64,000 nucleotides of DNA, from assembly GCF_038595065.1 (NCBI RefSeq), contig NZ_CP152003.1:1654001-1718000 (forward strand), in the 5' to 3' direction. How positions within the stretch are numbered: the stretch's first letter is position 1; each line of letters begins with the position of its first letter. Shown here piece after piece: positions 1-64,000 of the stretch. Made by a program: the position numbers and the translations under genes. The notes below the pieces were generated by a model that saw only the letters and a program-made list of their open reading frames with translations, had not been told where the DNA came from and ran no database searches. This DNA is from Sutcliffiella sp. FSL R7-0096. GTDB taxonomy: Bacteria; Bacillota; Bacilli; Bacillales; Bacillaceae_I.

Positions 1-1
1 G

Positions 2-466
2 AACAGACCTGTCAATATCGGTCTAGGCACAACGGCGAACAAACATGGAAGAGTGGCTGCAGATAACCTGGCTGGCATACCATCCACTTTTGAAGGGATA
101 CTTGGAACAAATGTTGTGAAAGTGATGGAATGGACCGCTGCTATGACTGGGCTGACCGAAAAAGAGGCGAAAAAAGAAGAACTCGACATTGAATGTGTAG
201 TCATTGAAACAAATAACCACGCCTCCTACTACCCGGATGCCGAAACCATTCATATCAAGCTTGTGTATGAAAAGGGCTCACAAAAGCTGCTTGGTGCACA
301 AATGGTTGGTAAGGATATATCGATTGCCAAAAGATTGGATGTCTATGCAACGGCTATAACCTGCGGATTGTCTACCAAGCAAATCGGTATGCTAGATCTC
401 TGTTATGCCCCACCCTATGCTACAGTTTGGGACGCAGTTCAAGTGGCAGCAAATGCAGCAAAATAA
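2..466 (+). CDS. CoA-disulfide reductase-type FAD/NAD(P) oxidoreductase, C-terminal part (5' end outside window)
   Basis: The frame is open from the first bases and ends in TAA, so this is the last ~154 residues of a longer flavoprotein. The N-terminal visible part (IGLGTTANKHGRVAADN) is the end of the FAD-binding region. The rest matches the dimerisation domain of pyridine nucleotide-disulfide reductases, with a C-terminal YAPPYATVWDAVQVAANAA stretch like the YAPPF.P.WDP.. motif of CoA-disulfide reductases. Family members reduce CoA disulfide or related low-molecular-weight disulfides in the cytoplasm. The redox cysteine lies upstream of the window, so the exact substrate cannot be judged. 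An NADH oxidase or other paralogue is possible. Confidence 0.75.
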   Translation, partial: NRPVNIGLGTTANKHGRVAADNLAGIPSTFEGILGTNVVKVMEWTAAMTGLTEKEAKKEELDIECVVIETNNHASYYPDAETIHIKLVYEKGSQKLLGAQMVGKDISIAKRLDVYATAITCGLSTKQIGMLDLCYAPPYATVWDAVQVAANAAK

Positions 467-574
467 GAAACTAGATAAGTTGTTAAAATATTGTGAATTT
501 TCTTTACCACTAAAGTCAAATATGCTAATGTAATAGTAGCTCTATACATATATTTTGACAGAGGAGTGAGAGAG

Positions 575-1213
575 ATGAAGGTCCGCTACAATTTCGTGCC
601 AAAGCATGATGTTCAGTATTGTGAACCAACTTATACCATCAAACAGGCATATGAGAAAATAAAGGATACTGGTTATCGGTGCATTCCGATCCTTTCCAAT
701 GATGGCCATAACTTTCTTGGCCTTGTCTACAAAGTTCATCTGCTTGATTATCTATATGAAGAAAAGGGTAGTGAAGAAGATTCCATCGAGGTACTGATAA
801 AAAGTCAAGACGCATTCATCTTTGAAGAAGACTCCTTTTTCAAGGCATTCTTCACAATCAAGCGTTTGCCATTCATCGCAGTGCTGAATGAAGACAATGA
901 ATTTCTGGGGATATTAACCCACGCGAATGTCATGGATGTGCTTGCCGATTCTTTTGGCATGAAAACGGGGGGATATACTCTCACCATTGCAACAATCGAA
1001 CATAAAGGGGCCATCAAGGATCTCGTATCAATGTTAAAGGATATCAATATCGACGGCATGCTCACTCTTGATAACGGCGAAAAATACTTAAGACGTATCA
1101 TAGTGAATCTTCCTGCTGAATTACCAGAGGAAAAACTGAACAAACTGGTCAAAAAGCTTGGAGAAAAAGAATTCAGAGTTACACACGTTGATCAAATTGA
1201 TGTGCAAAAATAA
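575..1213 (+). CDS. CBS-pair plus ACT-domain protein (CbpA/AcuB-like)
   Basis: About 212 aa. Two CBS motifs (~1-65 and ~70-130, with LGLVYKVHLLDYL and LGILTHANVMDVL) are followed by a C-terminal ACT-like domain (~135-205, beginning YTLTIATIEHKGAIKDLVSML). CBS pairs bind adenine nucleotides. Firmicute proteins of this build include AcuB and the c-di-AMP-binding CbpA, so a nucleotide-sensing cytoplasmic regulator is inferred. The start is ATG 575, eight bases after GAGGAG (561-566). A GTG at 566 is in frame but lies inside the ribosome binding site. It is monocistronic, closed by the hairpin at 1235. Confidence 0.75.
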   Translation: MKVRYNFVPKHDVQYCEPTYTIKQAYEKIKDTGYRCIPILSNDGHNFLGLVYKVHLLDYLYEEKGSEEDSIEVLIKSQDAFIFEEDSFFKAFFTIKRLPFIAVLNEDNEFLGILTHANVMDVLADSFGMKTGGYTLTIATIEHKGAIKDLVSMLKDINIDGMLTLDNGEKYLRRIIVNLPAELPEEKLNKLVKKLGEKEFRVTHVDQIDVQK

Positions 1214-1234
1214 AAATAAACATCTAAAAGTAAC

Positions 1235-1270
1235 GAGCGGTCTCCACTTTTATGGGACCGCTCATTCTTT
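1235..1270. terminator. bidirectional rho-independent terminator
   Basis: GAGCGGTC (1235-1242) pairs with GACCGCTC (1256-1263), with A-rich sequence on the left and T-rich on the right. It separates the convergent CBS-ACT and deacetylase genes. Confidence 0.8.
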
Positions 1271-2042
1271 AGTGCAATAAAATTTCTTTATCAATTAATA
1301 TATTGGATAGGGTGACAATTTCGGCTTTATCTTCTAACTTGGGGATGTATTGCTTGAGTACACTTGCGGTCTTCTCGCCCACTACCCCAACATGACCGAT
1401 TGCAATAATGGAATCATCTACTTCTGTTTTTTTGATCAGCTGAGTAGTCTGCTTCACAATATGATTGGTGGTAAAAACTTCGTCAAAAAACAACTCATTT
1501 TCTAAAAATGGCACACCCATCTTAGTGGCCAATTCAGCGACAACACTCTTTTTGGTTGTTTTACTGTCGAGATAGTAAAGGTTTCTCTCTTTGCAGATAC
1601 CAAGTATCACGCTCATGATACGTTCATCAGCTGTTATTTTGGAACCCATATGATTATTTATTCCGACTGCATAGGGAACGGAATCGATGGCATCATTTAC
1701 CCTTTTGTATACTTCCTCGTCGGATAGATTGGATGTGATGGCCCCGGGACCTAGCCAACTTCTTTTCCCTTTTAAAGGTTCCATGGGGAGGTGAAGGATC
1801 ACTTCATGACCCAAACGATGTGCCATTTCAGCATCCTTTTTGGTAGTGGATAGGAATGGCATGACCGCGACTGTCAGGGAGACAGGTAATTGAAGGATCT
1901 CCTCTGTTCCTTTCATATTATTCCCAAAGTCATCAATGACAATGGCTACCTTATTGCTTGTATGTTCTTCTGCTGAAGCCTTTTGACTTGAGAGGTTGAA
2001 AAGGATGGAAAAGCTCATCATGATCACTAGTAAACGTTTCAT
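1269..2042 (-). CDS. divergent polysaccharide deacetylase family protein (YibQ-like), secreted
   Basis: 257 aa with an N-terminal signal peptide (KRLLVIMMSFSILFNLSSQKASA). The mature part begins VAIVIDDFGNN, the characteristic metal-site region of the divergent polysaccharide deacetylase family (Polysacc_deac_2), and carries HRLGHEVILHLPMEP and GINNHMGSK, which hold further conserved His/Asn positions. The family shares the NodB fold, but its substrates are largely unknown. An extracytoplasmic role at the cell wall is inferred. AGGTGG lies at suitable spacing upstream of the ATG at 2042. Confidence 0.8.
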   Translation of the reverse strand: MKRLLVIMMSFSILFNLSSQKASAEEHTSNKVAIVIDDFGNNMKGTEEILQLPVSLTVAVMPFLSTTKKDAEMAHRLGHEVILHLPMEPLKGKRSWLGPGAITSNLSDEEVYKRVNDAIDSVPYAVGINNHMGSKITADERIMSVILGICKERNLYYLDSKTTKKSVVAELATKMGVPFLENELFFDEVFTTNHIVKQTTQLIKKTEVDDSIIAIGHVGVVGEKTASVLKQYIPKLEDKAEIVTLSNILIDKEILLH

Positions 2043-2167
2043 ATATCCACCTGCTTCGTTTTAGATTCGACAAAAACTGCATACTTGATTTTTGAATTTT
2101 ATTCTACAAAGCATACTCTCTCTAGATACTTTGTACTATTTTCATCTAAATTAAATAAAAAAATTCA

Positions 2168-2440
2168 ATGAAAAAAATGTCTAACTTTGCGATTCTATTT
2201 ACAATTATAGAAATTATTGTAATAATTCCTATTGTGGATTATAGAGAGAGAAGGGGCGAATGGACATTGACTTATGAAGGGTATGTAGATCACTTGTTAT
2301 TATTAATTAAAGAAAAAAGGGACAATATGATTGCCATTGCCAACAAAACCGGTTATATCAGTGAACAGACTGTAAAATGCAGTCAAGATCTGGACAAGTT
2401 GATTTACCAATACCAAGAAATGATTTTCGACAAAAAATAA
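2168..2440 (+). CDS. Spo0E-like aspartyl-phosphate phosphatase, with a possible N-terminal membrane segment
   Basis: The C-terminal ~55 residues match the Spo0E fold: a first helix LLLIKEKRDNMIAIANKTG, a short loop, and a second helix with the signature SQDLDKLIYQYQ (family motif SQELD). Spo0E-type proteins dephosphorylate phosphorylated Spo0A and delay sporulation. From ATG 2168 the protein is 90 aa with a hydrophobic N-terminal helix (~6-23), but no Shine-Dalgarno sequence precedes that ATG. An in-frame TTG at 2267 follows AAGGGG (2251-2256) and would give a normal soluble 57-aa Spo0E protein. The true start is uncertain and decides whether the protein is membrane-bound. Confidence 0.7.
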   Translation: MKKMSNFAILFTIIEIIVIIPIVDYRERRGEWTLTYEGYVDHLLLLIKEKRDNMIAIANKTGYISEQTVKCSQDLDKLIYQYQEMIFDKK

Positions 2441-2461
2441 ATTTAAATAAAAAAAGAAAAA

Positions 2462-2492
2462 TAGCCGCCCATAAGGAACGGCTAAAAAATTT
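2462..2492. terminator. rho-independent terminator between convergent genes
   Basis: TAGCCG (2462-2467) pairs with CGGCTA (2479-2484), flanked by A-run and T/A-run on the two sides. The right arm contains the stop codon of the minus-strand ZIP gene. Confidence 0.75.
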
Positions 2493-3213
2493 GGATTAAA
2501 AATATCATAAACAATAGACCGATAATAAAAGAATATGTCGAGGAAGTCTCGTGACCATCCCCATGGCTTTCAGGTATTAATTCTTTATAAATGATATACA
2601 ACATGGCCCCAGCGGCAAAAGCAAGTCCATACGGAACGAGTGCAGATACTACCGAAGTTAAATAGAAACCGAGTATGGCCATCGGTATTTCGACTGTACC
2701 AGTTAACGTAGCTACCACAAAAGCTTTCATCCTCGTTATTTTTTGATTCATTAAAAACAATGCCACCAAAAATCCCTCAGGAGCATTTTGTAATCCTATC
2801 GCAAATGCAATTAAATTTCCGGTTTCTTCTGCGTCCGAAGCATAACTTACACCTACTGAAAGTCCTTCAGGTATATTGTGCAAGGTAATGGCAGCAACTA
2901 TCAGCATCGCTTTCTGGTCAAATGCAATTCCTTTTCTATTATGCTCAAGATCGATATGAGGAATCGACTTTTCCAGTAGCGTCAGAATGATGACCCCAAA
3001 AAGTAATCCAATTCCTAAAGGAAGAAATCCTCCATATGATAGTGCTTCCGGTATTAAACTTAATGTTGCGGCAGCCATCATGATTCCTGCAGTAAAAGCG
3101 AGCAGTGTATCTTTCCACCTGTGCGACAACGTGTTTTTTAAAAATAGGATAGGCAAGGCCCCCAAACCGGTTGACATTGCAGCTAAAATACTTCCCAATA
3201 AAGCTTCTTTCAT
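2482..3213 (-). CDS. ZIP family divalent metal transporter
   Basis: 243 aa, almost entirely membrane helices (about eight). Helices 4 and 5 carry the ZIP metal-site motifs HNIPEGLSVGVSYA and QNAPEGFLVALFL. Family members import Zn2+ and sometimes Fe2+ or Mn2+. A basic loop with the sequence HIDLEHN lies between helices 3 and 4. AAAGGA precedes the ATG. The gene is single. The ~340-nt intergenic region to phnD contains no obvious Zur or MntR palindrome that I can call. Confidence 0.85.
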   Translation of the reverse strand: MKEALLGSILAAMSTGLGALPILFLKNTLSHRWKDTLLAFTAGIMMAAATLSLIPEALSYGGFLPLGIGLLFGVIILTLLEKSIPHIDLEHNRKGIAFDQKAMLIVAAITLHNIPEGLSVGVSYASDAEETGNLIAFAIGLQNAPEGFLVALFLMNQKITRMKAFVVATLTGTVEIPMAILGFYLTSVVSALVPYGLAFAAGAMLYIIYKELIPESHGDGHETSSTYSFIIGLLFMIFLIQIF

Positions 3214-3413
3214 ATCTATAATTCCTTTCTGATTCTGAATCCTATTAGAAATAGAATAGTATGATTATTCCTATTCAATAATTCAGTAAACTAAAGTATT
3301 AAGGTTATTGTACCAATAATAATGCTAGATACAAATTGATTAATTAAAAGCACTTTTTGAAGGACGTCCCTCATCAATCATCTGACATCTTAGACATTCT
3401 TTGGCGGAAAATA

Positions 3414-3548
3414 TTAACTATTTGTTAAGACAGTGTTAAGGAATTGACGAAAAAGCTGATATTTCTGCAATAAAAAAGTAAATATTTTTAACATTTTGTA
3501 AAAAAACAGAAAAAAATGTAGCCTAATAGAGAAAAGATTCGTTATAAT
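3414..3548 (+). promoter_or_regulatory. candidate PhoP-box cluster and -10 region of the phn operon
   Basis: Three direct repeats TTAACT (3414-3419), TTAAGA (3425-3430) and TTAAGG (3436-3441) are spaced exactly 11 bp apart, the pattern PhoP dimers recognise in Bacillus (TT(A/T/C)ACA-like hexamers). A TATAAT at 3543-3548 lies 50 nt before phnD without a good -35 element, as expected for an activated promoter. PhoP control is inferred, not proved. Confidence 0.5.
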
Positions 3549-3597
3549 TTTAATTGTGAAAAAACAACATCATCATTTCTTAGGGGGAAAAAGAAAA

Positions 3598-4536
3598 ATG
3601 AAAAAGTTTTTGTCAATCTTTTTGGTTGCGATTCTAGCAATCAGCTTAGCTGCATGCGGCAGTAACAACTCGGGCACTGAGAACACCAACTCCAGCAATG
3701 GGGACTCCGGCGAGCAAATCAAACCGGAAAAAATTGTAATGGGATTTGTACCTTCTCAAGATTCTGACTCTATTGCAGACACTGTACAACCATTGGCCGA
3801 CCGTTTAGGTGAAGAACTGGGAGTGGAAGTGGAAGGTCGTGTAATGACTGACTACACAGCACTGATTGAAGCAATGGGTTCTAACACAGTACATGTTGGA
3901 TTTATCCCGGCATTCGGTTATGTACTTGCAAATGAGCAATATGGCGCTGAAGTAATCCTTAAATCCATGAGACACGGAAGCGGTACATACAAGGCGCAAT
4001 ACCTTGTAAGAGCTGATTCTGGAATTGAAACGTTAGCTGATTTAGAAGGAACAGTATGGGCATACGGAGATGCAACTTCAACATCCGGATTCCTATTCCC
4101 AGCTTCCCAATTGATGGATGAGTTCGATATCGCATCTACACAAGATCTACAAACGAACTTCTTCTCTGACACTATTCAAACTGGCGGTCATGACCAAGCT
4201 GCTATCGCAGTATTGGAAGGTGACGCTGATGTAGCAACAACTTTTGATGATGTTCGTACAACACTTACAGAAGAATATGATACGATCATGGAAGATTTAA
4301 AGGTTCTTGGCTATACAGAAGAAATTCCAAATGACACGATTTCTGTAACGAAAGAGCTTGATAAAGAATTGGTTCAACAAATCAAAGATGCATTCCTTTC
4401 TTTCAATGATGATGAAGAAATGATCCAAATCATGAACGATGTTTACAACTGGGATGCAATCAGTGAAGCTGCAGACGAAGAGTACCAAGTTGTAAAAGAT
4501 ACGTATGAGAAATTCAAGGATTCCATTTCTTTCTAA
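3598..4536 (+). CDS. phnD: phosphate/phosphonate ABC transporter substrate-binding lipoprotein
   Basis: 312 aa from ATG 3598, which has AGGGGG (3582-3587) in front. An upstream in-frame GTG would destroy the signal peptide. The N terminus is a lipoprotein signal ending in LAAC (Cys20). The mature part starts KIVMGFVPSQDSDSIA, typical of the PhnD family, followed by the aromatic and Ser/Thr-rich ligand region (YGDATSTSGFLFP). PhnD captures phosphonate, phosphite or phosphate esters at the outer membrane face for PhnCE. It is first in the operon, and a hairpin follows before phnC, so the binding protein is probably made in excess. Confidence 0.9.
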   Translation: MKKFLSIFLVAILAISLAACGSNNSGTENTNSSNGDSGEQIKPEKIVMGFVPSQDSDSIADTVQPLADRLGEELGVEVEGRVMTDYTALIEAMGSNTVHVGFIPAFGYVLANEQYGAEVILKSMRHGSGTYKAQYLVRADSGIETLADLEGTVWAYGDATSTSGFLFPASQLMDEFDIASTQDLQTNFFSDTIQTGGHDQAAIAVLEGDADVATTFDDVRTTLTEEYDTIMEDLKVLGYTEEIPNDTISVTKELDKELVQQIKDAFLSFNDDEEMIQIMNDVYNWDAISEAADEEYQVVKDTYEKFKDSISF

Positions 4537-4556
4537 TTTAATATGATTCGCAATCC

Positions 4557-4588
4557 AGGGGGAGGTTGCTTACTTCCCCCTATTTTAT
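4557..4588 (+). terminator. intercistronic attenuator between phnD and phnC
   Basis: AGGGGGAGG (4557-4565) pairs with CTTCCCCCT (4573-4581) including one G-U pair, followed by ATTTTATTT. It probably gives partial termination, raising phnD over phnC and phnE transcript. Confidence 0.75.
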
Positions 4589-4619
4589 TTGTGTGTAAAG
4601 AATTGAGGGGGTTTGCAAC

Positions 4620-5393
4620 ATGATACAGTTCAAAGATGTTTCCTTGGTGTACCCGAACGGAACGCAAGGGTTGAAGAATATTAATGTAACAATCAATGAG
4701 GGCGAATTCGTTGTTATTGTCGGCCTGTCTGGTGCAGGTAAATCGACATTTATCAGAAGTATCAATCGTTTGGTCACTCCAACCTCAGGAGAACTGAATG
4801 TAGATAATGAAAACATTCTAGCATACAGAAACACTGACCTCAGAAAGCTACGAACCAAAGTAGGAATGATTTTTCAGAACTATAATCTGGTAAAAAGATC
4901 GAATGTTTTGAAAAACGTACTTGCCGGTCGATTAGGATATACTGGAACATTGCGTTCCATGTTCAATTTTTTCAAGAAAGAAGACCTAGCATTAGCTTAC
5001 GAAAGTTTAAAGCGTGTAAATATAGAAGAAAAACTTTATAATCGTGCCGATGAACTTAGTGGCGGGCAACAGCAACGTGTCAGCATCGCACGTGTACTGA
5101 CTCAAAAACCAAAATATATTTTGGCAGACGAGCCTGTTGCATCACTTGATCCACCAACCTCCCATCAGGTAATGACCTACTTGAAGAAAATTAATAAAGA
5201 AGACAAAATCACTACAATTGTAAACCTCCACTTCATTGATATGGCAATGGAATATGCTGATCGCATAATCGGGATGAGAGCAGGAGAAGTGGTGTTTGAT
5301 GGACCTGTTTCAGAGGTATCAGAAAAGACGTTTGAACAAATCTATGGTCGTGCAATTCGGGAAGACGATTTGCGCGGAGGTGTAGAACAGTGA
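4620..5393 (+). CDS. phnC: phosphonate ABC transporter ATP-binding protein
   Basis: 257 aa ABC ATPase. The Walker A motif is GLSGAGKST, the signature is LSGGQQQR, and Walker B is YILADEPVASLD, all at normal spacing. The region around SMFNFFKKEDLALAYE and the closing GMRAGEVVFDGP are typical of PhnC. It powers uptake through the two PhnE permeases. GAGGGGG precedes the ATG, and the stop overlaps the next start by 4 nt, implying translational coupling. Confidence 0.92.
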   Translation: MIQFKDVSLVYPNGTQGLKNINVTINEGEFVVIVGLSGAGKSTFIRSINRLVTPTSGELNVDNENILAYRNTDLRKLRTKVGMIFQNYNLVKRSNVLKNVLAGRLGYTGTLRSMFNFFKKEDLALAYESLKRVNIEEKLYNRADELSGGQQQRVSIARVLTQKPKYILADEPVASLDPPTSHQVMTYLKKINKEDKITTIVNLHFIDMAMEYADRIIGMRAGEVVFDGPVSEVSEKTFEQIYGRAIREDDLRGGVEQ

Positions 5394-6190
5394 AGTTAGA
5401 AGAGAACAAGACAGCACCTTCACTCCTTCCTGCAAAAACGAAATTTAAACTAAGTGTCATTTTCGCATTGATAATTGGTTTTTACATTTTAAGTACGGTG
5501 AAGACTAATGCGACAATTGGCGATTTAATCAGTGGAATCCCAAATATGTTTAAGGTGATTGTGAAGTTCTTTCCACCAAACTTGAATGTATTTGTACACA
5601 TTTTAGAGCCTATGGCCACAACTGTGCAAATGGCCATCATTGCCACAACGGTTGCATCCCTTTTATGTATTCCGTTAAGCTTATTGGCAGCACAAAACGT
5701 CACTACCAATAAATTCGTATATACGGCTGTACGAACATTCCTAAATATTCTGCGCACAATTCCGGATCTAGTTCTAGCGGTTATTTTCGTTGGTCTATTT
5801 GGAATAGGGGTATTACCTGGTATTCTTGCACTTATTATTTTCTCTTTGGGTATTTTAGCGAAGTTAATCAGTGAAACCATTGAATCTGTAGATATGAATC
5901 CAATGGAAGCGATGAGTGCGTCTGGTGCCAATACGCTTCAGAAAATTTCATTTGCACTGATTCCACAGGTGCTGCCGCAATTCGTTTCCTTTGTTCTATA
6001 TGTATTCGAGATCAATATCCGTGCTTCGGTAGTTTTAGGACTGGTAGGGGCCGGTGGGATTGGGATTATCTTAAGTCAACAACTAAGATTCTATAACTAT
6101 CCGAATGCAATGTTAATCATCCTGGTTATCTTTGCAATGGTTGTTATCATTGAATATATTTCAACTAAGATCAGGGAGGCGATTGTATAA
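5390..6190 (+). CDS. phnE: phosphonate ABC transporter permease, first copy
   Basis: 266 aa with about six membrane helices. The cytoplasmic EAA-type loop contains EAMSASGANTLQKISFALIPQ, the coupling helix for PhnC. Translation starts with GTG at 5390, overlapping the phnC stop. The N terminus and the hydrophobic pattern match PhnE-type permeases. The second permease gene follows at once, so the channel is presumably a heterodimer. Confidence 0.9.
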   Translation: MKLEENKTAPSLLPAKTKFKLSVIFALIIGFYILSTVKTNATIGDLISGIPNMFKVIVKFFPPNLNVFVHILEPMATTVQMAIIATTVASLLCIPLSLLAAQNVTTNKFVYTAVRTFLNILRTIPDLVLAVIFVGLFGIGVLPGILALIIFSLGILAKLISETIESVDMNPMEAMSASGANTLQKISFALIPQVLPQFVSFVLYVFEINIRASVVLGLVGAGGIGIILSQQLRFYNYPNAMLIILVIFAMVVIIEYISTKIREAIV

Positions 6191-6987
6191 TGGAACTTGT
6201 CTTACCTCCCAAAAAGAAGACGTCCTTGATAAAAAAGGTGAGAAACTGGGGAATCTTTCTCTTCCTCGTATTAATGTATGTTTGGACCTTTGCCACCATT
6301 GATATCAACTGGACTCGCGCAGCGGAAAGGATGGTCAACAACTTTCATCGCGTCATTCCAAAGCTTTTCAGTCCAGAATGGTCCGCAATCGGCAAAGTTT
6401 GGTCCGCAATGGTCGAAACCTTGTATATCGCATTTGCAGGTTCCCTCATGGCTGCCATTCTTGCGATACCACTAGGTTTCCTTGCTGCACAGAATATGAC
6501 AAAAAGTAAGGTTCTGACCACGTTTGGGAAATGGATCTTGAGTGGGGTCAGGGCATTCCCGGATCTAATCTTGGCTATACTATTTGTAGTGGCAGTAGGA
6601 CCGAATCCGTTCGCCGGGGTCTTGGCTATCGCCATCGGATCCACAGGAATGCTTGGTAAACTGTACTCGGAAGTGTTGGAATCCATCGATATGAATATCG
6701 TGGAGGCCATGGAAGCAAGTGGCGCAAATAAAATCCAAATTCTATTCCAAGGAGTCATTCCACAGATCATACCAGAATTCCTTTCTTATGCTATCTATCG
6801 TTTCGAGATTGACGTTCGTGCGTCGACCATTCTTGGGATTGTCGGAGCCGGCGGTATCGGAACACTGATACAATTCGCACAGATGAATCGTAACTGGGAA
6901 GAGATGGGCTTGATTCTATTGGTGATTATCGTAGTAGTCACCATTATAGATTTCCTATCTTCAGCTATTCGTAGAAGAATCGTATAA
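6190..6987 (+). CDS. phnE: phosphonate ABC transporter permease, second copy
   Basis: 265 aa, related to the preceding permease over its whole length: both have PDL.LA..FV, an EAM.ASGAN loop followed by IPQ, and a VVGAGGIG-like segment near the C terminus. The start ATG shares its A with the previous TAA, the tightest coupling possible. Paired PhnE genes are common in Bacillus phn operons. A terminator follows at 7002. Confidence 0.9.
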   Translation: MELVLPPKKKTSLIKKVRNWGIFLFLVLMYVWTFATIDINWTRAAERMVNNFHRVIPKLFSPEWSAIGKVWSAMVETLYIAFAGSLMAAILAIPLGFLAAQNMTKSKVLTTFGKWILSGVRAFPDLILAILFVVAVGPNPFAGVLAIAIGSTGMLGKLYSEVLESIDMNIVEAMEASGANKIQILFQGVIPQIIPEFLSYAIYRFEIDVRASTILGIVGAGGIGTLIQFAQMNRNWEEMGLILLVIIVVVTIIDFLSSAIRRRIV

Positions 6988-7001
6988 GTATTTTTTCTAT
7001 A

Positions 7002-7030
7002 GGGGTGATCTTCATGATCAGCCCTTTCTT
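7002..7030 (+). terminator. rho-independent terminator of the phn operon
   Basis: GGGGTGATC (7002-7010) pairs imperfectly with GATCAGCCC (7015-7023), followed by TTTCTTT. Confidence 0.7.
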
Positions 7031-7232
7031 TAATAAAGGCTCTTTTCGTAAACTTTGTTGCTTTTTCGTATGCATACATTAACCAATATTTTCCTTACTG
7101 TCATGCTCTTTTCCCTGCCGTACTTAAGAAACTACTTGCACCTTAAAGAGTATGAAAGCAGTAAAAAGTCCAATTGCCGACTTTTTACAAGGGATAGCAA
7201 CAATCTTTGAGGAAAGAGCCTTAATAAAGTTT
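7027..7232. repeat. short MITE-like element with inverted ends
   Basis: CTTTAATAAAGGCTCTTT (from 7027) reappears inverted with one mismatch and one gap at 7211-7229. The core holds a perfect 10-bp hairpin, GTAAAAAGTC/GACTTTTTAC (7161-7188). No coding capacity is seen. GGCTCT-type ends resemble those of the larger repeat at 18138. Confidence 0.5.
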
Positions 7233-7255
7233 GATCGGGAATAGGAGGCTACCAA

Positions 7256-8824
7256 TTGAAGCTGAAATTAACAATACTCGAAACCAGTGATGTACATGGC
7301 TCTATCATGCCCTTAAACTATGGAAACAATGAAGCGGCGGCTCTTGGACTTGCAAAAGTATCAACAGTCATAAAAGATGAACGAAAAAAGAAAGAGCATG
7401 TTCTATTAATCGATAATGGGGATCTGATACAAGGAACACCCCTAACCTATCATTATGTTAAAAAACAAGCACACCTGGAAAATCCGATGATCACTGTGTT
7501 GAATCATCTGAACTATGATGCTGCTGTAGTCGGAAACCATGAATTTAATTACGGTCGTGAGGTATTAAAGAATGCTGTGGAAGCATCAGAGTTCCCATGG
7601 TTATCCGCCAATATTCTCGACCAACAAAGCGGAACACCTTTTTTAGGAAGGCCTTATTTGATTAAAACATTCGGTCCTATAAAGGTGGCGGTCTTAGGGG
7701 TAACGACACATTACATACCGAATTGGGAAAACCCTGACCATATCGAAAAGCTCTCTTTTATAGACGCTCTGGCCTCCACCGAAAGATGGGTATCCATCAT
7801 TAAGGAAAACGAAAACCCTGACTTATTAATTGTCAGCTATCATGGTGGTTTCGAGCGTGACCCGTCTACCGGGGAAGCAACAGAAAACCTTACCGGAGAA
7901 AATCAAGGCTATGATATCTGTAGCAAAATAAAGGGAATCGATATCCTTCTGACCGGACATCAGCATCGGTCCATCGCAACATCCATCCATGATGTACTTG
8001 TCGTACAGCCTGGGGTGAATGGACAAATGGTAGGGAAAGCGGAAGTTACTTTTGAGAACGTAGATAGTAGATGGCAGGTCGTTTCGAAGGAAGCAGACCT
8101 AATATCAGTGGTGGATTCAGAACCAGATCATGAGGTGGTTACACTGATTGAGGAATATGAAACGGCAACACAGGAATGGTTAGATTTGCCGATGGGGAAA
8201 ATCAACGGCGATATGCTAGTGAAAAATGCCAATGAAATACGTACCCAAGATAATGCCCTAATTGAATTTATCAATAACGTTCAAATGAAGGCTACTGGTG
8301 CTACCATATCTAATACAGCTCTTTTTCATAATAATTCTCCTGGATTTCCTGCAAATGTCACCATGAGGGATATCGTTTCAAACTATATTTACCCTAACAC
8401 GTTGAAGGTAATTCGAATTTCAGGTCAAGATATAAAGGATGCATTAGAGCGTTCCGCCTCTTATTTCATTATCGGCAGCAGTGGGGAATTGGAAGTTAAT
8501 CCTTCTTTCACCACGCCAAAGCCACAGCACTATAATTACGATATGTGGGAAGGAATCGAGTATATTCTGGATATAAGGAAGCCATTCGGTGAAAGAGTGG
8601 TGAAGCTAAATAGGAACGGTAATCCGCTAGATATGGAAGTGGAATTTGATGTGGTGATGAACAATTATCGTGCAGGTGGTGGTGGAAACTATCCCATGTA
8701 CAGAGGTAAGGAGGTCATACAAGACATCCCACTGGACATGTCCGAATTAATCGCGAACTATATAATGGAAAACAAAGTGATCGATGCAACTGTAAATGAC
8801 AATTGGAAGGTGATTTGGAAATAG
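7256..8824 (+). CDS. bifunctional metallophosphatase/5'-nucleotidase, CpdB-like (cytoplasmic)
   Basis: 522 aa. The metal-binding motifs of calcineurin-like phosphoesterases are in order: DVHG (~14-17), NGDLIQG, GNHEFNYG, and GHQHR (~238). A C-terminal 5'-nucleotidase domain follows (~320-520, with a NYRAGGGGNYPMY substrate loop). The opening TSDVHGSIMPLNYG is closest in style to 2',3'-cyclic-nucleotide 2'-phosphodiesterases of the YfkN/CpdB type. No signal peptide is present, so it acts inside the cell. TTG 7256 is the start, after a perfect AGGAGG. Its position after the phn operon suggests phosphorus salvage, an inference only. Confidence 0.85.
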   Translation: MKLKLTILETSDVHGSIMPLNYGNNEAAALGLAKVSTVIKDERKKKEHVLLIDNGDLIQGTPLTYHYVKKQAHLENPMITVLNHLNYDAAVVGNHEFNYGREVLKNAVEASEFPWLSANILDQQSGTPFLGRPYLIKTFGPIKVAVLGVTTHYIPNWENPDHIEKLSFIDALASTERWVSIIKENENPDLLIVSYHGGFERDPSTGEATENLTGENQGYDICSKIKGIDILLTGHQHRSIATSIHDVLVVQPGVNGQMVGKAEVTFENVDSRWQVVSKEADLISVVDSEPDHEVVTLIEEYETATQEWLDLPMGKINGDMLVKNANEIRTQDNALIEFINNVQMKATGATISNTALFHNNSPGFPANVTMRDIVSNYIYPNTLKVIRISGQDIKDALERSASYFIIGSSGELEVNPSFTTPKPQHYNYDMWEGIEYILDIRKPFGERVVKLNRNGNPLDMEVEFDVVMNNYRAGGGGNYPMYRGKEVIQDIPLDMSELIANYIMENKVIDATVNDNWKVIWK

Positions 8825-8913
8825 GTTATTGCTGTTAATGGATTCTATAGCTGTTGATAGTAGCCCGGTGCGGAGATCAACAGCGGTGTATTATGGATTT
8901 TCATGATTGACAA

Positions 8914-8985
8914 TTTCTAGAAAATAGATTGACGAAACCCTTCGATTGCTATACCATTAGTTTTAATTCAAGATATTCTAGAAAA
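8914..8985 (+). promoter_or_regulatory. candidate promoter and twin operators of the MarR gene
   Basis: TTTCTAGAAA (8914-8923) and TTCTAGAA (8976-8983) bracket TTGACG (8929-8934) and a TACCAT/TATACC -10 region near 8950-8957. Two copies of one palindrome around a marR promoter suggest autorepression. Confidence 0.45.
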
Positions 8986-8998
8986 AGGAATGACTACT

Positions 8999-9451
8999 AT
9001 GGCAGAAAGACATGAGCTTGATACTTCATTAAAGCTATTTATCGTTCTATCACGAGCTTTTCGCGCAGTAAACGATCAAGCAAACCAATCCATTCAAAGT
9101 TTCAACTTAAACCCGACTGAATTTGCAGTACTTGAACTTCTTTATCATAAAGGCGATCAGCCACTTCAGCAAATTGGTGGAAAAATATTATTGGCAAGTG
9201 GCAGTATTACCTATGTGGTAGACAAGTTAGAGAGCAAAGGGCTTCTTGCCCGAAAAGCCTGTCCAAAAGACAGAAGGGTAACGTATGCACAAATCACTGA
9301 GGATGGTAAAAAGCTGCTCCAGGAAATCTTCCCGAAGCATGAACAGCACATCCACGGCCTGCTCCACGGCTTAACGCAACAAGAAAAAGAACAAGCCATC
9401 GAACTAATCAAAAAGCTAGGACTCAACGTAACAGCAACATCAAAAAAATGA
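8999..9451 (+). CDS. mhqR: MarR family transcriptional regulator, MhqR-like
   Basis: 150 aa. It has the MarR winged-helix layout: a dimer helix (LKLFIVLSRAFRAVND), the recognition region LNPTEFAVLELLYHKGDQPLQQIGGKILLASGSITYVVDKLE, split here by family position ~38-80, and a wing with CPKDRRVTYAQIT. The LASGSITYVVDKLE and CPKDRR segments are those of B. subtilis MhqR (YkvE), the repressor of quinone/catechol detoxification genes. No mhq target gene is adjacent. ATG 8999 is chosen over 8990 because AAAGGA ends nine bases before it. Confidence 0.75.
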   Translation: MAERHELDTSLKLFIVLSRAFRAVNDQANQSIQSFNLNPTEFAVLELLYHKGDQPLQQIGGKILLASGSITYVVDKLESKGLLARKACPKDRRVTYAQITEDGKKLLQEIFPKHEQHIHGLLHGLTQQEKEQAIELIKKLGLNVTATSKK

Positions 9452-9478
9452 CCTTCAAAGCTGAAGGTCATTTTTTGT
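9447..9478 (+). terminator. rho-independent terminator after the MarR gene
   Basis: TGACCTTCA (9449-9457) pairs perfectly with TGAAGGTCA (9462-9470), followed by TTTTTTG. The stem includes the stop codon. Confidence 0.85.
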
Positions 9479-9585
9479 TGAGAGGATAAAAAAAGTTGCG
9501 AAGGGGACAGACCCCACAAGGAATTTCACCAATCGTGTCGAATACATATAATTGTGAAGTCTGTTTATAAAGGGGGATAATACAT

Positions 9586-11280
9586 ATGAGATTTGAGGAT
9601 TTTAGTTATACTCGTCCGAATGTGGATGAGGTGGAGCAGAAGTTTATGGCTGCTTTGGATAGGTTTGAGGCGGCAGGTACTGCAGGAGAGCAGGAGAAGG
9701 CAATCCAGGAGATCAATGATATTCGAAATCATTTAAGCTCCGACTTTAATTTGGTTTATATTCGCCATTCCATTGATACGAATGATGAGTTTTACAAAGA
9801 GGAGCAAGATTTCCTGGATGAGATCGAGCCTCTTACTAAATCTTGGGATACAAAATTCTATAAAGCTCTAGTTAAATCACCGTTTCGCACAGAATTAGAA
9901 GCGAAATGGGGGACGCAACTTTTCGCGCTAGCGGAATGTGAATTAAAAACATTTGACGATTCCATTATCGAGGACCTGCAGCTTGAAAATAAGCTCAGTA
10001 CGAAATACTCCAAACTGGTCGCTTCTGCAAAAATCGTTTTTAACGGGGAAGAGCTGACACTTGCTCAATTAGACCCTTTTACAGAGTCGGAAGACCGTGA
10101 AGTCCGTAAACAGGCAAGTGAAGCAAAGTTCGGTTTCTTCCAGGATAACCAGGAAGAATTTGATGAAATCTTTGACCAACTTGTAAAAGTACGTACCAAG
10201 ATGGCGAAAAAACTTGGCTACGAAAACTTCGTGGAGCTTGGCTATGCACGAATGACACGTACGGATTATAATGCGGAAATGGTGGCGAAATTCCGTGATC
10301 AAGTGAAGGAGTCCATTGTGCCTCTTGTAGGAAAACTGGCCGAAAGACAGCAGGAACGTATTGGTGTCGATGCCCTGAAGTATTATGATGAAGGGTTTAA
10401 ATTTAAATCTGGAAACGCAAAACCTAAAGGGACTCCGGAATGGATCATTGAAAATGGAAAGCAGATGTATGAAGAGCTTTCCGAGGAAACAAAGGAGTTC
10501 TTCCAATTTATGATTGATAAGAACCTGATGGACCTTGTTGCGAAGAAAGGGAAAGAGGCCGGTGGATACTGCACGTATATCCCAACCTATAAAACACCTT
10601 ATATCTTCTCGAACTTTAATGGTACTAGCGGTGATATTGATGTTCTTACTCATGAAGCGGGACATGCTTTCCAAGTGTATATGAGCCGTGAATTTGATGT
10701 GCCGGAGTATAACTGGCCAACTTACGAAGCGTGTGAGATTCACTCCATGAGCATGGAATTTTTCACTTGGCCGTGGATGAAATTGTTCTTCAAGGAAGAT
10801 ACCGAGAAGTACAAATTCTCACATTTGAGTGGGGCCATTTCATTTCTTCCGTACGGGGTGGCAGTAGATGAATTCCAGCACTTCGTGTATGAAAATCCTG
10901 AAGCGACTCCTGCTGAAAGAAGCAAGGCATGGAGGGAAATAGAGAAGAAATACTTGCCTGGCCGTGATTATGAGGAAAACTCTTATTTGGAATCAGGGAG
11001 ATTTTGGCAGCGACAAGGCCATATTTACCGTAGTCCTTTCTATTATATCGATTACACACTTGCTCAGATATGTGCATTGCAATATTGGAAGTTGTCTCAA
11101 GAAAATGCTGAAGCAGCGTGGAAATCTTATTTGGAACTTTGCAAACAAGGCGGTAGCAAGTCATTTGTAGACTTGGTGAAATTTGCAGGCCTTCGTTCAC
11201 CATTTGAGGATGGGTGTGTAGAGTCGGTTGTAGGTGAAATCGAGTCTTATTTAAATGATGTAAATGATAAAGCATTATAA
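9586..11280 (+). CDS. M3 family oligoendopeptidase (PepF-like)
   Basis: 564 aa zinc metallopeptidase. The active site HEAGHAFQ sits at ~357-364 (HExxH), and the downstream EACEIHSMSMEFF supplies the third zinc ligand (Glu). The N-terminal half is the helical oligopeptidase dome. Members cut cytosolic oligopeptides; there is no signal peptide. AAAGGGGG precedes the ATG at good spacing. It is a single-gene unit with its own terminator. Confidence 0.88.
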   Translation: MRFEDFSYTRPNVDEVEQKFMAALDRFEAAGTAGEQEKAIQEINDIRNHLSSDFNLVYIRHSIDTNDEFYKEEQDFLDEIEPLTKSWDTKFYKALVKSPFRTELEAKWGTQLFALAECELKTFDDSIIEDLQLENKLSTKYSKLVASAKIVFNGEELTLAQLDPFTESEDREVRKQASEAKFGFFQDNQEEFDEIFDQLVKVRTKMAKKLGYENFVELGYARMTRTDYNAEMVAKFRDQVKESIVPLVGKLAERQQERIGVDALKYYDEGFKFKSGNAKPKGTPEWIIENGKQMYEELSEETKEFFQFMIDKNLMDLVAKKGKEAGGYCTYIPTYKTPYIFSNFNGTSGDIDVLTHEAGHAFQVYMSREFDVPEYNWPTYEACEIHSMSMEFFTWPWMKLFFKEDTEKYKFSHLSGAISFLPYGVAVDEFQHFVYENPEATPAERSKAWREIEKKYLPGRDYEENSYLESGRFWQRQGHIYRSPFYYIDYTLAQICALQYWKLSQENAEAAWKSYLELCKQGGSKSFVDLVKFAGLRSPFEDGCVESVVGEIESYLNDVNDKAL

Positions 11281-11288
11281 AAGACTTT

Positions 11289-11318
11289 AAGCTGTCGTAT
11301 TTTTACGACAGCTTTTAA
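11289..11318 (+). terminator. rho-independent terminator of the oligoendopeptidase gene
   Basis: AAGCTGTCGTA (11289-11299) pairs with TACGACAGCTT (11304-11314), followed by TT. Confidence 0.8.
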
Positions 11319-11492
11319 ATTGGCTTTTTCTTTCCCTTTTTACGCAAATTTTGTAGAATAGAGGGTACAGTATTTCCTGAATAGATGTAAATCATTCATC
11401 AAATATTTTAGCAAAAAGCGGTAAGGTACATAGAGAATTTAATGAAGATACTATAATTAACATTTTTAGTATCAGAAAAGGAAGTGACTATA

Positions 11493-12983
11493 GTGAAGAC
11501 GAATGTTTTATTTTCCAATGTTTCAACTCTAAAAGTGTATGGAGAGTATCCTCTTTCCGTTTCTAATATATTTTCTGATTCTAGACAAGTGACTACGGAT
11601 TCCGTTTTTGTCTGCATTAAAGGCTATACGGTGGACGGACACCGCTACATTGCATCTGCCATTGAAAAAGGTGCCAGTGTCATTGTGGTGCAGGACCTAC
11701 CAGAACATATGGACGAGCGTGTTTGTTATGTGCATGTAAGGGACACGGAAAGAGCACTGGGCCAACTAGCAAATATGTTCTTTGACTATCCTTCCACTAA
11801 ACTGCGTATTGTAGGGGTTACCGGGACTAACGGGAAAACGACGGTATCAAGTGTCATCAATAATGTCATGAGAAGAGAAGGATATAAAACCGGCCTGAGC
11901 GGTACGATTGAAATTGATATTGATGGGGAAAAATTCGAGAGCAAGAATACGACTAGCGATGTTCTTACCATGCAACGTATGCTAAAAGATATGGTAGAAG
12001 CCGGTGTGACGGATGTGGTAATGGAAGTATCCTCACATGGTTTGATCCTAGGACGACTCGCAGGGGTGGAATTCCAGAACGGTGTGTTTACCAACCTTAC
12101 ACAGGATCATCTTGATTTCCATGGTACGATGGAGCATTACAAAAATGCAAAAGGCTTGCTTTTTGCTCAGCTTGGACAAGATCTTCGCAAGGATAAAGCA
12201 GCTATTCTAAATGCTGATGATGAGGCAAGCAATGATTATATCACGATGACAAGTGCAAGAATCATCACATATGGTATCAAGAAGGACGCGGATTTCAAAG
12301 CAAGGGATATTAAGTTCTTTGAGAACAAAACATCCTTTACCCTTGAAACGAACTTTGGAGAGTTTGAGATGGAAATTCCATTTGTCGGAGAATTCAATGT
12401 GTATAATATACTTTCCGTAATTTGTGTTCTTTGGGATAAAGGTATGCCATTTGAAAGGATATTGAACCATCTTAAAGAAACGCCTCCACCAAGTGGTCGC
12501 ATGCAGACATTGGCTACAGGTGATAAGCGGACTGTCATCATTGATTACGCACATACCGAAGATGCAATCGGCAAGGTATTGGACAGCATTAGGATGTTTT
12601 CCAAACATAAGATAATCTCCATTATCGGTACAGGTGGCGGAAGAGACAAAGACAAACGTCCGAAGATGGGTAGAATTGCTACCGAGAAATCTGAATATGT
12701 CATTTTTACTACGGACAACCCATTAGACGAACCTGGTGAGGAAATTGTAGAAGGTATGGCGGCAGGAGCCGTTCATGATAAATTCGAATGCATACCAGAC
12801 CGCGAGCAGGCAATCATCCGTGCAGTGGAGGTTGCAGGAGAAGGGGATGTCATCCTCATTGCAGGTAAGGGGCATGAGAACTATCAATTGATTGGGAAAG
12901 AATCTGTCCCGTTTGATGAAAAAGAAATCACACTAAAAGCAGTTAAAGCCTTTCCATTATCTGAAACGATTCCGACAACATAG
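11493..12983 (+). CDS. MurE-type UDP-MurNAc-tripeptide ligase, stand-alone paralogue
   Basis: 496 aa with all three Mur ligase domains: an N-terminal UDP-binding domain (FSDSRQV...VFVCIKGYTVDGH), a central ATPase with GVTGTNGKTT (~108-117) and VMEVSSHGL, and a C-terminal domain with DYAHTEDAIGKVL and GTGGGRDKDKRPKMG. MurE adds the third stem-peptide residue. The specificity loop reads DNPLDEP (Leu411), where meso-DAP enzymes have DNPR, whose Arg contacts DAP. The preferred amino acid may therefore differ. The gene is alone, not in a dcw cluster. GTG 11493 is chosen, since AAAGGAAG lies eight bases upstream. A role in cell wall or in a specialised peptide is open. Confidence 0.8.
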   Translation: MKTNVLFSNVSTLKVYGEYPLSVSNIFSDSRQVTTDSVFVCIKGYTVDGHRYIASAIEKGASVIVVQDLPEHMDERVCYVHVRDTERALGQLANMFFDYPSTKLRIVGVTGTNGKTTVSSVINNVMRREGYKTGLSGTIEIDIDGEKFESKNTTSDVLTMQRMLKDMVEAGVTDVVMEVSSHGLILGRLAGVEFQNGVFTNLTQDHLDFHGTMEHYKNAKGLLFAQLGQDLRKDKAAILNADDEASNDYITMTSARIITYGIKKDADFKARDIKFFENKTSFTLETNFGEFEMEIPFVGEFNVYNILSVICVLWDKGMPFERILNHLKETPPPSGRMQTLATGDKRTVIIDYAHTEDAIGKVLDSIRMFSKHKIISIIGTGGGRDKDKRPKMGRIATEKSEYVIFTTDNPLDEPGEEIVEGMAAGAVHDKFECIPDREQAIIRAVEVAGEGDVILIAGKGHENYQLIGKESVPFDEKEITLKAVKAFPLSETIPTT

Positions 12984-12999
12984 AGAACAGGAAACGGGC

Positions 13000-13057
13000 T
13001 GACTAGTTGATCGGTTCACTTATTACCTGAGTGGGCCATCAACTAGTCATTTTTTTG
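13000..13057 (+). terminator. rho-independent terminator of the murE paralogue
   Basis: TGACTAGTTGAT (13000-13011) pairs with ATCAACTAGTCA (13038-13049), followed by a run of eight T. Confidence 0.85.
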
Positions 13058-13109
13058 GTCAATCATGTTTGGAAGTATCATGTCAAATGGAATAGGGGAT
13101 GTAAGCAAA

Positions 13110-14009
13110 ATGGGGAAAATGCTAGGAGTATTTTTATTTATTTTTCTGGTTGCATTTGGATGTTCAAGCGATTCTTCAGTCACACCGGAGAAATCTGAAG
13201 ATAGCAATATAGAGAATCAAAGTGGGGAGAATACCTCAGAAGTGGATGAAGCAGAGAAAGAAGCGGTAAAAGCAGAAGAGGATGAACAAAGACAAGAGAT
13301 TAATGAGCTAGCCGTAGAAGTAAGTGGAAAAGTATATAGTGATTCGTCGCAATTTTCTGAGTATGTATCCGGCGTGAAAACCAGGATGGATACAGAAGAA
13401 AAAGTAATATCGTTGACTTTAGATGCCTGCGGTGGAGAATTTGGGAGTGGGTATGATGAGGAGTTAATTTCTTTCTTGATAGAACATAATATTAAGGCTG
13501 ATCTTTTCGTTAATGCAAGATGGATTGATGCACAATATGAAGAGTTTGTAGAGTTATCCAAAAACCCTTTATTCAGTATACAGAATCATGGTACCGAGCA
13601 TAAACCATTGTCAACTTCCCCTAGGATTGCATGGGGAATAGCAAGCACTTCCACACAGGAAGAAATCATCGCTGAAATAATGGATAACCAATTAAAAATT
13701 TATGATATAACAGGAACCACCCCTAAATACTTTCGATCAGGAACCGCCTTCTATGATGAGATATCCGTTCAAATTGCGGAGGATTTAGGAGTGCAGGTAG
13801 TTAATTTTGATGTGATAGGAGACGGTGGAGCTACATTTACAAAAGATGAAGTAGTTCAGGAAATGCTTAAAGCCCAGCCAGGTTCCATAATTATCCTTCA
13901 CATGAACCAACCGGAAAGCGAGACTGCTGAAGGGGTAAAAGAGGCAGTTTTCAATTTGATTGAACAAGGCTACAGTTTTGTCCACCTGCATGAATATGAA
14001 CTAGAGTAA
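13110..14009 (+). CDS. polysaccharide deacetylase family lipoprotein
   Basis: 299 aa from ATG 13110 (AGGGGAT upstream). The signal peptide MGKMLGVFLFIFLVAFGC ends in a lipobox with Cys18, so the protein is anchored to the membrane surface. A charged Glu-rich linker (~25-70) follows, then a NodB-type domain: LTLDACGGEFG (metal Asp), NHGTEHKPL (His pair), FRSGTAFYDE and a closing IIILHMNQPES. The second His motif is HMNQ, as in atypical members. A peptidoglycan or wall-polymer deacetylase is likely, with the substrate unknown. Earlier in-frame starts at 13065 and 13080 would spoil the signal peptide. Confidence 0.8.
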   Translation: MGKMLGVFLFIFLVAFGCSSDSSVTPEKSEDSNIENQSGENTSEVDEAEKEAVKAEEDEQRQEINELAVEVSGKVYSDSSQFSEYVSGVKTRMDTEEKVISLTLDACGGEFGSGYDEELISFLIEHNIKADLFVNARWIDAQYEEFVELSKNPLFSIQNHGTEHKPLSTSPRIAWGIASTSTQEEIIAEIMDNQLKIYDITGTTPKYFRSGTAFYDEISVQIAEDLGVQVVNFDVIGDGGATFTKDEVVQEMLKAQPGSIIILHMNQPESETAEGVKEAVFNLIEQGYSFVHLHEYELE

Positions 14010-14088
14010 ATTACAGTTCTGTAACAAATGAGTGAGTAGCACATAATGAAAAGTTTACGGGTCACGATAAGTATGGGAGGTAAGTTTC

Positions 14089-14421
14089 GTGGCTTGTATG
14101 TTTCATGTATTATTTTCCTTTGTTCTGCTATTCAATGTTTCTGCTTGTCAATCGAAGACAAAAGTGGAGAATGCCAATTCGTTGATGAAGGACCAGATTA
14201 TCCAACAGAAAAAGCTCGATGTGATCGTTGAGGTAGAAAATGAAGTCGATGAAGTACTGAGGCTAATCAATTTACAGGGCTTAACTAGATATAACTTAAT
14301 ATTCATTGGCAATTCTCAAGACGAAAAAATGAAATTCTATATCCCAGAATTTAAAAGTAGGGGGTTCAGGCTGTATCGACGTGGTATAGGCTTGGATTTA
14401 AATAAAGAGCTGGATATTTAA
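14089..14421 (+). CDS. small lipoprotein of unknown function
   Basis: 110 aa, starting with GTG 14089 eight bases after GGGAGG (14075-14080). The N-terminal hydrophobic segment ends in NVSAC, a lipobox with Cys20. The mature part is charged (KTKVENANSLMKDQIIQQK), with a small C-terminal domain rich in basic and aromatic residues (YIPEFKSRGFRLYRRG). I do not recognise the family. It is just downstream of the deacetylase lipoprotein, so the two may share a transcript. Confidence 0.65.
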   Translation: MACMFHVLFSFVLLFNVSACQSKTKVENANSLMKDQIIQQKKLDVIVEVENEVDEVLRLINLQGLTRYNLIFIGNSQDEKMKFYIPEFKSRGFRLYRRGIGLDLNKELDI

Positions 14422-14439
14422 CATTCTCCTCAACTAAAT

Positions 14440-14466
14440 GAAGCAAGGGGCTACCTTGCTTCTTTC
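14440..14466 (+). terminator. rho-independent terminator, same sequence as at 15321
   Basis: GAAGCAAGG (14440-14448) pairs with CCTTGCTTC (14454-14462), followed by TTT. The same hairpin, loop included, closes clpE 880 bp away. Confidence 0.8.
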
Positions 14467-14590
14467 AGTTTGTAGACAAAGCTTAAAATATTGAAATTTT
14501 CTAGTTGATCGCAGTGGAAGGAGTGAAGACTCCTGCGGGAGGAAAGGACATGGAAGACCCAGCGGGGCGTAGCCGAGGCCACTGAAAAAC
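14467..14590. repeat. interspersed GC-rich repeat, short form (copy A)
   Basis: Begins with GTTTGTAGACAAAGC and contains GTTGATCGCAGTGGAAGG, ACTCCTGCGGG, GGGGCGTAGCC and GAGGCCACTGA. The same landmarks occur in copy G (26205-26330). No coding function. Confidence 0.75.
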
Positions 14591-15028
14591 TTATTATTTT
14601 TACGAAGTAATCATGCATTTTGAAAAATAAGGCAACTTTTTACCCAATATAGGGATAAATAGTTGCCTTATAACGTTCCGCTTTACTCTAGTTTCATTTA
14701 TAAGCTTCATTATTCTCTTCATTACAATATCTACATCTGATAAATCGTAGATAGCTTTAAGCAACAGATATTTGAACATACGTATAGGTAGTATTGCCTT
14801 GCGGCCATTATCTAGACAATATTTTGTTTTTAATACTACGTAGATAAAGAGAAGTCTACTAGTTCATTTATTTGACGGACAATGTTCAGTTTGGGAACTA
14901 GGATATCATATATTGCAGAAAATGGACTAAGATTAAAGGATGCTTGGTTTGAAATCATTCGTTAGTTTAAATGAAATCAACTTTCTTCTGCTTTATAGGA
15001 TGGAGTATTTCCAGAGTAAATGGTGACT
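14591..15028. other. gene-free stretch between repeat copies
   Basis: A+T-rich sequence with no ORF preceded by a ribosome binding site. Short imperfect fragments such as TTTTTACCCAATATAGGGATAAATAG look like decayed sequence. I see nothing functional here. Confidence 0.5.
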
Positions 15029-15165
15029 CTAGCTGTAGCTTGGAACAAATGGCGTAGACTCCAGCGGGGGAGTAGCGGCAATCTTGAGACCCCGCAACGA
15101 AGTGAGGAGGCTCAAGGTCGCCCCGCGGAAAGCGAAGCCATTTGTGTAAAGCAACAGCGGTGTTT
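15029..15165. repeat. interspersed GC-rich repeat, long form (copy B)
   Basis: Landmarks in order: CTAGCTGTAGCTTGGAACAA, GGCGTAGACTCC, CAATCTTGAGACCCCGCA, GAGGAGGCTCAAGGTCGCC, GCGGAAAGCGAAGCC and GCAACAGCGGTGTT. The two outer halves are complementary, so the unit can fold into one long hairpin. Confidence 0.8.
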
Positions 15166-15195
15166 AGCAAATGTATCAAAGTATAAATTCAGGTA

Positions 15196-15268
15196 CTTTT
15201 TCAGTGACCTTGGCGTAGCCCGAGGAGGCTTCCGGACTGCCCGCGGAAAGCGAAGCTCCTGCAACGAA
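15196..15268. repeat. partial interspersed repeat (copy C)
   Basis: TTTTTCAGTGACCTTGGCGTAGCC followed by GAGGAGGCTTCC and CCGCGGAAAGCGAAGC, a truncated rearranged copy resembling copy F at 23338. Confidence 0.65.
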
Positions 15269-15320
15269 CAACAACTCTTCCAACAGAAAACCTAACTAGT
15301 TTAAAATTGGTCAACAGTAT

Positions 15321-15350
15321 AAAAGAAGCAAGGGGCTACCTTGCTTCTTT
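15321..15350 (-). terminator. rho-independent terminator of clpE
   Basis: AAAAGAAGCAAGG pairs with CCTTGCTTCTTTT around GGCTA. On the minus strand it lies immediately after the clpE stop codon. Confidence 0.8.
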
Positions 15351-15355
15351 TAATA

Positions 15356-17491
15356 TCATAAAGCCTTTACTTCAATCTTATCTTCCAACACATCCACCTG
15401 AATGGTTTGTAGTGTCTCGTTCTCTAAAAGAAGGTCTGTAATTGGATCTTCAATATGTTCCTGAATGACCCGACGTAGTGGTCTTGCACCATAAGCAGGG
15501 TGATAACCAAGTGCTGAAAGTTTTTCCTTCGCACTATCTGAAACGCTTAAAGAACATTCGCGTTCTTCTTTTAACATACCGCTTAGTTCATCGAGCATGA
15601 TATCGATAATTTCAATTAAATGATCCTTTTTAAGCTGAGAGAACTCAATGATATTGTCAAAGCGGTTCAGGAATTCCGGTTTAAAGTAATTGGCTAGATT
15701 TTCTACTATGGGACTTTCCACAGGAGAGTTTAGTTTTTCAAAGCCTACGGTTATTTTCTTATCGGTGACACCTGCATTACTTGTCATGATAATCACCGTG
15801 TCTTTGAAGCTTACGGTTCTGCCTTGACTGTCCGTCAACCTTCCATCTTCCATCACTTGCAGGAATAAGTGCAGCACATCGGGATGTGCTTTTTCCATTT
15901 CATCAAGCAAGATGATGCTGTAAGGGTTTCGGCGTACTTTTTCAGTTAGCTGCCCAGCTTCGTCATGTCCGATATATCCCGGAGGGGACCCGATTAGTTT
16001 GGAGACTGAATGCTTTTCCATATATTCACTCATATCAAACCGAATATAGGCATCCTTGGTTCCAAAGAGTTCTTCTGCAAGGGATTTAGTAAGTTCCGTC
16101 TTTCCAACACCTGTAGGACCGACAAACATGAATGCCCCGATTGGACGCTCTTTTCTCTTCAGGCCGGCCCGGCTTCTTCGAATAGCTTTGGTGATTTTTT
16201 TGACAGCCTCCTGTTGGCCAATCACTTTTTTATTTAAATTGATTTCCAGATTTTTCAGCTTCTCTTGTTCATCAAGCTGCAGCTTTCCTATAGGGATCCC
16301 AGACATTTCTTCCATGATCTTTTGGATATCTTCCACTGTAACTTGAGCTTTTACCTTAACTTCATGTGTTTCTGAATTTCTTTGTGCTTCCAGCTTTTCC
16401 TCTTCGTCTCGCAATTTCGCAGCCGTTTCATAATCTTCCTTGGAAAGAGCTGCTTGTTTTTCTTTTTCAAGTTGAGACAGACGGGCATCAATCTGTTCCA
16501 AATCGATATTATCCAATGTTAGATTCTTTCTTGAACCTGCTTCGTCCATCAGGTCAATGGCTTTATCAGGTAAAAAGCGATCTTGGATATAGCGATGTGA
16601 AAGCTCCACACATGCTTTAATGGCATCTTCTTCATAAACGACTTGGTGGTAATCCTCATATTTTGACTGAATCCCTTTGATGATTTTCAGTGCTTCGTCA
16701 ATTGAAGGTTCTTTCACTGTAACAGGTTGGAAACGCCGTTCGAGGGCAGCGTCTTTTTCAATTTGACGATACTCTTTCAAGGTGGTGGCGCCAACCAATT
16801 GCAACTCTCCCCTTGCCAATGAGGGCTTCAATATATTCCCGGCATCCATGGAGCCTTCCGCAGAACCAGCACCAACAATCAGGTGCAGCTCATCCACAAA
16901 CAGTATAACGTTTTTTCTTTGTTGAAGCTCTGCGATGACTTGTTTCAGACGCTCCTCGAATTGACCACGTATCCCTGTATTGGCAACAAGGGATGCCACG
17001 TCTAATAGATAGATTTCCTTGTTTTTTAGTTTAGCTGGAACATCGCCTTCAACAATCTTCAATGCCAAACCTTCGACTATCGCGGTTTTACCAACCCCGG
17101 GTTCTCCTATCAATACAGGATTATTTTTATTTCGTCTATTTAAAATTTCTATAACTCGTTTGATTTCTTTGTCTCGACCAATAACTGGGTCAATCAACCC
17201 GGTTTTGGCAATGTTTGTGATGTTTTTACCTAGTTCATCCAAAATTCCACCATTACTCTTCTTCGCGATCTCTTGATTCTGAAAAGAGTGAGGTTGAGGA
17301 CTACCTTCTTTAGATATACCATTCATAAATGGAAAGTCAGATAACAATCCACTTGGAGTTGGTGATGTAAGATTCGCTCGTACTTCTTCAAAGCAGGTAG
17401 AGCACAAGACTAATTCAGTTTGTTCATTGTTGGATCGAAGTTTGAATTGAATGGTTGCACGGTTCACTTCACATTTTTGACATTTCATCAT
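15356..17491 (-). CDS. clpE: ATP-dependent Clp protease ATP-binding subunit ClpE
   Basis: About 711 aa. The N terminus is the ClpE zinc finger (CQKC...CSTC) in place of a ClpC N-domain. Two AAA+ modules follow: GEPGVGKT with [11 protein letters not shown], then [12 protein letters not shown] with [12 protein letters not shown], separated by a short coiled-coil middle region with a UVR-like stretch ([20 protein letters not shown]). A C-terminal D2-small domain carries RPLRRVIQ. ClpE unfolds substrates for ClpP during heat and other protein stress. The start lies in an ATG triplet (17494, 17491, 17488). 17491 is preferred, at seven bases from AGGAGG. Upstream CtsR boxes explain its regulation. 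Confidence 0.93.
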
Positions 17492-17522
17492 CATGCTACC
17501 TCCTAATTTTATATGAATAAAG

Positions 17523-17586
17523 TTTGACTTATTTTGACCTTTAAAGGTTGTAAGCTCATTATACTTTGACCTTTTCTGACTTTCAA
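17523..17586 (-). promoter_or_regulatory. clpE promoter with two CtsR operators
   Basis: Read on the minus strand, TTGAAA (17586-17581) and TATAAT (17563-17558) are 17 bp apart. AGTCAGA-AAA-GGTCAAA (17581-17565) lies between them, and a second, perfect-consensus heptad pair GGTCAAA-ATA-AGTCAAA (17539-17523) lies in the leader. These match the CtsR consensus RGTCAAANANRGTCAAA, so clpE is repressed by CtsR and opens under heat stress. Confidence 0.9.
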
Positions 17587-17658
17587 GCACTTTGCTTTTA
17601 GGGGATTGTTGGTAAAATAGTGTGATATAAAATAGATTGAAAATTTCAGAATATTTTA

Positions 17659-17688
17659 TTGACTTCTATCCTTCTCAGTTGCTATAAT
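17659..17688 (+). promoter_or_regulatory. sigma-A promoter of the metY-metX-hom operon
   Basis: TTGACT (17659-17664), 18 bp, then TATAAT (17683-17688). It is placed ~40 nt before the first SAM riboswitch. Confidence 0.8.
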
Positions 17689-17728
17689 TGCAAAAAGCAA
17701 AACAAAGATCATTAAACTTAATAGCAGT

Positions 17729-17881
17729 ACTTCTTATTTAGAGTGGTGGAGGGACAGACCCTACGAAGCCCGGCAACCTGCAATGTATGTTTGAAAAGGT
17801 GCTAATTTCTGCAGATCTTGTATCTGAAAGATAAGAAGAGGACGTATGACGAAAACCTCTTCTTAGGAAGGGGTTTTTTAT
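17729..17881 (+). ncRNA. SAM-I (S-box) riboswitch 1 with terminator
   Basis: P1 is CTTCTTAT (from 17729) with ATAAGAAG (17831-17838). The core holds the S-box signatures GAGGGACAGACCC, ACGAAGCCCGGCAACC and AAGGTGCTAATTTCTGCAG. The expression platform is AACCTCTTC (17854-17862) pairing with GAAGGGGTT (17867-17875) plus six T. AGAAGAGG at the P1 3' side can form the antiterminator with CCTCTTCT. It switches transcription off when S-adenosylmethionine is plentiful. Confidence 0.95.
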
Positions 17882-17981
17882 TTTTCTATGAGTAATCAAG
17901 AATTTAGGTCATAATTGGCTAACAGAAGAAATAACGTAGATTAGATGCTGTTTCATGTTAATGTGTTACCCAACTAAATAA

Positions 17982-18130
17982 CTCTTATCCAGAGTGACTG
18001 AGGGATCAGGCCCGATGAAGTCCGGCAACCTTCAAGAATCAACATTCTTGAGTTGGTGCTAATTCCTGCAGGCGGAGTAGCCTGACAGATAAGAGGAGGA
18101 ATTTCAACCTCTTCTTGTGAAGGGGTTTTT
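17982..18130 (+). ncRNA. SAM-I (S-box) riboswitch 2 with terminator, in tandem
   Basis: A second complete S-box aptamer lies 100 nt downstream: P1 CTCTTATC with GATAAGAG, core GAGGGATCAGGCCCGATGAAG, CCGGCAACC and TTGGTGCTAATTCCTGCAG. Its terminator AACCTCTTC (18106-18114)/GAAGGGGTT (18119-18127) is base-for-base the same stem as in riboswitch 1. No promoter is evident between the two, so both act on one transcript. Confidence 0.95.
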
Positions 18131-18137
18131 ATTTTTT

Positions 18138-18321
18138 GGCTTTGTTAAAGTTAGTTGTTGACTATGACCTGTTTCTAGCTGGTGATTGGAGCAATAGGCG
18201 TAGACTCCTGCGGGAGAGTAGCGACAATCTTGAGACCCCGCAGTGAAACGAGGAGGCTCAAGGTCGCCCTCTGGATAAGCGAAGCCTATTGCGGAAATCA
18301 ACAGCGACGTTTAACAGAGCC
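18138..18321. repeat. interspersed GC-rich repeat with terminal inverted repeats (copy D), inside the metY leader
   Basis: The unit is bounded by GGCTTTGTTAAA (18139-18150) and TTTAACAGAGCC (18310-18321), an almost perfect inverted pair. Inside are TTTCTAGCTGGTGATTGGAG, GGCGTAGACTCCTGCGGGAG, CAATCTTGAGACCCCGCA, AGGCTCAAGGTCGCC and AATCAACAGCG. It lies after the riboswitch terminators and ends ~40 nt before metY, so it is transcribed in the leader. Confidence 0.8.
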
Positions 18322-18362
18322 TATTTTTTAAAAAATATCTTTATAAATTGGAGGAATGTAAA

Positions 18363-19682
18363 ATGAGCAACCAACATTATGATGTAGAAACCTTATTACT
18401 TCACGGAGGGCAAACACCTGATCCAACTACAGGTTCCCGGGCAGTTCCAATCTACCAAACAACTTCCTATGTATTTGACAACACGGACCATGCCCAAAAT
18501 TTATTTGCGCTTAATGAGTTCGGCAATATTTACACCAGGATCATGAATCCGACAGTGGATGTGCTGGAGCAAAGGCTAGCTCTTTTAGAAGGCGGTGCCG
18601 CGGCAGTGGCTACGAGTTCCGGAATGTCGGCTATCGCATTTGCCATTTTAAATATCGCCCATGCCGGAGATGAAATCGTAGCAGCAGAAAACCTGTATGG
18701 AGGGACGTATAATCTCTTTGCGGTCACGCTTCCGAAATACGGAATTAAGGTGAAGTTTGTGGATGCAACAGACCCAGAGAATTTCCGGAACGCCATTACA
18801 CCTAAAACAAAAGCATTGTTCGGGGAAATCATCGGTAATCCAAGTCTTCGGGTGCTTGATGTAGAGGCGGTAGCCAAAGTTGCCCATGATAATTCCATAC
18901 CACTTATCATTGATAATACATTTGCTTCCCCCTACCTATGCAACCCGATTAAATGGGGAGCGGATATCGTGGTTCACTCTGCAACCAAGTGGATCGGAGG
19001 TCATGGAACGACTATCGGGGGAGTGGTAGTAGATGGTGGAAAGTTCAATTGGGATCACCCAAATTTTCCTGGATTTACAGAACCGGATGAGAGCTATAAC
19101 GGTATTAAATATGCTCAGACCTTCGGAAATCTTGCATTTGCTGTGAAGCTCCGAGTTCAATTATTAAGAGATTTTGGAGCTTGCCTGAGTCCTCAGAATG
19201 CATTTTTATTATTGCAAGGACTTGAAACCTTGCATTTGAGAGTGGAAAAACATAATGAAAATGCTTTGGAATTGGCGAAATACCTACAGGATCACCCGGC
19301 GGTGGAGTGGGTTTCTTATCCTGGGCTCCATGATCATCCAGCCTATCCACTTGCCAGAAAGTATCTGGGTAAAGGAAATGGTTCCATCGTTAACTTTGGC
19401 ATAAAAGGGGGAAGGGAAGCCGGGAGAAAAGCCATCGATAGCATTAAACTTTGGTCGCACGTTGCAAACGTAGGGGATGCTAAATCCCTTATTATCCACC
19501 CGGCTTCCACAACACATCAGCAGCTAACGGGAGACAATCTGAAAAAATCAGGGGTAACAGAGGATCTTATCCGTCTGTCAGTAGGAATTGAATCTTTGGA
19601 TGATTTGAAAAAAGATCTTGATCAGGCTTTATTAATCGCTACCGGGAAGTCCAAAAATGCTGCAGTGAGTCAAAATTCATAG
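18363..19682 (+). CDS. metY: O-acetylhomoserine sulfhydrylase (O-acetylhomoserine aminocarboxypropyltransferase)
   Basis: 439 aa PLP enzyme of the Cys/Met metabolism family. The PLP lysine is in [13 protein letters not shown], with YGGTYNLF and [16 protein letters not shown] around the cofactor. The insert [12 protein letters not shown]...[13 protein letters not shown] and the length above 420 aa are typical of MetY rather than MetI/MetC (~380 aa). It makes homocysteine from O-acetylhomoserine and sulfide. GGAGGA precedes ATG 18363; the in-frame TTG 15 bases upstream overlaps that site and is rejected. First gene of the SAM-riboswitch operon. Confidence 0.92.
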
Positions 19683-19688
19683 AAAAGA

Positions 19689-20786
19689 GTGGGAAACGTG
19701 AGGTGTCAAACAGATCAAATCAATATTAATAAAGTGTCCATAGGTGCACTATTATTAGAAAATGGGGAAGAACTCGGGGATGTGGAGATTGCTTATGAAA
19801 GGGTAGGTAATCCGGATGGAGAGGTAGTGGTGGTGTGCCATGCCCTTACTGGCAATCAGGAATCTGTTGGCGAAGAAAAAAGCCCAGGCTGGTGGAGCTC
19901 ATTTATAGGACCAGATCTTTATATAGATACCAATAGATTTCAAGTGATTACCATGAATGTACTTGGAGGTTGCAACGGAAGTACAGGACCAACCAGCACT
20001 AATCCCGAAACAGGGAAGAAATATGGTGCGGCCTTTCCAGCCGTCACGATCAGGGACATGGTACATTCTCAATACCAAGCATTAAAGAAGCTTGGTATCG
20101 AAAGTGTGAAGGCTATTATCGGCGGCTCACTCGGAGGCATGCAAGTATTGGAATGGGGGACGCTTTATCCAAAGTATTCAAAGATTTTGATTCCAATGGC
20201 TGTCACTCCTTATTTTACGGATTACGCTCTTGCCTTTAACTCTATTGGAAGGCATGCCATACTTTCAGATCCAGCATGGGAGAATGGTAATTATTCGTTT
20301 GATGCAACGTTAAAAGGGTTGGAAACTGCCAGAATGGTTGGGTTGGTGACCTATCGTTCCCAATCATTATTCAACGATCGTTTTAACAGGGAGCGTAAGG
20401 AAAGTAAAGGCATTGAGTATCAGGTTGATTCCTATTTAAAATATCAAGGTGAGAAATTCTCCCGTCGATTTGATGCCAATAGCTATCTTGTTCTCCTGCA
20501 GGCAATGGATCAATTTGATATCGGTCATGAAAGGGGCGGCTGGAAACACGCTTTAGGAAAAGTGGAAGCAAACGTGTGTATGTTCAGCTTTACAGGTGAC
20601 CTTCTCTACCCACCGCAACTCGCGAAAAGTACAATAAATCATTTGAGAAAAATCAATAAACAGTCAACCTATATAGAAGTGGATACAAAATTTGGGCATG
20701 ATGGCTTCCTCGTGGAATTTGATAAATGGGGTCAGCATGTTAAAAGCTTACTAGAGAAAAAGGAAGTGACACGATGTCTTGCATAA
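19689..20786 (+). CDS. metX: homoserine O-acetyltransferase
   Basis: 365 aa alpha/beta hydrolase. The nucleophile elbow is IIGGSLGGMQVLEWG, the oxyanion region is HALTGNQ, and the catalytic His is in TKFGHDGFLVEF near the C terminus. NVLGGCNGSTGPTS is the conserved MetX loop. It acetylates homoserine to supply MetY. It starts with GTG, either 19689 or 19698; only a weak GAGTGGG is present, so the exact start is open. It lies 6 nt after metY and overlaps hom by 13 nt. Confidence 0.92.
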   Translation: MGNVRCQTDQININKVSIGALLLENGEELGDVEIAYERVGNPDGEVVVVCHALTGNQESVGEEKSPGWWSSFIGPDLYIDTNRFQVITMNVLGGCNGSTGPTSTNPETGKKYGAAFPAVTIRDMVHSQYQALKKLGIESVKAIIGGSLGGMQVLEWGTLYPKYSKILIPMAVTPYFTDYALAFNSIGRHAILSDPAWENGNYSFDATLKGLETARMVGLVTYRSQSLFNDRFNRERKESKGIEYQVDSYLKYQGEKFSRRFDANSYLVLLQAMDQFDIGHERGGWKHALGKVEANVCMFSFTGDLLYPPQLAKSTINHLRKINKQSTYIEVDTKFGHDGFLVEFDKWGQHVKSLLEKKEVTRCLA

Positions 20787-21979
20787 ATGTAGCGTTACTT
20801 GGATTTGGAACGGTAGGTAAGGGGGTATATCAATCCATTGCCTCCCATCAATCAAGGCTGGAACTGGTATTAGGGAAAAAGGTAAAGGTTGTCGGGATAC
20901 TAGTAAAAAATCTAGAAAAACATCTGCAAACTAAAAAGGAAGGAGTATTGCTAACAGATAGATTCGAGTCAATCTTAGCCTTACCAGATTTACACATAGT
21001 GGTGGATGCCATTGTAGGCTGCGAACCTGGAAACACTTATTTGGAGAAGGCAATAAAAAAAGGGTGCCATGTGGTGACGGCCAATAAAGAAATGTTTGCA
21101 AATCACGGAGAGGAGCTACTCTCTTTGGCAAGAAAGAATGATGTTAGCATTGGGTTTGAAGCCACTGTCGGCGGTGGGATACCTGTCATTCAAACTATCA
21201 GGCAGCTGCTGCAGGTGAATCGATTCCAAAAGGTTGAAGCCATTTTAAATGGAACATCTAATTTCATCTTGACCAGTATGAGGAAGGATGGTCATTCGTT
21301 TAAGGAGACCTTAAAGAAAGCGCAGGAAAATGGCTATGCAGAAGCAGATCCAACAAATGATATTGAAGGGCATGATGCTTTTTACAAAGGTTTGGTACTT
21401 AGCCAGTTGATTTATGGCAAGGCACCTGATGAACAATCAAGCTCCAAAAAAGGAATTACAAGTATTACCGCCAATCATATTCAACGTGCAGGTGAGCTTG
21501 GACTACGCTTTAGGCATATTGTCACTCTTTTCAAGAAAAACGGAGAGATTCATTGTCAAGCAGAGCCGGCTCTAGTTTCAAATGAGCATCCGTTTTATCA
21601 GGTAGAAGGGGTTCAAAACGGTGTCTCCATTGATACCGACCTTGTTGGAAATATCCAGTTGAATGGACCTGGCGCTGGTATGTTCCCTACGGCAAGTGCC
21701 ATCCTGGAGGACATCATTCAAATAAATCGTCCGATATCAGCAGTACCAGCCTACGAAGATGTCCGAGAAGAAACACAGGCTTCTTTTAAATGGGGGTTGT
21801 TCAGCGATAATGTTGATATAACACTTCCTTATGGCAGCAAGATTTTGGCGCATTTAGACACTAAAACAGTTGTTGTGGAAACGGAAAACATAGAAGAAGT
21901 CCTTACTGCTAATCCGTTAATCACATGTTTTCCATTAAAAGGGAAATATCTAAAAACACCTGAAAAAGTGACCATCTAG
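20774..21979 (+). CDS. hom: homoserine dehydrogenase
   Basis: 401 aa. The N-terminal Rossmann motif is LLGFGTVGKGVY; the catalytic domain has VTANKEMFA, EATVGGGIPVI, LNGTSNFI and EADPTNDIEGHDA with the substrate acidic residues. A C-terminal regulatory region follows but is shorter than a full ACT-domain enzyme. It makes homoserine for MetX. It is the last gene of the operon and overlaps metX. Linking hom to metYX under SAM control commits aspartate-family carbon to methionine. Confidence 0.92.
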   Translation: MSCINVALLGFGTVGKGVYQSIASHQSRLELVLGKKVKVVGILVKNLEKHLQTKKEGVLLTDRFESILALPDLHIVVDAIVGCEPGNTYLEKAIKKGCHVVTANKEMFANHGEELLSLARKNDVSIGFEATVGGGIPVIQTIRQLLQVNRFQKVEAILNGTSNFILTSMRKDGHSFKETLKKAQENGYAEADPTNDIEGHDAFYKGLVLSQLIYGKAPDEQSSSKKGITSITANHIQRAGELGLRFRHIVTLFKKNGEIHCQAEPALVSNEHPFYQVEGVQNGVSIDTDLVGNIQLNGPGAGMFPTASAILEDIIQINRPISAVPAYEDVREETQASFKWGLFSDNVDITLPYGSKILAHLDTKTVVVETENIEEVLTANPLITCFPLKGKYLKTPEKVTI

Positions 21980-21997
21980 AAAAACGCTCTTCTTTCT

Positions 21998-22039
21998 AAC
22001 CGGCTTGTCTCATATACATGTGACAAGCTGGTTTTTTTT
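21998..22039 (+). terminator. rho-independent terminator of the metY-metX-hom operon
   Basis: AACCGGCTTGTC (21998-22009) pairs with GACAAGCTGGTT (22022-22033), then a run of T. Confidence 0.88.
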
Positions 22040-22059
22040 AGAAGAGGGTGGGGAAAATC

Positions 22060-23082
22060 ATGAAACGCAGCTGGATGAGTGCTTGTCAAATAGGGGCAGT
22101 CTATGTTGGAACCATTGTGGGAGCAGGGTTTGCTACTGGGAAAGAGATTGTCCAGTTTTTTACCCAATATGGCTGGATCGGCTTTTTTACAATATTAATA
22201 AGCGGCTTTCTTTTCATTTGGTTAGGAACAAAGATGATGTTGATTTCAAAACGAATCAAAGCCAATTCCTATAAAGAATTTAATGAATATTTATTTGGTG
22301 TCTCCGCAGGGACTGTAGTGAATATTTTTATGTTGATTATCTTAATATGTGTAGGGGCAGTCATGCTTTCAGGGGCAGGAGCAGTGTTTGAGGAACAGCT
22401 TGGATGGTCTTTTCAACTCGGCCTGCTGATTACGGTGGTCTTGTCAGTATGTGTGGTCCTGTTTGGTGTAAAAGGTTTGGTGGGGGTCAATGTTATTGTC
22501 GTGCCTGTCATGATTATTTTCAGCTTTATCATTGCCGGAAACGCCATATCAGAAAATGGGTTATCTTTTTTGAGCCTAGACCCGGTCCGTACAAGTATAA
22601 AGGGGTGGATTGCACCGTTCATGTATGTAGCTTTCAACCTTTCAATGGCTCAACCTGTGCTTGTACCTTTGGCGACAGAGGCAAGGGATGATTGGGTGAT
22701 CAAGAGGGGAGGATTCATTGGTGGAGCAGGATTATGCTTTATTTTATTGACCTGCCACATTTCCATTTCTTCTCTTCCTGATTTTCAGACCTTTGAAATT
22801 CCTATGGCAGAAGTGGTGAAAATGAGCATGCTTTCCTTTTTCGGAATATATGTGTTTGTGATTTACGGGGAAATTTTCACATCTGTAGTAAGTGATATTT
22901 TTGGCCTGCAAAGACAATTGGAAAGTATGCTGAAGGTATCGAGGTATGTGATTACTTTCGTTTTAGTCAGCATCATCTACATGATCAGTCAAATCGGCTA
23001 TGGCAGCTTGATCGAGCATTTATACCCCTTCTTCGGCTATGTGAGTATGGCGTTTCTTTTTCTACTGATTATTCGAAAATAA
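22060..23082 (+). CDS. ykvI: YkvI family membrane protein (transporter-like)
   Basis: 340 aa with about ten hydrophobic helices. It opens with CQIGAVYVGTIVGAGFATGKEIVQFF, the unwound-helix glycine motif of LeuT-fold transporters and the hallmark of the YkvI family. The transported compound is unknown. ATG 22060 is preferred over GTG 22048, which lies inside the GAGGGTGGGG ribosome binding region. It stands alone after the met operon terminator. Confidence 0.8.
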   Translation: MKRSWMSACQIGAVYVGTIVGAGFATGKEIVQFFTQYGWIGFFTILISGFLFIWLGTKMMLISKRIKANSYKEFNEYLFGVSAGTVVNIFMLIILICVGAVMLSGAGAVFEEQLGWSFQLGLLITVVLSVCVVLFGVKGLVGVNVIVVPVMIIFSFIIAGNAISENGLSFLSLDPVRTSIKGWIAPFMYVAFNLSMAQPVLVPLATEARDDWVIKRGGFIGGAGLCFILLTCHISISSLPDFQTFEIPMAEVVKMSMLSFFGIYVFVIYGEIFTSVVSDIFGLQRQLESMLKVSRYVITFVLVSIIYMISQIGYGSLIEHLYPFFGYVSMAFLFLLIIRK

Positions 23083-23170
23083 GAGACCAAAGTAATGAGA
23101 CTCATGGAATTTTTGGTGTTTACCATTGAGGGGCGTAACAAATTCACTTTAAATCTGATAATGCAATAAC

Positions 23171-23318
23171 CAAGTTGATTTTAGTGGAAGGCGCGCAGAC
23201 TCCCGCGGGGGGATAGCGACAATCTTGAGACCCCGCAGGGCGTAAGCCCGAGGAGGCTCAAGATTGTCGCCCTTTGGATAAGCGAAGCCGTTTGCGGAAA
23301 TCAACAGCGGTGTTAACC
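23171..23318. repeat. interspersed GC-rich repeat, long form (copy E)
   Basis: AAGTTGATTTTAGTGGAAGG at the left as in the short form, then CAATCTTGAGACCCCGCA, AGGAGGCTCAAGATTGTCGCC and GCGGAAATCAACAGCGGTGTT as in the long form. It is a hybrid of the two forms. Confidence 0.75.
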
Positions 23319-23337
23319 AGATTATTAAAATTCATTA

Positions 23338-23412
23338 CTTTTCAGTTCCCTAGACGTAGCTCGGGGAGGCTCCCAGACCGCACGCAGGAAGGGAAGCGCC
23401 TGGAACGGTAAT
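23338..23412. repeat. partial interspersed repeat (copy F)
   Basis: CTTTTCAGTTCCCTAGACGTAGC, GGGGAGGCTCCCAGACCG and AGCGCCTGGAACG, resembling copy C. Confidence 0.55.
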
Positions 23413-23455
23413 CAATGGTTAAATGTAACAACGTAACATAAAAAGGGGAAAACAG

Positions 23456-23857
23456 TTATCGAACAAAGGTCGCAACTACTGCCACTATTGGAATAGCAGT
23501 TATCAGGACATTACCCATAAGAAAAAATGTCATCAGTTTCTCTTTAAGATCTGGTGCCTGACTTTCCAATGCGGACTTCTTCATCAGGTTCATGATGAAA
23601 TTAACAAGTACACTCGCACCTACAATAACTAACGGGATTATTACGCTAACAGTTGAATCCATTAAGTTTATAAAACCAAAAACAATAAGTATGATTGGCA
23701 ATGCTTCAATAATCGCTACATAAATAAAAAACCTACTTTGTATCTGAGGCAAGGTCCCGGGTTCGAGAACAAGCTTTTCCATGCTGGATCTTAGTGCGAT
23801 GGAAATACCAAAGCTTGCTATTACTGCAGCTAACACAAATAAATATAAAGCGTCCAC
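23456..23857 (-). CDS. orphan F0 c-subunit-like membrane protein with four helices
   Basis: 133 aa from GTG 23857, which follows a perfect AGGAGGTGAT. The first 65 residues form the two-helix hairpin of ATP synthase subunit c: an Ala/Gly-rich helix (LAAVIASFGISIAL), a polar loop, and a second helix YVAIIEALPIILIVF with a membrane Glu (Glu51) where the ion-binding carboxylate lies. Two further helices (~65-85 and ~110-130) are added. No other ATP synthase gene is near. The function is unknown; it may bind ions or form a ring, but this is only inferred from the fold. Confidence 0.65.
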   Translation of the reverse strand: MDALYLFVLAAVIASFGISIALRSSMEKLVLEPGTLPQIQSRFFIYVAIIEALPIILIVFGFINLMDSTVSVIIPLVIVGASVLVNFIMNLMKKSALESQAPDLKEKLMTFFLMGNVLITAIPIVAVVATFVR

Positions 23858-23927
23858 GAAATCACCTCCTAAATCAAGTATCATAAGCTTCTATTTTATC
23901 TCATAATCACTTAAACGACAGCAATAA

Positions 23928-24542
23928 TTAGAAATTTAATGGAAAAATAACCAAAAGCCATAAATCAAATACAAGATGCGAAATGATGATCAGGGCAAGT
24001 GATTTCTTCCAATCGTATAAACCTCCCCAAATGATTCCAGCGGTCAACGCTGCTGCAACGAGCATTGGATTGCCTGTCCATATATGGGCTAGTGCATACA
24101 TGAATGCTGCGACCAGTACACCTTGAACCCTTCCTAATGCTTTTGTCATCCTTGGCTGTATATATCCTCTCCAAAATAACTCTTCACCAGGAATAATGAT
24201 AAAAACGAGGGCGACATAATGCCACCAACTAGAAGGCCCAACAATTCTGTATAATTCCTCCACAAAAGGAAGAAGGGGCAAAGGTAGCACTTTCAATATG
24301 AGATATGTCAACAAAAATAAACCATATAAAATCGAGCCGGTAATAAAACCATAAATAATATTCTGAGATGTGAGGGGCATCCTTTTATGGGACTCGATCA
24401 CTCCAGAACGTATACTGATGAGCGTAAGGATAAGTAGGGATATGGGAAACAGAATCCAGAAATGATCAGTAAGCTGAAAGCTTATTCCCAATAAAAGGTT
24501 CGCTACTATCCAAATTCCTATTATAATGCGTAATGGTTTCAT
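23928..24542 (-). CDS. CPBP family intramembrane metalloprotease
   Basis: 204 aa, about six or seven helices. The CPBP motifs are IPGEELFWRGYIQPRM (EExxxR) and, in the next helices, SAAFMYALAHIW-like FxxxH and HLVFDLW. These proteases (Abi/Rce1-like) cut or modify membrane peptides and are often linked to bacteriocin immunity or stress. ATG 24542 with GGGGGA is chosen. A longer frame to 24743 overlaps the small gene on the other strand and lacks a ribosome binding site. Confidence 0.8.
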   Translation of the reverse strand: MKPLRIIIGIWIVANLLLGISFQLTDHFWILFPISLLILTLISIRSGVIESHKRMPLTSQNIIYGFITGSILYGLFLLTYLILKVLPLPLLPFVEELYRIVGPSSWWHYVALVFIIIPGEELFWRGYIQPRMTKALGRVQGVLVAAFMYALAHIWTGNPMLVAAALTAGIIWGGLYDWKKSLALIIISHLVFDLWLLVIFPLNF

Positions 24543-24653
24543 TTGTTTTCCCCCGTGGTGTTTGTCTGTCCTTATTTTAACAGTTAAGACCAACCAGATA
24601 AACGAACATACTAATGAAGAAAGAATAATGATGAAAAATAAGGAGCTGTAATC

Positions 24654-24773
24654 ATGACACAATCTAAAAGCCAGCAAGAAAGGCAGCGCAAAGTAAGAAA
24701 GCAGTCTCAGAATGAGCACGGGAAAGTAAAAAGCTTCGAGCAACTTGCAGATGAAGCCGGAAAGAATAAGTGA
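24654..24773 (+). CDS. 39-aa conserved small protein, DUF6254-like
   Basis: A short gene with AAGGAG eight bases before ATG 24654. The product is very basic and hydrophilic (TQSKSQQERQRKVRKQSQN), then HGKVKSFEQLADEAGKNK. The HGKVKSFE.LADE pattern is that of small Bacillus proteins grouped as DUF6254. The function is unknown. It is divergent from the CPBP protease gene. Confidence 0.6.
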   Translation: MTQSKSQQERQRKVRKQSQNEHGKVKSFEQLADEAGKNK

Positions 24774-24897
24774 TTGATTAGAGGAGGGGCCATCCAGTCA
24801 AAGAGGGATCGGCTCTTTCTCTGTATTGGAAAGTGTATATAGAAAGCTATTAGAAAGCATACTATGGGAAGATATTACAGAAAAAGGGGCATGCATT

Positions 24898-25662
24898 ATG
24901 GGAAATCAACATGAAAAGAAAAGGTATGTTGCCATTATAAGCCCCTATACAACAAGTCTTCTACATTATAGAAAGCCATATGTCGTAGCTTGGTGGGGAG
25001 CGGCCTTTCCTGGATTCGGTCACTTCATGCTTTCGAAATATTTGACAGCGTTCATTCTCATATCTTGGGAAGTGGTTATCAATTCCTTATCACATTTGAA
25101 TGAAGCGATCTACCTTTCAATGATTGGCAGGTATGAGGAAGGAATTGCCGTTTTGGACCAGCATTGGATCATCTTGTATGTCTGTATGTACGTCTTTTCC
25201 ATTTGGGACAGCTACCGGCTGACCATTGAGATGAATAAGCATTATTCTTTGGCCTATCACGAAGACTTTCCATTCCTTGTCAAGAATACCTCCTCCATCG
25301 AAGTCAATGTGCTGGACAAAAAAAATCCGCTGCTTGCTGTTATATGGTCCTTTTTGACACCAGGGTTAGGGAATCTATACGTTACAAGGGTTCTGTCCGT
25401 TATATTTGTACTGACATGGTGGCTGATCATTACCTATCAAGCAAATGTCTTTCCTGCCATTCATATGACATTAGTCGGGGATTTTCAGGGGGCAAAGAAT
25501 ATATTAGTGCCTCAATGGTTCCTGTTCGTACCGTCCATCTATTGTTTTGCTGCCTATGATTCGTATGTTAGTGCAGTTGAGCTGAATAAATTTATTGATA
25601 AATATCTTGCAAGGGAATTGAAGAAAAAGTATCAGGATAGTCAGTTTAAAATGCCGATATAG
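24898..25662 (+). CDS. membrane protein with duplicated domain, unknown function
   Basis: 254 aa. Two similar halves each hold a helix pair opening with a Pro-Gly turn: WWGAAFPGFGHFMLSKY (~38-54) and WSFLTPGLGNLYVTRVL (~155-171), each followed by a hydrophobic helix and an aromatic segment ending in W/YDSY. The family is not recognised. A scaffold-like or channel-like role cannot be decided. ATG 24898 follows AAGGGG. It lies 17 nt before the next gene, a likely partner. Confidence 0.55.
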   Translation: MGNQHEKKRYVAIISPYTTSLLHYRKPYVVAWWGAAFPGFGHFMLSKYLTAFILISWEVVINSLSHLNEAIYLSMIGRYEEGIAVLDQHWIILYVCMYVFSIWDSYRLTIEMNKHYSLAYHEDFPFLVKNTSSIEVNVLDKKNPLLAVIWSFLTPGLGNLYVTRVLSVIFVLTWWLIITYQANVFPAIHMTLVGDFQGAKNILVPQWFLFVPSIYCFAAYDSYVSAVELNKFIDKYLARELKKKYQDSQFKMPI

Positions 25663-25679
25663 AAAAGAGCTGGAAGGTA

Positions 25680-26138
25680 ATGTACATTTTCGCGACATTC
25701 AAATACAACATGGAAATGGAACTTACTTTACGTGAACTAGAAGAGTTGGGTCTCACCAAAGACCAAATTCTTGTGATACCACTGGACAAGATAAAGTCTC
25801 AAACGAAAGTGATGGACTCCATGCACCGCTCTGATGGAAGAAGTTTGATTGATTTAGCGGCTATTTTCGGTATCATCTTCATGCTCTTGGGAGTTATATA
25901 TGGATATATCTTTTATCTAGGACCCATTCTATGGGGGCTGTTCGGCTTAGTATTTGGTTCTATCCTGGGATTCCTGGTTGATTATTACTTTACTAAAAAA
26001 AATGAGCAATCCATTAGTAAACGAGGCTCTGATGCAGATCTTGTCATCATGATCCAATGCCCAAAAGAAAAACAGGAAAAGGTAGAGGATGTGTTGTGGA
26101 ACAATATGGTGCTGGGGGTTGGGGTGCTTGATAGATAG
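25680..26138 (+). CDS. small membrane protein, unknown function
   Basis: 152 aa. A soluble N-terminal part (LTLRELEELGLTKDQILVIPLDK) has the spacing of a small alpha/beta sensor-like domain. Two glycine-rich membrane helices follow (~63-83, ~88-105), then a cytoplasmic tail with DLVIMIQCPKEKQEKVEDVLWNN, a pattern of a C-terminal ferredoxin-like strand-helix. It resembles YflT/GsiB-type stress membrane proteins only loosely. GGAAGG is very close to ATG 25680. Probably co-transcribed with the upstream gene. Confidence 0.5.
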   Translation: MYIFATFKYNMEMELTLRELEELGLTKDQILVIPLDKIKSQTKVMDSMHRSDGRSLIDLAAIFGIIFMLLGVIYGYIFYLGPILWGLFGLVFGSILGFLVDYYFTKKNEQSISKRGSDADLVIMIQCPKEKQEKVEDVLWNNMVLGVGVLDR

Positions 26139-26173
26139 GTTCTATATAACTTTATTATACATAAAATCTAGTG

Positions 26174-26200
26174 GTGCCACTCCTACCAATGGAGTGGCAC
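26174..26200 (+). terminator. hairpin after the membrane gene pair, probable terminator
   Basis: GTGCCACTCC (26174-26183) pairs perfectly with GGAGTGGCAC (26191-26200). The downstream T-tract is weak (TTGAGTTTG). Confidence 0.55.
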
Positions 26201-26204
26201 TTGA

Positions 26205-26330
26205 GTTTGTAGACAAAGCAAATTTCATAACAGTTTCCAAGTTGATCGTAGTGGAAGGCGCGAAGATTCCCGCGGTAGGGAAGGGACAGGGAAGATCCCG
26301 CAAAGCGTAGCCAAGGCCACTGATAAACCT
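26205..26330. repeat. interspersed GC-rich repeat, short form (copy G)
   Basis: GTTTGTAGACAAAGC at the left edge, then AAGTTGATCGTAGTGGAAGG, GATTCCCGCGGTAGGG, AAAGCGTAGCC and AAGGCCACTGATAAACC. It matches copy A throughout. Confidence 0.75.
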
Positions 26331-26351
26331 AATAACTTATCTTTTTTTTAT

Positions 26352-26495
26352 GGTTTCTAGCTGTTGATTGGAGCAATTGGCGAAGACTCCCGCGGGGGGA
26401 TTGCGACAATCTTGAGACCCCGCAGGACGTAGCCCGAGGAGGCTTCCGGTAGCACTGTTGATAATCGAAGCGTCTGGAACGAATTTCAACAAGTA
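26352..26495. repeat. interspersed GC-rich repeat, long form (copy H)
   Basis: GGTTTCTAGCTGTTGATTGG, GGCGAAGACTCCCGCGGG, CAATCTTGAGACCCCGCA and CCCGAGGAGGCTTCC; the right end changes to AAGCGTCTGGAACG as in copy F. It lies directly beside copy G. Confidence 0.75.
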
Positions 26496-26550
26496 AATGC
26501 AAATATAAAGATTAATGGGGTTTGTCAACCGTCCGAAGTGCCACTTTTCT

Positions 26551-27885
26551 TTACTGGATAAACAACTTTTGATATTCCTTTCCGTGACCAAGTGAAAAAC
26601 AAAGCTCTTTCAGATTTCTATTCAACTTATCCTTTTCCAATTCATAATAGGTTTCTTCTTTTATGGATTCCAACGTATGTTTTGTGTACTTCCAGATCGC
26701 TTCTTTACGAAAGGTTAGAGAATGATCAGAAGTTATTTTCAGAACATGGATGATGGATGTTATGACGTCAATGTCCACTTTCCCGTAACGCAGTATCGGA
26801 GAAAATGCGATGTCAAGGTAATCAAAGAAGTCTGGTGTTTTGACAATCACACGGAGATTTCTATTTTTATCATTGAAATAGGGTTGAGGACCTTGCATCG
26901 ATGTAAGCTTTGATAACAGGGTCCCGAGTTGTTCAATACAATGCACAGCAGTACTTGGATCGTTTATTCCTGAGGAGAGAGCCCTTACTCCAATTTCGGT
27001 CACTTTTCTTATTCCGAATTCCACGTCTTCCAACGGGGCCCGGGCAATGGAGACCGTGATCAATGAACGGAATGAATCTTTATCTATTTTTGGACCGGAC
27101 CCCCATACAGAAAGGATTGGCGTATGTTCATTGATGTAATCCCCTTGCTGCCTCTCCACCCGGACAATACAGTCTGATTCATAGGCTTCTTTCACTAATG
27201 CTTCTACATCAATATACTGGACATACCCGGGCTCCTTACTCATGATGATAACAGGTTCTTTCGTGGTGATTTCTTGGCTCTCCCAATCATCCCATGGTGC
27301 ATCGTGTATGGAGGCGTCACTTTCTTCAAATAATTCTTCCATACAATCCATTGTTTCAACTGTAATGTTATGGAGTAAATTGCTGACTTGGATCCAGGTG
27401 GTGACATGTTGGATGAAAAAGACGAATACAATTAAGCAAAGGATGGCAATTGCAACTGCAAAGGAAGGGACAAGAAAGAGCTGCTCTTCTGTCGTCTCTT
27501 TTAAAAAAAGAAGCAGTATGATGCAATAGATAAATCCTGCCGTAAAAATACCAAGCACTCTTTGAGTGGAGTGGTCGGTAATGAAATTCTGTAATGCCCT
27601 TGGTGAAAATTCCGATAGATAAGTGGTCAATACAACAAGAATGGTAGAGAAAGTAATAGTAGTCATGGTTAACAGAGAAGATGCAATCGAGCTGAGAATG
27701 GTTTGAGAAAGACTGATGTCGGAAAGGAAAATGGAAGGAATATGATTTTCCGCATCATGGATGGAAAGAATATAGTTATCAAGAAATAATGTACCTATAG
27801 CAAATAGAAATGCCAGTCCTCCATAAAATGATGGCAGATACCAAAAACTCGTTCGTAAGCGCAAAAGGGATGCTGATCTTGCCAT
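26551..27885 (-). CDS. DUF2254 family membrane protein
   Basis: 444 aa. Four N-terminal membrane helices (~15-35, ~65-90, ~100-125, ~135-160) precede a cytoplasmic domain. The mark of the family is SLLTMTTITFSTILVVLTTYLSEFSPR and the later ALSSGINDPSTAVHCIEQLG. The function is unknown. ATG 27885 is preceded by AAGGAAG; GTG 27894 lies within that site. It is monocistronic and divergent from the queuosine operon. Confidence 0.8.
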   Translation of the reverse strand: MARSASLLRLRTSFWYLPSFYGGLAFLFAIGTLFLDNYILSIHDAENHIPSIFLSDISLSQTILSSIASSLLTMTTITFSTILVVLTTYLSEFSPRALQNFITDHSTQRVLGIFTAGFIYCIILLLFLKETTEEQLFLVPSFAVAIAILCLIVFVFFIQHVTTWIQVSNLLHNITVETMDCMEELFEESDASIHDAPWDDWESQEITTKEPVIIMSKEPGYVQYIDVEALVKEAYESDCIVRVERQQGDYINEHTPILSVWGSGPKIDKDSFRSLITVSIARAPLEDVEFGIRKVTEIGVRALSSGINDPSTAVHCIEQLGTLLSKLTSMQGPQPYFNDKNRNLRVIVKTPDFFDYLDIAFSPILRYGKVDIDVITSIIHVLKITSDHSLTFRKEAIWKYTKHTLESIKEETYYELEKDKLNRNLKELCFSLGHGKEYQKLFIQ

Positions 27886-28011
27886 ATATAACACTTCCTT
27901 TGGATATTGGGAATTGTAATGGATTGCCTCACAAGAAATAGTAGAATCTTTTAGGTAAATATGTTATAGTAACAAAGTTAAATTGAATAAAGTCTTACGT
28001 CCACATGGGGC

Positions 28012-28096
28012 GTCAGGAGAGGTTCTAGCAAATACCCTCTATAAAAAACTAAGGACAGATACCAAACTATATTCCTTAGGATATAGTTTTTTTATT
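28012..28096 (+). ncRNA. preQ1-I riboswitch with terminator
   Basis: The aptamer is AGAGGTTCTAGC...CCCTCT followed by ATAAAAAACTAAGG (to 28053), an almost exact preQ1-I class match. The platform is AAACTATA (28064-28071) with TATAGTTT (28082-28089) and a T-run. CTAAGGA (28049-28055) is complementary to TCCTTAG (28073-28079), giving the alternative pairing. High preQ1 stops transcription into queCDEF. Confidence 0.95.
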
Positions 28097-28110
28097 TTTT
28101 CTGATGTTAT

Positions 28111-28146
28111 GCGCTAGCCTCCCTTATTTTTGGTTAGCGTTTTTTG
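28111..28146 (+). terminator. second hairpin terminator between the riboswitch and queC
   Basis: CGCTAGCC (28112-28119) pairs with GGTTAGCG (28132-28139), one G-U pair, then TTTTTT. Transcripts that escape the riboswitch meet this second site, so it may lower basal expression, or a weak promoter may lie after it. Confidence 0.65.
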
Positions 28147-28188
28147 TATGGATGATAGATCCGATATAGGTAAAGGAGTGATGACACG

Positions 28189-28860
28189 ATGAAACAACAG
28201 GAGAAAGCAATGGTCGTGTTCAGTGGTGGTCAAGACAGTACCACTTGCCTTATATGGGCAATGAAGGAATTTGATGAAGTGGAGGCTGTCACTTTCCATT
28301 ATGGTCAGCGGCATGAACTGGAAATTGAATGTGCAAAAAATATTGCAAAAGAACTTGGTGTAAAACACCGCATCCTCGATATGTCTTTATTGGGGCAATT
28401 GACTCCAAATGCATTAACAAGAGATGATATTGAGATTGAAGAAAAAGAGGGGGAATTGCCGAGCACGTTTGTAGATGGCAGAAACCTTCTCTTCCTATCT
28501 TTTGCAGCGGTTGCTGCTAAACAGATAGGAGCCAGACATATTGTGACGGGTGTATGTGAAACAGACTTCAGTGGCTATCCGGACTGTCGAGATGTATTCA
28601 TCAAGTCGATGAATGTGACATTGAATCTTTCCATGGACTACCCATTTGTCATTCATACACCATTGATGTGGTTGAACAAGGAGGAAACATGGAAACTGGC
28701 CGATGAACTGGATTCCTTGAACTTTGTTAGATCGAAAACATTAACCTGTTATAACGGGGTAATTGCCGATGGATGTGGCGAGTGCCCTGCATGTAAACTC
28801 AGAAAACGTGGTTTGGATGATTACCTTGCCGCAAAAAATAAAGGAGTTGTATCCTCATGA
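28189..28860 (+). CDS. queC: 7-cyano-7-deazaguanine synthase
   Basis: 223 aa. The PP-loop ATP motif is [11 protein letters not shown] (~10-20). The C-terminal zinc site is [10 protein letters not shown] with an upstream Cys in TLTCYNG. QueC converts 7-carboxy-7-deazaguanine to preQ0 using ATP and ammonia. AAAGGAGTGATGACACG precedes ATG. First gene of the queCDEF operon, and it overlaps queD by 4 nt. Confidence 0.97.
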
Positions 28861-29300
28861 TGCAACAGATATACCCACAGGTTCAACATGATTATTGTTA
28901 TGAACTGAATAAAGATATGCACATTGCAGCTGCACATTATGTCCCGACAGATGCTGCTGGTAAATGCAAACAGATTCACGGCCATACCTACTTCGTCAAT
29001 GTGACGGTTGCGGGGGATGAACTGGATGAAGCAGGTTTTCTAGTCAACTTTCAAGCATTGAAAAAGCTTTTACATGATAAATTCGACCATACCATCCTGA
29101 ACGACCATAAAGATGTCTTTAATGATCTAGACCCGAATTTTTTCCCAACAACGGAAGTGGTTGCGAGAACGATGTGGGAAACAATCGAAAACCATTTGAA
29201 GACGCTACCTTCCCACCCGACTTGCTTGCAGATCTTTGTAAGGGAGACACCAACAAGCTATTGCTTGTACCGTCCAAAGAAGGGGAAGAAATATGAGTAA
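28857..29300 (+). CDS. queD: 6-carboxy-5,6,7,8-tetrahydropterin synthase
   Basis: 147 aa, 6-pyruvoyltetrahydropterin synthase fold. The catalytic Cys and zinc His residues are in [15 protein letters not shown], and the Asp-His region in FDHTILND. It converts dihydroneopterin triphosphate to CPH4. Overlaps both neighbours (4 nt with queC, 8 nt with queE), so the operon is translationally coupled. Confidence 0.95.
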
Positions 29301-30012
29301 TACCATACCAGTGCTAGAAATATTCGGTCCGACCATTCAAGGGGAAGGAATGGTCATAGGTCAGAAGACGATGTTCGTACGGACAGCAGGTTGTGATTAT
29401 CGTTGCTCCTGGTGTGATTCAGCCTTTACTTGGGATGGCAGTGCAAAAGATGATATTGTAATGATGTCTCCGGAAGAAGTTTTTAATCGGTTGCGTGAAA
29501 CTGGTGGAACGGCCTTTAATCATGTAACCATTTCCGGCGGTAATCCAGCTCTTCTGAAGAATATTGGTGAGCTTGTACACATCCTCCATGCCAACGAAAT
29601 TAAAGTGGCACTAGAAACTCAAGGAAGCAAATGGCAGGACTGCCTTCAGTCTATCGACGACCTGACCATTTCCCCGAAACCTCCAAGCTCAGGCATGAAT
29701 ACCGATTTCAACATGTTAGATAATGTTCTGGAAAGAGTGGATATCCGAAATGTGTCCTTGAAAGTGGTAGTGTTTGATGAGACAGATTTGGCTTATGCCA
29801 AAAAGGTCCACCAAAGGTATCCTGAAGTGGCTTTTTACGTACAAGTCGGCAATGAAGATACCACAACAGAAGAAGATGAAAAGCTGGTAAGTATATTATT
29901 AAATAAATATGAGTGGTTGATCGACCAGGTGATGATAGATAACGAAATGAATAACGTCCGCGTATTACCACAACTACACACATTGGTTTGGGGCAATAAA
30001 CGCGGAGTATAG
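29293..30012 (+). CDS. queE: 7-carboxy-7-deazaguanine synthase (radical SAM)
   Basis: 239 aa. The radical SAM motif is [10 protein letters not shown] (CxxxCxxC type), preceded by [10 protein letters not shown], the QueE opening. ISGGNPAL is the SAM-binding GGE-like motif. It contracts CPH4 to 7-carboxy-7-deazaguanine, the heterocyclic step. Eight-base overlap with queD. Confidence 0.95.
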
Positions 30013-30029
30013 AGAAGGAGAGAATGAAC

Positions 30030-30527
30030 ATGTCAGGAAGAAAAGATTCAGAACTGGAAGGTGTAACCCTTCTAGGAAACCAGGGTACAAATTATTTATT
30101 CAACTACTCCCCGGATGTATTGGAAACCTTTGAAAACAAACATCCAAACAGAGATTATTTCGTTAAATTCAACTGTCCGGAATTTACAAGTCTTTGTCCG
30201 AAAACAAACCAACCAGATTTCGCGACCATTTACATCAGTTATATTCCAGGTGAATTGATGGTGGAGAGCAAATCATTGAAGCTATACCTGTTCAGCTTCC
30301 GTAACCACGGCGATTTCCATGAGGATTGCATGAACATCATCATGAACGATCTAATTAAATTAATGGATCCAAAATATATCGAGGTCTGGGGCAAATTCAC
30401 TCCACGTGGAGGCATCTCGATAGACCCTTACACCAACTATGGAAAACCAGGAACGAAATATGAAGAGATGGCCGCGTATCGACTAATGAATCATGACTTG
30501 TATCCAGAAAAAATTGACAATAGATAA
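30030..30527 (+). CDS. queF: NADPH-dependent 7-cyano-7-deazaguanine reductase
   Basis: 165 aa, the short (unimodular) form. [20 protein letters not shown] includes the catalytic Cys and Asp; [20 protein letters not shown] is the QueF NADPH motif. It reduces preQ0 to preQ1, the ligand of the operon's riboswitch. ATG 30030 is favoured over 30024 because AGAAGGAG ends nine bases before it. It is the last host gene before the prophage. Confidence 0.96.
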
Positions 30528-30546
30528 TAAGGATATTTATTAAAAA

Positions 30547-30665
30547 TGTGACGTGTCACAGTCATATTCGTTTAAATTACAGCATATTTTAGTAAGTTGT
30601 GTGACGTGAGTGTGACACCAAGTGTGACATAAAATTAAATTATTTTGCATTGAAATAAGTGTGAC
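30547..30665. repeat. TGTGAC repeat cluster, candidate integrase arm-type sites (attL side)
   Basis: TGTGAC occurs at 30547, 30600, 30611, 30623 and 30660, and inverted at 30555. The first pair forms a perfect palindrome TGTGACGTGTCACA (30547-30560). Copies at 30600, 30611 and 30623 are spaced 11 and 12 bp, one helical turn. Another pair occurs at 62869 and 62907 next to the integrase gene. Confidence 0.55.
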
Positions 30666-30670
30666 TAACT

Positions 30671-30705
30671 AAACCTTCCTTTTAAAAGGGGAGGTTTTTA
30701 TTTTG
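30671..30705 (+). terminator. rho-independent terminator at the prophage left end
   Basis: AAACCTTCC pairs with GGGGAGGTTT (one G-U), loop TTTTAAAA, followed by TTATTTTG. It would isolate queF transcription from the prophage. Confidence 0.65.
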
Positions 30706-30766
30706 TACAAAAAAAGAGCAGAAACAATAAAGTTTCCACTCAACATCGTCTGAATATACTACTAAA

Positions 30767-30780
30767 CGAACGATTGTTCT
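30767..30780 (+). promoter_or_regulatory. candidate SOS (LexA) box
   Basis: CGAAC-GATT-GTTCT fits the Bacillus LexA site CGAAC-N4-GTTC closely. A TATATAA stretch lies immediately downstream (30784-30790). It would make the left-end genes damage-inducible. Confidence 0.5.
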
Positions 30781-30789
30781 CATTATATA

Positions 30790-31033
30790 AGATGATCAAG
30801 GGGATGTAAAGTTGGCGACATCGCCAAGTCTTTAAGACTCTAATTAAAATACATAATTTATTGGATGTTATGTTGGATAGGAGTCATTGTATTGGTTTTT
30901 AAAAACCACTTTAACCAGAAAAACATATGACAACAATTACCACAAATGGTAAAGTTAAAATAGATGCTTTTAGGAAGAGGGAATGACCTTCCGAATTTTA
31001 AGTGTTGTTTTAAACAAGGGGGAGAAACTAAAA
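30790..31033. other. leader region of the first prophage gene with several palindromes
   Basis: No ORF with a ribosome binding site. TTGGCGA-CA-TCGCCAA (30812-30827), GTCTT-T-AAGAC (30828-30838) and GGTTTTTAAAAACC (30894-30907) are short perfect palindromes, and TTACC/GGTAA pairs near 30937. They may be integrase/excisionase sites or leader structure. Confidence 0.4.
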
Positions 31034-31891
31034 ATGGGTAAATCAATAACATACAGAGATTTAATTTATTTTAATGCAGATAAGGTACAATCTATTCTTG
31101 CTCAGATAAATAAGGGGTTAATAGAATCAACAATTGAATCGTCAGGATCACAACATGAAGTAGGAATTAAAGCCAAGACAAGTAAAATGCTAGAGTTGTT
31201 GGGAATTCCATTATCATTTGAAGGTGGATATCAATATAGTAGGTCAAAGGGACTTCAAGAAGAAAAATCATTGCACGATTTTGCACTTACACAGTTACTA
31301 GATACACTTCCTTACAATGATGTTTCTAATTTAGATAGAGATGCATTAAACAAGGAAAGAACTTTTGTAAGAGTTACAGGGAAAATTGGAATTTATGATT
31401 ATCAGAATTTTGGTGATTTAATAGGAGACATCAATACAATTGATGATTTATTAGGTAGCAACAGGGGACAATCAACAGATGAGTTGGAGCAGTTTTCTCA
31501 ATTTATATTAACTGGATACAAAGGGTTAACTACTACAGAAATTACAAACAAAAAAGGAATAAATTTTATAGGTGCTATCGAACCTAAATTTTTGAGAGAA
31601 ACACCACGTAACATGGTATTTAAATATGGGGCTAATCCTAAAGGAGAATGGGAAATGCTTTGTCAAATAACTAAAATACCAAGCAATAATGCTACTTCAA
31701 TTGAAGATGCATTCCAAAATTTTGGATCTTCAATTAATACAGAGAACCTTGGCAAAGAGAAATCTATGGCCAACTTCGTTAATTCAATGGTTAAGGAATT
31801 TTCTACTATTTATGATTTTTTCGCTTCAGTCGCTTATCCAAATATTTCTGTAGAACCTGTTGCGATATATAAAGAAATGGAACTTAAATAA
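31034..31891 (+). CDS. DUF6414-like protein, candidate cargo gene
   Basis: 285 aa from ATG 31034 (AAGGGGGAG upstream); the longer frame from 30983 lacks a ribosome binding site. It opens YRDLIYFNADKVQSILAQINKGLIES, the style of DUF6414 proteins, which I recall as often carried by mobile elements. No enzyme motif or membrane helix is visible. It contains an acidic middle part and a C-terminal aromatic segment (FSTIYDFFASVAYPNISVEPVAIY). The function is unknown. A lone cargo gene at a prophage end is often a defence or fitness gene, an inference only. Confidence 0.5.
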   Translation: MGKSITYRDLIYFNADKVQSILAQINKGLIESTIESSGSQHEVGIKAKTSKMLELLGIPLSFEGGYQYSRSKGLQEEKSLHDFALTQLLDTLPYNDVSNLDRDALNKERTFVRVTGKIGIYDYQNFGDLIGDINTIDDLLGSNRGQSTDELEQFSQFILTGYKGLTTTEITNKKGINFIGAIEPKFLRETPRNMVFKYGANPKGEWEMLCQITKIPSNNATSIEDAFQNFGSSINTENLGKEKSMANFVNSMVKEFSTIYDFFASVAYPNISVEPVAIYKEMELK

Positions 31892-32304
31892 AAGGAAAAA
31901 TTTAAAGTATAGCAAGATGAGAAGGTGAGATACATCGTCTTCTTTTTTTTATTCTATAAAACTAAAAAAGATCACCCTCAAATTTGAAAGTAAGCAAAAA
32001 AAATCCTAATTTATGTATAGACAGACATTACCAATCTATGATAGGATGAAACTACCTATATAAGTAATTATAGCTCTAGCGATATTATCCTATATAATCA
32101 ATCTTATATTTGTATTATACACGATAGTAAATAGATTACAAGAGAAATATCAATTTTTACAAAAGTTTTTTTAGGAAAAAGAAAATTCGTGAGAATTTTG
32201 GCTAAACTCAGCAATCTCTATACAATATGGCATAGACGATTCTGAGAGTCTTGATAATATATAACCGAAATTAATTTTTTGCTACTTGAAGGGAGGTGAG
32301 GAGA
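31892..32304. other. A+T-rich gene-free stretch
   Basis: After a weak hairpin (AGAAG/CTTCT then T-run, ~31919-31950) there is ~350 nt of A+T-rich sequence without a credible ORF. Several TATAAT-like words occur (around 32090-32125) but no clear -35 partner. Probably promoter and regulatory DNA for the downstream early genes. Confidence 0.4.
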
Positions 32305-32487
32305 ATGGAGAATTTCGAAAAAGACAGAGTGGTATTCAGTCAAAAGTTAGCCGGATATCTTATGATGAATGGGTGCAAGTTAAAAAATATTTCACTTTCC
32401 AAAAAGGATAACACTAAGTTTGTATATTTTTTTAATGACAATAAGCAAGTGAGTACATACATAGATCATTATTCACTTAAGCAATAA
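32305..32487 (+). CDS. small phage protein, DUF5659-like
   Basis: 60 aa from ATG 32305, six bases after GGAGGTGA. The sequence LAGYLMMNGCKLKNISLSKKD followed by FVYFFNDNKQVSTYIDHY fits small DUF5659 proteins found beside phage replication genes. Its role is unknown. It lies 40 nt upstream of the helicase and is probably co-transcribed. Confidence 0.55.
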   Translation: MENFEKDRVVFSQKLAGYLMMNGCKLKNISLSKKDNTKFVYFFNDNKQVSTYIDHYSLKQ

Positions 32488-32526
32488 ACCATTAATCAGC
32501 AAATAAAAATCAACGGAGGATCATGA

Positions 32527-34032
32527 ATGAGAGTAAGTGAAAAGATAACATTTGACGAGGTTAGACAGTGGGAAAGTGGAGATATCATAACAATTAAAGC
32601 TGGCACTGGTGCAGGGAAAAGTCATTTCATTAAAAATCAGTTGTACGGTACAGCTAAAGAAAACAACAAGAAAATACTTATGCTTATACATAGAGTAAAT
32701 TGTGTTAATCAGTTCCAAGATGAAATAGTCAAGGCTAAGAAAACTGACTCAATAGATATAAAAACATACCAATACATAGATGCAGTATATAAGAACAATA
32801 AAGAATTTGATTTTAGTCCTTATCAATATATAGTTTGCGATGAGTTTCATTACTTTATGTCTGATGCAAGCTTTAATAAAACTACCGACATGTCACTCAC
32901 TGCAATACTAAAACAGAAAGATAAAATAAGAATATTCATGTCAGCAACTGGGGATTACATGGAAAGATACATAAGCGGATATAAAAAGTTGGAAACAAAA
33001 GGTTATGATATACCGATTAAATTCAACTTTATAAAAGATTTAAGATTCTTCAACAAAGATGAAACTGTTGAAGAATTCATTAAGGAAGCTATCAAGCACA
33101 AAAGGAAAGCGATATTTTTTATCCAGTCTGCCAAAAAGGCATTTGAGTTATACAGGAAGTATCAAGATTACGCTCTATTCAACTGTAGCAAGAATAATGA
33201 TGAGTATTATAAATTTGTCGATGAAGTAAAAATTACAGATATGCTAAAAAATGAACGATTTGAAGAACTCGTATTAATTACCACTACAGCGATGGATGCT
33301 GGGGTAAATATTCGTGATAAAGAGTTACAACATATAGTCTGTGATGTAAAGGATATTAGGACTCTGATCCAATGTATAGGTAGGAAGAGACTTGAAGACA
33401 AGAAAGATGGAATATACCTTCACATTAAGACAATAACGAATCAGCAGCTTGGTGGCATAGAGACTCAACTTAGAAAAAAGATTGAAATGGCACAATACTT
33501 ACGACAAAATTCCGTTCATGATTACATAAAGAAATATCCAAGAGAGTACGACAGATGGGCCATTGTATATAACGATATTGTGAATGATGATAAAAACATT
33601 TCTACTTTGAAGATTAATGATCTAATTTACTTTAAATGTCTAACTGACATGAACGATATTGAAAGCATGAAGAGACTAGGGGAATTTGGTTACTGTAAAT
33701 TCTTAGCTAGAAGGTTCGGCTTTTATGATGGATTTGACGAATATACATACACGACAGTTGAAGAAAAACAAAAGCAACAGATACTAGAAGATTATTTAGA
33801 GAGCATGGTTGGAAAAGTTTTGTTAACTAAATCAGATAGGAAAGAATTAATTAAAACTGTAGATGTTAAGCAAAATGGAAAGTAACTTCAAAGCCTAGAC
33901 AGTTTAAATTCAGCTCTTAGAGAACAAAACATTGATTATTACATAGTGCAATTTGAAACAAGTCGGATAGTTAATGCTAAAAAAGTAAAATACAAATCTG
34001 CTTGGAAAGTTATGAAATTAGTAGATAAATAA
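32527..34032 (+). pseudogene. DEAD/DEAH-type superfamily 2 helicase, interrupted by an in-frame TAA
   Basis: The first 452 residues (32527-33885) carry helicase motifs: I GTGAGKSH (~26-33), II DEFH (~108-111), III MSATG (~138-142), and VI QCIGRKR (~283-289). TAA at 33883 ends that frame, but the same frame continues open for 48 more codons to a TAA at 34030, coding NSALREQNIDYYIVQFETSR and KYKSAWKVMKLVDK, which look like a genuine conserved C terminus. So the gene is either truncated by a nonsense mutation, a functional short form, or read through. A prophage DNA-replication role is likely. Confidence 0.7.
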
Positions 34033-34038
34033 TATTCG

Positions 34039-34290
34039 TACCCCCTTAAATGGGTGTGAACCTCTATAAAGAGCTTGTCACCCAAAAAGGGGGGTAAAAA
34101 TAGAAAAGTAGATTAATATTCTCGCTGGGAGGGGTGTGGGGTGGTGCAGCGACTGAGGCATTTTTTATGAAGTGACGTAGGAACGGAATGGAAAATGACT
34201 GGGTAGCACCCCACGGTTTTAATTTATTATAAAACATTCACCCCTAGGACTAACTCACTAACGTTCGTGAGTCCGTCCCCTCAAGGGGAA
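34039..34290 (+). other. highly structured non-coding region, candidate origin or structured RNA
   Basis: Four stem-loops in 250 nt: a nested one TACCCCC..GGGTG..CTCT-ATAA-AGAG..CACCC..GGGGGGTA (34039-34096); GTGGGGTG (34136-34143) with CACCCCAC (34207-34214); ACTCACTAACGTTCGTGAGT (dyad near 34252-34271); and TCCCC/GGGGA (34276-34289). No ORF with a ribosome binding site is present. It sits between the helicase and an unknown protein. Confidence 0.55.
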
Positions 34291-34338
34291 TCGTCTATAT
34301 CTCTAAAGGTTAATATTAAGTGTGATTATATACTAAAA

Positions 34339-34403
34339 TGTTCGTGTTTCGGTCGTATTTATTGTTTTTGATATTGACAACGTTCGTGTTTTAGTGTTAT
34401 GAT
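34339..34403 (+). promoter_or_regulatory. sigma-A promoter flanked by GTTCGTGTTT repeats
   Basis: TTGACA (34374-34379), 18 bp, TATGAT (34398-34403). TGTTCGTGTTT (34339-34349) and CGTTCGTGTTT (34381-34391) lie 42 bp apart, one in the spacer, and a third GTTCGTG is at 34263. These are candidate operators or iterons. A small hairpin CACCAG/CTGGTG (34411-34430) lies at the start of the leader. Confidence 0.65.
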
Positions 34404-34522
34404 AAAGGTACACCAGTTGGGGAGCTGGTGATCAAATTAAGGAGGATAGAGGTTCACATTTCATAGGAAATTAGAAATTCAAAAGGGAGAGGAAAAACAA
34501 ATGAACAGGGGATGTATTAATA

Positions 34523-35920
34523 ATGAAATTGTATCAAGAAGGGTTAACAAATATTCAGGCAAAACTTAATGGGCAAAAGGATTTAGAAGTTAGTGAGCGT
34601 TTAGAGTTGATTAGTCAGTTGTTAGAATCACCAGTTACAGAAGATGAGCAATCAGATTTAGCAAGCATTAAGGATTTCTTTTCAAGTGAGCAATTTAAGT
34701 TTCAAATTAATCCTAAAAGCAAACATAAGCGTACAGAAGAACAGTATCACTCAATTGGGTTATCAAATATAGCTGATTACTTACTGGGTAAATGGGAGAG
34801 TTTTGAAGGTAAGAATGAGGAATTAAATGATAATTCAGTGTGGTCAAGGTATGAGATAGCAAGAGGAAGAAAAGACAGAGAAAATAAGAAGATTATTGGA
34901 TTCAATTCAAGTTTTATTGATGAATTCTCAAACAATGGAACTCCAACAGAAGTAAGAAAAGGATATGCAATACATAGTGATAAAGTGGATCAGTTTAACT
35001 CAGAAGAAGTACATAAGGTTAGTGAGAAAGAAAAACTTAAACAACGTAAGCAGCAAGTATTAGACAATTTAGAAACTCATCCAGAACTTAAAGAGAATTT
35101 TGATGCTTGGAAAGAGATTGGATTACAATATGGATTTGATATAGAGGAATATACATCACAGGAACGCTTAGAAATACAAAATAAGTGGATAGAACAGTTT
35201 GAGCAAGAAGAACATTTATTCACACCTCAGAAACGCTTATATGACATCAGGAAGCATTATAACGATATGGGTTACAGTTTACATACTATATTAAAGAACG
35301 TGAAACAGACTGTTAGAGTGAAGAAGACAATTCAACCTCAGTCATGGATAGATTATGATGATGAGATTGGAGCTGAGTTTAACCTAAGTGAAAAGAAGCA
35401 TGTTGCCGGACTGTTGAAGATTGACTATGACCAGAAGAATAAAGAATACTTACCGATTTATTACATACTACATAATGATTACAAAGATAAGATTGACAGT
35501 AGTGTATTTGGAATATTAAATAAGCTGGATGAAGTTTTGGGAGAGATTGAGTTCAGTGAGTTGGAAAAAGATATTCTAGACCTGTTGTTAGATCGACATA
35601 ATGAATTAACCATCTATAATCAGGCTTGCACAGTCAATCCATATAAAGTTTTAACGAAATACATAAATGAAATACATAACTTGAAGAAGAGTAAAGGTCA
35701 GATCATTGATATCATAGAGAATAAGATTTCTGGCTTAATAGCAAGTACATATCATAACAAAACAATTGGCACGATAAAGATTAAATGTAACAAATGTGAG
35801 ACTGAAAAGTTTGCTTCCTTAGAGAATTTTGGCATAGATACACGTAATAAAACCATGTTCAAATCAACATGTAAAAAGTGTTTAGCTGCTGCGGAACAGA
35901 ATAGAAAAAAGTTAGCATAA
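34523..35920 (+). CDS. 465-aa prophage early protein, unrecognised, with C-terminal zinc-ribbon-like motif
   Basis: Hydrophilic, charged, mostly helical by composition. The last ~50 residues contain CNKCETEKFAS...TMFKSTCKKCLAAAE, two CxxC pairs typical of a zinc ribbon. A helical segment with many Lys/Glu (KVSEKEKLKQRKQQVLDNLE) lies near ~165-185. No polymerase, primase or nuclease motif is visible. Position after the origin-like region and helicase suggests a replication or DNA-binding role. The leader also holds a 19-codon ORF at 34501 that overlaps this start out of frame. Confidence 0.6.
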   Translation: MKLYQEGLTNIQAKLNGQKDLEVSERLELISQLLESPVTEDEQSDLASIKDFFSSEQFKFQINPKSKHKRTEEQYHSIGLSNIADYLLGKWESFEGKNEELNDNSVWSRYEIARGRKDRENKKIIGFNSSFIDEFSNNGTPTEVRKGYAIHSDKVDQFNSEEVHKVSEKEKLKQRKQQVLDNLETHPELKENFDAWKEIGLQYGFDIEEYTSQERLEIQNKWIEQFEQEEHLFTPQKRLYDIRKHYNDMGYSLHTILKNVKQTVRVKKTIQPQSWIDYDDEIGAEFNLSEKKHVAGLLKIDYDQKNKEYLPIYYILHNDYKDKIDSSVFGILNKLDEVLGEIEFSELEKDILDLLLDRHNELTIYNQACTVNPYKVLTKYINEIHNLKKSKGQIIDIIENKISGLIASTYHNKTIGTIKIKCNKCETEKFASLENFGIDTRNKTMFKSTCKKCLAAAEQNRKKLA

Positions 35921-35982
35921 AATTATACTAATATACCATATTTTACACCAATTTGTAAAGAAATAGAATACAAGTCTTTAAT

Positions 35983-36049
35983 AGAAGTGTAGGGGTTAAT
36001 CCTCTACACTTCTCCCTGTTGAACAGATTAATTTCTGTTCTATTTTTTT
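35983..36049 (+). terminator. double hairpin terminator
   Basis: AGAAGTGTAG (35983-35992)/CTACACTTCT (36004-36013), then GAACAGA (36021-36027)/TCTGTTC (36034-36040) with TATTTTTTT. The second is a textbook terminator. Confidence 0.8.
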
Positions 36050-36067
36050 ATTTAAGGGGAATAGATT

Positions 36068-36253
36068 ATGTGCTATGAAAAATTAGATTTAGTTGAAAAA
36101 TTGGCTATATATCAGGCTTTAAATAGGTTGAACCAGACTGAACTGGGGAGAAGATTAGATGTGTCTCAACCTGTAATAAGCAGAGTTTTAAAGAAGTCGA
36201 TAAAGCCATCATTTGAGTTAGAACAAAAGATAAATAAATTAATAAATGGATAG
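36068..36253 (+). CDS. small helix-turn-helix protein
   Basis: 61 aa, little more than one HTH: LNQTELGRRLDVSQPVISRVLKKS, the XRE/Cro pattern, followed by a short helix. AAGGGGAATAG precedes ATG 36068. Probably a Cro-like regulator or late-gene activator of the phage. It stands alone between two terminators. Confidence 0.7.
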   Translation: MCYEKLDLVEKLAIYQALNRLNQTELGRRLDVSQPVISRVLKKSIKPSFELEQKINKLING

Positions 36254-36271
36254 GTTATATAGGGGTATTAA

Positions 36272-36306
36272 GGCGGTTCTGCGATTATGCGGAATCGTCT
36301 TTTTGT
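36272..36306 (+). terminator. rho-independent terminator after the HTH gene
   Basis: GGCGGTTCTGC pairs with GCGGAATCGTC allowing G-U and one mismatch, followed by TTTTTGTTTT. Confidence 0.65.
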
Positions 36307-36334
36307 TTTATCAAAATAGAGAACAGAGGAGAAG

Positions 36335-36910
36335 ATGGGGAAAATGAAGGTAGATGGGGTATATTTAACACCGATTTATTCGGAGAAAAGAACGTTTAGT
36401 AATTATTTGGTTGATACAATTAATGGCCGTGTCTGGTCAAAAAAGAGTGGTCGATTCATGACTACTACACCAAATAGCAATGGATATGTCTATAATCGTA
36501 TTACTGATGATGATGGAGTATCCAGTGGCTATGGGACGCATAGAATTGTTGCCTGTTCTTATTTCGGATTACCAATTGAACAATTCTGTAGAGGTAAAAT
36601 AGAAGTTGATCATTATCCTAATGAAGAAGAGAAATGGAATAACGGAATCAATAATCTTTTGATGTCCAGCCGAAAAGGTCAATATCGTGATTCTACTCGT
36701 GCGAAAATGGGTAAAGGTGAGCGATTAGATGATGAGGTTGTTTTGGATATCTATGAACAGCTTAAAGAGTGGCAGAAAGATGAAGATAATAAATTAAGTA
36801 CATTTATCTGGATGATGTGTGATGATCATGATAGAGGATATCGTACTATGTGGAATATTGTTAATGGAATTACATACGGGAAACTTTATGATCAGGTATT
36901 TGGAGAGTAA
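36335..36910 (+). CDS. HNH homing-type endonuclease
   Basis: 191 aa. An N-terminal NUMOD4-like strand region (FSNYLVDTINGRVWSKKSGRFM...GYVYNRI) precedes an HNH core: THRIVACSYF, EVDHYPNEEEKWNNGINNLL. The C-terminal part (RLDDEVVLDIYEQL...) resembles a DNA-binding NUMOD-type helix region. Freestanding HNH enzymes of this build are mobile elements in phages. GAGGAG is only two bases from ATG 36335; ATG 36344 is an alternative. Confidence 0.75.
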   Translation: MGKMKVDGVYLTPIYSEKRTFSNYLVDTINGRVWSKKSGRFMTTTPNSNGYVYNRITDDDGVSSGYGTHRIVACSYFGLPIEQFCRGKIEVDHYPNEEEKWNNGINNLLMSSRKGQYRDSTRAKMGKGERLDDEVVLDIYEQLKEWQKDEDNKLSTFIWMMCDDHDRGYRTMWNIVNGITYGKLYDQVFGE

Positions 36911-36955
36911 TAATATAAAACAACCCTTAAGTGGACAAATATTAATACATAATAA

Positions 36956-37008
36956 ATACGGATGAATCACCCAGGTACAACAACTAATGGGCTTCATCCG
37001 TATTTTTC
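36956..37008. terminator. bidirectional terminator between convergent genes
   Basis: ATACGGATGAA (36956-36966) pairs with TTCATCCGTAT (36993-37003), then TTTTCTTT on the plus side. Confidence 0.75.
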
Positions 37009-37009
37009 T

Positions 37010-37276
37010 TTAGAATCTAAGGTCACTTAAGTCTACATTTTCAAGGTGTCCTACTTTATCTTTTAGGGAATCGGACAATAGGCTTTGTAGTTTAACGATA
37101 TCCGTAGATTCACAATAAGTAGCCAGAGCAAAGTATCTTGCGTAAAGTGTTTCAATATCAGTCACTTTTTTCATTTTCTCTGCTCTAATATGCAAATTCA
37201 ATAATTCCATTGCAACATCATGCTTATTGCGTTGAATTGGAGTCGGATCAACTTTTACTTTTACTTGTTCTGCCAT
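37010..37276 (-). CDS. small helical protein, unknown function
   Basis: 88 aa from ATG 37276 after GAGGTGAT. Sequence MAEQVKVKVDPTPIQRNKHDVAMELLNLHIR, shown in two parts by its flanks, then a helical region ending SDLRF. It is the only minus-strand gene in the early region and is convergent with the HNH gene. No family recognised. Confidence 0.5.
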   Translation of the reverse strand: MAEQVKVKVDPTPIQRNKHDVAMELLNLHIRAEKMKKVTDIETLYARYFALATYCESTDIVKLQSLLSDSLKDKVGHLENVDLSDLRF

Positions 37277-37373
37277 TTTTATCACCTCACTTTCTATCTT
37301 TTTACATTATTCTACAAAATTAGAGGGAATCCTCTTTTAATGGAGAATTTAGTAATTTGAGGAGGTGAGGAAT

Positions 37374-37574
37374 GTGGTATTTGTATTTAAATTTAAGAAT
37401 ATTGAATACGAAATTAACTCAAATCAAGTAAATATTGAAGATGGAAATTTACTAAGATGGTTAGATGAAGGTGTAAAAGAAAATAGAGACTTTGATTTTC
37501 ATAACCAAAAATTAAAATTTAGTGATATTGAATCTGTAGAAATTTTATTACACAAAACAATAAAATATAGTTAA
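37374..37574 (+). CDS. small phage protein, unknown function
   Basis: 66 aa from GTG 37374, five bases after GGAGGTGAG. Mixed strand/helix composition (FVFKFKNIEYEINSNQ, then KLKFSDIESVEILLHK). No family recognised. The out-of-frame ATG at 37372 is ignored. Confidence 0.45.
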   Translation: MVFVFKFKNIEYEINSNQVNIEDGNLLRWLDEGVKENRDFDFHNQKLKFSDIESVEILLHKTIKYS

Positions 37575-37585
37575 ATTGTCATTGA

Positions 37586-37613
37586 AGCAGTCCTTTTGGG
37601 GGCTGTTTTGTTA
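37586..37613 (+). terminator. rho-independent terminator
   Basis: AGCAGTCC pairs with GGGGCTGTTTT around TTTTG. A near-identical hairpin follows the next gene at 37919. Confidence 0.65.
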
Positions 37614-37700
37614 TGTCGAAAACTTTGTCTATGTAATTTATATCCAAGAACAAATGTTTGTGGTAGGATTGTCTTATAACAAAATGGAGGTTATGAGATT

Positions 37701-37916
37701 ATGAGCGAAGCAAGCGTTCTAGCAAAAATTGCATATAACGTTGTTGATGAAAGAGTTAAACTTACTGCATTGATAAGTATCTTAGAAGAAAAAGGTTTAA
37801 TTACCAAAGAAGAATTTGAGAAAAAGTACAATGAAATTTCTATAAGTAGTAAAGAAAAATTTTCCGCTGAACTTTTAGGAATAGCAGAAGAACAATTTAT
37901 TGAATATAACAAATGA
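37701..37916 (+). CDS. small phage protein, unknown function
   Basis: 71 aa, helical, with a LTALISILEEKGLITKEEFEKKY segment like a small coil-forming or SHOCT-like helix. GGAGGTTATGAGATT precedes ATG 37701. No family recognised. Confidence 0.5.
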   Translation: MSEASVLAKIAYNVVDERVKLTALISILEEKGLITKEEFEKKYNEISISSKEKFSAELLGIAEEQFIEYNK

Positions 37917-37918
37917 GT

Positions 37919-37943
37919 ACAGTCCTTCGGGGCTGTTTTTATT
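37919..37943 (+). terminator. rho-independent terminator
   Basis: ACAGTCC (37919-37925) pairs with GGGGCTGT (37929-37936), then TTTTATTT. Confidence 0.7.
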
Positions 37944-37988
37944 TACATTCTGTTAAAGCTTCCGATATATATTGTCGGGGGTGTATGA

Positions 37989-38417
37989 ATGAAGTTGAAA
38001 GAAATTAATAGGCATATTACTCAAAGTTCTGACAAAGATTTATTAGAGTTCATTCGAGTTGAATTCTTACCGTCAAAAGATTCAAGTAATACTAATATAA
38101 GAAATAACTATAATACACTTAAGAAAGTTCCAAAAGACGTGGTAACTATAGGTATTGCAAGATTGAAAAATATTGAGGAAAATAATGATGTTCCTAAATC
38201 TGCACCACTGATTATACCACTAATATTATTAATTATTGCTTCCTATTCGAATATCTTACCAGAGGGAAGTTACATAGGTAGTGTATTAGTATTGCTTTTA
38301 TCTTTAGCAATTTTTGTAATGTTAATACCAATTATAGCCAAAGCTAAATTGAATAAATCAAAAGCATTATATTTCAGAGAACTTTTGGAATCTGTTGAGA
38401 AGAAGGACAATCATTAA
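37989..38417 (+). CDS. small membrane protein, unknown function
   Basis: 142 aa. A soluble N-terminal half is followed by two membrane helices (APLIIPLILLIIASYSNIL at ~74-92 and a VLVLLLSLAIFVMLIPII stretch at ~100-118) and a short basic tail. The function is unknown; superinfection exclusion or signalling are possible for such prophage membrane genes. Start ATG 37989 follows a GGGGGTG site. Confidence 0.5.
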   Translation: MKLKEINRHITQSSDKDLLEFIRVEFLPSKDSSNTNIRNNYNTLKKVPKDVVTIGIARLKNIEENNDVPKSAPLIIPLILLIIASYSNILPEGSYIGSVLVLLLSLAIFVMLIPIIAKAKLNKSKALYFRELLESVEKKDNH

Positions 38418-38433
38418 TGGTTGTTCTTTTTTT
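38403..38433 (+). terminator. rho-independent terminator overlapping the gene end
   Basis: AGGACAATCA pairs with TGGTTGTTCT, then a run of seven T. Confidence 0.65.
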
Positions 38434-38457
38434 ATTTTGAAGGGAGAAGTGGTATCG

Positions 38458-38679
38458 ATGGGAAATTTTAATGATTTAGACGTTAAAGTTACAACATTCT
38501 TTGAAAATCTCACATCTGGAAAATACGATAATACAATTGCTTTTTGGAAAGAGTTAGCAGAGCTATTAGTTAGTAAAGGAAAAATGAATAAAGAACAGGC
38601 AATGTGGTTTGTACAAAATTCTACAGGTGAAATTGTAGAGATTGTTGCAAGGTTTATTGAACGGGAGATGAAGAGATGA
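38458..38679 (+). CDS. small phage protein, unknown function
   Basis: 73 aa from ATG 38458 (AGGGAG upstream; GTG 38449 is an alternative). Helical, KVTTFFENLTSGKYDNTIAF near the N terminus and a C-terminal helix ending EREMKR. It overlaps the next gene by 4 nt, so it belongs to the pre-terminase operon. Confidence 0.5.
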   Translation: MGNFNDLDVKVTTFFENLTSGKYDNTIAFWKELAELLVSKGKMNKEQAMWFVQNSTGEIVEIVARFIEREMKR

Positions 38680-38948
38680 AAACATTTGAAATTATTTTAA
38701 ACAACGGTACAGAGTTAATGGTAGAGAATGCTTATCTACCCCAAATTGATGAGGATAAGAATAGACTGTCTTTTTACAACGATAATGCCAGATTAGTAGC
38801 TATGTTTAATCTTGATGATATACAAGGGTTTTATAAGGTATGGGATGAGGATGAAGAACATCTTAAAGGTATGATTGAGAACAACAACTACCTTGCAGAA
38901 AGACTCAATACTATGCTTTATGGGTACAGTAAGGTGTTTGTGGATTAG
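38676..38948 (+). CDS. small phage protein, unknown function
   Basis: 90 aa. An N-terminal strand-rich part (TFEIILNNGTELMVENAYLP) resembles small YopX/Sm-like folds only loosely; an acidic helix (WDEDEEHLKGMIENNN) follows. It overlaps its upstream neighbour by 4 nt and the HNH gene follows after 3 nt. Confidence 0.5.
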   Translation: MKTFEIILNNGTELMVENAYLPQIDEDKNRLSFYNDNARLVAMFNLDDIQGFYKVWDEDEEHLKGMIENNNYLAERLNTMLYGYSKVFVD

Positions 38949-38951
38949 TGT

Positions 38952-39269
38952 ATGGCTAAGCAATATGCTAAGAAGTTCTATAGAAGTAAACAGTGGTTGA
39001 AATGTAGAGAGAGTTATATATCTACTGTGTTTGGTATGTGTGAGCACTGCGGCGAAGCTGGTTATATATGTGACCACATAGAAGAGATAACACCTGATAA
39101 CATTAATGATCCTAATATCACATTGAATCATGAAAACCTACAGTATCTTTGTACTCCATGTCATAATCGAAAAACATTTGGAAAGTATGAACCAACAAGA
39201 GAAGATGTAATGTTCGATGAGAATGGTGAACTGGTGCAAGTAATCCCTCCGGGTCTGATTTTTAAATAG
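38952..39269 (+). CDS. phage HNH endonuclease associated with packaging
   Basis: 105 aa. The HNH core has CEHCGE (zinc), YICDHIEEITP (the HNH His pair), NHENLQYLCTPCHNRKT. Small HNH proteins encoded next to terminase genes are needed with TerL for specific cos cleavage in several phages. It lies 95 nt before terS with no other gene between. Confidence 0.85.
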   Translation: MAKQYAKKFYRSKQWLKCRESYISTVFGMCEHCGEAGYICDHIEEITPDNINDPNITLNHENLQYLCTPCHNRKTFGKYEPTREDVMFDENGELVQVIPPGLIFK

Positions 39270-39354
39270 AACTATCTCAGGACCGTAGGGGAAGTTTAAT
39301 TTTTATGCGTGTAAATGTTGCAGACACCCCTACCCAAAATACATAAAATTCGAG
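39270..39354 (+). other. candidate cos region between HNH and terS
   Basis: The only gene-free space in the packaging cluster. GTAGGGG (39285-39291) and CCCCTAC (39327-39333) form an inverted repeat around a T-rich loop. cos sites of HNH-type phages are commonly in this position. It was not verified. Confidence 0.35.
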
Positions 39355-39363
39355 GTGAAATAT

Positions 39364-39735
39364 ATGCAGAAATCTGATGGGATATTGAAAGAAGAACGTA
39401 TTTTAAAAGAGGAACGAAAACTAAAGAAGTTATACAAAGAATTACCAAAAGATAATAAAACATTAATTGACGGTCTTATTCAGAGGGCTGCATATATGCG
39501 TATCACCCTTGAAGACTATGAAAAAGATATTGATGAAAATGGCTATATAGAAATGTTCTCTCAATCTGAAAAGACAGAGCCTTATGAACGTGAAAGACCA
39601 GTTATCCGATTATATAATACGATGAACAAAAACTATCAAAGCATCATTAAACAACTTAGCGACCTATTACCAAAAGGGAATAAATTAAAAGAAGAAGATG
39701 AGCTGTTGAAATTCTTGGCTGGTGGTAAGAAATGA
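39364..39735 (+). CDS. terminase small subunit (P27 family)
   Basis: 123 aa from ATG 39364 with GAGGTGA upstream. Helical, with the P27-like core LIDGLIQRAAYMRITLEDYEKDI and NTMNKNYQSIIKQLSDLLP. The small subunit recognises the packaging site. The stop overlaps terL by 4 nt. Confidence 0.8.
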   Translation: MQKSDGILKEERILKEERKLKKLYKELPKDNKTLIDGLIQRAAYMRITLEDYEKDIDENGYIEMFSQSEKTEPYERERPVIRLYNTMNKNYQSIIKQLSDLLPKGNKLKEEDELLKFLAGGKK

Positions 39736-41399
39736 TTGAAATTGAAGAGTATTTCACAGGTATATTAGATGGGAAAATTGTAGCCTGTGATAAAATGAAA
39801 CGAATTTCTGAAATACTTATGAATGATTTTTATAACCCTAAAGAATTTCATTATGACCATGATATAGCGAGTAAACATACTGATTTCATTGAAAAGTTTT
39901 GTAAGTTGCCAAGCGGAAAAATTGGAACACCTTTAAAATTAGAACTGTTTCAAAAAGCTAGATTACAAGCGACATTTGGAATGGTTGATGATAATGACCT
40001 TCGACAGTACAACGAAGTATTAATCATCGAAGGGAGAAAAAACGGAAAAACTACAGAAATGGCCGCAGTAGAAGTTGATTTACTAATTAACGATAATGAA
40101 GGATCACCTCAGATATACAATGTTGCTACGATGCTTGAACAAGCGAAGTTAGGTTTTAATGCAGCGCATAAAATGATACAGCAATCTCCATTATTGAGTA
40201 AACATATTCGAAAAAGGTCAAATGATTTGTATTTTCCTTTGAATTTTGGCTTTATTAAAGCTCTAGCTAGTAATACAAATAGTTTAGATGGTTTAGATGT
40301 ACATGGTGCAACCATTGATGAGCTGGCGGCAATTAAAAATCGTGACATTTATGATTTAGTAAAACAAGCAATGGGAGCTAGACAGCAGCCATTGCTTTTT
40401 TCTATTACTACAAATGGATTTGTTCGAGAAGGTATTTTCGATTCACAATATCAGTATGCGTCCGACCTTTTGTATGGAAAACTTTCAGGGACAAACAAGA
40501 GGTTTCTACCATTTATCTATGAACTAGATGACCGTGATGAATGGGACAAAGAAGAATCATGGATTAAAGCGAATCCGGGACTTGGCTCTGTGAAAAGCAT
40601 AGATTATTTAAGACAAATGGTACAAAAAGCTAAAGATGATCCAAGCTTTAAGCCTACTGTCATGGTGAAAGATTTTAATTTAAAAGAAAATAGCTCAAGT
40701 GCATGGCTCACATGGAATGAAATAGAAAACAAGACAAAATTCGACTTTAGTAAAATGGGTTTTCGCTATGGAATTGGTGGATTTGATGCTGCTGATTCTG
40801 TGGATTTAAACTCGGCCAAAGCTTTATGTATGCGACCGAATGATCCTAACATTTACTTGAAATCAATGTACTGGATGCCAGAAGAAACTTTAAACCAAAT
40901 GACTCAAGATGGAAACCGAAGGGAACGTGATAACGTTCCTTATTTGTTGTGGGAAAGACAAGGGTTGTTAAGAACTTATCCTGGAAACAAGGTAGACAAG
41001 AGAGTGTTTCTTGACTGGTTTAAAGAATTACGTGAGGAAGATGATCTATACATTACTCACATCGGTTATGACCCTTGGCATATAGATGATAGCTTACTTA
41101 GAGAGTTTAAATCTGAGTTTGGTAAAGACAGCATGATTCCAATAAGACAAGGGGTAGCTACTATGAGTCAACCATTGAAGGAATTGAAAGCTGATTTAGC
41201 AGGTAAAAGAATCATTCATAATGGTCATCCAATTGATATGTGGAATTTGAGTAATGCGGAAACTAAGTCGGATATCAATGGCAACATTCAACTAGTTAAG
41301 GGAAATGACAGCCGAAAAAGAATTGATGGTGTTGTCTCTTTAGCGTGTGGATACATAGTACTCAAAGACAAATGGGATGAGTATTCAAGTTTAATTTGA
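39732..41399 (+). CDS. terminase large subunit
   Basis: 555 aa. Walker A is IIEGRKNGKTTE (~98-109), Walker B ATIDELAAI with Asp196/Glu197, then the C motif in LLFSITTNG. The nuclease domain holds GGFDAADSVD, HIGYDPWHID and RIDGVVSLACG with the metal Asp residues. It is the Terminase_1 (HK97-like) type. It packages DNA from cos ends with TerS and HNH. Confidence 0.92.
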   Translation: MIEIEEYFTGILDGKIVACDKMKRISEILMNDFYNPKEFHYDHDIASKHTDFIEKFCKLPSGKIGTPLKLELFQKARLQATFGMVDDNDLRQYNEVLIIEGRKNGKTTEMAAVEVDLLINDNEGSPQIYNVATMLEQAKLGFNAAHKMIQQSPLLSKHIRKRSNDLYFPLNFGFIKALASNTNSLDGLDVHGATIDELAAIKNRDIYDLVKQAMGARQQPLLFSITTNGFVREGIFDSQYQYASDLLYGKLSGTNKRFLPFIYELDDRDEWDKEESWIKANPGLGSVKSIDYLRQMVQKAKDDPSFKPTVMVKDFNLKENSSSAWLTWNEIENKTKFDFSKMGFRYGIGGFDAADSVDLNSAKALCMRPNDPNIYLKSMYWMPEETLNQMTQDGNRRERDNVPYLLWERQGLLRTYPGNKVDKRVFLDWFKELREEDDLYITHIGYDPWHIDDSLLREFKSEFGKDSMIPIRQGVATMSQPLKELKADLAGKRIIHNGHPIDMWNLSNAETKSDINGNIQLVKGNDSRKRIDGVVSLACGYIVLKDKWDEYSSLI

Positions 41400-41413
41400 A
41401 GGGAGGTGTGATA

Positions 41414-42682
41414 TTGGAGAAACGCAGTATTTTTCAGAAAATGTTTAGTAAAGCAGATAAAGCTATAACTAATAGCTATACACAATTCAAGCTAATGAAT
41501 GGATACACTCCTGTATTTACTTCTTTTGGTGATAATGCTTATTCGAGTGACATTGTAAGGTCAACTATACATAGTATTGCCAGTAGTGCTGCTAAGCTAA
41601 AACCTAAGCATGTGAGAAGAAATAGTGGATCAATCGCCCATCAACAAAGTCACATAGAAAGACTTTTAAGTGTAAGACCAAACGCACACATGAATGCATA
41701 TGACTTTTACTATAAAATCATAACTCAACTATACACCAAGAATAACTCATTTACTTTGATTCAATCAGATGCTACGGGAAATGTAGTGGGGTTTTATCCT
41801 ATTAATTTTTCTAATGTTGAATTACTTGAACATAAAGATGAATTGTATGCAAGATTTAGATTCTCAAATGGACAAATGTTAACTGTACATTATGATGAAG
41901 TAATTCATTTAAGAAGATTTTATAATGAGAATGATATGTTTGGAGAGTCAAATAATGACGCTTTGTTGCCAACTTTAGAATTGATACATACAACAAATGA
42001 AGGAATAATTAATGCGGTTAAGTCATCTGCATTCTTACGGGGTCTACTGAAGTTCACTTCTCAATTGCGTCCAGAGGACATGAAACAACAAAGAGACGAT
42101 TTTGTTAAAGATTACATGAGTATTAATAATAATGGTGGTATTGCAGCACTTGATCAACGTGCTGACTATATGGATCTCAAGAGTGACCCGAAAATGGTCG
42201 ATGACAAGCAAATGGCAATCATTGAGAAGAAGGTATATAAATATTTCAATGTGAATGAAAACATTGTCATGTCTCAGTATTCTGAAGAAGAATGGGCTGC
42301 ATTTTATGAAAGTGTTATTGAGCCTATAGCCATTCAAATGAGTCTTGAATTTACATCTAAGTTGTTTACGGATCGTGAAAAGGGTCATGGGAATGAGATT
42401 ATTTTTGAAGCTAACAGATTGCAATATGCAAGTAATGAATCCAAAAGAAAAATAGTAGAAACGCTTATGCCACTCGGTATGTTAACTATTAATCAAGGCT
42501 TAGAGATATTTAATCTTGCCCCAATTGAAGGTGGAGAAAAGCGTCTTATGTCTTTGAACTATGTTGATGCTGACAAGGCTAATGAGTATCAAGGTGTAGG
42601 TAAACAGAAAGGAGTTGATGAGGATGAGTCAAGTCAAGAAGGAACATCGACTGATGGAAGTCAGGGCGATTCAGGAGAATGA
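41414..42682 (+). CDS. HK97 family portal protein
   Basis: 422 aa. It has the portal pattern SDIVRSTIHSIASSAAKL, YDFYYKIITQLYTKNNSF, and a wing ending with IVMSQYSEEEWAAFYESVIEP. The C terminus is acidic and low complexity. TTG 41414 is the start, after GGGAGGTG; the frame upstream overlaps the terL stop. The dodecameric portal is the packaging and ejection channel. Confidence 0.9.
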   Translation: MEKRSIFQKMFSKADKAITNSYTQFKLMNGYTPVFTSFGDNAYSSDIVRSTIHSIASSAAKLKPKHVRRNSGSIAHQQSHIERLLSVRPNAHMNAYDFYYKIITQLYTKNNSFTLIQSDATGNVVGFYPINFSNVELLEHKDELYARFRFSNGQMLTVHYDEVIHLRRFYNENDMFGESNNDALLPTLELIHTTNEGIINAVKSSAFLRGLLKFTSQLRPEDMKQQRDDFVKDYMSINNNGGIAALDQRADYMDLKSDPKMVDDKQMAIIEKKVYKYFNVNENIVMSQYSEEEWAAFYESVIEPIAIQMSLEFTSKLFTDREKGHGNEIIFEANRLQYASNESKRKIVETLMPLGMLTINQGLEIFNLAPIEGGEKRLMSLNYVDADKANEYQGVGKQKGVDEDESSQEGTSTDGSQGDSGE

Positions 42683-43229
42683 AAATGAAGATATGATTGT
42701 TGAAGGATATGCTTTAACATTTAATGATCCAACCGTTTTGTATGAATATGACGGTGTTAAGTATTATGAGCAAATTTCAGCTAATGCTTTAGACAATGCT
42801 GATTTAAGTGATGTACCTTTTAAATACAATCATTCAGATAATCGACTGGTATTAGCCAGAACACGAAATAAGACTCTTTCTCTGACAATTGATGAGAAAG
42901 GTCTTTTTATTAGGGCAAATATTGCTCCAACCCAAGAAGGTAAAGATTTATACACCTTAATTAAGCGTGGAGATATTGACAAAATGTCGTTTGCTTTCAC
43001 CATCGACTATGAAAACGAAGGTGAGACTTATGACAGAGGAACAAGAATGCGTACCATTACACGCATCAAAAAATTATGGGATGTAGCTGCGGTGGAGATT
43101 CCAGCTTATGATACCACTTCAATTTCAGCAAGGAGTTTCTTTGAACTGGAGAGAGAGAAGGAGCAGAAAGCGTTGGAGAATGCTGAATTGCGAAAGAAAT
43201 TGAAACTAAAATTAAAACTAAACTATTAA
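42624..43229 (+). CDS. HK97 family prohead protease
   Basis: 201 aa. VEGYALTFND opens the fold; the catalytic His is in VPFKYNHSD and the Ser in KMSFAFTID. It matures the head by removing the capsid delta domain. ATG 42624 sits nine bases from AAAGGAG. It overlaps the portal end by 59 nt in another frame. Confidence 0.9.
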   Translation: MSQVKKEHRLMEVRAIQENENEDMIVEGYALTFNDPTVLYEYDGVKYYEQISANALDNADLSDVPFKYNHSDNRLVLARTRNKTLSLTIDEKGLFIRANIAPTQEGKDLYTLIKRGDIDKMSFAFTIDYENEGETYDRGTRMRTITRIKKLWDVAAVEIPAYDTTSISARSFFELEREKEQKALENAELRKKLKLKLKLNY

Positions 43230-43248
43230 AAAGAGGAGCTTATTAATT

Positions 43249-44400
43249 ATGAACTTAAAATCCAGATTACAAGAAATTGAAACTAGAATGTCAGCTATCC
43301 AAACAGAAATTGACGCTGAAGGTGCAGATTTAGACGCACTAAACAATGAAATTGATCAACTATCTACTGAGAAAAGAGGAATTCAAATGAAACAAAAGGT
43401 AACTGAAGGATTAAATACTGGTGAAATTGAAGCACGTAATATCGCAAAACCTGTAGCAACTGTTGACAAGCAACCGACTGAGCAAGAAGTACGTACAAAA
43501 CGTGGTGAGCAACTTAAGGAGCAACGTGCAGTTACAGTAGCAAGTGGTGATCTTGTTCTTCCTAAGCATACTGCATCTGATATTAAAGGTACATTCAATC
43601 AAGTTTCTACACTAGTTGATCGTGTTAAACACGTTCCTTTAAATGGTGGAGAAAGCTATGAGCGTGCATACGAAAAAGGTCATGGTGAAGGTGGCTATAC
43701 TGTTGAGGGCGCAGATTACAATGAGTCTGATGTTCAATTTGGTTACGCTACAATTGGTAAAGCTAAAATTACTGCTTACAGTGAAGAGTCTGAAGAAACA
43801 GTAAAACTTCCTGCAGCTGACTATGATTCTCTTGTAGTTAATGGAGTTGGTAAAGCACTTCGTAAGAAAATCACTCGTGAAATCTTAGTAGGTACTGGTG
43901 GAACAAACCAACTTGTTGGTATTTTCTCTGCAAATGCAACTGCAATTGAACCAGCAACAGATTTAGAAGTATCTGCTGTTAATGCTGACACTCTTGACAA
44001 TATTATTTTCTCCTTTGGTGGAAATGAAGATGTAGAAGATGCTGCTGTATTAATTCTAAGCAAGTCTGACGTAAAAGCATTTGCTATGTTACGTGATGGC
44101 AACGACAAAAAAGTTTATGATGTTAAATCTCAAGGTAATACAGGTACAATTGATGGAGTTCCTTACATCATAAACTCTGCTTGTAAACCACTTGCTCAAG
44201 CTGCAGAAGGTGAATTTGCTATGGCTTACGGGCCACTTTCTAACTATGAGTTAGCTACATTCTCTCCTACAGACATTCAACGTTCTACAGACTTTAAATT
44301 TAAGCAAGGTATGATTGCTCATAAAGGTTCTGTATTTGTTGGTGGTAACGTAGCTGCACACAATGGTTTCTTGCGTGTGAAGAAAGCTCCTGTAGCATAA
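43249..44400 (+). CDS. major capsid protein (HK97 fold) with delta domain
   Basis: 383 aa. The first ~65 residues form a charged coiled coil (scaffolding delta domain, RLQEIETRMSAIQTEIDAE), followed by a linker and the capsid core with LVLPKHTASDIKGTF and AYGPLSNYELATFSPTDI. The protease gene upstream fits cleavage after the coiled coil. AGAGGAG precedes ATG. Confidence 0.92.
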   Translation: MNLKSRLQEIETRMSAIQTEIDAEGADLDALNNEIDQLSTEKRGIQMKQKVTEGLNTGEIEARNIAKPVATVDKQPTEQEVRTKRGEQLKEQRAVTVASGDLVLPKHTASDIKGTFNQVSTLVDRVKHVPLNGGESYERAYEKGHGEGGYTVEGADYNESDVQFGYATIGKAKITAYSEESEETVKLPAADYDSLVVNGVGKALRKKITREILVGTGGTNQLVGIFSANATAIEPATDLEVSAVNADTLDNIIFSFGGNEDVEDAAVLILSKSDVKAFAMLRDGNDKKVYDVKSQGNTGTIDGVPYIINSACKPLAQAAEGEFAMAYGPLSNYELATFSPTDIQRSTDFKFKQGMIAHKGSVFVGGNVAAHNGFLRVKKAPVA

Positions 44401-44415
44401 TAGGAGTTGATTAGA

Positions 44416-44676
44416 ATGCTAAAACTTCAAGTAGTTAGAGCATTTCAAGACAAGTTTACAAGGAAGCATTATTCTATTGGAAACACGTTCGAGTCTCAGG
44501 ATTTTGAGCGTGTTTCTTATTTAATTGAGAGAGGTTTTCTTGAGGATAAAAACCTTCCAAAAGCGGAAGTTAAAGAGCCAGTACATGTTGGAGCAGGATA
44601 TTATGTGTTGCCAAATGGTGAAAAGGTAAGAGGTAAAACTAAAGCATTTATGAAGTGGAGTGATTTAAATGCTTAA
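44416..44676 (+). CDS. small head-associated protein, unknown
   Basis: 86 aa from ATG 44416 (AGGAG nine bases upstream). HYSIGNTFESQDFERVSYLI contains a pattern of small phage proteins that follow the capsid gene. C-terminal GYYVLPNGEKVRGKTKA could be a short strand pair. It overlaps the next gene by 8 nt. Confidence 0.6.
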   Translation: MLKLQVVRAFQDKFTRKHYSIGNTFESQDFERVSYLIERGFLEDKNLPKAEVKEPVHVGAGYYVLPNGEKVRGKTKAFMKWSDLNA

Positions 44677-44950
44677 TGATATTAAAACTGCTTTAAGAAT
44701 AAGTCAATCAAACACTGCTTTTGATACGGAAATTATCGACTTAATAGAAGCAGCAAGGCTTGATCTAATGATTTCAGGTATTTCACAGGAAAAGGCTTCA
44801 TCAGATAAAGACCCACTAATTAAACGTGCCATTACAATATACTGCAAGGCCAACTACGGCTTCGACAATCCTGATTTTGACAGGCTGCAGAAATCATACG
44901 CCATGTTAAAACAACATCTTTCTCTTACAGGTGATTATCGTGTGGAGTGA
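44669..44950 (+). CDS. head-tail connector protein (gp6-like)
   Basis: 93 aa, all-helical: LNDIKTALRISQSNTAFDTE, LIEAARLDLMISGI, IKRAITIYCKANYGFDNPD. This is the phage gp6-like adaptor pattern. It bonds the portal to the head-closure protein. Confidence 0.82.
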   Translation: MLNDIKTALRISQSNTAFDTEIIDLIEAARLDLMISGISQEKASSDKDPLIKRAITIYCKANYGFDNPDFDRLQKSYAMLKQHLSLTGDYRVE

Positions 44951-45251
44951 TGTGCTCGAATTAATCACTTATACCAGTAGCAAAAGTAGTACACGTGATG
45001 CTATAGATATTCCTGAATATCACCAAGTATATGTTAATAAAAAGTCTATAAGAATGTCTGAACATTATCAGAGTATGGCAACAGGCTTGCGTCCAGAGCT
45101 TTCGTTTGAAGTACTAGCGATTGAATACAATGGCGAACAAGAGATCAGATATAACAATAAACATTACAAAGTTATTCGAGTCTTTGAGAAAGACAGAAGG
45201 ATTACTGAACTAATTTGTCAAGGTTTAGTAAATAAGGGAAGTGGTCAATAG
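44940..45251 (+). CDS. head closure protein (SPP1 gp16-like family)
   Basis: 103 aa from GTG 44940 after AGGTGAT. VLELITYTSSKSSTRDAID, YQSMATGLRPELSFEV and HYKVIRVF are typical of the small beta-barrel head-closure proteins. It overlaps both neighbours, so the head-tail joining genes are one coupled block. Confidence 0.8.
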   Translation: MWSDVLELITYTSSKSSTRDAIDIPEYHQVYVNKKSIRMSEHYQSMATGLRPELSFEVLAIEYNGEQEIRYNNKHYKVIRVFEKDRRITELICQGLVNKGSGQ

Positions 45252-45700
45252 TGCCTTTACCAAACACAAAGATGAAGATTAAGAAAGATGGAGTTATCTT
45301 TGAGAGTAATGTAAATGCTGTAGAGTACACTATGCGAGAACTTACTATAGCTGCAAATAGAGATGTGGGGAAGTTTATAAGGAAGCGTGTACTTGAAAAG
45401 CTTAAAAAGTTAAGAGGCATGAAAGGAAATAAGCGTTTGTGGAGCACAATGCAGTTTTGGGCTAGAAAGATTGATCTGGATGTACTTGTAGGCCACAAGC
45501 ATAGTTCTTGGTATTCTTCATTGGGTGATCAGGGTCAGAAAGGGCAACCAAAACGAAATATTCTGCGTGAAACTGTATTTGAAAATATTTCAGAGATTAA
45601 TAAGATTCAAGCGCAATATTTATCGGCATTAAATGATGAAAATCCAAGGGTAGAAGAAGCTCCTTTTGATGGTTTTAAATCCCCAATTGGTGAGGAGTAG
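45251..45700 (+). CDS. HK97-gp10-like tail-joining protein
   Basis: 149 aa. The family region is FIRKRVLEKLKKLRGMKGNKRL with GHKHSSWYSSLGDQGQKGQP, the loop before the C-terminal helices. Start GTG 45251 shares a base with the previous stop. It connects the head completion complex with the tail. Confidence 0.75.
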   Translation: MPLPNTKMKIKKDGVIFESNVNAVEYTMRELTIAANRDVGKFIRKRVLEKLKKLRGMKGNKRLWSTMQFWARKIDLDVLVGHKHSSWYSSLGDQGQKGQPKRNILRETVFENISEINKIQAQYLSALNDENPRVEEAPFDGFKSPIGEE

Positions 45701-45709
45701 AGATAACAC

Positions 45710-46075
45710 TTGAATAAACTAAGGGAAGTTCTAGGAGATATGCTAGAGGAAATATCCGGACATGGAGTGTCGTATCAGGATGCAGATGATAAAGCCGTTT
45801 ATCCTTACATAGTGTATAAATTTACAGACATGATAAAACAAGGTCATGTGCAAGTATTTAATTTAGATGTAGATATTTGGGATAACAAGCAGATTACAAC
45901 TGAATTAGAAAGCTTAACTATGAAAATATGGAAAGCTTTAGACGAGACAAATTACATAGATGAAGATATGTCATTCAGTCTATATGCAAGCAACTGGCTA
46001 AATGACAATGATGAGGATACTAGACTAAAAAGAAGAAAATTAATTTTTGAATTACGTTATGTAAGCAGAAAATAG
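45710..46075 (+). CDS. tail completion/terminator protein
   Basis: 121 aa. YPYIVYKFTD followed by FNLDVDIWDNKQITTELE and LKRRKLIFELRY is the usual strand-helix-strand of tail terminator proteins. The start is TTG 45710 with a rather distant GAGGAG (12 bases). It would cap the tail tube. Confidence 0.75.
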   Translation: MNKLREVLGDMLEEISGHGVSYQDADDKAVYPYIVYKFTDMIKQGHVQVFNLDVDIWDNKQITTELESLTMKIWKALDETNYIDEDMSFSLYASNWLNDNDEDTRLKRRKLIFELRYVSRK

Positions 46076-46091
46076 AAAAGGAATTGATAAA

Positions 46092-46676
46092 ATGAAAATG
46101 TTTTCGGGGTTTACGAATAAGACGGCTGAAAATTTACTGATGCACGCAGGTGCATTCTTCAAAAACTTCGATGTAGAAAATGATACATTTGATAGTGCTG
46201 TTGAAGCTGGAAAACTACTTGGTGCTAGTCGAGGAGGCGGAGAATTTTCAGCGGTTCCTGAGCTTAGATCAATCGAGGTTGATGGAGTTCGAGGTAAGGC
46301 GAAAGGGTTGCAAGTTATCGACTCTTGGGAAGTTAAGCTAACGGCTAATATTATGGAAGTTACCACTTCTGTATTAGCAGATGCTTTAGCCGCAAGTGAG
46401 ACTGATTCTACTACTAATGTAGATTATAACATTGTAAAAGGTAAGAACGTTATTAATCTAACTGATTACATTGATAATATCACATTTGTAGGAACTTTAT
46501 CAGGAAGCGATAAGCCCGTGATAATTCAAGTATACAACGCTTTAAATAGCAATGGTCTAACGCTTACTACTGAAGATAAAAGTGAGTCAGTTATCACACT
46601 TGAATTTGAAGGGCATTTTGATGCTAACAAATTAGACGAACCACCATTTGCTATCTATTATCCAAAAGCAGCTTAA
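46092..46676 (+). CDS. major tail tube protein
   Basis: 194 aa. Beta-rich; AGKLLGASRGGGEFSAVPEL and RSIEVDGVRGKAKGL are typical of siphovirus tube proteins, and the C terminus ends with LDEPPFAIYYP. It polymerises around the tape measure. A terminator follows, so tube protein can be made in excess. Confidence 0.85.
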   Translation: MKMFSGFTNKTAENLLMHAGAFFKNFDVENDTFDSAVEAGKLLGASRGGGEFSAVPELRSIEVDGVRGKAKGLQVIDSWEVKLTANIMEVTTSVLADALAASETDSTTNVDYNIVKGKNVINLTDYIDNITFVGTLSGSDKPVIIQVYNALNSNGLTLTTEDKSESVITLEFEGHFDANKLDEPPFAIYYPKAA

Positions 46677-46687
46677 TACATAAGAAC

Positions 46688-46724
46688 AATGGAGTGGATT
46701 AATTCTACTCCATTTTTATTTTTT
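46688..46724 (+). terminator. rho-independent terminator after the tail tube gene
   Basis: AATGGAGT (46688-46695) pairs with ACTCCATT (46707-46714), followed by TTTATTTTTTC. Confidence 0.75.
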
Positions 46725-46747
46725 CAAATTTAGGAGTGATTAATATA

Positions 46748-47089
46748 ATGGAAAAATTATCATCAACTGAAGTATTTAAAATATTGCCTTCAATCGGGCA
46801 AATATGGAAAAAGGCAAAAATAAAACAATATATCAGAGACAACAAATTGACATTAGAAGAAGATGAAGACTTTAGAGTTCTTATGATGACATCCATGTTA
46901 GATGTCATGATGCATGTATTGACCTATGCAGACAAAATCGAAAAAGATGTTCATAAAATTGTAAGCATTGTACAGGAAAAACCTTTAGAAGAAGTGGCAA
47001 CACAAAATTTCTCAGATAATTTAGAAACGGTTATTGATGTGTTAAGCCAGGATAGCGTGGTCGGTTTTTTCAAGAAGTGGATGCAATAG
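46748..47089 (+). CDS. tail assembly chaperone, zero-frame product (gpG)
   Basis: 113 aa from ATG 46748 (AGGAGTG upstream). Small, acidic and helical, with the tape-measure-preceding position of gpG-type chaperones. It ends at TAG 47087. Some ribosomes shift -1 at 47065-47071 and continue into the next frame to give gpGT. Confidence 0.82.
   Translation: MEKLSSTEVFKILPSIGQIWKKAKIKQYIRDNKLTLEEDEDFRVLMMTSMLDVMMHVLTYADKIEKDVHKIVSIVQEKPLEEVATQNFSDNLETVIDVLSQDSVVGFFKKWMQ
47065..47071 (+). promoter_or_regulatory. programmed -1 frameshift slippery site T-TTT-TTC
   Basis: Zero-frame codons GGT TTT TTC contain the canonical X-XXY-YYZ heptamer. After a -1 slip the next codon is CAA at 47071, and that frame is open to 47388. 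The spot is 16 nt before the zero-frame stop. Confidence 0.88.
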
Positions 47090-47388
47090 GAATAGAAAAG
47101 TCTTTTCAACTATTGCATCAATATTATGATTTTCAATTTGTACTTACGTTTGACCTTGAAGAAATAAAGAATATGCTCATTGAAGCATTTAGAGTAGAAC
47201 AAGAGAAAAAAGCTTGGGATTTGTACCAAATTAATTACAGCCGTATGGACAAAGATAACTTTGTTCCTTTCGACAAGTTCTATAATCCAGGTGGAACTGA
47301 ATCTGATAAGACGGAAGATGAAATCCTGACAGAAGTTAGGGATATGCTGGTTAACTTCAACTTTGTGAGGAAGGAGGGTGACAAATGA
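47071..47388 (+). CDS. tail assembly chaperone, frameshifted part (gpT)
   Basis: About 105 codons in the -1 frame. The fused product reads ...VVGFF|QEVDAIGIEK... and totals ~213 aa. A GTG at 47077 could start it alone, but no ribosome binding site precedes it. In siphophages the GT fusion recruits tube protein to the tape measure. It overlaps the tape-measure start by 4 nt. Confidence 0.82.
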   Translation, partial: QEVDAIGIEKSFQLLHQYYDFQFVLTFDLEEIKNMLIEAFRVEQEKKAWDLYQINYSRMDKDNFVPFDKFYNPGGTESDKTEDEILTEVRDMLVNFNFVRKEGDK

Positions 47389-49094
47389 ACATATTTACGT
47401 TATCTGGAAAAATCCTCATAGATGACAAAAAAGCTGCTGATAGCTTACATAAGACGGAAGGTAAGGCTGGTAAGCTAGGCAAAGGCTTGCAAAAGATGGG
47501 TAAGTTTGCAGTTGGAGCCGGAGCACTCATAGGCGGTGCTGCTGTAGCAGGCGGGGCAGCAATGTTTGCGTTAGGAACTAAAGTTGCTCACAATGCAGAC
47601 AGATTACTAGATTTGAATTCAGCTACTGGTATGAGTACAGATGAAATTCAAAGATGGGAAAAGGCAACCAGAATCGCAGGAGTTTCACAAGAAGCAGTAA
47701 CCAATGCGTCTAAGAAATTAAACAAGAGTATGGAAACCTTAACTACAAGTGGTGGTAAAGGTGCAGACGCTATGGCGGCATTGGGAATTTCTGTGGATGA
47801 CATTGCTAATATGGATGCAGACGAAAGAATGAACGTTTTAACTGAAGCATTATCAGGTGTTGAGGATAAAACGGATAGAGCGAAGCTAGGGGTCGATATT
47901 TTTGGAGGCTCATGGGAAGAACTAGCTCCAATTGTCGATCTCGGAGCTGAAGCCATGGAAAATGCCAAAAACTCGGCTAATATCATTAGCGAAGATGATC
48001 TGAAAAAGGCAAATGATTTTAGAATAAAAACAGAAGAAATGAAAGATAAATTAGACTTCTTTACTAATACGGTCGGATTAAAGGTAATTCCTGTCCTTAA
48101 TACATTTATGGACTGGATTATGAAGCACATGCCAACTATTGAGAGTGTTTTTAAAACTGCAATAGATGTAATTGGTACTGTAATCGATTGGCTTATAGAT
48201 AAATTCAAAAAGTATCTGATTCCTGTTTTTCAATCGCTTGCTGATTGGGTGAAGAAGAATCTTCCACAGATAAAGAAGTTCTTCACGGATAACTTCAAAT
48301 TGATACAAGAGTTCATTGATGCCTTCGTAAAGTTTGTCATGAAATTATGGGGTATTTTTGGCGATGGTATCATGAAGCACACTCAGACCATTTTCAAAAC
48401 GATTGTGGATGTTATAAAGGGTGCATTTAAGATATTACAAGGTCTCCTTGATTTCTTTATTGGACTCTTTACAGGCGACTGGAAACGTATGGGACAGGGG
48501 CTTGAAAAAATATGGGATGGAATCTGGAAAGTCATTAATTCTATTCTATCGGGTGCTTGGGGTATATTGTCCGGTACTTTCTCAGGACTAGGAAGAAAGA
48601 TTTCTGATTGGTTTACTGGGTTGAAGAGGGATGCCGTAAACTGGGGTAAAAACTTGATCCAAGGTTTTATCGATGGAATAGCTGCTATGATTGGGAAAGT
48701 GAAAGATGCAGCCTCCAATGTGACGAAAGCAGTGAAAGGTTTTCTAGGCTTTAATTCTCCTTCAAAATATGGAGAAGGCCGTAACATAGTCAAATGGGGC
48801 AGAAATTTTATTGACGGCTTCCTAGATGGATCAGAAGAAAAGATACCAGAAGCCGAAATGATGATGAATAGGGTTGTGGGAGCAATGAAACCTACAAGTA
48901 AACCAGGTGAAGCATATCGGGTGATGGATAAATTAAATGTTAAACACAATGAGCCTACCCCTGTTTATAAACAACCTATAACCATACAAGCAGTCACTAC
49001 AGACATGAAAGTTTTAGCGGAACATTTAGTTGATGATATTACGGATTTACAGGGATTCAATACATTTCGAATTAATCTTTTTGAAGGGAGGTAG
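47385..49094 (+). CDS. tail tape measure protein
   Basis: 569 aa. The N-terminal part has a Gly/Ala-rich hydrophobic segment (GAGALIGGAAVAGGAAMFAL, ~41-60) and TMP-type helices (SASKKLNKS.., WEELAPIVDLGAEAME). A middle block of W/F-rich helices (residues ~200-390) and a C-terminal FNSPSKYGEGRNIVKWGRNF follow. Its length sets tail length; at 569 aa the tail would be short for a siphovirus. Confidence 0.9.
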   Translation: MNIFTLSGKILIDDKKAADSLHKTEGKAGKLGKGLQKMGKFAVGAGALIGGAAVAGGAAMFALGTKVAHNADRLLDLNSATGMSTDEIQRWEKATRIAGVSQEAVTNASKKLNKSMETLTTSGGKGADAMAALGISVDDIANMDADERMNVLTEALSGVEDKTDRAKLGVDIFGGSWEELAPIVDLGAEAMENAKNSANIISEDDLKKANDFRIKTEEMKDKLDFFTNTVGLKVIPVLNTFMDWIMKHMPTIESVFKTAIDVIGTVIDWLIDKFKKYLIPVFQSLADWVKKNLPQIKKFFTDNFKLIQEFIDAFVKFVMKLWGIFGDGIMKHTQTIFKTIVDVIKGAFKILQGLLDFFIGLFTGDWKRMGQGLEKIWDGIWKVINSILSGAWGILSGTFSGLGRKISDWFTGLKRDAVNWGKNLIQGFIDGIAAMIGKVKDAASNVTKAVKGFLGFNSPSKYGEGRNIVKWGRNFIDGFLDGSEEKIPEAEMMMNRVVGAMKPTSKPGEAYRVMDKLNVKHNEPTPVYKQPITIQAVTTDMKVLAEHLVDDITDLQGFNTFRINLFEGR

Positions 49095-49098
49095 CTTC

Positions 49099-50532
49099 AT
49101 GTATACTTTCGCTTTTAATGGTATCAAAAAATCATATTTGTATTGTGAGCCAGGAAAGAGGCGTTCTATTATTGCACCACTTAATAGAGTGCTAGTTAGT
49201 TTACCGGGAATGCCTGGTGCTCATCACTCTGATACAGAAGTTGAAGTTAGGATAATCGATCAACCATTTTTTATTAAAGCTAGAGATAAAGAAGAACTTA
49301 GAAAGATGGAAGAGAACATGGCAAATTGGCTTGTTACAAAAGAAGCCAAGCCTTTAATATTTGATGATGAACCCGATCGCATCTATTATGCAATGATTCA
49401 AGGTGGGATTGACGTTGGTGATGTTGGGAAGGAGTTTGGACGAGGAACAATCACTTTTCTTTGTGCAGATCCTTTTAAATACGGATCCCAATTAACATTC
49501 AAAAAAAATGCCTCTACAGAAGATACCAATACTTTGGCCATAGCAAATCCAGGTACGGTGGAAGCTTATCCGGAATTTAAGTTTACGGTTAAGAAGTCTA
49601 TCACACACCTGGACATCATCAATCGGGATGCCTATATGCGTATAGGAAGACCCGTAACCGTGGAAGATACCATTATTCAACCAAGAGAGACTATTCTGTC
49701 AGATGCGATGAACACACTAGTTGGTTGGTCTAATGCATCTCAGGTTGATGGCGGCGTAGTGGCAGGAAGTTTTATGGTTGGTAGTGATGGCTTCCAAGTA
49801 AACAGTTTTGGATCCGGAGAAGCTTGGCATGGTCCTTCCTTACAGAAATCCATTTCACAACCGTTACGGAACTTTCAAGTCGAGATGCGTTGTAAATTCT
49901 TCTCCATGTCACCTGTAGGTGTAGGAAGAATTGAACTATATTTACTAGATGCAAACGGGAACAAGTTCGCAAAATTAGCATTTAAGGACATTCATCGATA
50001 TAACTACCTGCAACAAGGTGAAGTAAGGGTTGGCCCGCATGTTGGGGGTACGTTTATTATTGCTGGAACTCCTCCTGATCCGAAACAATGGGATTACTTC
50101 ACAGGGATTCTAAGATTGTCTCGTATAAACGGGAAATGGGAAGCTTATATCGCAAATATAGACGGTGTCCATATCGGAGTAATGGAAGCAACCTATATTG
50201 ATGAGAGCGTCAATGCGGATTTAACTGGAATACAAATTCATGCCGGTGTGAGTGGCACAAACAGTCCAGCAACCATGCGTATTCAACAAATAAGGGTGTA
50301 TAAATTAAATGATGTGTCAGGGTCGGTAGTACCTTACATTGCCCAGCCAGGTGATGAAATCATTATCGATCATAAAAGTGATTCGATCCTCATAAATGGA
50401 CAGGACATGAAAAAGCTCAAAGGCGATTTTATCTCTTCATACTTTCCTATCAACCCTGGAGATAATGCGCTAGTAATCTCTCCAGGTGATGCAGTGGACA
50501 TTGAGGCAAAAGTAAGGGGGGCTTACCATTAG
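49099..50532 (+). CDS. distal tail protein (Dit) with inserted carbohydrate-binding-like domain
   Basis: 477 aa from ATG 49099 with GGGAGGT upstream; a longer frame into the tape-measure gene is rejected. Residues ~1-160 and the last ~60 form the Dit fold (YRPLE-like start, ITFLCADPFKYG). Between them, ~210-410, a beta-rich insertion carries FQVEMRCKFFSMSPVGVGRIELYL and GTFIIAGTPPDPKQWDYF, resembling a carbohydrate-binding jelly roll (an evolved Dit). It forms the hub of the baseplate. Confidence 0.85.
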   Translation: MYTFAFNGIKKSYLYCEPGKRRSIIAPLNRVLVSLPGMPGAHHSDTEVEVRIIDQPFFIKARDKEELRKMEENMANWLVTKEAKPLIFDDEPDRIYYAMIQGGIDVGDVGKEFGRGTITFLCADPFKYGSQLTFKKNASTEDTNTLAIANPGTVEAYPEFKFTVKKSITHLDIINRDAYMRIGRPVTVEDTIIQPRETILSDAMNTLVGWSNASQVDGGVVAGSFMVGSDGFQVNSFGSGEAWHGPSLQKSISQPLRNFQVEMRCKFFSMSPVGVGRIELYLLDANGNKFAKLAFKDIHRYNYLQQGEVRVGPHVGGTFIIAGTPPDPKQWDYFTGILRLSRINGKWEAYIANIDGVHIGVMEATYIDESVNADLTGIQIHAGVSGTNSPATMRIQQIRVYKLNDVSGSVVPYIAQPGDEIIIDHKSDSILINGQDMKKLKGDFISSYFPINPGDNALVISPGDAVDIEAKVRGAYH

Positions 50533-50536
50533 TCAG

Positions 50537-53500
50537 ATGCATTTTTTAGATCACCAAACAGACGAAATTCTTTGCACATTGGAAAATAAGGTGAATACCC
50601 CTGCTTTTTTCAATGACACACATATTGAAAACATTAAGAATCTAGAAACGTATGACTTTAGTATGCTAGCAACCATACCTGCGGCTGCTAATGCCGCAAA
50701 ACGTAACCGAGTTATAATTCCTGATGACGAAGGTCATTTACGAGAGTTTATCATCCTAGAGACGGCACAATTGAACAAAAAGAAACATGTGAAAACAGTC
50801 GCATCATACATTGAGTTGAAAAAAAGTAGACGTATCTCACCAATTGTTTTAGAAGGTCAAACCGTCAATATGGCAACGGATTGGACGCTAGCGGGTACTG
50901 GATGGCAACGTGGTATCACCGAGTACGCAGGAATCCGGAAAGTAACCATTGATGGTTATCAGGATCCTTATCAGACATTAAAACAACTTGCGAGTTTATT
51001 TGGTTTGGAACTTCGTTTCCGCATAGTAGTAGAAGGTAGCCGTATTGTAGGTAGATACGTTGATTTGATTAAAAAGCGGGGTGAGGACACCAAGAAAGAA
51101 ACCAGAATAGGAAAAGACCTCATTGGTGTAGAGCGCATTGAAAACTCTGATATAGTTACTGCACTTCGGGTGCTGGGGCCGGAGCAAGAGGACGGCCAAA
51201 GGTTAATCGTAGAAGTAAAAAACGAAGATGCAAGGAAACGGTGGTCTCGAGATGGGAAACATCTTTGGGAAGATTATGAGCCATCTATCAGTGGAGACAA
51301 TACAAATGCCGAGCGCCTCACAGAGCTTGGAGAGGCGCAGTTAACCAAGCGAATAAACACCACTGTCCAATATACAGCTGAAGCAGTAGCGATGGAAGAA
51401 GTTTTTGGCTACACGCATGAAAAGGTACGTCTCGGTGATACAAATCGGATCATTGATACATCCTATGTGCCCCCATTGTATTTAGAAGCAAGGGTTATCG
51501 AAATTCAACGTTCTATTGCAGCTGGTAAAATAAATCGGAAATATATCCTTGGCGATTTCATCGAGTACAACGAAGAAGATCTGATGAAAACCTTCTTGCA
51601 ACTGCAAATCCTATATGGCCAAAAAGTAATCCGCAGAGACACCACTCCACCTAACCCACGTCAGGGAATGGTATGGGTAGATACTAGTGGAGAACTAGAT
51701 GTTATCTTCACTTGGAACCACTATGCTCAAAAGTGGGAGAAAGCCACTCCTACGTTTGCTGAAGAAGTTGGAGCCTACGACAAAGAAACAGTAGATAACA
51801 AGGACAAGAGTGTCTTCGATGATGCAACATGGTACACAGACGTGGTATCCGAAGAGAAAAAGCAAGAGGTTATCGATTATACAAACAAGGAAGTTCAAAA
51901 GCGAGAACTTTCTATTCTCCGTCAGGATACGGAACCTTCTGGAACAAACTATACTTTAGACCAACTATGGCTTCGGACTACAGATGACGTGTATTTTAAG
52001 TGGACAGGTTCCGATTGGAAACAAATCACGCCTAGTCTCGCTGAAATGGGAGAAAAAGCCGGTCTAGAATACGTGGATGGACAATTGATATCCAAGGCGG
52101 AAAAAGCAGAAACCTATACTATGTTAGAAGTGGACAATGCTCTGAATTCGAAGGTTAGTTTGATTTCCTACACGACCGATCAAGAGGGAATCGTTCAACG
52201 TTTTACGAACGCTGAAACTCGCATAACGCAAACAGAAGAAGCAATCACGAGTAAAGTCTCCCAGATTTCATTTTATGAAGTGGAAGGAAGAGTCAGTTCA
52301 GCTGAGTCTACGATAATACAACACGCTTCCTTAATTGAAAGCAAGGTGAATGAATCCATTTATGAAACGGATCGTAATGGTATTATTTCGAGGTTAAATA
52401 ATGCAGAATCCTCGATAACTCAAAATGCCAATGAAATAACTCAACGAGTGAGATCCGAGGAATATCTAATTGATCAGAATGCCTTAAAGTCAAGAGTTTC
52501 AACAGCAGAATCTACTATCACACAACATGCAAGTGCAATTGCCTTACGGGTAGAGAAGAACGGGGTAGTTGCAGCCATTAATCTAAGTACAGAGGGTACC
52601 AGGATACTTTCTTCCAAAATCCATATCGATGGGAATGTAACCTTTGCAAACGGATATGATCCGACAACCATTGAAGTTGGTGGCACTAATATTTTGTTTG
52701 CTTCGGACTTACCTTTTACGTGGGCGGTTTCCAATGCAACACGAGTTAATAACACGGATTCAAACGGTATTAATTCTATACGTGCGAACTTTTCAGGCTC
52801 TGCAACAAATTTCAATATACAGTCACCTACTATGGCTAGGAAAACAACGTTAAAACAAGGGAAAAAATATACACTATCATTTGAAATTCGTGGAAATATT
52901 AACACCATGACTTACAACTATCTGATGCGTACAGAGGGTGCAAATCGAGCTTTCCCTAGCCCACCAAACTTCTCTATTTCCACAACAAATTGGACAAAAA
53001 TTTCAGTAACACAAGAATGTTTGTGGGATTCTGAAACGGGTTACGTATTAATCGGTACACAAGATACTGCAAGTGGTAAATGGTTTGAAATTCGAAAAGT
53101 CCAATTAGAAGAATCGGATAGAGCTTCCACGTGGGCACCTAATCCATTAGAACTGAAAGCTGATATAGATGGATGGAAGTTCGGAAACACCACTGAAATA
53201 GACGGTGGGAAGATAAGAACAAACACAATTACTGCTTCACAAATTAATGTAAGCTCTCTTTCTGCGTTAAGTGCGAATCTCGGAACAGTGATAGCTGGAA
53301 GTCTGTCTGGTGTAAGTATCTCTACTATTGGTAGTCAAGGCTCCGTTTCGCTATCTGGAGATAGAGTGGAATCCACAAATGCAAGTCGGATCGCACGCCT
53401 TTCCAATGGTGAAGGTCTTTTTTCTAGTAATTCTTTAGTAACGATGGTTACAGACAGTAATGGTATTCAATTACGTTCAGAAGAAAACGGATTACCTTGG

Positions 53501-53821
53501 TCTAGTTTGCAGTTTAGTAGAATAAATGCGAACACGCATGACGCTACTTTATACGCTTCAAGAGATATAGTCCTTTCAGGAGGACGTGATATCAACCTTA
53601 CTCCTGGTGTCAGCAGAGGCATCAATGTGCAAGGAAATTTAAATATCAATAGATTAAGGGGATTAACTGATCCGGTGAAGTTCTTCCTAGGCATAGGAGA
53701 TGCTCAAATAGATATGACAGGCGGGGACTTGCGTATTATGAGAGATAACAATAACTATGTCCGAATCAATAATGGCAGTATCCAATTCTATACCAATGGA
53801 ACACTGAAACACACTATTTAA
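50537..53821 (+). CDS. tail-associated lysin/minor structural protein (Tal, PF06605-like)
   Basis: 1094 aa. The N-terminal ~360 residues are the Tal hub (FSMLATIPAAANAAKRN..., YIELKKSRRISP). A linker has repeated ~45-residue units with SSAEST-like ITQ-A heptads (SRLNNAESSITQNANEITQR), a trimeric coiled coil. A carbohydrate-binding-like domain follows (~700-860, ILFASDLPFTWAVSN...), then a C-terminal beta-rich tip (SLSGDRVESTN...). ATG 50537 has no close ribosome binding site; ATT 50528 has AGGGGGG at the right spacing and could be the start. Confidence 0.85.
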   Translation: MHFLDHQTDEILCTLENKVNTPAFFNDTHIENIKNLETYDFSMLATIPAAANAAKRNRVIIPDDEGHLREFIILETAQLNKKKHVKTVASYIELKKSRRISPIVLEGQTVNMATDWTLAGTGWQRGITEYAGIRKVTIDGYQDPYQTLKQLASLFGLELRFRIVVEGSRIVGRYVDLIKKRGEDTKKETRIGKDLIGVERIENSDIVTALRVLGPEQEDGQRLIVEVKNEDARKRWSRDGKHLWEDYEPSISGDNTNAERLTELGEAQLTKRINTTVQYTAEAVAMEEVFGYTHEKVRLGDTNRIIDTSYVPPLYLEARVIEIQRSIAAGKINRKYILGDFIEYNEEDLMKTFLQLQILYGQKVIRRDTTPPNPRQGMVWVDTSGELDVIFTWNHYAQKWEKATPTFAEEVGAYDKETVDNKDKSVFDDATWYTDVVSEEKKQEVIDYTNKEVQKRELSILRQDTEPSGTNYTLDQLWLRTTDDVYFKWTGSDWKQITPSLAEMGEKAGLEYVDGQLISKAEKAETYTMLEVDNALNSKVSLISYTTDQEGIVQRFTNAETRITQTEEAITSKVSQISFYEVEGRVSSAESTIIQHASLIESKVNESIYETDRNGIISRLNNAESSITQNANEITQRVRSEEYLIDQNALKSRVSTAESTITQHASAIALRVEKNGVVAAINLSTEGTRILSSKIHIDGNVTFANGYDPTTIEVGGTNILFASDLPFTWAVSNATRVNNTDSNGINSIRANFSGSATNFNIQSPTMARKTTLKQGKKYTLSFEIRGNINTMTYNYLMRTEGANRAFPSPPNFSISTTNWTKISVTQECLWDSETGYVLIGTQDTASGKWFEIRKVQLEESDRASTWAPNPLELKADIDGWKFGNTTEIDGGKIRTNTITASQINVSSLSALSANLGTVIAGSLSGVSISTIGSQGSVSLSGDRVESTNASRIARLSNGEGLFSSNSLVTMVTDSNGIQLRSEENGLPWSSLQFSRINANTHDATLYASRDIVLSGGRDINLTPGVSRGINVQGNLNINRLRGLTDPVKFFLGIGDAQIDMTGGDLRIMRDNNNYVRINNGSIQFYTNGTLKHTI

Positions 53822-53835
53822 TTAAGGAGGTAATC

Positions 53836-54198
53836 ATGGCACCCATACTGAACTGGAAAAAAGAAGTTACGTATTCTTTTAGATTTCTTGAAACAGAGCA
53901 TAAGGAATACATTTATGTGAATGGGATTGATGCTAAACGGTATCGTTTAGCCGATGACAACCCTGCTTTCGGGATGAATCCAACCAGCCATCCATCCACC
54001 GGAGAGGAACACGAGGTTATAGAAGCAGAATTGGTTGGTGAATATTTAAGGAGAGTGACACCCACACTCAAACGATACGAATTAGTCTACTCCCTTCCGG
54101 ACATCGACAAATATGTTTTCCTTAACTATGAGGAAGAAATAAGCGATTATCCAGGGGAAAGTGGAAGTAGATTCTACTTCTTATCTGTCCCATTTTAA
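53836..54198 (+). CDS. small tail-region protein, unknown
   Basis: 120 aa with AAGGAGG before ATG 53836. Beta-rich, with YSFRFLETEHKEYIYVNGID and FYFLSVPF. Such proteins after Tal are often baseplate or receptor accessories. No family recognised. Confidence 0.6.
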   Translation: MAPILNWKKEVTYSFRFLETEHKEYIYVNGIDAKRYRLADDNPAFGMNPTSHPSTGEEHEVIEAELVGEYLRRVTPTLKRYELVYSLPDIDKYVFLNYEEEISDYPGESGSRFYFLSVPF

Positions 54199-54205
54199 TA
54201 AATGA

Positions 54206-54242
54206 TTAAAACAGGCAAGGGATTGTTCCTTTGTCTGTTTTT
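54206..54242 (+). terminator. rho-independent terminator
   Basis: AAACAGGCAAGG pairs with CCTTTGTCTGTTT (one bulge, one G-T), followed by TTTATT. Confidence 0.7.
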
Positions 54243-54258
54243 ATTGGAGGAAACCAAG

Positions 54259-54684
54259 ATGAAAATTAAATTGAAATATGCATTTATCGGAGAAATTAGT
54301 ACCTTCCTTCTCAATCTATCCTTGAAAGGCAAACAAAATAGACATCGTGTTAGATTCATTAATACGCTTCAAGGAAAATTAAAACAGGTTGCTGCAGAAG
54401 AAATGGAACTTATTAAAGAGTTTGCTGGTGTGGATGAAGAAGGGAATCCAAAAAGGTCTGAGAAGGGGTTTGACATCCAAGATGTCCAGGGTTTCAAACA
54501 GCAACAGAACGAGTTATTTGAGGAAGAATTTGTCCTTGAGGGTGGGGATAATCAAGGAATGTTGAAAACCCTAAAACCAATTGTATTGGATTATGACGGG
54601 GAAGTCAGTGGGCGAGAAGCTTTTGTATTTGACCACCTTTGCGAAGCCTTTGAAAATGCAGAACAGGGGAGTGACCAAGCATGA
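54259..54684 (+). CDS. DUF1617 family phage protein
   Basis: 141 aa from ATG 54259, GGAGG eight bases upstream. KLKYAFIGEISTFLLNLSLKG and RFINTLQGKLKQVAAEE are the DUF1617 signature, with EEGNPKRSEKG further on. The function is unknown; the family sits between tail-fibre and lysis genes in many Gram-positive phages. It overlaps the next gene by 4 nt. Confidence 0.8.
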   Translation: MKIKLKYAFIGEISTFLLNLSLKGKQNRHRVRFINTLQGKLKQVAAEEMELIKEFAGVDEEGNPKRSEKGFDIQDVQGFKQQQNELFEEEFVLEGGDNQGMLKTLKPIVLDYDGEVSGREAFVFDHLCEAFENAEQGSDQA

Positions 54685-54923
54685 TAATTTTAATTAGATC
54701 AACCAATGTGCAGTGGACAGATGAAGGAGAAGTAGGATCCGTACAGGTAGGGTTTAGTGGACACACGGCAGAGAGAAATGTCAATATCAATGGGACTATT
54801 CCTCTATCGGCAGAGGAATACAGTGGAAACGAGTCCATCTCTGCGTTAACCGGACTGGTAAAACAACACCTTAGAGATCAGATGGAAGCAGAACAGATAT
54901 TAGCAACACCGCAGGACGCATAA
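54681..54923 (+). CDS. small phage protein, unknown
   Basis: 80 aa. IRSTNVQWTDEGEVGSVQV and LVKQHLRDQMEAEQIL are seen in small proteins that follow DUF1617 genes. It is coupled to DUF1617 by a 4-nt overlap. The function is unknown. Confidence 0.6.
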   Translation: MIILIRSTNVQWTDEGEVGSVQVGFSGHTAERNVNINGTIPLSAEEYSGNESISALTGLVKQHLRDQMEAEQILATPQDA

Positions 54924-54937
54924 AGTAGGTGAAGAAT

Positions 54938-55207
54938 ATGGATCAAGAATGTAACGCACACGTAGCATTAAAGGTGGAAATTGACCACATGAAGGAAGAC
55001 ATAAGCAACATCAAAGAAGATCAAAAAGAAGACCGAAAATTTTATAGAGAAACAATCGATGCGCTTAAAGAAAATGTAATCCAAATAACGGTACTCCAAA
55101 GAAAGTCAGATGAGCGTTTGGATAGTCTTAACAATAACAACAAGTGGGCATGGGGGTTTGTAATTGTCTTTGTGTTAGGTGTCTTAGGTGCAGCGATAAA
55201 ATTATAA
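54938..55207 (+). CDS. XhlA-like haemolysin/holin-associated membrane protein
   Basis: 89 aa from ATG 54938 (AGTAGGTGA upstream). A long charged coiled coil (~8-60, VEIDHMKEDISNIKEDQKED) leads to one C-terminal membrane helix (~68-87), the XhlA layout. It lies in the lysis cassette just before the holin and may regulate or assist membrane lysis. Confidence 0.75.
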   Translation: MDQECNAHVALKVEIDHMKEDISNIKEDQKEDRKFYRETIDALKENVIQITVLQRKSDERLDSLNNNNKWAWGFVIVFVLGVLGAAIKL

Positions 55208-55219
55208 GGAGTGGTATAG

Positions 55220-55477
55220 ATGGAAGCGTTAATGACAATTGATTTTACGGCTTATGTGGCAATTGCGGTAATACTTTATGCAATAAGAGAAGCCACTGGA
55301 CTATCAAATAAATACATTCCAATTGTAGCAGTTGCACTAGGAGTCGCTTTCTCAACATTTGAAGGTGGCTTTTTTAATTTTGACGTGTTAATTGCAGGTC
55401 TACAGTATGCCTTGTATGGAGTAGGTTCAGTTGCTGCAATTAAATATTCGTTAGAAAAGAAAGGGGAAGATATATAA
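55220..55477 (+). CDS. phage holin
   Basis: 85 aa with two or three hydrophobic helices: IDFTAYVAIAVILYAI (~5-20), YIPIVAVALGVAFSTF (~32-47) and LQYALYGVGSVAAIKY (~61-76), then a basic tail LEKKGEDI. AAGGAG precedes ATG 55220. It makes the pore that releases the endolysin. Its stop overlaps the endolysin ATG by one base. Confidence 0.85.
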   Translation: MEALMTIDFTAYVAIAVILYAIREATGLSNKYIPIVAVALGVAFSTFEGGFFNFDVLIAGLQYALYGVGSVAAIKYSLEKKGEDI

Positions 55478-56136
55478 TGTTTATTCGTCCAACAAAAGTT
55501 ACTCGTATTACTAGTGGATTTCGTGTTCCAGAACGGAGAGATCATCATGGTGTAGATTACGCTCTTGGCGGTGTTCATGAAATCTATTCAATTGCCGATG
55601 GAATTGTATCGAAGTCCTACGTATCCTCATCTTATGGTGAGGTTATTTTTATTTTCCATAATATTGATGGTCAAACATACGAATCAGTGTATGCTCATCT
55701 TAGAACAGGATCTCGTAAGCATCGAGTAGGGGCTAGAGTTAAACAAGGTGAAATTATTGGAATCATGGGTAACACAGGTATTTCAACTGGCCAACATCTT
55801 CACTTCGAGCTGCATATTGGCAGATGGAATATTAATAAAACCAATGCTGTAAATGGTGAACTGTACGTAAATGGTAGTATGAAACAATATATCAACCTAC
55901 ATAAGCATATGGAAGAGTGGAATCATTACCCTGTTGATAAAGAGCCGATTAAAAAGTTGTATGCTCATGATATCCCATTAAATCCAAAGAAATTTGGTGG
56001 ATTATCATATGAGGTACTACGTAAAGGTGCTGAACCTGATACTTATATAGTAAGAACTGGTCAATTTGGCGAACGAAAAATCTTTGTTCCTAAGGATAAA
56101 GATAGCAGCTTTACAAACGCTCCTTTGTATAAGTAA
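55477..56136 (+). CDS. M23 family endolysin
   Basis: 219 aa. The LytM-type zinc site is TSGFRVPERRDHHGVDYA (HxxxD) and GQHLHFELH (HxH), with VYAHLRTGSRKH between. C-terminal ~145-219 is a small unrecognised domain (LYAHDIPLNPKKFGGLSYEV), probably wall-binding. It is a peptidoglycan endopeptidase. No signal peptide, so the holin is needed. Confidence 0.9.
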   Translation: MFIRPTKVTRITSGFRVPERRDHHGVDYALGGVHEIYSIADGIVSKSYVSSSYGEVIFIFHNIDGQTYESVYAHLRTGSRKHRVGARVKQGEIIGIMGNTGISTGQHLHFELHIGRWNINKTNAVNGELYVNGSMKQYINLHKHMEEWNHYPVDKEPIKKLYAHDIPLNPKKFGGLSYEVLRKGAEPDTYIVRTGQFGERKIFVPKDKDSSFTNAPLYK

Positions 56137-56358
56137 AAGTGTTGAAAGGAGGACTCGGACTTAAAACTGTGAGTCCCCTAAACATAATAAATTCCTGCTT
56201 TTAATTAATGCGAACATGTGTATTATTTTCACACAAATTGTTAACAATATGTTATAATCGAATAATACATAGTTAAAAATTCAGTAATATTATTTTACTT
56301 AGTTAGTTACTTTATGCACGCAAATATAAATATTTCATCTAGAAAAGGAGTGATTCTG
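56137..56358. other. intergenic leader of the toxin-antitoxin pair
   Basis: About 220 nt of A+T-rich sequence. TTAACAATATGTTATAATCG contains a good TATAAT (56255-56260) with TTGTTA 17-18 nt upstream, a likely promoter that separates the pair from the late operon. Confidence 0.5.
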
Positions 56359-56829
56359 ATGGAAAGAGGACTTTATGATTCATTGAGGGTTGCTGAGTGG
56401 TTTGTTGCAAATACAGACAGAGAATCTGGTGCTTCCATTACGCATTTGAAATTACAAAAATTAATGTACTATGCTCAAGCATGGACAAAAGTATTATTAG
56501 GTAAAAAGCTTTTTGATTCTAGAATTGAAGCTTGGATGCATGGGCCTGTTGTAACAGAAGTCTATCACAGATACAAATCACATTCTTATCATGAGCTACC
56601 TATTCCTGACGAAGCTCCCGATTTAGATACAAACGTTGAATTTGTGCTTTCTGAAATCCTCCGTGTTTATGGAAAGTATGACGCAAAATATTTAGAGGAA
56701 CTTACTCATCAAGAAGACCCATGGATTGAAGCACGAAACGGGCTCCCTCTTGAAGCTAGATGTGAGAATGAAATTCCATTAGAAAAAATGGAAGAATTTT
56801 ATCGTAAAATGAATGAAGAAAATAGCTAA
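56359..56829 (+). CDS. Panacea (SocA/DUF4065) domain antitoxin
   Basis: 156 aa from ATG 56359 with AAAGGAGTGAT upstream. The Panacea core is ITHLKLQKLMYYAQAWTKVL, AWMHGPVVTEVYHRYKSH and a C-terminal LEELTHQEDPWIEARNG, matching the SocA-type antitoxin fold. Panacea proteins neutralise many unrelated toxins encoded next to them. It is followed after 5 nt by a 150-aa protein, the presumed toxin. The pair lies downstream of lysis genes, a common moron site. Confidence 0.82.
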   Translation: MERGLYDSLRVAEWFVANTDRESGASITHLKLQKLMYYAQAWTKVLLGKKLFDSRIEAWMHGPVVTEVYHRYKSHSYHELPIPDEAPDLDTNVEFVLSEILRVYGKYDAKYLEELTHQEDPWIEARNGLPLEARCENEIPLEKMEEFYRKMNEENS

Positions 56830-56834
56830 TAATT

Positions 56835-57287
56835 ATGAAGATTAATGCTAATACCAAAGTAAAAAAGACAAATGAGCAAAGCCACTTGTCATTAACTCAT
56901 ATAGAGTCTAAGTTGTTAGGACTCCAAAATGATAATCAGCAACAAGCATATGTTGCTCTAAAATATTTTGACAATCAACACCAATGTCTTTCTGAATGGA
57001 GCAAAGAAGAATTAAAGGCTTTTAGTGACTTCTGTAGAAAAGTAAATCAATTAACGTGGACTGATATTTACAGATCAGGTGGGAAAACAGGTAAAAATGG
57101 ACTTGGCTACACAGTTCATACCAATAGAGACAAACTACCAGCAGGAAACATATTCAAGCAAATTAGCGAAGACATTACATTTTTCGAATTAAGAGTTTCA
57201 CAGAAAGCTAGAGTTCATGGATTTAGAGCAAAGTCAACATTCTTCTTAGTGTGGCTGGATAAAGACCATGAAGTTTATAAAATGTGA
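56835..57287 (+). CDS. putative toxin partner of the Panacea antitoxin
   Basis: 150 aa. The C-terminal half has DITFFELRVSQKARVHGFRA followed by FFLVWLDKDHEVY, the strand pattern of small toxins that carry a VxGFRxxxxFxLVWLDxxHEVY tail. The N-terminal part (LSLTHIESKLLGLQN, YVALKYFDNQHQCLSEW) is helical. No catalytic residues are certain. The 5-nt gap to the antitoxin and shared terminator indicate one operon. A toxin role is inferred from context. Confidence 0.6.
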   Translation: MKINANTKVKKTNEQSHLSLTHIESKLLGLQNDNQQQAYVALKYFDNQHQCLSEWSKEELKAFSDFCRKVNQLTWTDIYRSGGKTGKNGLGYTVHTNRDKLPAGNIFKQISEDITFFELRVSQKARVHGFRAKSTFFLVWLDKDHEVYKM

Positions 57288-57323
57288 AAAAGACTCTCTC
57301 TTCTTTTAGGCGAGAGTCTTTTT
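57287..57323 (+). terminator. rho-independent terminator of the toxin-antitoxin operon
   Basis: AAAAAGACTCTC (57287-57298) pairs with GAGAGTCTTTTT (57312-57323). Confidence 0.85.
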
Positions 57324-57349
57324 CATTATCTAAATTACTTGCGAATAGA

Positions 57350-57384
57350 AATAAGACTACCTGTTGAGTTGGGTAGTCTTATTT
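57350..57384 (-). terminator. rho-independent terminator of the minus-strand cassette
   Basis: AATAAGACTACC (57350-57361) pairs with GGTAGTCTTATT (57372-57383). It lies just after the last minus-strand gene and also backs up the plus-strand terminator. Confidence 0.75.
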
Positions 57385-57411
57385 GTGTTTGTACGAATTA
57401 AAATGGGTTTT

Positions 57412-57747
57412 TTATCGATTGTAAAGACTCTCTACACGTTCCTTACTCAATACTTCCTCACCGTTTATTAACTGCTGTATAGCACCTTCAAGCCATTTCT
57501 CACTCAACTCATCGCTACCAGCTTCTATGTGGAATTTCTCTATCATGGTGTGATCAAACTTGCATAAGATTCTATCGTGAGTTAAATCTAATTCTCTGTA
57601 GCTAACTAAAGCAGGAATGAATAAATATTTCTTCATTCCATCTTGGGACTCTAAGAGGTAGTGTACTTTTGTCTGGTCATTCGTTAAGCAACAATGTGTG
57701 ACTGCAGCTACAAACATAACTTCTTGAACGTCAAAACTAAAATTCAT
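57412..57747 (-). CDS. hypothetical protein, last gene of minus-strand cassette
   Basis: 111 aa from ATG 57747 after GGGAGG. Sequence features: FDVQEVMFVAAVTHCCLTND, VHYLLESQDGMKKYLFIPAL, and a C-terminal helix EEVLSKERVESLYN. Beta-rich core; no membrane segment. No family recognised. Confidence 0.6.
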   Translation of the reverse strand: MNFSFDVQEVMFVAAVTHCCLTNDQTKVHYLLESQDGMKKYLFIPALVSYRELDLTHDRILCKFDHTMIEKFHIEAGSDELSEKWLEGAIQQLINGEEVLSKERVESLYNR

Positions 57748-57798
57748 GAAAACACCTCCCACTAATATGGTAACAAATACCTAGTGAGAGGGGTAGAG

Positions 57799-57942
57799 TT
57801 ATTTGTATATAAGTTCCAAGTAATCTCTAATTTTTTGCTCGATCACTTTTGCATCCGTTTTTCTATCGACATATATTTCAATATCACAATACTTACCTTT
57901 AAACGTTTCATAGTACTCACAGTCTTCTAATGATACTGTCAT
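57799..57942 (-). CDS. 47-aa microprotein, copy 1 of a tandem pair
   Basis: Too short for common gene finders but with AAAGGAG before ATG 57942. The product opens MTVSLEDCEYYETFKGKYC, then DIEIYVDRKTDAKV and a helix ending RDYLELIYK. It shares ET-x-GKYC-x-x-EIYV and a YLE-L-Y ending with the next gene. Strand-strand-helix pattern; function unknown. Confidence 0.7.
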   Translation of the reverse strand: MTVSLEDCEYYETFKGKYCDIEIYVDRKTDAKVIEQKIRDYLELIYK

Positions 57943-57947
57943 AGAAT

Positions 57948-58103
57948 TTACTCCTTTTCATTAGTTAGATAAAGCTTCTCTAAATAGTTTCGTACTTTTT
58001 CCTTAAACTCTTTTTTGTCTACATTGTCATTTACGTATATTTCAACTTCACAGTATTTACCTTGATATGTTTCAATATATCTATATTGATCGGTTGACAC
58101 CAT
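57948..58103 (-). CDS. 51-aa microprotein, copy 2 of a tandem pair
   Basis: GGAGGTG precedes ATG 58103. The product is MVSTDQYRYIETYQGKYC, then EVEIYVNDNVDKKE and a helix with VRNYLEKLYLTNEKE. The stop codon overlaps the ribosome binding site of copy 1. Both copies keep the single Cys, the Glu and the aromatic spacing, although the rest has diverged, which suggests selection. Confidence 0.7.
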   Translation of the reverse strand: MVSTDQYRYIETYQGKYCEVEIYVNDNVDKKEFKEKVRNYLEKLYLTNEKE

Positions 58104-58211
58104 TTTCATCACCTCCGAAACAAATCATAAGTCAATGAGAAGACCTTTTATACAGGTAAGTAGAGGGTGAGTTTCAACCAATTGGAAAAAGTTTACTGTG
58201 TAGTCAACTAA

Positions 58212-58859
58212 TTAGATAAGCATCAAACCACCACTTATTAATACTAATGTAAAACCCAATTCAGCTAACCTTTTACTCATCATTCCAAGTAATGCCCATA
58301 CACCTAATCCAACTGTTAGCAATATTGGTAAAGTTAGAATGAAATCTGCAATCCAATTATGAATTCCTGAATGAATAAAATCTCCAACCCATTCTTTAAT
58401 TGAGGGAAAGGAGGGAAAGTGGGTATTCCCCACCGTCCCGTTATGGACAAATTTGTCCAAAAGTGATTGCTTACCTGACAAACTATCCAATTTAGAAACA
58501 AGTGGAGTTGGATCAATAAAGTTACCAGCCTGATCTTTAAGTCCAAAATGCAGATGAGCACCTGTTGAGTGACCTGTATTACCACTATATCCTAACGTTT
58601 CACCTTCCTTTAGTATCTGACCTACCTTCACTTTAATATCACTCATATGCCCATATATAGCTGTTGTGCCGTCTTCTAATCGAAGGATAACTCCTTTCCC
58701 AATATTCTCATTCCCATAATCTCCAACCCTTTCAACAATAGCTTCACCTATGCTTCTTAGCTCTGTATGCTCCGGCATTGCTAAATCTATTCCTGTATGT
58801 GGCTTTCCGTTTCTAATCTGCTCTAAAACACCATATTCTGAGGTTAGTTTAAATTTCAT
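58212..58859 (-). CDS. membrane-anchored M23 peptidase
   Basis: 215 aa. The LytM domain is at the N terminus: GKPHTGIDLA (~19-28), IYGHMSDIKV and GAHLHFGL (~99-106). Two hydrophobic helices close the protein (~165-190 FILTLPILLTVGLGVWALLG and ~197-215). There is no N-terminal signal, so its topology is unusual. It differs from the endolysin at 55477. A wall-opening role for transfer or entry machinery is plausible, as with the wall hydrolases of conjugation systems. Confidence 0.78.
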   Translation of the reverse strand: MKFKLTSEYGVLEQIRNGKPHTGIDLAMPEHTELRSIGEAIVERVGDYGNENIGKGVILRLEDGTTAIYGHMSDIKVKVGQILKEGETLGYSGNTGHSTGAHLHFGLKDQAGNFIDPTPLVSKLDSLSGKQSLLDKFVHNGTVGNTHFPSFPSIKEWVGDFIHSGIHNWIADFILTLPILLTVGLGVWALLGMMSKRLAELGFTLVLISGGLMLI

Positions 58860-58863
58860 AAGA

Positions 58864-58944
58864 CTACCTCCAATAGTAGGTTTTCATTTTCTGACGTTCG
58901 TTCCATATGCGAAATAGCAAGCTTACAATTATAATCGTCTTCAT
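58864..58944 (-). CDS. 26-aa membrane microprotein
   Basis: TAGGAGGATTAAA precedes ATG 58944, one of the best ribosome binding sites in the cassette. The product is MKTIIIVSLLFRIWNERQ followed by KMKTYYWR: a short hydrophobic start and basic tail. Its stop lies 5 nt before the M23 gene start, so it may also couple translation. Confidence 0.5.
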   Translation of the reverse strand: MKTIIIVSLLFRIWNERQKMKTYYWR

Positions 58945-58954
58945 TTTAATCCTC

Positions 58955-59410
58955 CTAGACTGCTGATTTCATTGCCTCAACCAGAATATTTAATATCATA
59001 GGGGTGAGGGTAACAAGAACATACCCAAGGCCAGCAGAAGACATCATGCTGAATCCTTTTTCTCTGTTTCCAATCATGATAAATAATGCTCCTCCAAGTA
59101 CAACAACCATTGCGATAGGGTAGGCTAGGGCTTGAACTAGAGTAATTAGGGGATCAAAAGCATGAAGCATATTGTCATACATTGCATTAGCGACTACGGA
59201 TGAATTTACAGATACAACTTCGGTTGAGTCTGCAAAAGTTGGAGTTGCTTGTGCTAGTGGTGCTAATGAGAGAGGGAGAAGAGACATACCGAACGACAAT
59301 CCAGCCGTTTTACCTTTTTGCATAGTGACTAATTCAGCTTCACAGATTTCATTTCTCTTCATGAAGTCTGGAATACTTCCGACAGTGTGAATTTTATTTT
59401 TATTGAACAT
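58955..59410 (-). CDS. VirB2/TrbC-like two-helix membrane protein
   Basis: 151 aa. A hydrophilic N terminus (~1-30) precedes a signal-type hydrophobic stretch ending ATPTFA|DS. The mature part has two helices (~90-112, ~122-145): LVQALAYPIAMVVVLGGALF, a short basic loop GNREKGF, then GLGYVLVTLTPMILNILVEA. This is the TrbC/VirB2 pilin layout of type IV secretion systems. GGAGGTTGACC precedes ATG 59410. Confidence 0.6.
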   Translation of the reverse strand: MFNKNKIHTVGSIPDFMKRNEICEAELVTMQKGKTAGLSFGMSLLPLSLAPLAQATPTFADSTEVVSVNSSVVANAMYDNMLHAFDPLITLVQALAYPIAMVVVLGGALFIMIGNREKGFSMMSSAGLGYVLVTLTPMILNILVEAMKSAV

Positions 59411-59429
59411 GTGGTCAACCTCCTGATAT

Positions 59430-60020
59430 TCAGATAAAATCTTGAATCGTAAATACCTTTACATCTAATCCCTCGCATAATTTTATAAGTTGTTTCCTTC
59501 TCAGCTCTGTTGTTGTAATCCAAATCAACTTTGGTGGTATGTCAAAAACGTTATAACTAAAAAGCTGCATATATCTTTCAATCTTTGACTTATTCTTGAT
59601 CATCTTCTGTAAATGATCTACTTCTATAAGATGATATTGCTTTTTACGAATAAAATAAGCATCCGCAATTAATTTAACCTTGTTAGGCACTTCAAGTTTC
59701 ATTTCATTCTTCCAAGATTGAGGGCATCCAGATTGAATGTACAATTCATTTCGCATAATGTAGTGGCGTGATTGAGTTGTTTTCTTGAGCACTCGTTTAC
59801 TATTTACACGTTCTCTACCTTCTTTGTTAAGGTAGTAAATATTTTCACCATCCTTAAAACTAGATACATAAGGTGAAAGCTGTTGTAATACTCGTTGAGC
59901 GTTTCTATCGCTTCCTAAATCATGTAGACGTTGTAGTTGTGAACGATTAAGATAGTTCAGTTTCTTCAATGAGCAAAGTATGGCTTCTTCTCTCTGTTGA
60001 CGTTCTATTTCCTTCTTCAT
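59430..60020 (-). CDS. replication-relaxation family protein
   Basis: 196 aa from ATG 60020. An N-terminal wHTH-like region LNYLNRSQLQRLHDLGSDRNAQ is followed by RRHYIMRNEL-like and VPNKVKLIADAYFIRKKQYHLIEVDH, where the final Asp/Glu-xx-x motif resembles a nuclease-like core. The family is found on Bacillus plasmids and phages and is linked to plasmid replication and DNA relaxation. It overlaps the FtsK-like gene by 74 nt in another frame. Confidence 0.75.
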   Translation of the reverse strand: MKKEIERQQREEAILCSLKKLNYLNRSQLQRLHDLGSDRNAQRVLQQLSPYVSSFKDGENIYYLNKEGRERVNSKRVLKKTTQSRHYIMRNELYIQSGCPQSWKNEMKLEVPNKVKLIADAYFIRKKQYHLIEVDHLQKMIKNKSKIERYMQLFSYNVFDIPPKLIWITTTELRRKQLIKLCEGLDVKVFTIQDFI

Positions 60021-61245
60021 TAACTTCCTTCCTTTCTCCACGAGCTTTAAAAGTGATATTTGGTTTGATTGTTTCGTCAATAAAGGAATTACTTATAAAA
60101 GGTGTCTGGACAATTTGTTTCTCAACTGTTCGGTAAATAGCTCTACCTCTTATTAATGGTAATGATTCAGCACCTTCTTCATCTAATACGGCTCTGCTTG
60201 CAGTACCAGTTTGTAATTTAAAGCACAATCGTGCATCACAATTTTGACGGACTTGAGAAGGTAAAACTTCATTCGTTGCGTACTGGGTACAGTAGACTAG
60301 CCTAAATCCAGCTCCTCGGCCTCGTCTTGATATGTCTTTTACTATTTCTACTGCATCCTTTTCATCGAACAAATCTGCAGCTTCATCTATAATCGTGAAA
60401 TGACGTTCTTTTATTCCTGCCTCTTTCACATCTTCATAGCCATGTTGGAGAAGATACTCAATGGTATTATTCATTCTGTCTTGAACATCCCTGAGTGCTT
60501 CTAATGCTTCCTTAGGATTCTTAGCAACTGTTTCAACTTGTTCAAGTATTTTGAAGCGATTAAATGACAACCCACCTTTCAAATCCACGAGGCAGAGTTT
60601 AACGTCTTTAGTCTTATTAGCTACAAGAGTGGTAATGATGTTCTTTAACATTACAGATTTCCCATATCCCGGAGAACCTGCAACAATTAGATTATAAATC
60701 TCATCGAAATCATTAAATATTAGCTCACCAGTCTTAGATAATCCAATTGGTACTTTCCATCCCTTACACAATTTCAGCAATTCTTCATCATACAAAAACT
60801 GATCAGTTAAAGGCTTATCATAAATTTTAAACACAAGCATTCCATCAAAACTAATTTCAACTTCTTTCCTAACCTTTCTCGTCTGAATTAATATTACTCT
60901 GATTTGATTAAGCACGTTTTTATTCCAATTGATTAGTTTAAAGTCTTTAAGGCTTATATCAGGCATTGATTTCTTAATGTTTAATCCATCTTGGAAGTTA
61001 TCTAATTTCTGGACAAACTGCTTGGAAGACAAGCCTTGTGGCATTTGGTATACAAACTCAGTATGAGATTGCTTTTTAGTCCGTCTGTAGATTCTAATTT
61101 CCTTACCTTCTGCATTTACAAGCCCACAGTTACGAGCTATCTTAACTATTTTCTGATGATCATCTGTTCCACCATTTGCTTTTTTATAATGCGCATAACC
61201 AGCAAGAGTTCCTGCAACTAATGATGAAGTTAATTCGAATATCAT
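59947..61245 (-). CDS. FtsK/SpoIIIE-HerA type DNA-translocating ATPase
   Basis: 432 aa from ATG 61245 (GGTGGTGAT upstream). One N-terminal membrane helix (~1-20) precedes a basic region. The ATPase has Walker A AGSPGYGKS (~189-197), VDLKGG, Walker B FTIIDEAADLF (Asp288, Glu289), SRRGRGAGFRLVYCTQYATNEVLPSQVRQN (the FtsK arginine-finger region, split at ~316-345), and RGRAIY. It lacks the gamma domain of chromosomal FtsK. Coupling proteins of Gram-positive conjugative elements have the same core. Confidence 0.85.
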   Translation of the reverse strand: MIFELTSSLVAGTLAGYAHYKKANGGTDDHQKIVKIARNCGLVNAEGKEIRIYRRTKKQSHTEFVYQMPQGLSSKQFVQKLDNFQDGLNIKKSMPDISLKDFKLINWNKNVLNQIRVILIQTRKVRKEVEISFDGMLVFKIYDKPLTDQFLYDEELLKLCKGWKVPIGLSKTGELIFNDFDEIYNLIVAGSPGYGKSVMLKNIITTLVANKTKDVKLCLVDLKGGLSFNRFKILEQVETVAKNPKEALEALRDVQDRMNNTIEYLLQHGYEDVKEAGIKERHFTIIDEAADLFDEKDAVEIVKDISRRGRGAGFRLVYCTQYATNEVLPSQVRQNCDARLCFKLQTGTASRAVLDEEGAESLPLIRGRAIYRTVEKQIVQTPFISNSFIDETIKPNITFKARGERKEVNEEGNRTSTERRSHTLLIEETELS

Positions 61246-61333
61246 GGATGCGATCACCACCTTTTCTATACGGAATATAGTCCCTTTTCAAACGAAGTCT
61301 TAGTATTCTTGTTAAAGATTGAAGAATTAACAT
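61184..61333 (-). CDS. possible small basic protein upstream of the FtsK-like gene
   Basis: A 49-codon frame from ATG 61333 reading MLILQSLTRILRLRLKRDY then IPYRKGGDRIHD. An AGGTGAA lies very close; GTG 61357, within GGGAGGTG, is an alternative. It overlaps the FtsK gene by 62 nt. The Arg/Leu-rich beginning looks coding, but the far end may be chance. Confidence 0.3.
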   Translation of the reverse strand: MLILQSLTRILRLRLKRDYIPYRKGGDRIHDIRINFIISCRNSCWLCAL

Positions 61334-61537
61334 TTCACCTGTCGTTATGAGTTTCACCTCCCGATATGCTTAAAGAATGATGCTAACGAATATTGGTTGC
61401 GAAGTGGATTTCGTATTTTCTTTGGTATGTTATAACGATATACAGACTGCTTGATCATGTTTCCACTTTTTTGCCTTAGGTATAAAAAATTGAAAATTGG
61501 ACGAGAATAGTACAAAAATTAATAAGAGGTGCTATTC
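61334..61537. other. divergent intergenic region
   Basis: Contains the GGGAGGTG site on the minus strand near 61357 and, on the plus strand, TTGAAAATTGG (61490s) before the XRE gene. No clear -10 element can be assigned; a divergent promoter pair is likely. Confidence 0.4.
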
Positions 61538-61762
61538 ATGTTCGGACTAGGGAAGGATAGAACTAAGTTTGGTAAATGGTTGGATCGTCAAGAGGATATA
61601 ACTCAAAGTGACATTGCGAAGGCAGCTAGGGTTTCAAACGAGACAGTTTCTAAATTATGTAGAGATAAGGAGTACGTACCGAAATTTGAAACAGTAATGA
61701 AGATAAAGAAAGGACTAATGAAATTAGATAAAGAAGTACCAGATAGATATTTTGACATGTAA
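61538..61762 (+). CDS. XRE family transcriptional regulator
   Basis: 74 aa from ATG 61538, AAGAGGTG six bases upstream. HTH: EDITQSDIAKAARVSNETVSKLCRDKEYVPKFETVMKIKKGL, given here as one region ~20-60. Proteins like this (FGKWLDRQ..TQ) accompany FtsK/replication-relaxation genes on plasmids and prophages. It faces away from the FtsK cassette and may regulate it. Confidence 0.75.
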   Translation: MFGLGKDRTKFGKWLDRQEDITQSDIAKAARVSNETVSKLCRDKEYVPKFETVMKIKKGLMKLDKEVPDRYFDM

Positions 61763-61798
61763 AAACCACCTTGACTTAGTTGTCATGGTGGTTTTCTT
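61762..61798. terminator. bidirectional terminator between the two XRE genes
   Basis: AAAACCACC (61762-61770) pairs with GGTGGTTTT (61787-61795), with an inner TTGAC/GTCA pair. Confidence 0.8.
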
Positions 61799-62018
61799 CT
61801 TTTAATATCTCAATTACATCTCCAATTTCACAATCTAAAACTGTACAAATGCTTTCTAGCGTTTCTGTACTAATTGATTTAACCCTTTTTTCTGGCTCAA
61901 GAGTGTTGTTATTAACCCATTGACTAATCGTATTAGGTCGAACTCCTGAAGCCTTAGAGAGGTGGTACATGGTCATTCCTTTTTCTTTAAGCAGTTCCTC
62001 TAATTTAAACCGGATCAT
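61776..62018 (-). CDS. CI-like XRE repressor
   Basis: 80 aa. HTH: MTMYHLSKASGVRPNTISQWVNN, then a C-terminal helix ESICTVLDCEIGDVIEIL, the usual short XRE repressor of Gram-positive phages. It is divergent from the 62147 gene across a repeat-rich operator region, so it is the likely lysogeny repressor. Confidence 0.75.
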   Translation of the reverse strand: MIRFKLEELLKEKGMTMYHLSKASGVRPNTISQWVNNNTLEPEKRVKSISTETLESICTVLDCEIGDVIEILKEENHHDN

Positions 62019-62065
62019 AATTTTCCCCCGAATGTATTTTTTTAAATTATATCACAAATTAACGC

Positions 62066-62128
62066 TTGACGTTAATAACTATTTAAGTTAATATTAACTC
62101 AAGAAGTTAATAACTCATTAAGTTAATA
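62066..62128 (+). promoter_or_regulatory. lysis-lysogeny operator region and rightward promoter
   Basis: Four AGTTAAT-type sites: CGTTAATAACT (62070-62080), AGTTAATATTAACT (62086-62099, perfect palindrome), AGTTAATAACT (62105-62115), AGTTAATA (62121-62128). TTGACG (62066-62071), 17 bp, TAATAT (62089-62094) is overlaid by the first two, so repressor binding would block the promoter. Confidence 0.75.
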
Positions 62129-62146
62129 AAGGGGGCCATTAAATAA

Positions 62147-62449
62147 GTGAACGACATAATCAAAGTAGATGATGACTTTTACTTAGGATTACTTGTAGAT
62201 GAGACACATGCCCTATACGTTGAAAATACTGCAGTTTACTTTGTAAGTGTCAAAAGGAATAAGGATATACATGAGTATGATGGAAACTTGTTTGTGATTA
62301 TGAATGCAGATGTGAAGAAGGAAGATCATGAGGAATATTTACAGAAAACTAAGCGTGACATAAAGGAAATTTCGTTTATGGAATTCCTTACAAAGTATTA
62401 TAAAGGTGATACGCTGATTGATTTTGGTTATAGGTATCGAGGCGAATAA
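62147..62449 (+). CDS. hypothetical protein of the switch operon
   Basis: 100 aa from GTG 62147; AAAGGGGGCC lies somewhat far (~11 bases). IIKVDDDFYLGLLVDETHAL and YVENTAVYFVSVKRN give a beta-rich first half. The C-terminal half is charged. Not a recognisable Cro. It is directly under the operator region, so it is expressed when the repressor is lost. Confidence 0.5.
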   Translation: MNDIIKVDDDFYLGLLVDETHALYVENTAVYFVSVKRNKDIHEYDGNLFVIMNADVKKEDHEEYLQKTKRDIKEISFMEFLTKYYKGDTLIDFGYRYRGE

Positions 62450-62599
62450 GGGTTAGGTTCAAGTTAGACCTGAGCTCAAAAGCGAGTTTCATGATGAAAC
62501 TGGAATTAGCGAAGTTCATCGTGAACCTCACAATATTCAATAAGACGATGGTGCAAGATGAACCTGCGTCTACATAATAAAACAAAGGGAGAGATTTGG

Positions 62600-62836
62600 A
62601 TGTATAACGTTAAAGTTAGCGATAAGAAAACAGTTGAGGTAAATGGTACATTGACACTGGATTTCACTTTGCAAGTGGAAAATAAGAAGGATTTAGAAGA
62701 CAAATTAGCGTTGTTAAGCGGTCTCGGTATAGTTGATGCTTCTGTAATGTTAATGCACGTAGATGGAACTGTAAACACTCCTAGAATCACTAATGCAGAG
62801 TGTGAAGTTGCTTATATTGAGGATTATTGGGAGTAG
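62600..62836 (+). CDS. hypothetical protein before the integrase
   Basis: 78 aa from ATG 62600, AAGGGAGAG six bases upstream. VNGTLTLDFTLQVENKKDLE and NTPRITNAECEVAYIEDYW suggest a small beta protein. The out-of-frame ORF at 62558 is not used. It could be an excisionase-position gene but has no HTH. Confidence 0.5.
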   Translation: MYNVKVSDKKTVEVNGTLTLDFTLQVENKKDLEDKLALLSGLGIVDASVMLMHVDGTVNTPRITNAECEVAYIEDYWE

Positions 62837-62865
62837 GATACATAGAGACGAGTTTCTACTATATA

Positions 62866-62920
62866 AAGTGTGACTGAAAGAATATCACTATGATATACTT
62901 TCTACAGTCACACTTTTTCC
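62866..62920 (+). terminator. long hairpin with TGTGAC arms before the integrase gene
   Basis: AAAGTGTGACTG (62866-62877) pairs perfectly with CAGTCACACTTT (62905-62916), followed by TTCC. It works as a terminator for the switch operon, and its arms carry the same TGTGAC motif as the left-end cluster, so it may also bind Int. Confidence 0.6.
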
Positions 62921-62943
62921 TTTGCTCTTTAAGGAGTATGAAA

Positions 62944-64000
62944 ATGACAACTATAAAAAAAGACCCTAAAACAGGGAAGTATGGATTTGTGTATTCTGGT
63001 GGCTTTCATCCTGTTACTAAAGAGAGAATACAAAAGAGAAGACAGGGAATAGCGTCCCTAAAGGAAGCAAAAGAGATTCTTAAACAGGTTATGCTTGAAG
63101 TTGAAGAAGAGAAGAAAATGTTTGATGTTTTCAAAGGTACTTTTAAAGATTACATTTTACATTGGTATGAAGCGAAGAAGGTAAGTTTAAGACCTAGCAC
63201 ATTGGTAAATTACAATGAGCAATTGAAATACAACATCTTACCTTACCTTGGAAAATTCAAGATGTCTGAACTAGATGAGACAATTCTCCAAAACTACATC
63301 AACCAACTTCATTCTGAAAGAAAACTTGCTCCTAAAACAATAAGAGCTGCTTATGGAATTGTCAGTGAAGTTTTGAAAAAGGCATCTAGGAAAAATGCTT
63401 TTGACATCTCAATTTTAACTGAACTAAGCATACCTAAAGAATCGAAAGTGATTAGAGCTTGGGAAAAAGAAGATATAAAGAAATTCTTGAATGCTCCTGA
63501 TTTAATATTAAATCTAACTAGACATTTCATTGGATTTGAAATACAAATACAGACAGGTATTAGGATGGGTGAAGTGTTGGGCCTTAGGTGGTCTGATATT
63601 GACCTAGAAAGACGTATGCTATTAATTAGACAAACGCTTGCTAAAATCAATGAAAATGGGGAATATGGCATTGTAGATGCTGTTAAAACCAATTCCTCAT
63701 ACAGAACGATTGATCTACCAAAGAAGCTATGTCAAAGAATTGAGGAACATCAAAGAAGAGTTAACAAGGAAAAACAAATTCTCGGTGAGAAATACATTGA
63801 TAATGATTTAGTGGTTTGTACAAAGAATGGTAATTGGGTACATCCTAATAATTTCAGAAGAGCTTTTAATGTTACACGAGATTATTTAAATCTACCTAAA
63901 ATTAGGGCATATGACCTTAGGCATACTCATTCTACATTCTTAATCGGTGTATTAATGATTAATCCTAAGATAGTTTCAGAAAGATTAGGACATGCTCATA
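62944..64000 (+). CDS. int: tyrosine recombinase/phage integrase (3' end outside window)
   Basis: 352 residues visible. N-terminal AP2-like arm-binding domain (PKTGKYGFVYSGGFHPVTKERIQ), a SAM-like core-binding domain (~60-150, FKDYILHWYEAKKVSLRPST), and the catalytic domain with Arg I in QTGIRMGEVLGLRW, the HxxR box in AYDLRHTHSTFL, and SERLGHAH at the window edge. The catalytic Tyr lies beyond it. ATG 62944 is seven bases after AAGGAG. It integrates and excises the prophage. Confidence 0.95.
   Translation, partial: MTTIKKDPKTGKYGFVYSGGFHPVTKERIQKRRQGIASLKEAKEILKQVMLEVEEEKKMFDVFKGTFKDYILHWYEAKKVSLRPSTLVNYNEQLKYNILPYLGKFKMSELDETILQNYINQLHSERKLAPKTIRAAYGIVSEVLKKASRKNAFDISILTELSIPKESKVIRAWEKEDIKKFLNAPDLILNLTRHFIGFEIQIQTGIRMGEVLGLRWSDIDLERRMLLIRQTLAKINENGEYGIVDAVKTNSSYRTIDLPKKLCQRIEEHQRRVNKEKQILGEKYIDNDLVVCTKNGNWVHPNNFRRAFNVTRDYLNLPKIRAYDLRHTHSTFLIGVLMINPKIVSERLGHAH

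Follow-up and report, generated by a model that had tools for sequence, protein, structure and literature searches.

What is encoded by a block of four adjacent minus-strand genes that lies beside the late genes of a prophage in Sutcliffiella sp. FSL R7-0096? In the window (the whole stretch of 64,000 nucleotides that was analysed), an earlier note had seen a reduced conjugation-like cassette with a possible role in transfer or plasmid-like maintenance. We put at about one half the probability that the cassette is a phage-borne DNA-translocation module which, judging from its sequences, might work like a stripped-down type IV or TcpA-type transfer machine.

Gene content, linkage and family matches can be observed directly, and all four of the ORFs that were claimed (FtsK-like, replication-relaxation, TrbC/VirB2-like and M23) are present (Table 1). 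The prophage is bounded by an exact repeat whose right copy (64152-64376) lies beyond the window. Within the cassette, the first 74 bases of the relaxation gene are shared with the end of the ATPase gene, and the 116-aa ORF at the possible end of the transcript is without a Pfam match. A stem-loop and a T run, seen by eye though absent from the computed list of stem-loops, come after the second HTH gene, which is for this reason probably a separate transcript.

Table 1. Coordinates of the prophage features and of the cassette genes in the window
Feature	Position	Strand	Evidence or remark
Left repeat copy, prophage limit	30306..30530	.	225-bp exact repeat
Stem-loop, terminator-like, separating late genes from cassette	57349..57384	.	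15 pairs
116-aa ORF, possible transcript end	57412..57762	-	one marginal PHROG of unknown function, E 0.024
Short ORF, 47 aa	57799..57942	-	lower limit of the finding; resembles neighbour 57948..58112 (by eye)
Short ORF, 54 aa, downstream of M23 gene	57948..58112	-	resembles 57799..57942 (by eye)
M23 peptidase, 215 aa	58212..58859	-	PF01551 E 5e-24; C-terminal hydrophobic hairpin (by eye)
VirB2/TrbC-like two-helix protein, 151 aa	58955..59410	-	PF18895 T4SS_pilin E 5.6e-4, TrbC E 0.078
Replication-relaxation (MOBC-relaxase domain) protein, 196 aa	59430..60020	-	PF13814 E 1.3e-10; ATG 60020, stop 59430
FtsK/HerA-superfamily ATPase, 432 aa	59947..61245	-	PF01580 E 4e-17; ATG 61245, stop 59947
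XRE-type HTH gene, divergent from ATPase gene, candidate regulator	61529..61762	+	PF01381 1e-5
Second HTH gene, upstream	61776..62018	-	PF13443 3e-15
Tyrosine integrase, prophage right end, runs off window	62890..63999	+	phrog_1 8e-57

The notion that the cassette is peculiar to this prophage was rejected, as related sets are linked in more than 100 locus groups and recur in many Bacillus viruses, SPO1 among them. Of 149 groups of FtsK sequences clustered at 95% identity, 17 were dropped for too little flank; in the 132 that were counted, with the loci of the prophage's own genome excluded, the relaxation gene lies just downstream in 127 and the VirB2-like gene in 119. The linkage of this trio holds where other neighbours differ: among 42 nonredundant loci with less than 70% identity in FtsK, the relaxation and pilin-like genes are each found in 40, an opposite-strand HTH family in 33 (31 of its 38 members upstream) and the next family in 11. 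The candidate regulator of the window is likened to that HTH family by position alone, and no T4SS family was recognised among the recurrent neighbours of the 42 loci, which were named by eye. Four loci (L142, L158, L153 and L240) are without the relaxation gene and have a ribbon-helix-helix (RHH)-like gene (by eye) together with the pilin-like gene. In the phages D6E, TP-84, 055SW001 and vB_BpsM-61 the pilin-like gene stands alongside another large ATPase; for these large ATPases the matches to DptH, TdpA and HerA are weak, and VirD4 is not matched at E 0.01.

Tight co-occurrence elsewhere extends to three of the four families, the wall-peptidase gene being a minority partner (10 of 95), so that the earlier note is not refuted on its condition that the four never occur together outside this prophage. 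Thirteen nonredundant M23 relatives were found near the trio, twelve of them full length with a similar C-terminus by eye; phages often carry M23 domains (920 of 50,697 records), so that some of these neighbours may be there by chance. The protein of the window carries the motifs HxxxD at 21 and HxH at 102; by eye it has just the hairpin at its C-terminus and no N-terminal signal.

Chromosome translocases of the FtsK/SpoIIIE type have a multi-helix N-terminus and a C-terminal gamma domain. The cassette ATPase departs from this pattern in its length of 432 aa, in the single helix of its hydrophobic N-terminus (by eye, as the earlier note had it) and in the lack of a Pfam match to the gamma domain. 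Its Walker A motif is GSPGYGKS; IIDEA may be read by eye as Walker B, for which a pattern search gave no match. When its profile was compared with PDB sequences, the top entry was a 'DNA translocase coupling protein' (6o1z, E 5e-37), ahead of FtsK (2ius, 1.5e-29), with 130.7 bits for the coupling-protein entries versus 106.1 for FtsK. If these entries are pCW3 TcpA, which we take them to be, the motor domain appears closer to TcpA than to FtsK. NCBIfam ranked the type VII secretion ATPase EccCa first (1.9e-18, below its cut-off), then FtsK (8e-12) and plasmid TraB (5e-10), and PF12846 AAA_10 was barely passed (27.8 versus 27.5 bits).

The relaxation protein exceeds the Pfam cut-off for PF13814, which is listed as a MOBC relaxase domain (PMC5357655, PMC12857230) and is matched also by SPO1 gp27.3 (2.9e-12) and by a protein of vB_BcoS-136 (1.8e-9). 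Five residues (E106, D120, E133, D135 and K146) are present in all 78 aligned sequences, namely the window protein and 77 of 95 nonredundant sequences, 18 being left out; these invariant acidic and lysine residues would fit a nuclease-like site. A search of PDB sequences with the profile gave no credible match, and the profile matched 14 of 398 genomes in a class sample.

For the 151-aa protein the T4SS_pilin and TrbC scores are both below the Pfam cut-offs, and its two helices are read from hydropathy only. An alignment of 85 sequences (the window protein and 84 of 101 nonredundant relatives at E<1e-10 with a purpose-made profile, 17 being omitted) includes 52 that match T4SS_pilin and 39 that match TrbC at E<=0.01. 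The control was 74 other small ORFs of the fetched loci, predicted to have two or three helices and for the most part matching holin families; none of them gave such a match. By the measure of these profile matches, the pilin likeness of the family is beyond chance; the family profile found no credible relative among PDB sequences. Among genomes, it matched 3 of 31 relatives and 1 of 299 in a phylum sample, the one being the window's own. Ahead of a signal-like segment lies an N-terminal F..DFM-type motif, noticed post hoc; a narrow pattern for it occurs in 41 of the 85 members, and a wider pattern, drawn up after viewing the family, in 75 of the 85 as compared with 112 of 3892 other ORFs and 32 of 1700 shuffles. 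Applied to 21 mainly short-FtsK loci, the wider pattern picked out a convincing upstream membrane ORF in four (L246, L251, L253 and L260). A similar upstream membrane ORF was seen by eye in L254.

We infer the assembly, direction and cargo of such a machine as follows. A membrane-anchored ATPase ring would be the motor, and the relaxation protein would recognise and perhaps nick phage DNA and pass it to the motor, in this way substituting for the missing DNA-reading gamma domain; in some phages the relaxation protein is absent where an RHH-like gene is present, which might take its place. A one-helix motor would presumably be unable to make a channel alone; the VirB2-like subunits, which would be exported and have their loop on the inner side, might line or extend the channel. 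The M23 protein, where present, would open the wall. In an infected or lysogenic cell, phage DNA would then cross a membrane, the likeliest destination being a neighbouring compartment such as a sister cell, septum or forespore.

In SPO1 a counter-transcribed counterpart comprises gp29.1 (pilin-like, E 2.6e-10 with the pilin profile among 955 sequences), gp27.9 (actin-like), gp27.4 (ATPase) and gp27.3 (relaxation). In P59 an M23 gene, a weak match to the pilin profile and a polytopic membrane gene are all close to FtsK; the polytopic proteins near the blocks of Goe20 and P59 have 5-6 predicted helices and no Pfam match. We consider it improbable, yet worth stating, that tailed phages of endospore-formers share a VirB4-less DNA-export machine that delivers naked genomes to a neighbour cell or forespore, as a second, virion-free means of spread for which SPO1 might be the laboratory model. 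In it, the motor would be of TcpA/FtsK or HerA type, the DNA adaptor of MOBC or RHH type, and the VirB2-like subunits would dock by a motif at their N-terminus; some versions would add an M23 protein to open the wall. If the reading as a translocation module is right, phage genes now filed as FtsK, replication-relaxation, TrbC-like or hypothetical would belong to one machine, and single-gene deletions in SPO1 could reveal its cargo; conjugation machinery would be linked with the tailed phages that infect Gram-positive bacteria, in which VirB2-type subunits are reportedly near-absent, and there would be a handle on how phage genomes get into spores. With hosts sorted by the first word of the record name, SPO1-type capsids occur in 634 records (343 Staphylococcus, 95 Bacillus, 69 Enterococcus, 55 Listeria, 27 Lactobacillus, others fewer), and the gp27.4-type ATPase in 68 (56 Bacillus, 5 Geobacillus, 2 Deep-sea, 2 Lysinibacillus, and 1 each for Alicyclobacillus, Brevibacillus and Microcystis). 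As a sign of forespore delivery this skew to phages of spore-formers is suggestive only and was rejected as proof, because it is confounded with host phylogeny. The relaxation gene is found in two and the pilin-like gene in one of the Staphylococcus-labelled phage records.

SPO1-type phages, Andromedavirus and TP-84 are virulent (lytic). Because such phages keep the genes of the cassette, plain plasmid upkeep was demoted, and of the role suggested earlier the maintenance part becomes less likely; the transfer part, which is putative, gains from the likeness to coupling proteins (6o1z ahead of FtsK) and from PF13814 being a MOBC domain. The same retention counts against the view that the cassette belongs, as a remnant or still in working order, to a system by which a plasmid-prophage replicates and segregates, as proposed by the authors on Novomoskovsk/Bolokhovo and on Tyroviruses (PMC9658697, PMC9703825), a reading that we regard as rather unlikely despite the actin-like (ParM-type) genes in the SPO1 and Goe20 blocks (and by eye in that of P59), the Tyroviruses described with ParM, RHH, T4SS and relaxation genes (PMC9703825), and the FtsK and relaxation genes on eight plasmid records of Priestia filamentosa, one of which, when inspected, had a ParM gene at a distance of about 4 kb. 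The prophage here, however, is integrated, with an integrase and the 225-bp repeat, and neither a pilin-like subunit nor a wall peptidase would be needed for segregation.

The vicinity of an integrase is a usual place for phage cargo, and the cassette's position there would suit a superinfection-exclusion or anti-phage module in which a membrane ATPase, a nuclease-like protein and a small membrane protein act against incoming DNA. The ATPase domain has PADLOC matches to SspH (3.5e-25) and mad8 (2.6e-20), and the best PDB match of the type-B ATPase profile is DptH; but PADLOC gives the relaxation protein one marginal match (PtuA, 0.0087) and the pilin-like and M23 proteins none, so that a known defence system was rejected, and with a wall peptidase and an exported pilin-like protein fitting poorly we hold such a module to be distinctly unlikely. 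We find it equally hard to credit that the cassette aids genome entry, with a particle-borne or early-made pilin-like conduit through which the ATPase pulls in the remaining genome. The Pony authors proposed a role in DNA injection (PMC3853050), and TP84_47, a member of the pilin-like family (profile E 2e-24), was reported as one of 14 proteins of purified TP-84 particles and is missing from that source's list for infected cells (PMC5889276). That particle preparation, however, may contain membrane or filaments, and a motor made after infection cannot initiate entry. In the 132 kb of SPO1 the block occupies roughly 92-98 kb, and in GenBank a virion note is attached to gp29.2 and not to the adjoining gp29.1. 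Phage 268TH002 is described as being without the 2.5-kb FtsK and relaxation block of the 96% identical 268TH007 (PMC9476937), so that these genes are dispensable for plating.

How does the putative translocation module compare with known systems? Every T4SS is described as having the ATPase VirB4 as its signature subunit (PMC12857230). No VirB4 was found among the window proteins scanned (10 with Pfam, 20 with PHROGs and 6 with NCBIfam) or in the annotations of the phage regions examined, nor were VirB3 or VirB8 among scanned genes or inspected annotations, or a VirB6-type polytopic platform in the window cassette. Since no VirB4 was seen in these, we read the cassette as resembling a stripped T4SS in its working without being one. 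With the TcpA-type coupling proteins of pCW3 and the Tn916/ICEBs1 family it shares the FtsK/SpoIIIE motor domain, which is the best solved match of its ATPase profile, and a position upstream of a relaxase-type gene, as reported for IMEs (PMC5357655); it differs in the one N-terminal helix of the ATPase (by eye), in having no T4SS genes noticed nearby and in a partner with a MOBC-type rather than a MOBT or MOBM domain. MOBC relaxases such as CloDF13 MobC and pAD1 TraX resemble the relaxation protein in the above-cut-off PF13814 match and the invariant acidic and lysine residues, whereas an oriT and nicking by a PD-(D/E)XK-type site are putative for the cassette protein. In the account given of streptococcal IMEs, MOBC is paired with VirD4 (in two elements) and never with TcpA (PMC5357655), whereas here it accompanies an FtsK/TcpA-like ATPase. 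Like VirB2/TrbC pilins, the small protein has a long N-terminal signal-like region, two predicted helices, a charged loop and Pfam matches in its family, yet the window protein falls below the Pfam cut-off and carries a conserved N-terminal F..FM motif, and no partner of VirB4 type was seen. Gram-positive T4SSs are described as lacking VirB2, with a single exception (PMC12857230). Thermus transjugation, with TdtA and a NurA-like nuclease, likewise combines an FtsK-HerA motor with a nuclease-type protein, but is described as a four-gene operon without a pilin-like gene and not phage-borne (PMC5365140). The FtsK and replication-relaxation families have already been annotated, one by one, in the Andromedavirus, Tyrovirus and Gamma-type phages (the last known here from an annotation note only), where the published readings encountered are of plasmid segregation, DNA injection or unknown function rather than of a single translocation module.

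The earlier note had described, from the sequence alone, a reduced conjugation-like cassette in a siphovirus prophage, and the four minus-strand genes it claimed are all present as ORFs with matches to the expected families. The idea of conjugation-like function is partly supported, and it gains interest once the gene set is viewed as a phage module that recurs and has an equivalent in phage SPO1. As in the earlier note, no VirB4 is seen, here among the proteins scanned and the annotations consulted, so by membership the cassette is not a type IV secretion system (T4SS).

Features of the cassette and prophage (window numbering)
Feature	Position	Strand	Remarks
225-bp exact repeat, first copy	30306-30530		prophage limit
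M23 protein	55477-56136		among lysis-type genes
Panacea/SocA-type antitoxin gene, then PADLOC NsnC match	56314-57287	plus	PF13274 1e-17; NsnC 4e-10
15-pair stem-loop	57349-57384		after 116-aa ORF
116-aa ORF			after the short ORFs, before stem-loop
Second tandem short ORF after M23 gene	57799-57942	minus	...FKGKYCDIEIYV..., resembling first
First tandem short ORF after M23 gene	57948-58112	minus	...YQGKYCEVEIYV...; no match in Pfam
M23 peptidase	58859-58212	minus	C-terminal hydrophobic hairpin
VirB2/TrbC-like (pilin-like) protein	59410-58955	minus	151 aa
Replication-relaxation protein	60020-59430	minus	
FtsK-like ATPase	61245-59947	minus	
HTH gene	61529-61762		facing ATPase gene
225-bp exact repeat, right copy	64152-64376		prophage limit, on the window's own contig (G000:C1)

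The ATPase and relaxation genes overlap by 74 bases, and 19 bases separate the latter from the pilin-like gene. The cassette lies between the integrase and lysis-type genes that include a holin-like gene (by eye); terminase, capsid and integrase were identified by family match, and host-type genes, in our own naming, lie outside the repeats. The repeat sits at the 3' end of a gene, presumably queF, adjoining queC- and queE-like genes, and forms an unusually long core, as seen when a phage brings its own copy of the end of a gene. The antitoxin and NsnC-type genes, which close the late region, are probably a toxin-antitoxin or defence pair. The same genome holds a second FtsK/relaxation/pilin-like trio, without M23, at C1:212144-214375 (locus L175, G000:C1:206000-225000, 6145-8379).

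Among 50,697 phage and 72,556 plasmid records, 49 and 2 respectively contain a relative of the pilin-like protein (tblastn, E 1e-5). Gene neighbourhoods were drawn from scans with our relaxation profile (80 kept of 160 relatives) and ATPase profile (80 of 189, some contigs being common to both), from named genomes (47 loci) and from 299 genomes sampled across the order (30 loci). The relaxation protein served as query in part of these scans, the pilin-like protein in none. The 241 loci with a phage-type FtsK formed 149 groups at 95% identity, 132 of them with at least 1.3 kb downstream, where a relaxation gene follows in 127 (128 counting L174, whose frame begins further upstream) and a pilin-like gene in 119; where the downstream stretch reached 2.6 kb or more, M23 was present in 10 of 95 groups. 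Among 42 loci with FtsK below 70% identity and ample flanks, with families named by eye, relaxation and pilin-like genes were each found in 40 and the opposite-strand HTH family in 33, other neighbours being lysis amidase (11), M23-hairpin (9), RHH-like (7) and integrase (7) genes. The flank filter excludes the short-FtsK loci L244-L254, which have no downstream pilin-like gene and in some cases a small upstream membrane ORF instead. The pilin-like gene is tandemly duplicated in Bacillus phage Silence (L007:5001-5848) and at loci L019, L029 and L075, the copies bearing, by eye, the N-terminal motif. FtsK and relaxation genes also occur as a pair on 8 Priestia filamentosa plasmid records; in pBEH6 (L257), the one read, a 58-aa hydrophobic ORF lies directly upstream and a ParM gene ~4 kb off.

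Some parts of the cassette are exchangeable. At loci L142, L158, L153 and L240 no relaxation gene was found; FtsK there follows a gene that looks RHH-like by eye, and the pilin-like gene is kept. In D6E, TP-84, 055SW001 and vB_BpsM-61 the pilin-like gene precedes a different ATPase of 718-754 residues, and GBK2 combines an ATPase of this large type with a two-helix gene, a pilin-like gene that bears the motif and a gene that by eye is RHH-like. SPO1 gp27.4 is a relative of the large ATPase (23% identity, E 3e-34), in a block on the strand opposite to its neighbours: gp29.1 (weak T4SS_pilin match, 0.022), gp27.9 (actin-like, 2e-27), gp27.8 (no family match), three small membrane ORFs, gp27.4 and gp27.3 (PF13814, 2.9e-12). 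A pilin profile drawn from FtsK-type loci only, run against 955 sequences, matched gp29.1 (E 2.6e-10) and TP84_47 (E 2e-24); among 440 shuffles none scored better than 0.47. In Goe20 a polytopic membrane protein accompanies actin-like, M23 and FtsK genes; the P59 set resembles it (by eye) and matches the pilin profile weakly (18.6 bits, E 2e-6 with 22 sequences searched); and vB_BcoS-136 carries a PF13814 gene and a large ATPase together with an M23 gene whose C-terminus is hydrophobic. M23 thus recurs in further lineages, although its domains are common in phages (920 records). The Tsamsa-like vB_BcoS-136 (L281, 478-660) also encodes a 60-aa protein in which a hydrophobic segment accompanies the motif SIGDFMNGNY, and this motif may flag more small members of the module.

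The ATPase shows one N-terminal helix (by eye) and no match to the DNA-reading gamma domain, and it nearly always adjoins exported-type two-helix and DNA-binding-type proteins. From this one-helix motor and its constant partners we infer, short of proof, that the cassette reads as a translocation complex, and this step bears most of the weight of our interpretation. The ATPase would be the motor, the exported pilin-like protein a channel supplied by a separate gene and the DNA-binding-type protein a separate reader for a motor without a gamma domain. The N-terminal motif, common to the pilin-like proteins of phages with either ATPase type, is a possible docking site. A positively charged loop separates the two helices in pilin-like and M23 proteins alike (by eye), and by the positive-inside rule the M23 domain is predicted to lie outside.

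As to direction there are only hints. The SPO1-type ATPase was found, one Microcystis phage apart, solely in phages of certain host genera, which we take to be spore-forming. TP84_47 is among 14 proteins reported in purified TP-84 particles (PMC5889276), a finding compatible with a filament, with a conduit or with carried-over membrane. Phages 268TH007 and 268TH002 are 96% identical; the main difference between them is a stretch of 2.5 kb with FtsK, relaxation and HTH genes and one hypothetical gene (PMC9476937), a discrete block that is dispensable for plating.

The open-access literature, most subscription journals lying outside the search, yielded no paper treating these genes as a single translocation module. 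The closest readings class TrbC/VirB2, Replic_Relax, FtsK and RHH as proteins of plasmid replication and segregation that may derive from a plasmid prophage since lost (PMC9658697), or regard ParM, RHH, T4SS and relaxation proteins as acquired from a conjugative plasmid (PMC9703825). DNA injection was proposed for Pony (PMC3853050), the role was stated as unknown for Grass and Blastoid (PMC3853049, PMC3853047) and a tie to sporulation genes was made for Bc431v3 (PMC3601020).

Compared with known systems, the ATPase profile gives 130 bits to the coupling-protein entries 6o1w-z, which we take to be TcpA of pCW3, and 106 to FtsK in the PDB; the type VII ATPase EccCa is the top NCBIfam model, but under its cut-off. 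For the large ATPases there are weak matches to DptH, TdpA and HerA, and none to VirD4 at E 0.01. Neither the relaxation protein nor the pilin-like protein has a credible relative in the PDB by sequence search. In the relaxation family H86, E106, D120, E133, D135, K146 and Y150 are invariant in 78 of 78 aligned sequences and are kept in SPO1 gp27.3 and vB_BcoS-136. The Pfam pilin families T4SS_pilin and TrbC match 52 and 39 of 85 pilin-like relatives, and none of 74 control membrane ORFs. VirB2 is reported missing from Gram-positive T4SSs with one exception, and MOBC is connected with PD-(D/E)XK nucleases (both PMC12857230); PF13814 is given as the MOBC relaxase domain (PMC5357655), and a plasmid is known that carries Replic_Relax, VirD4-domain and VirB4-like genes together (PMC3756968).
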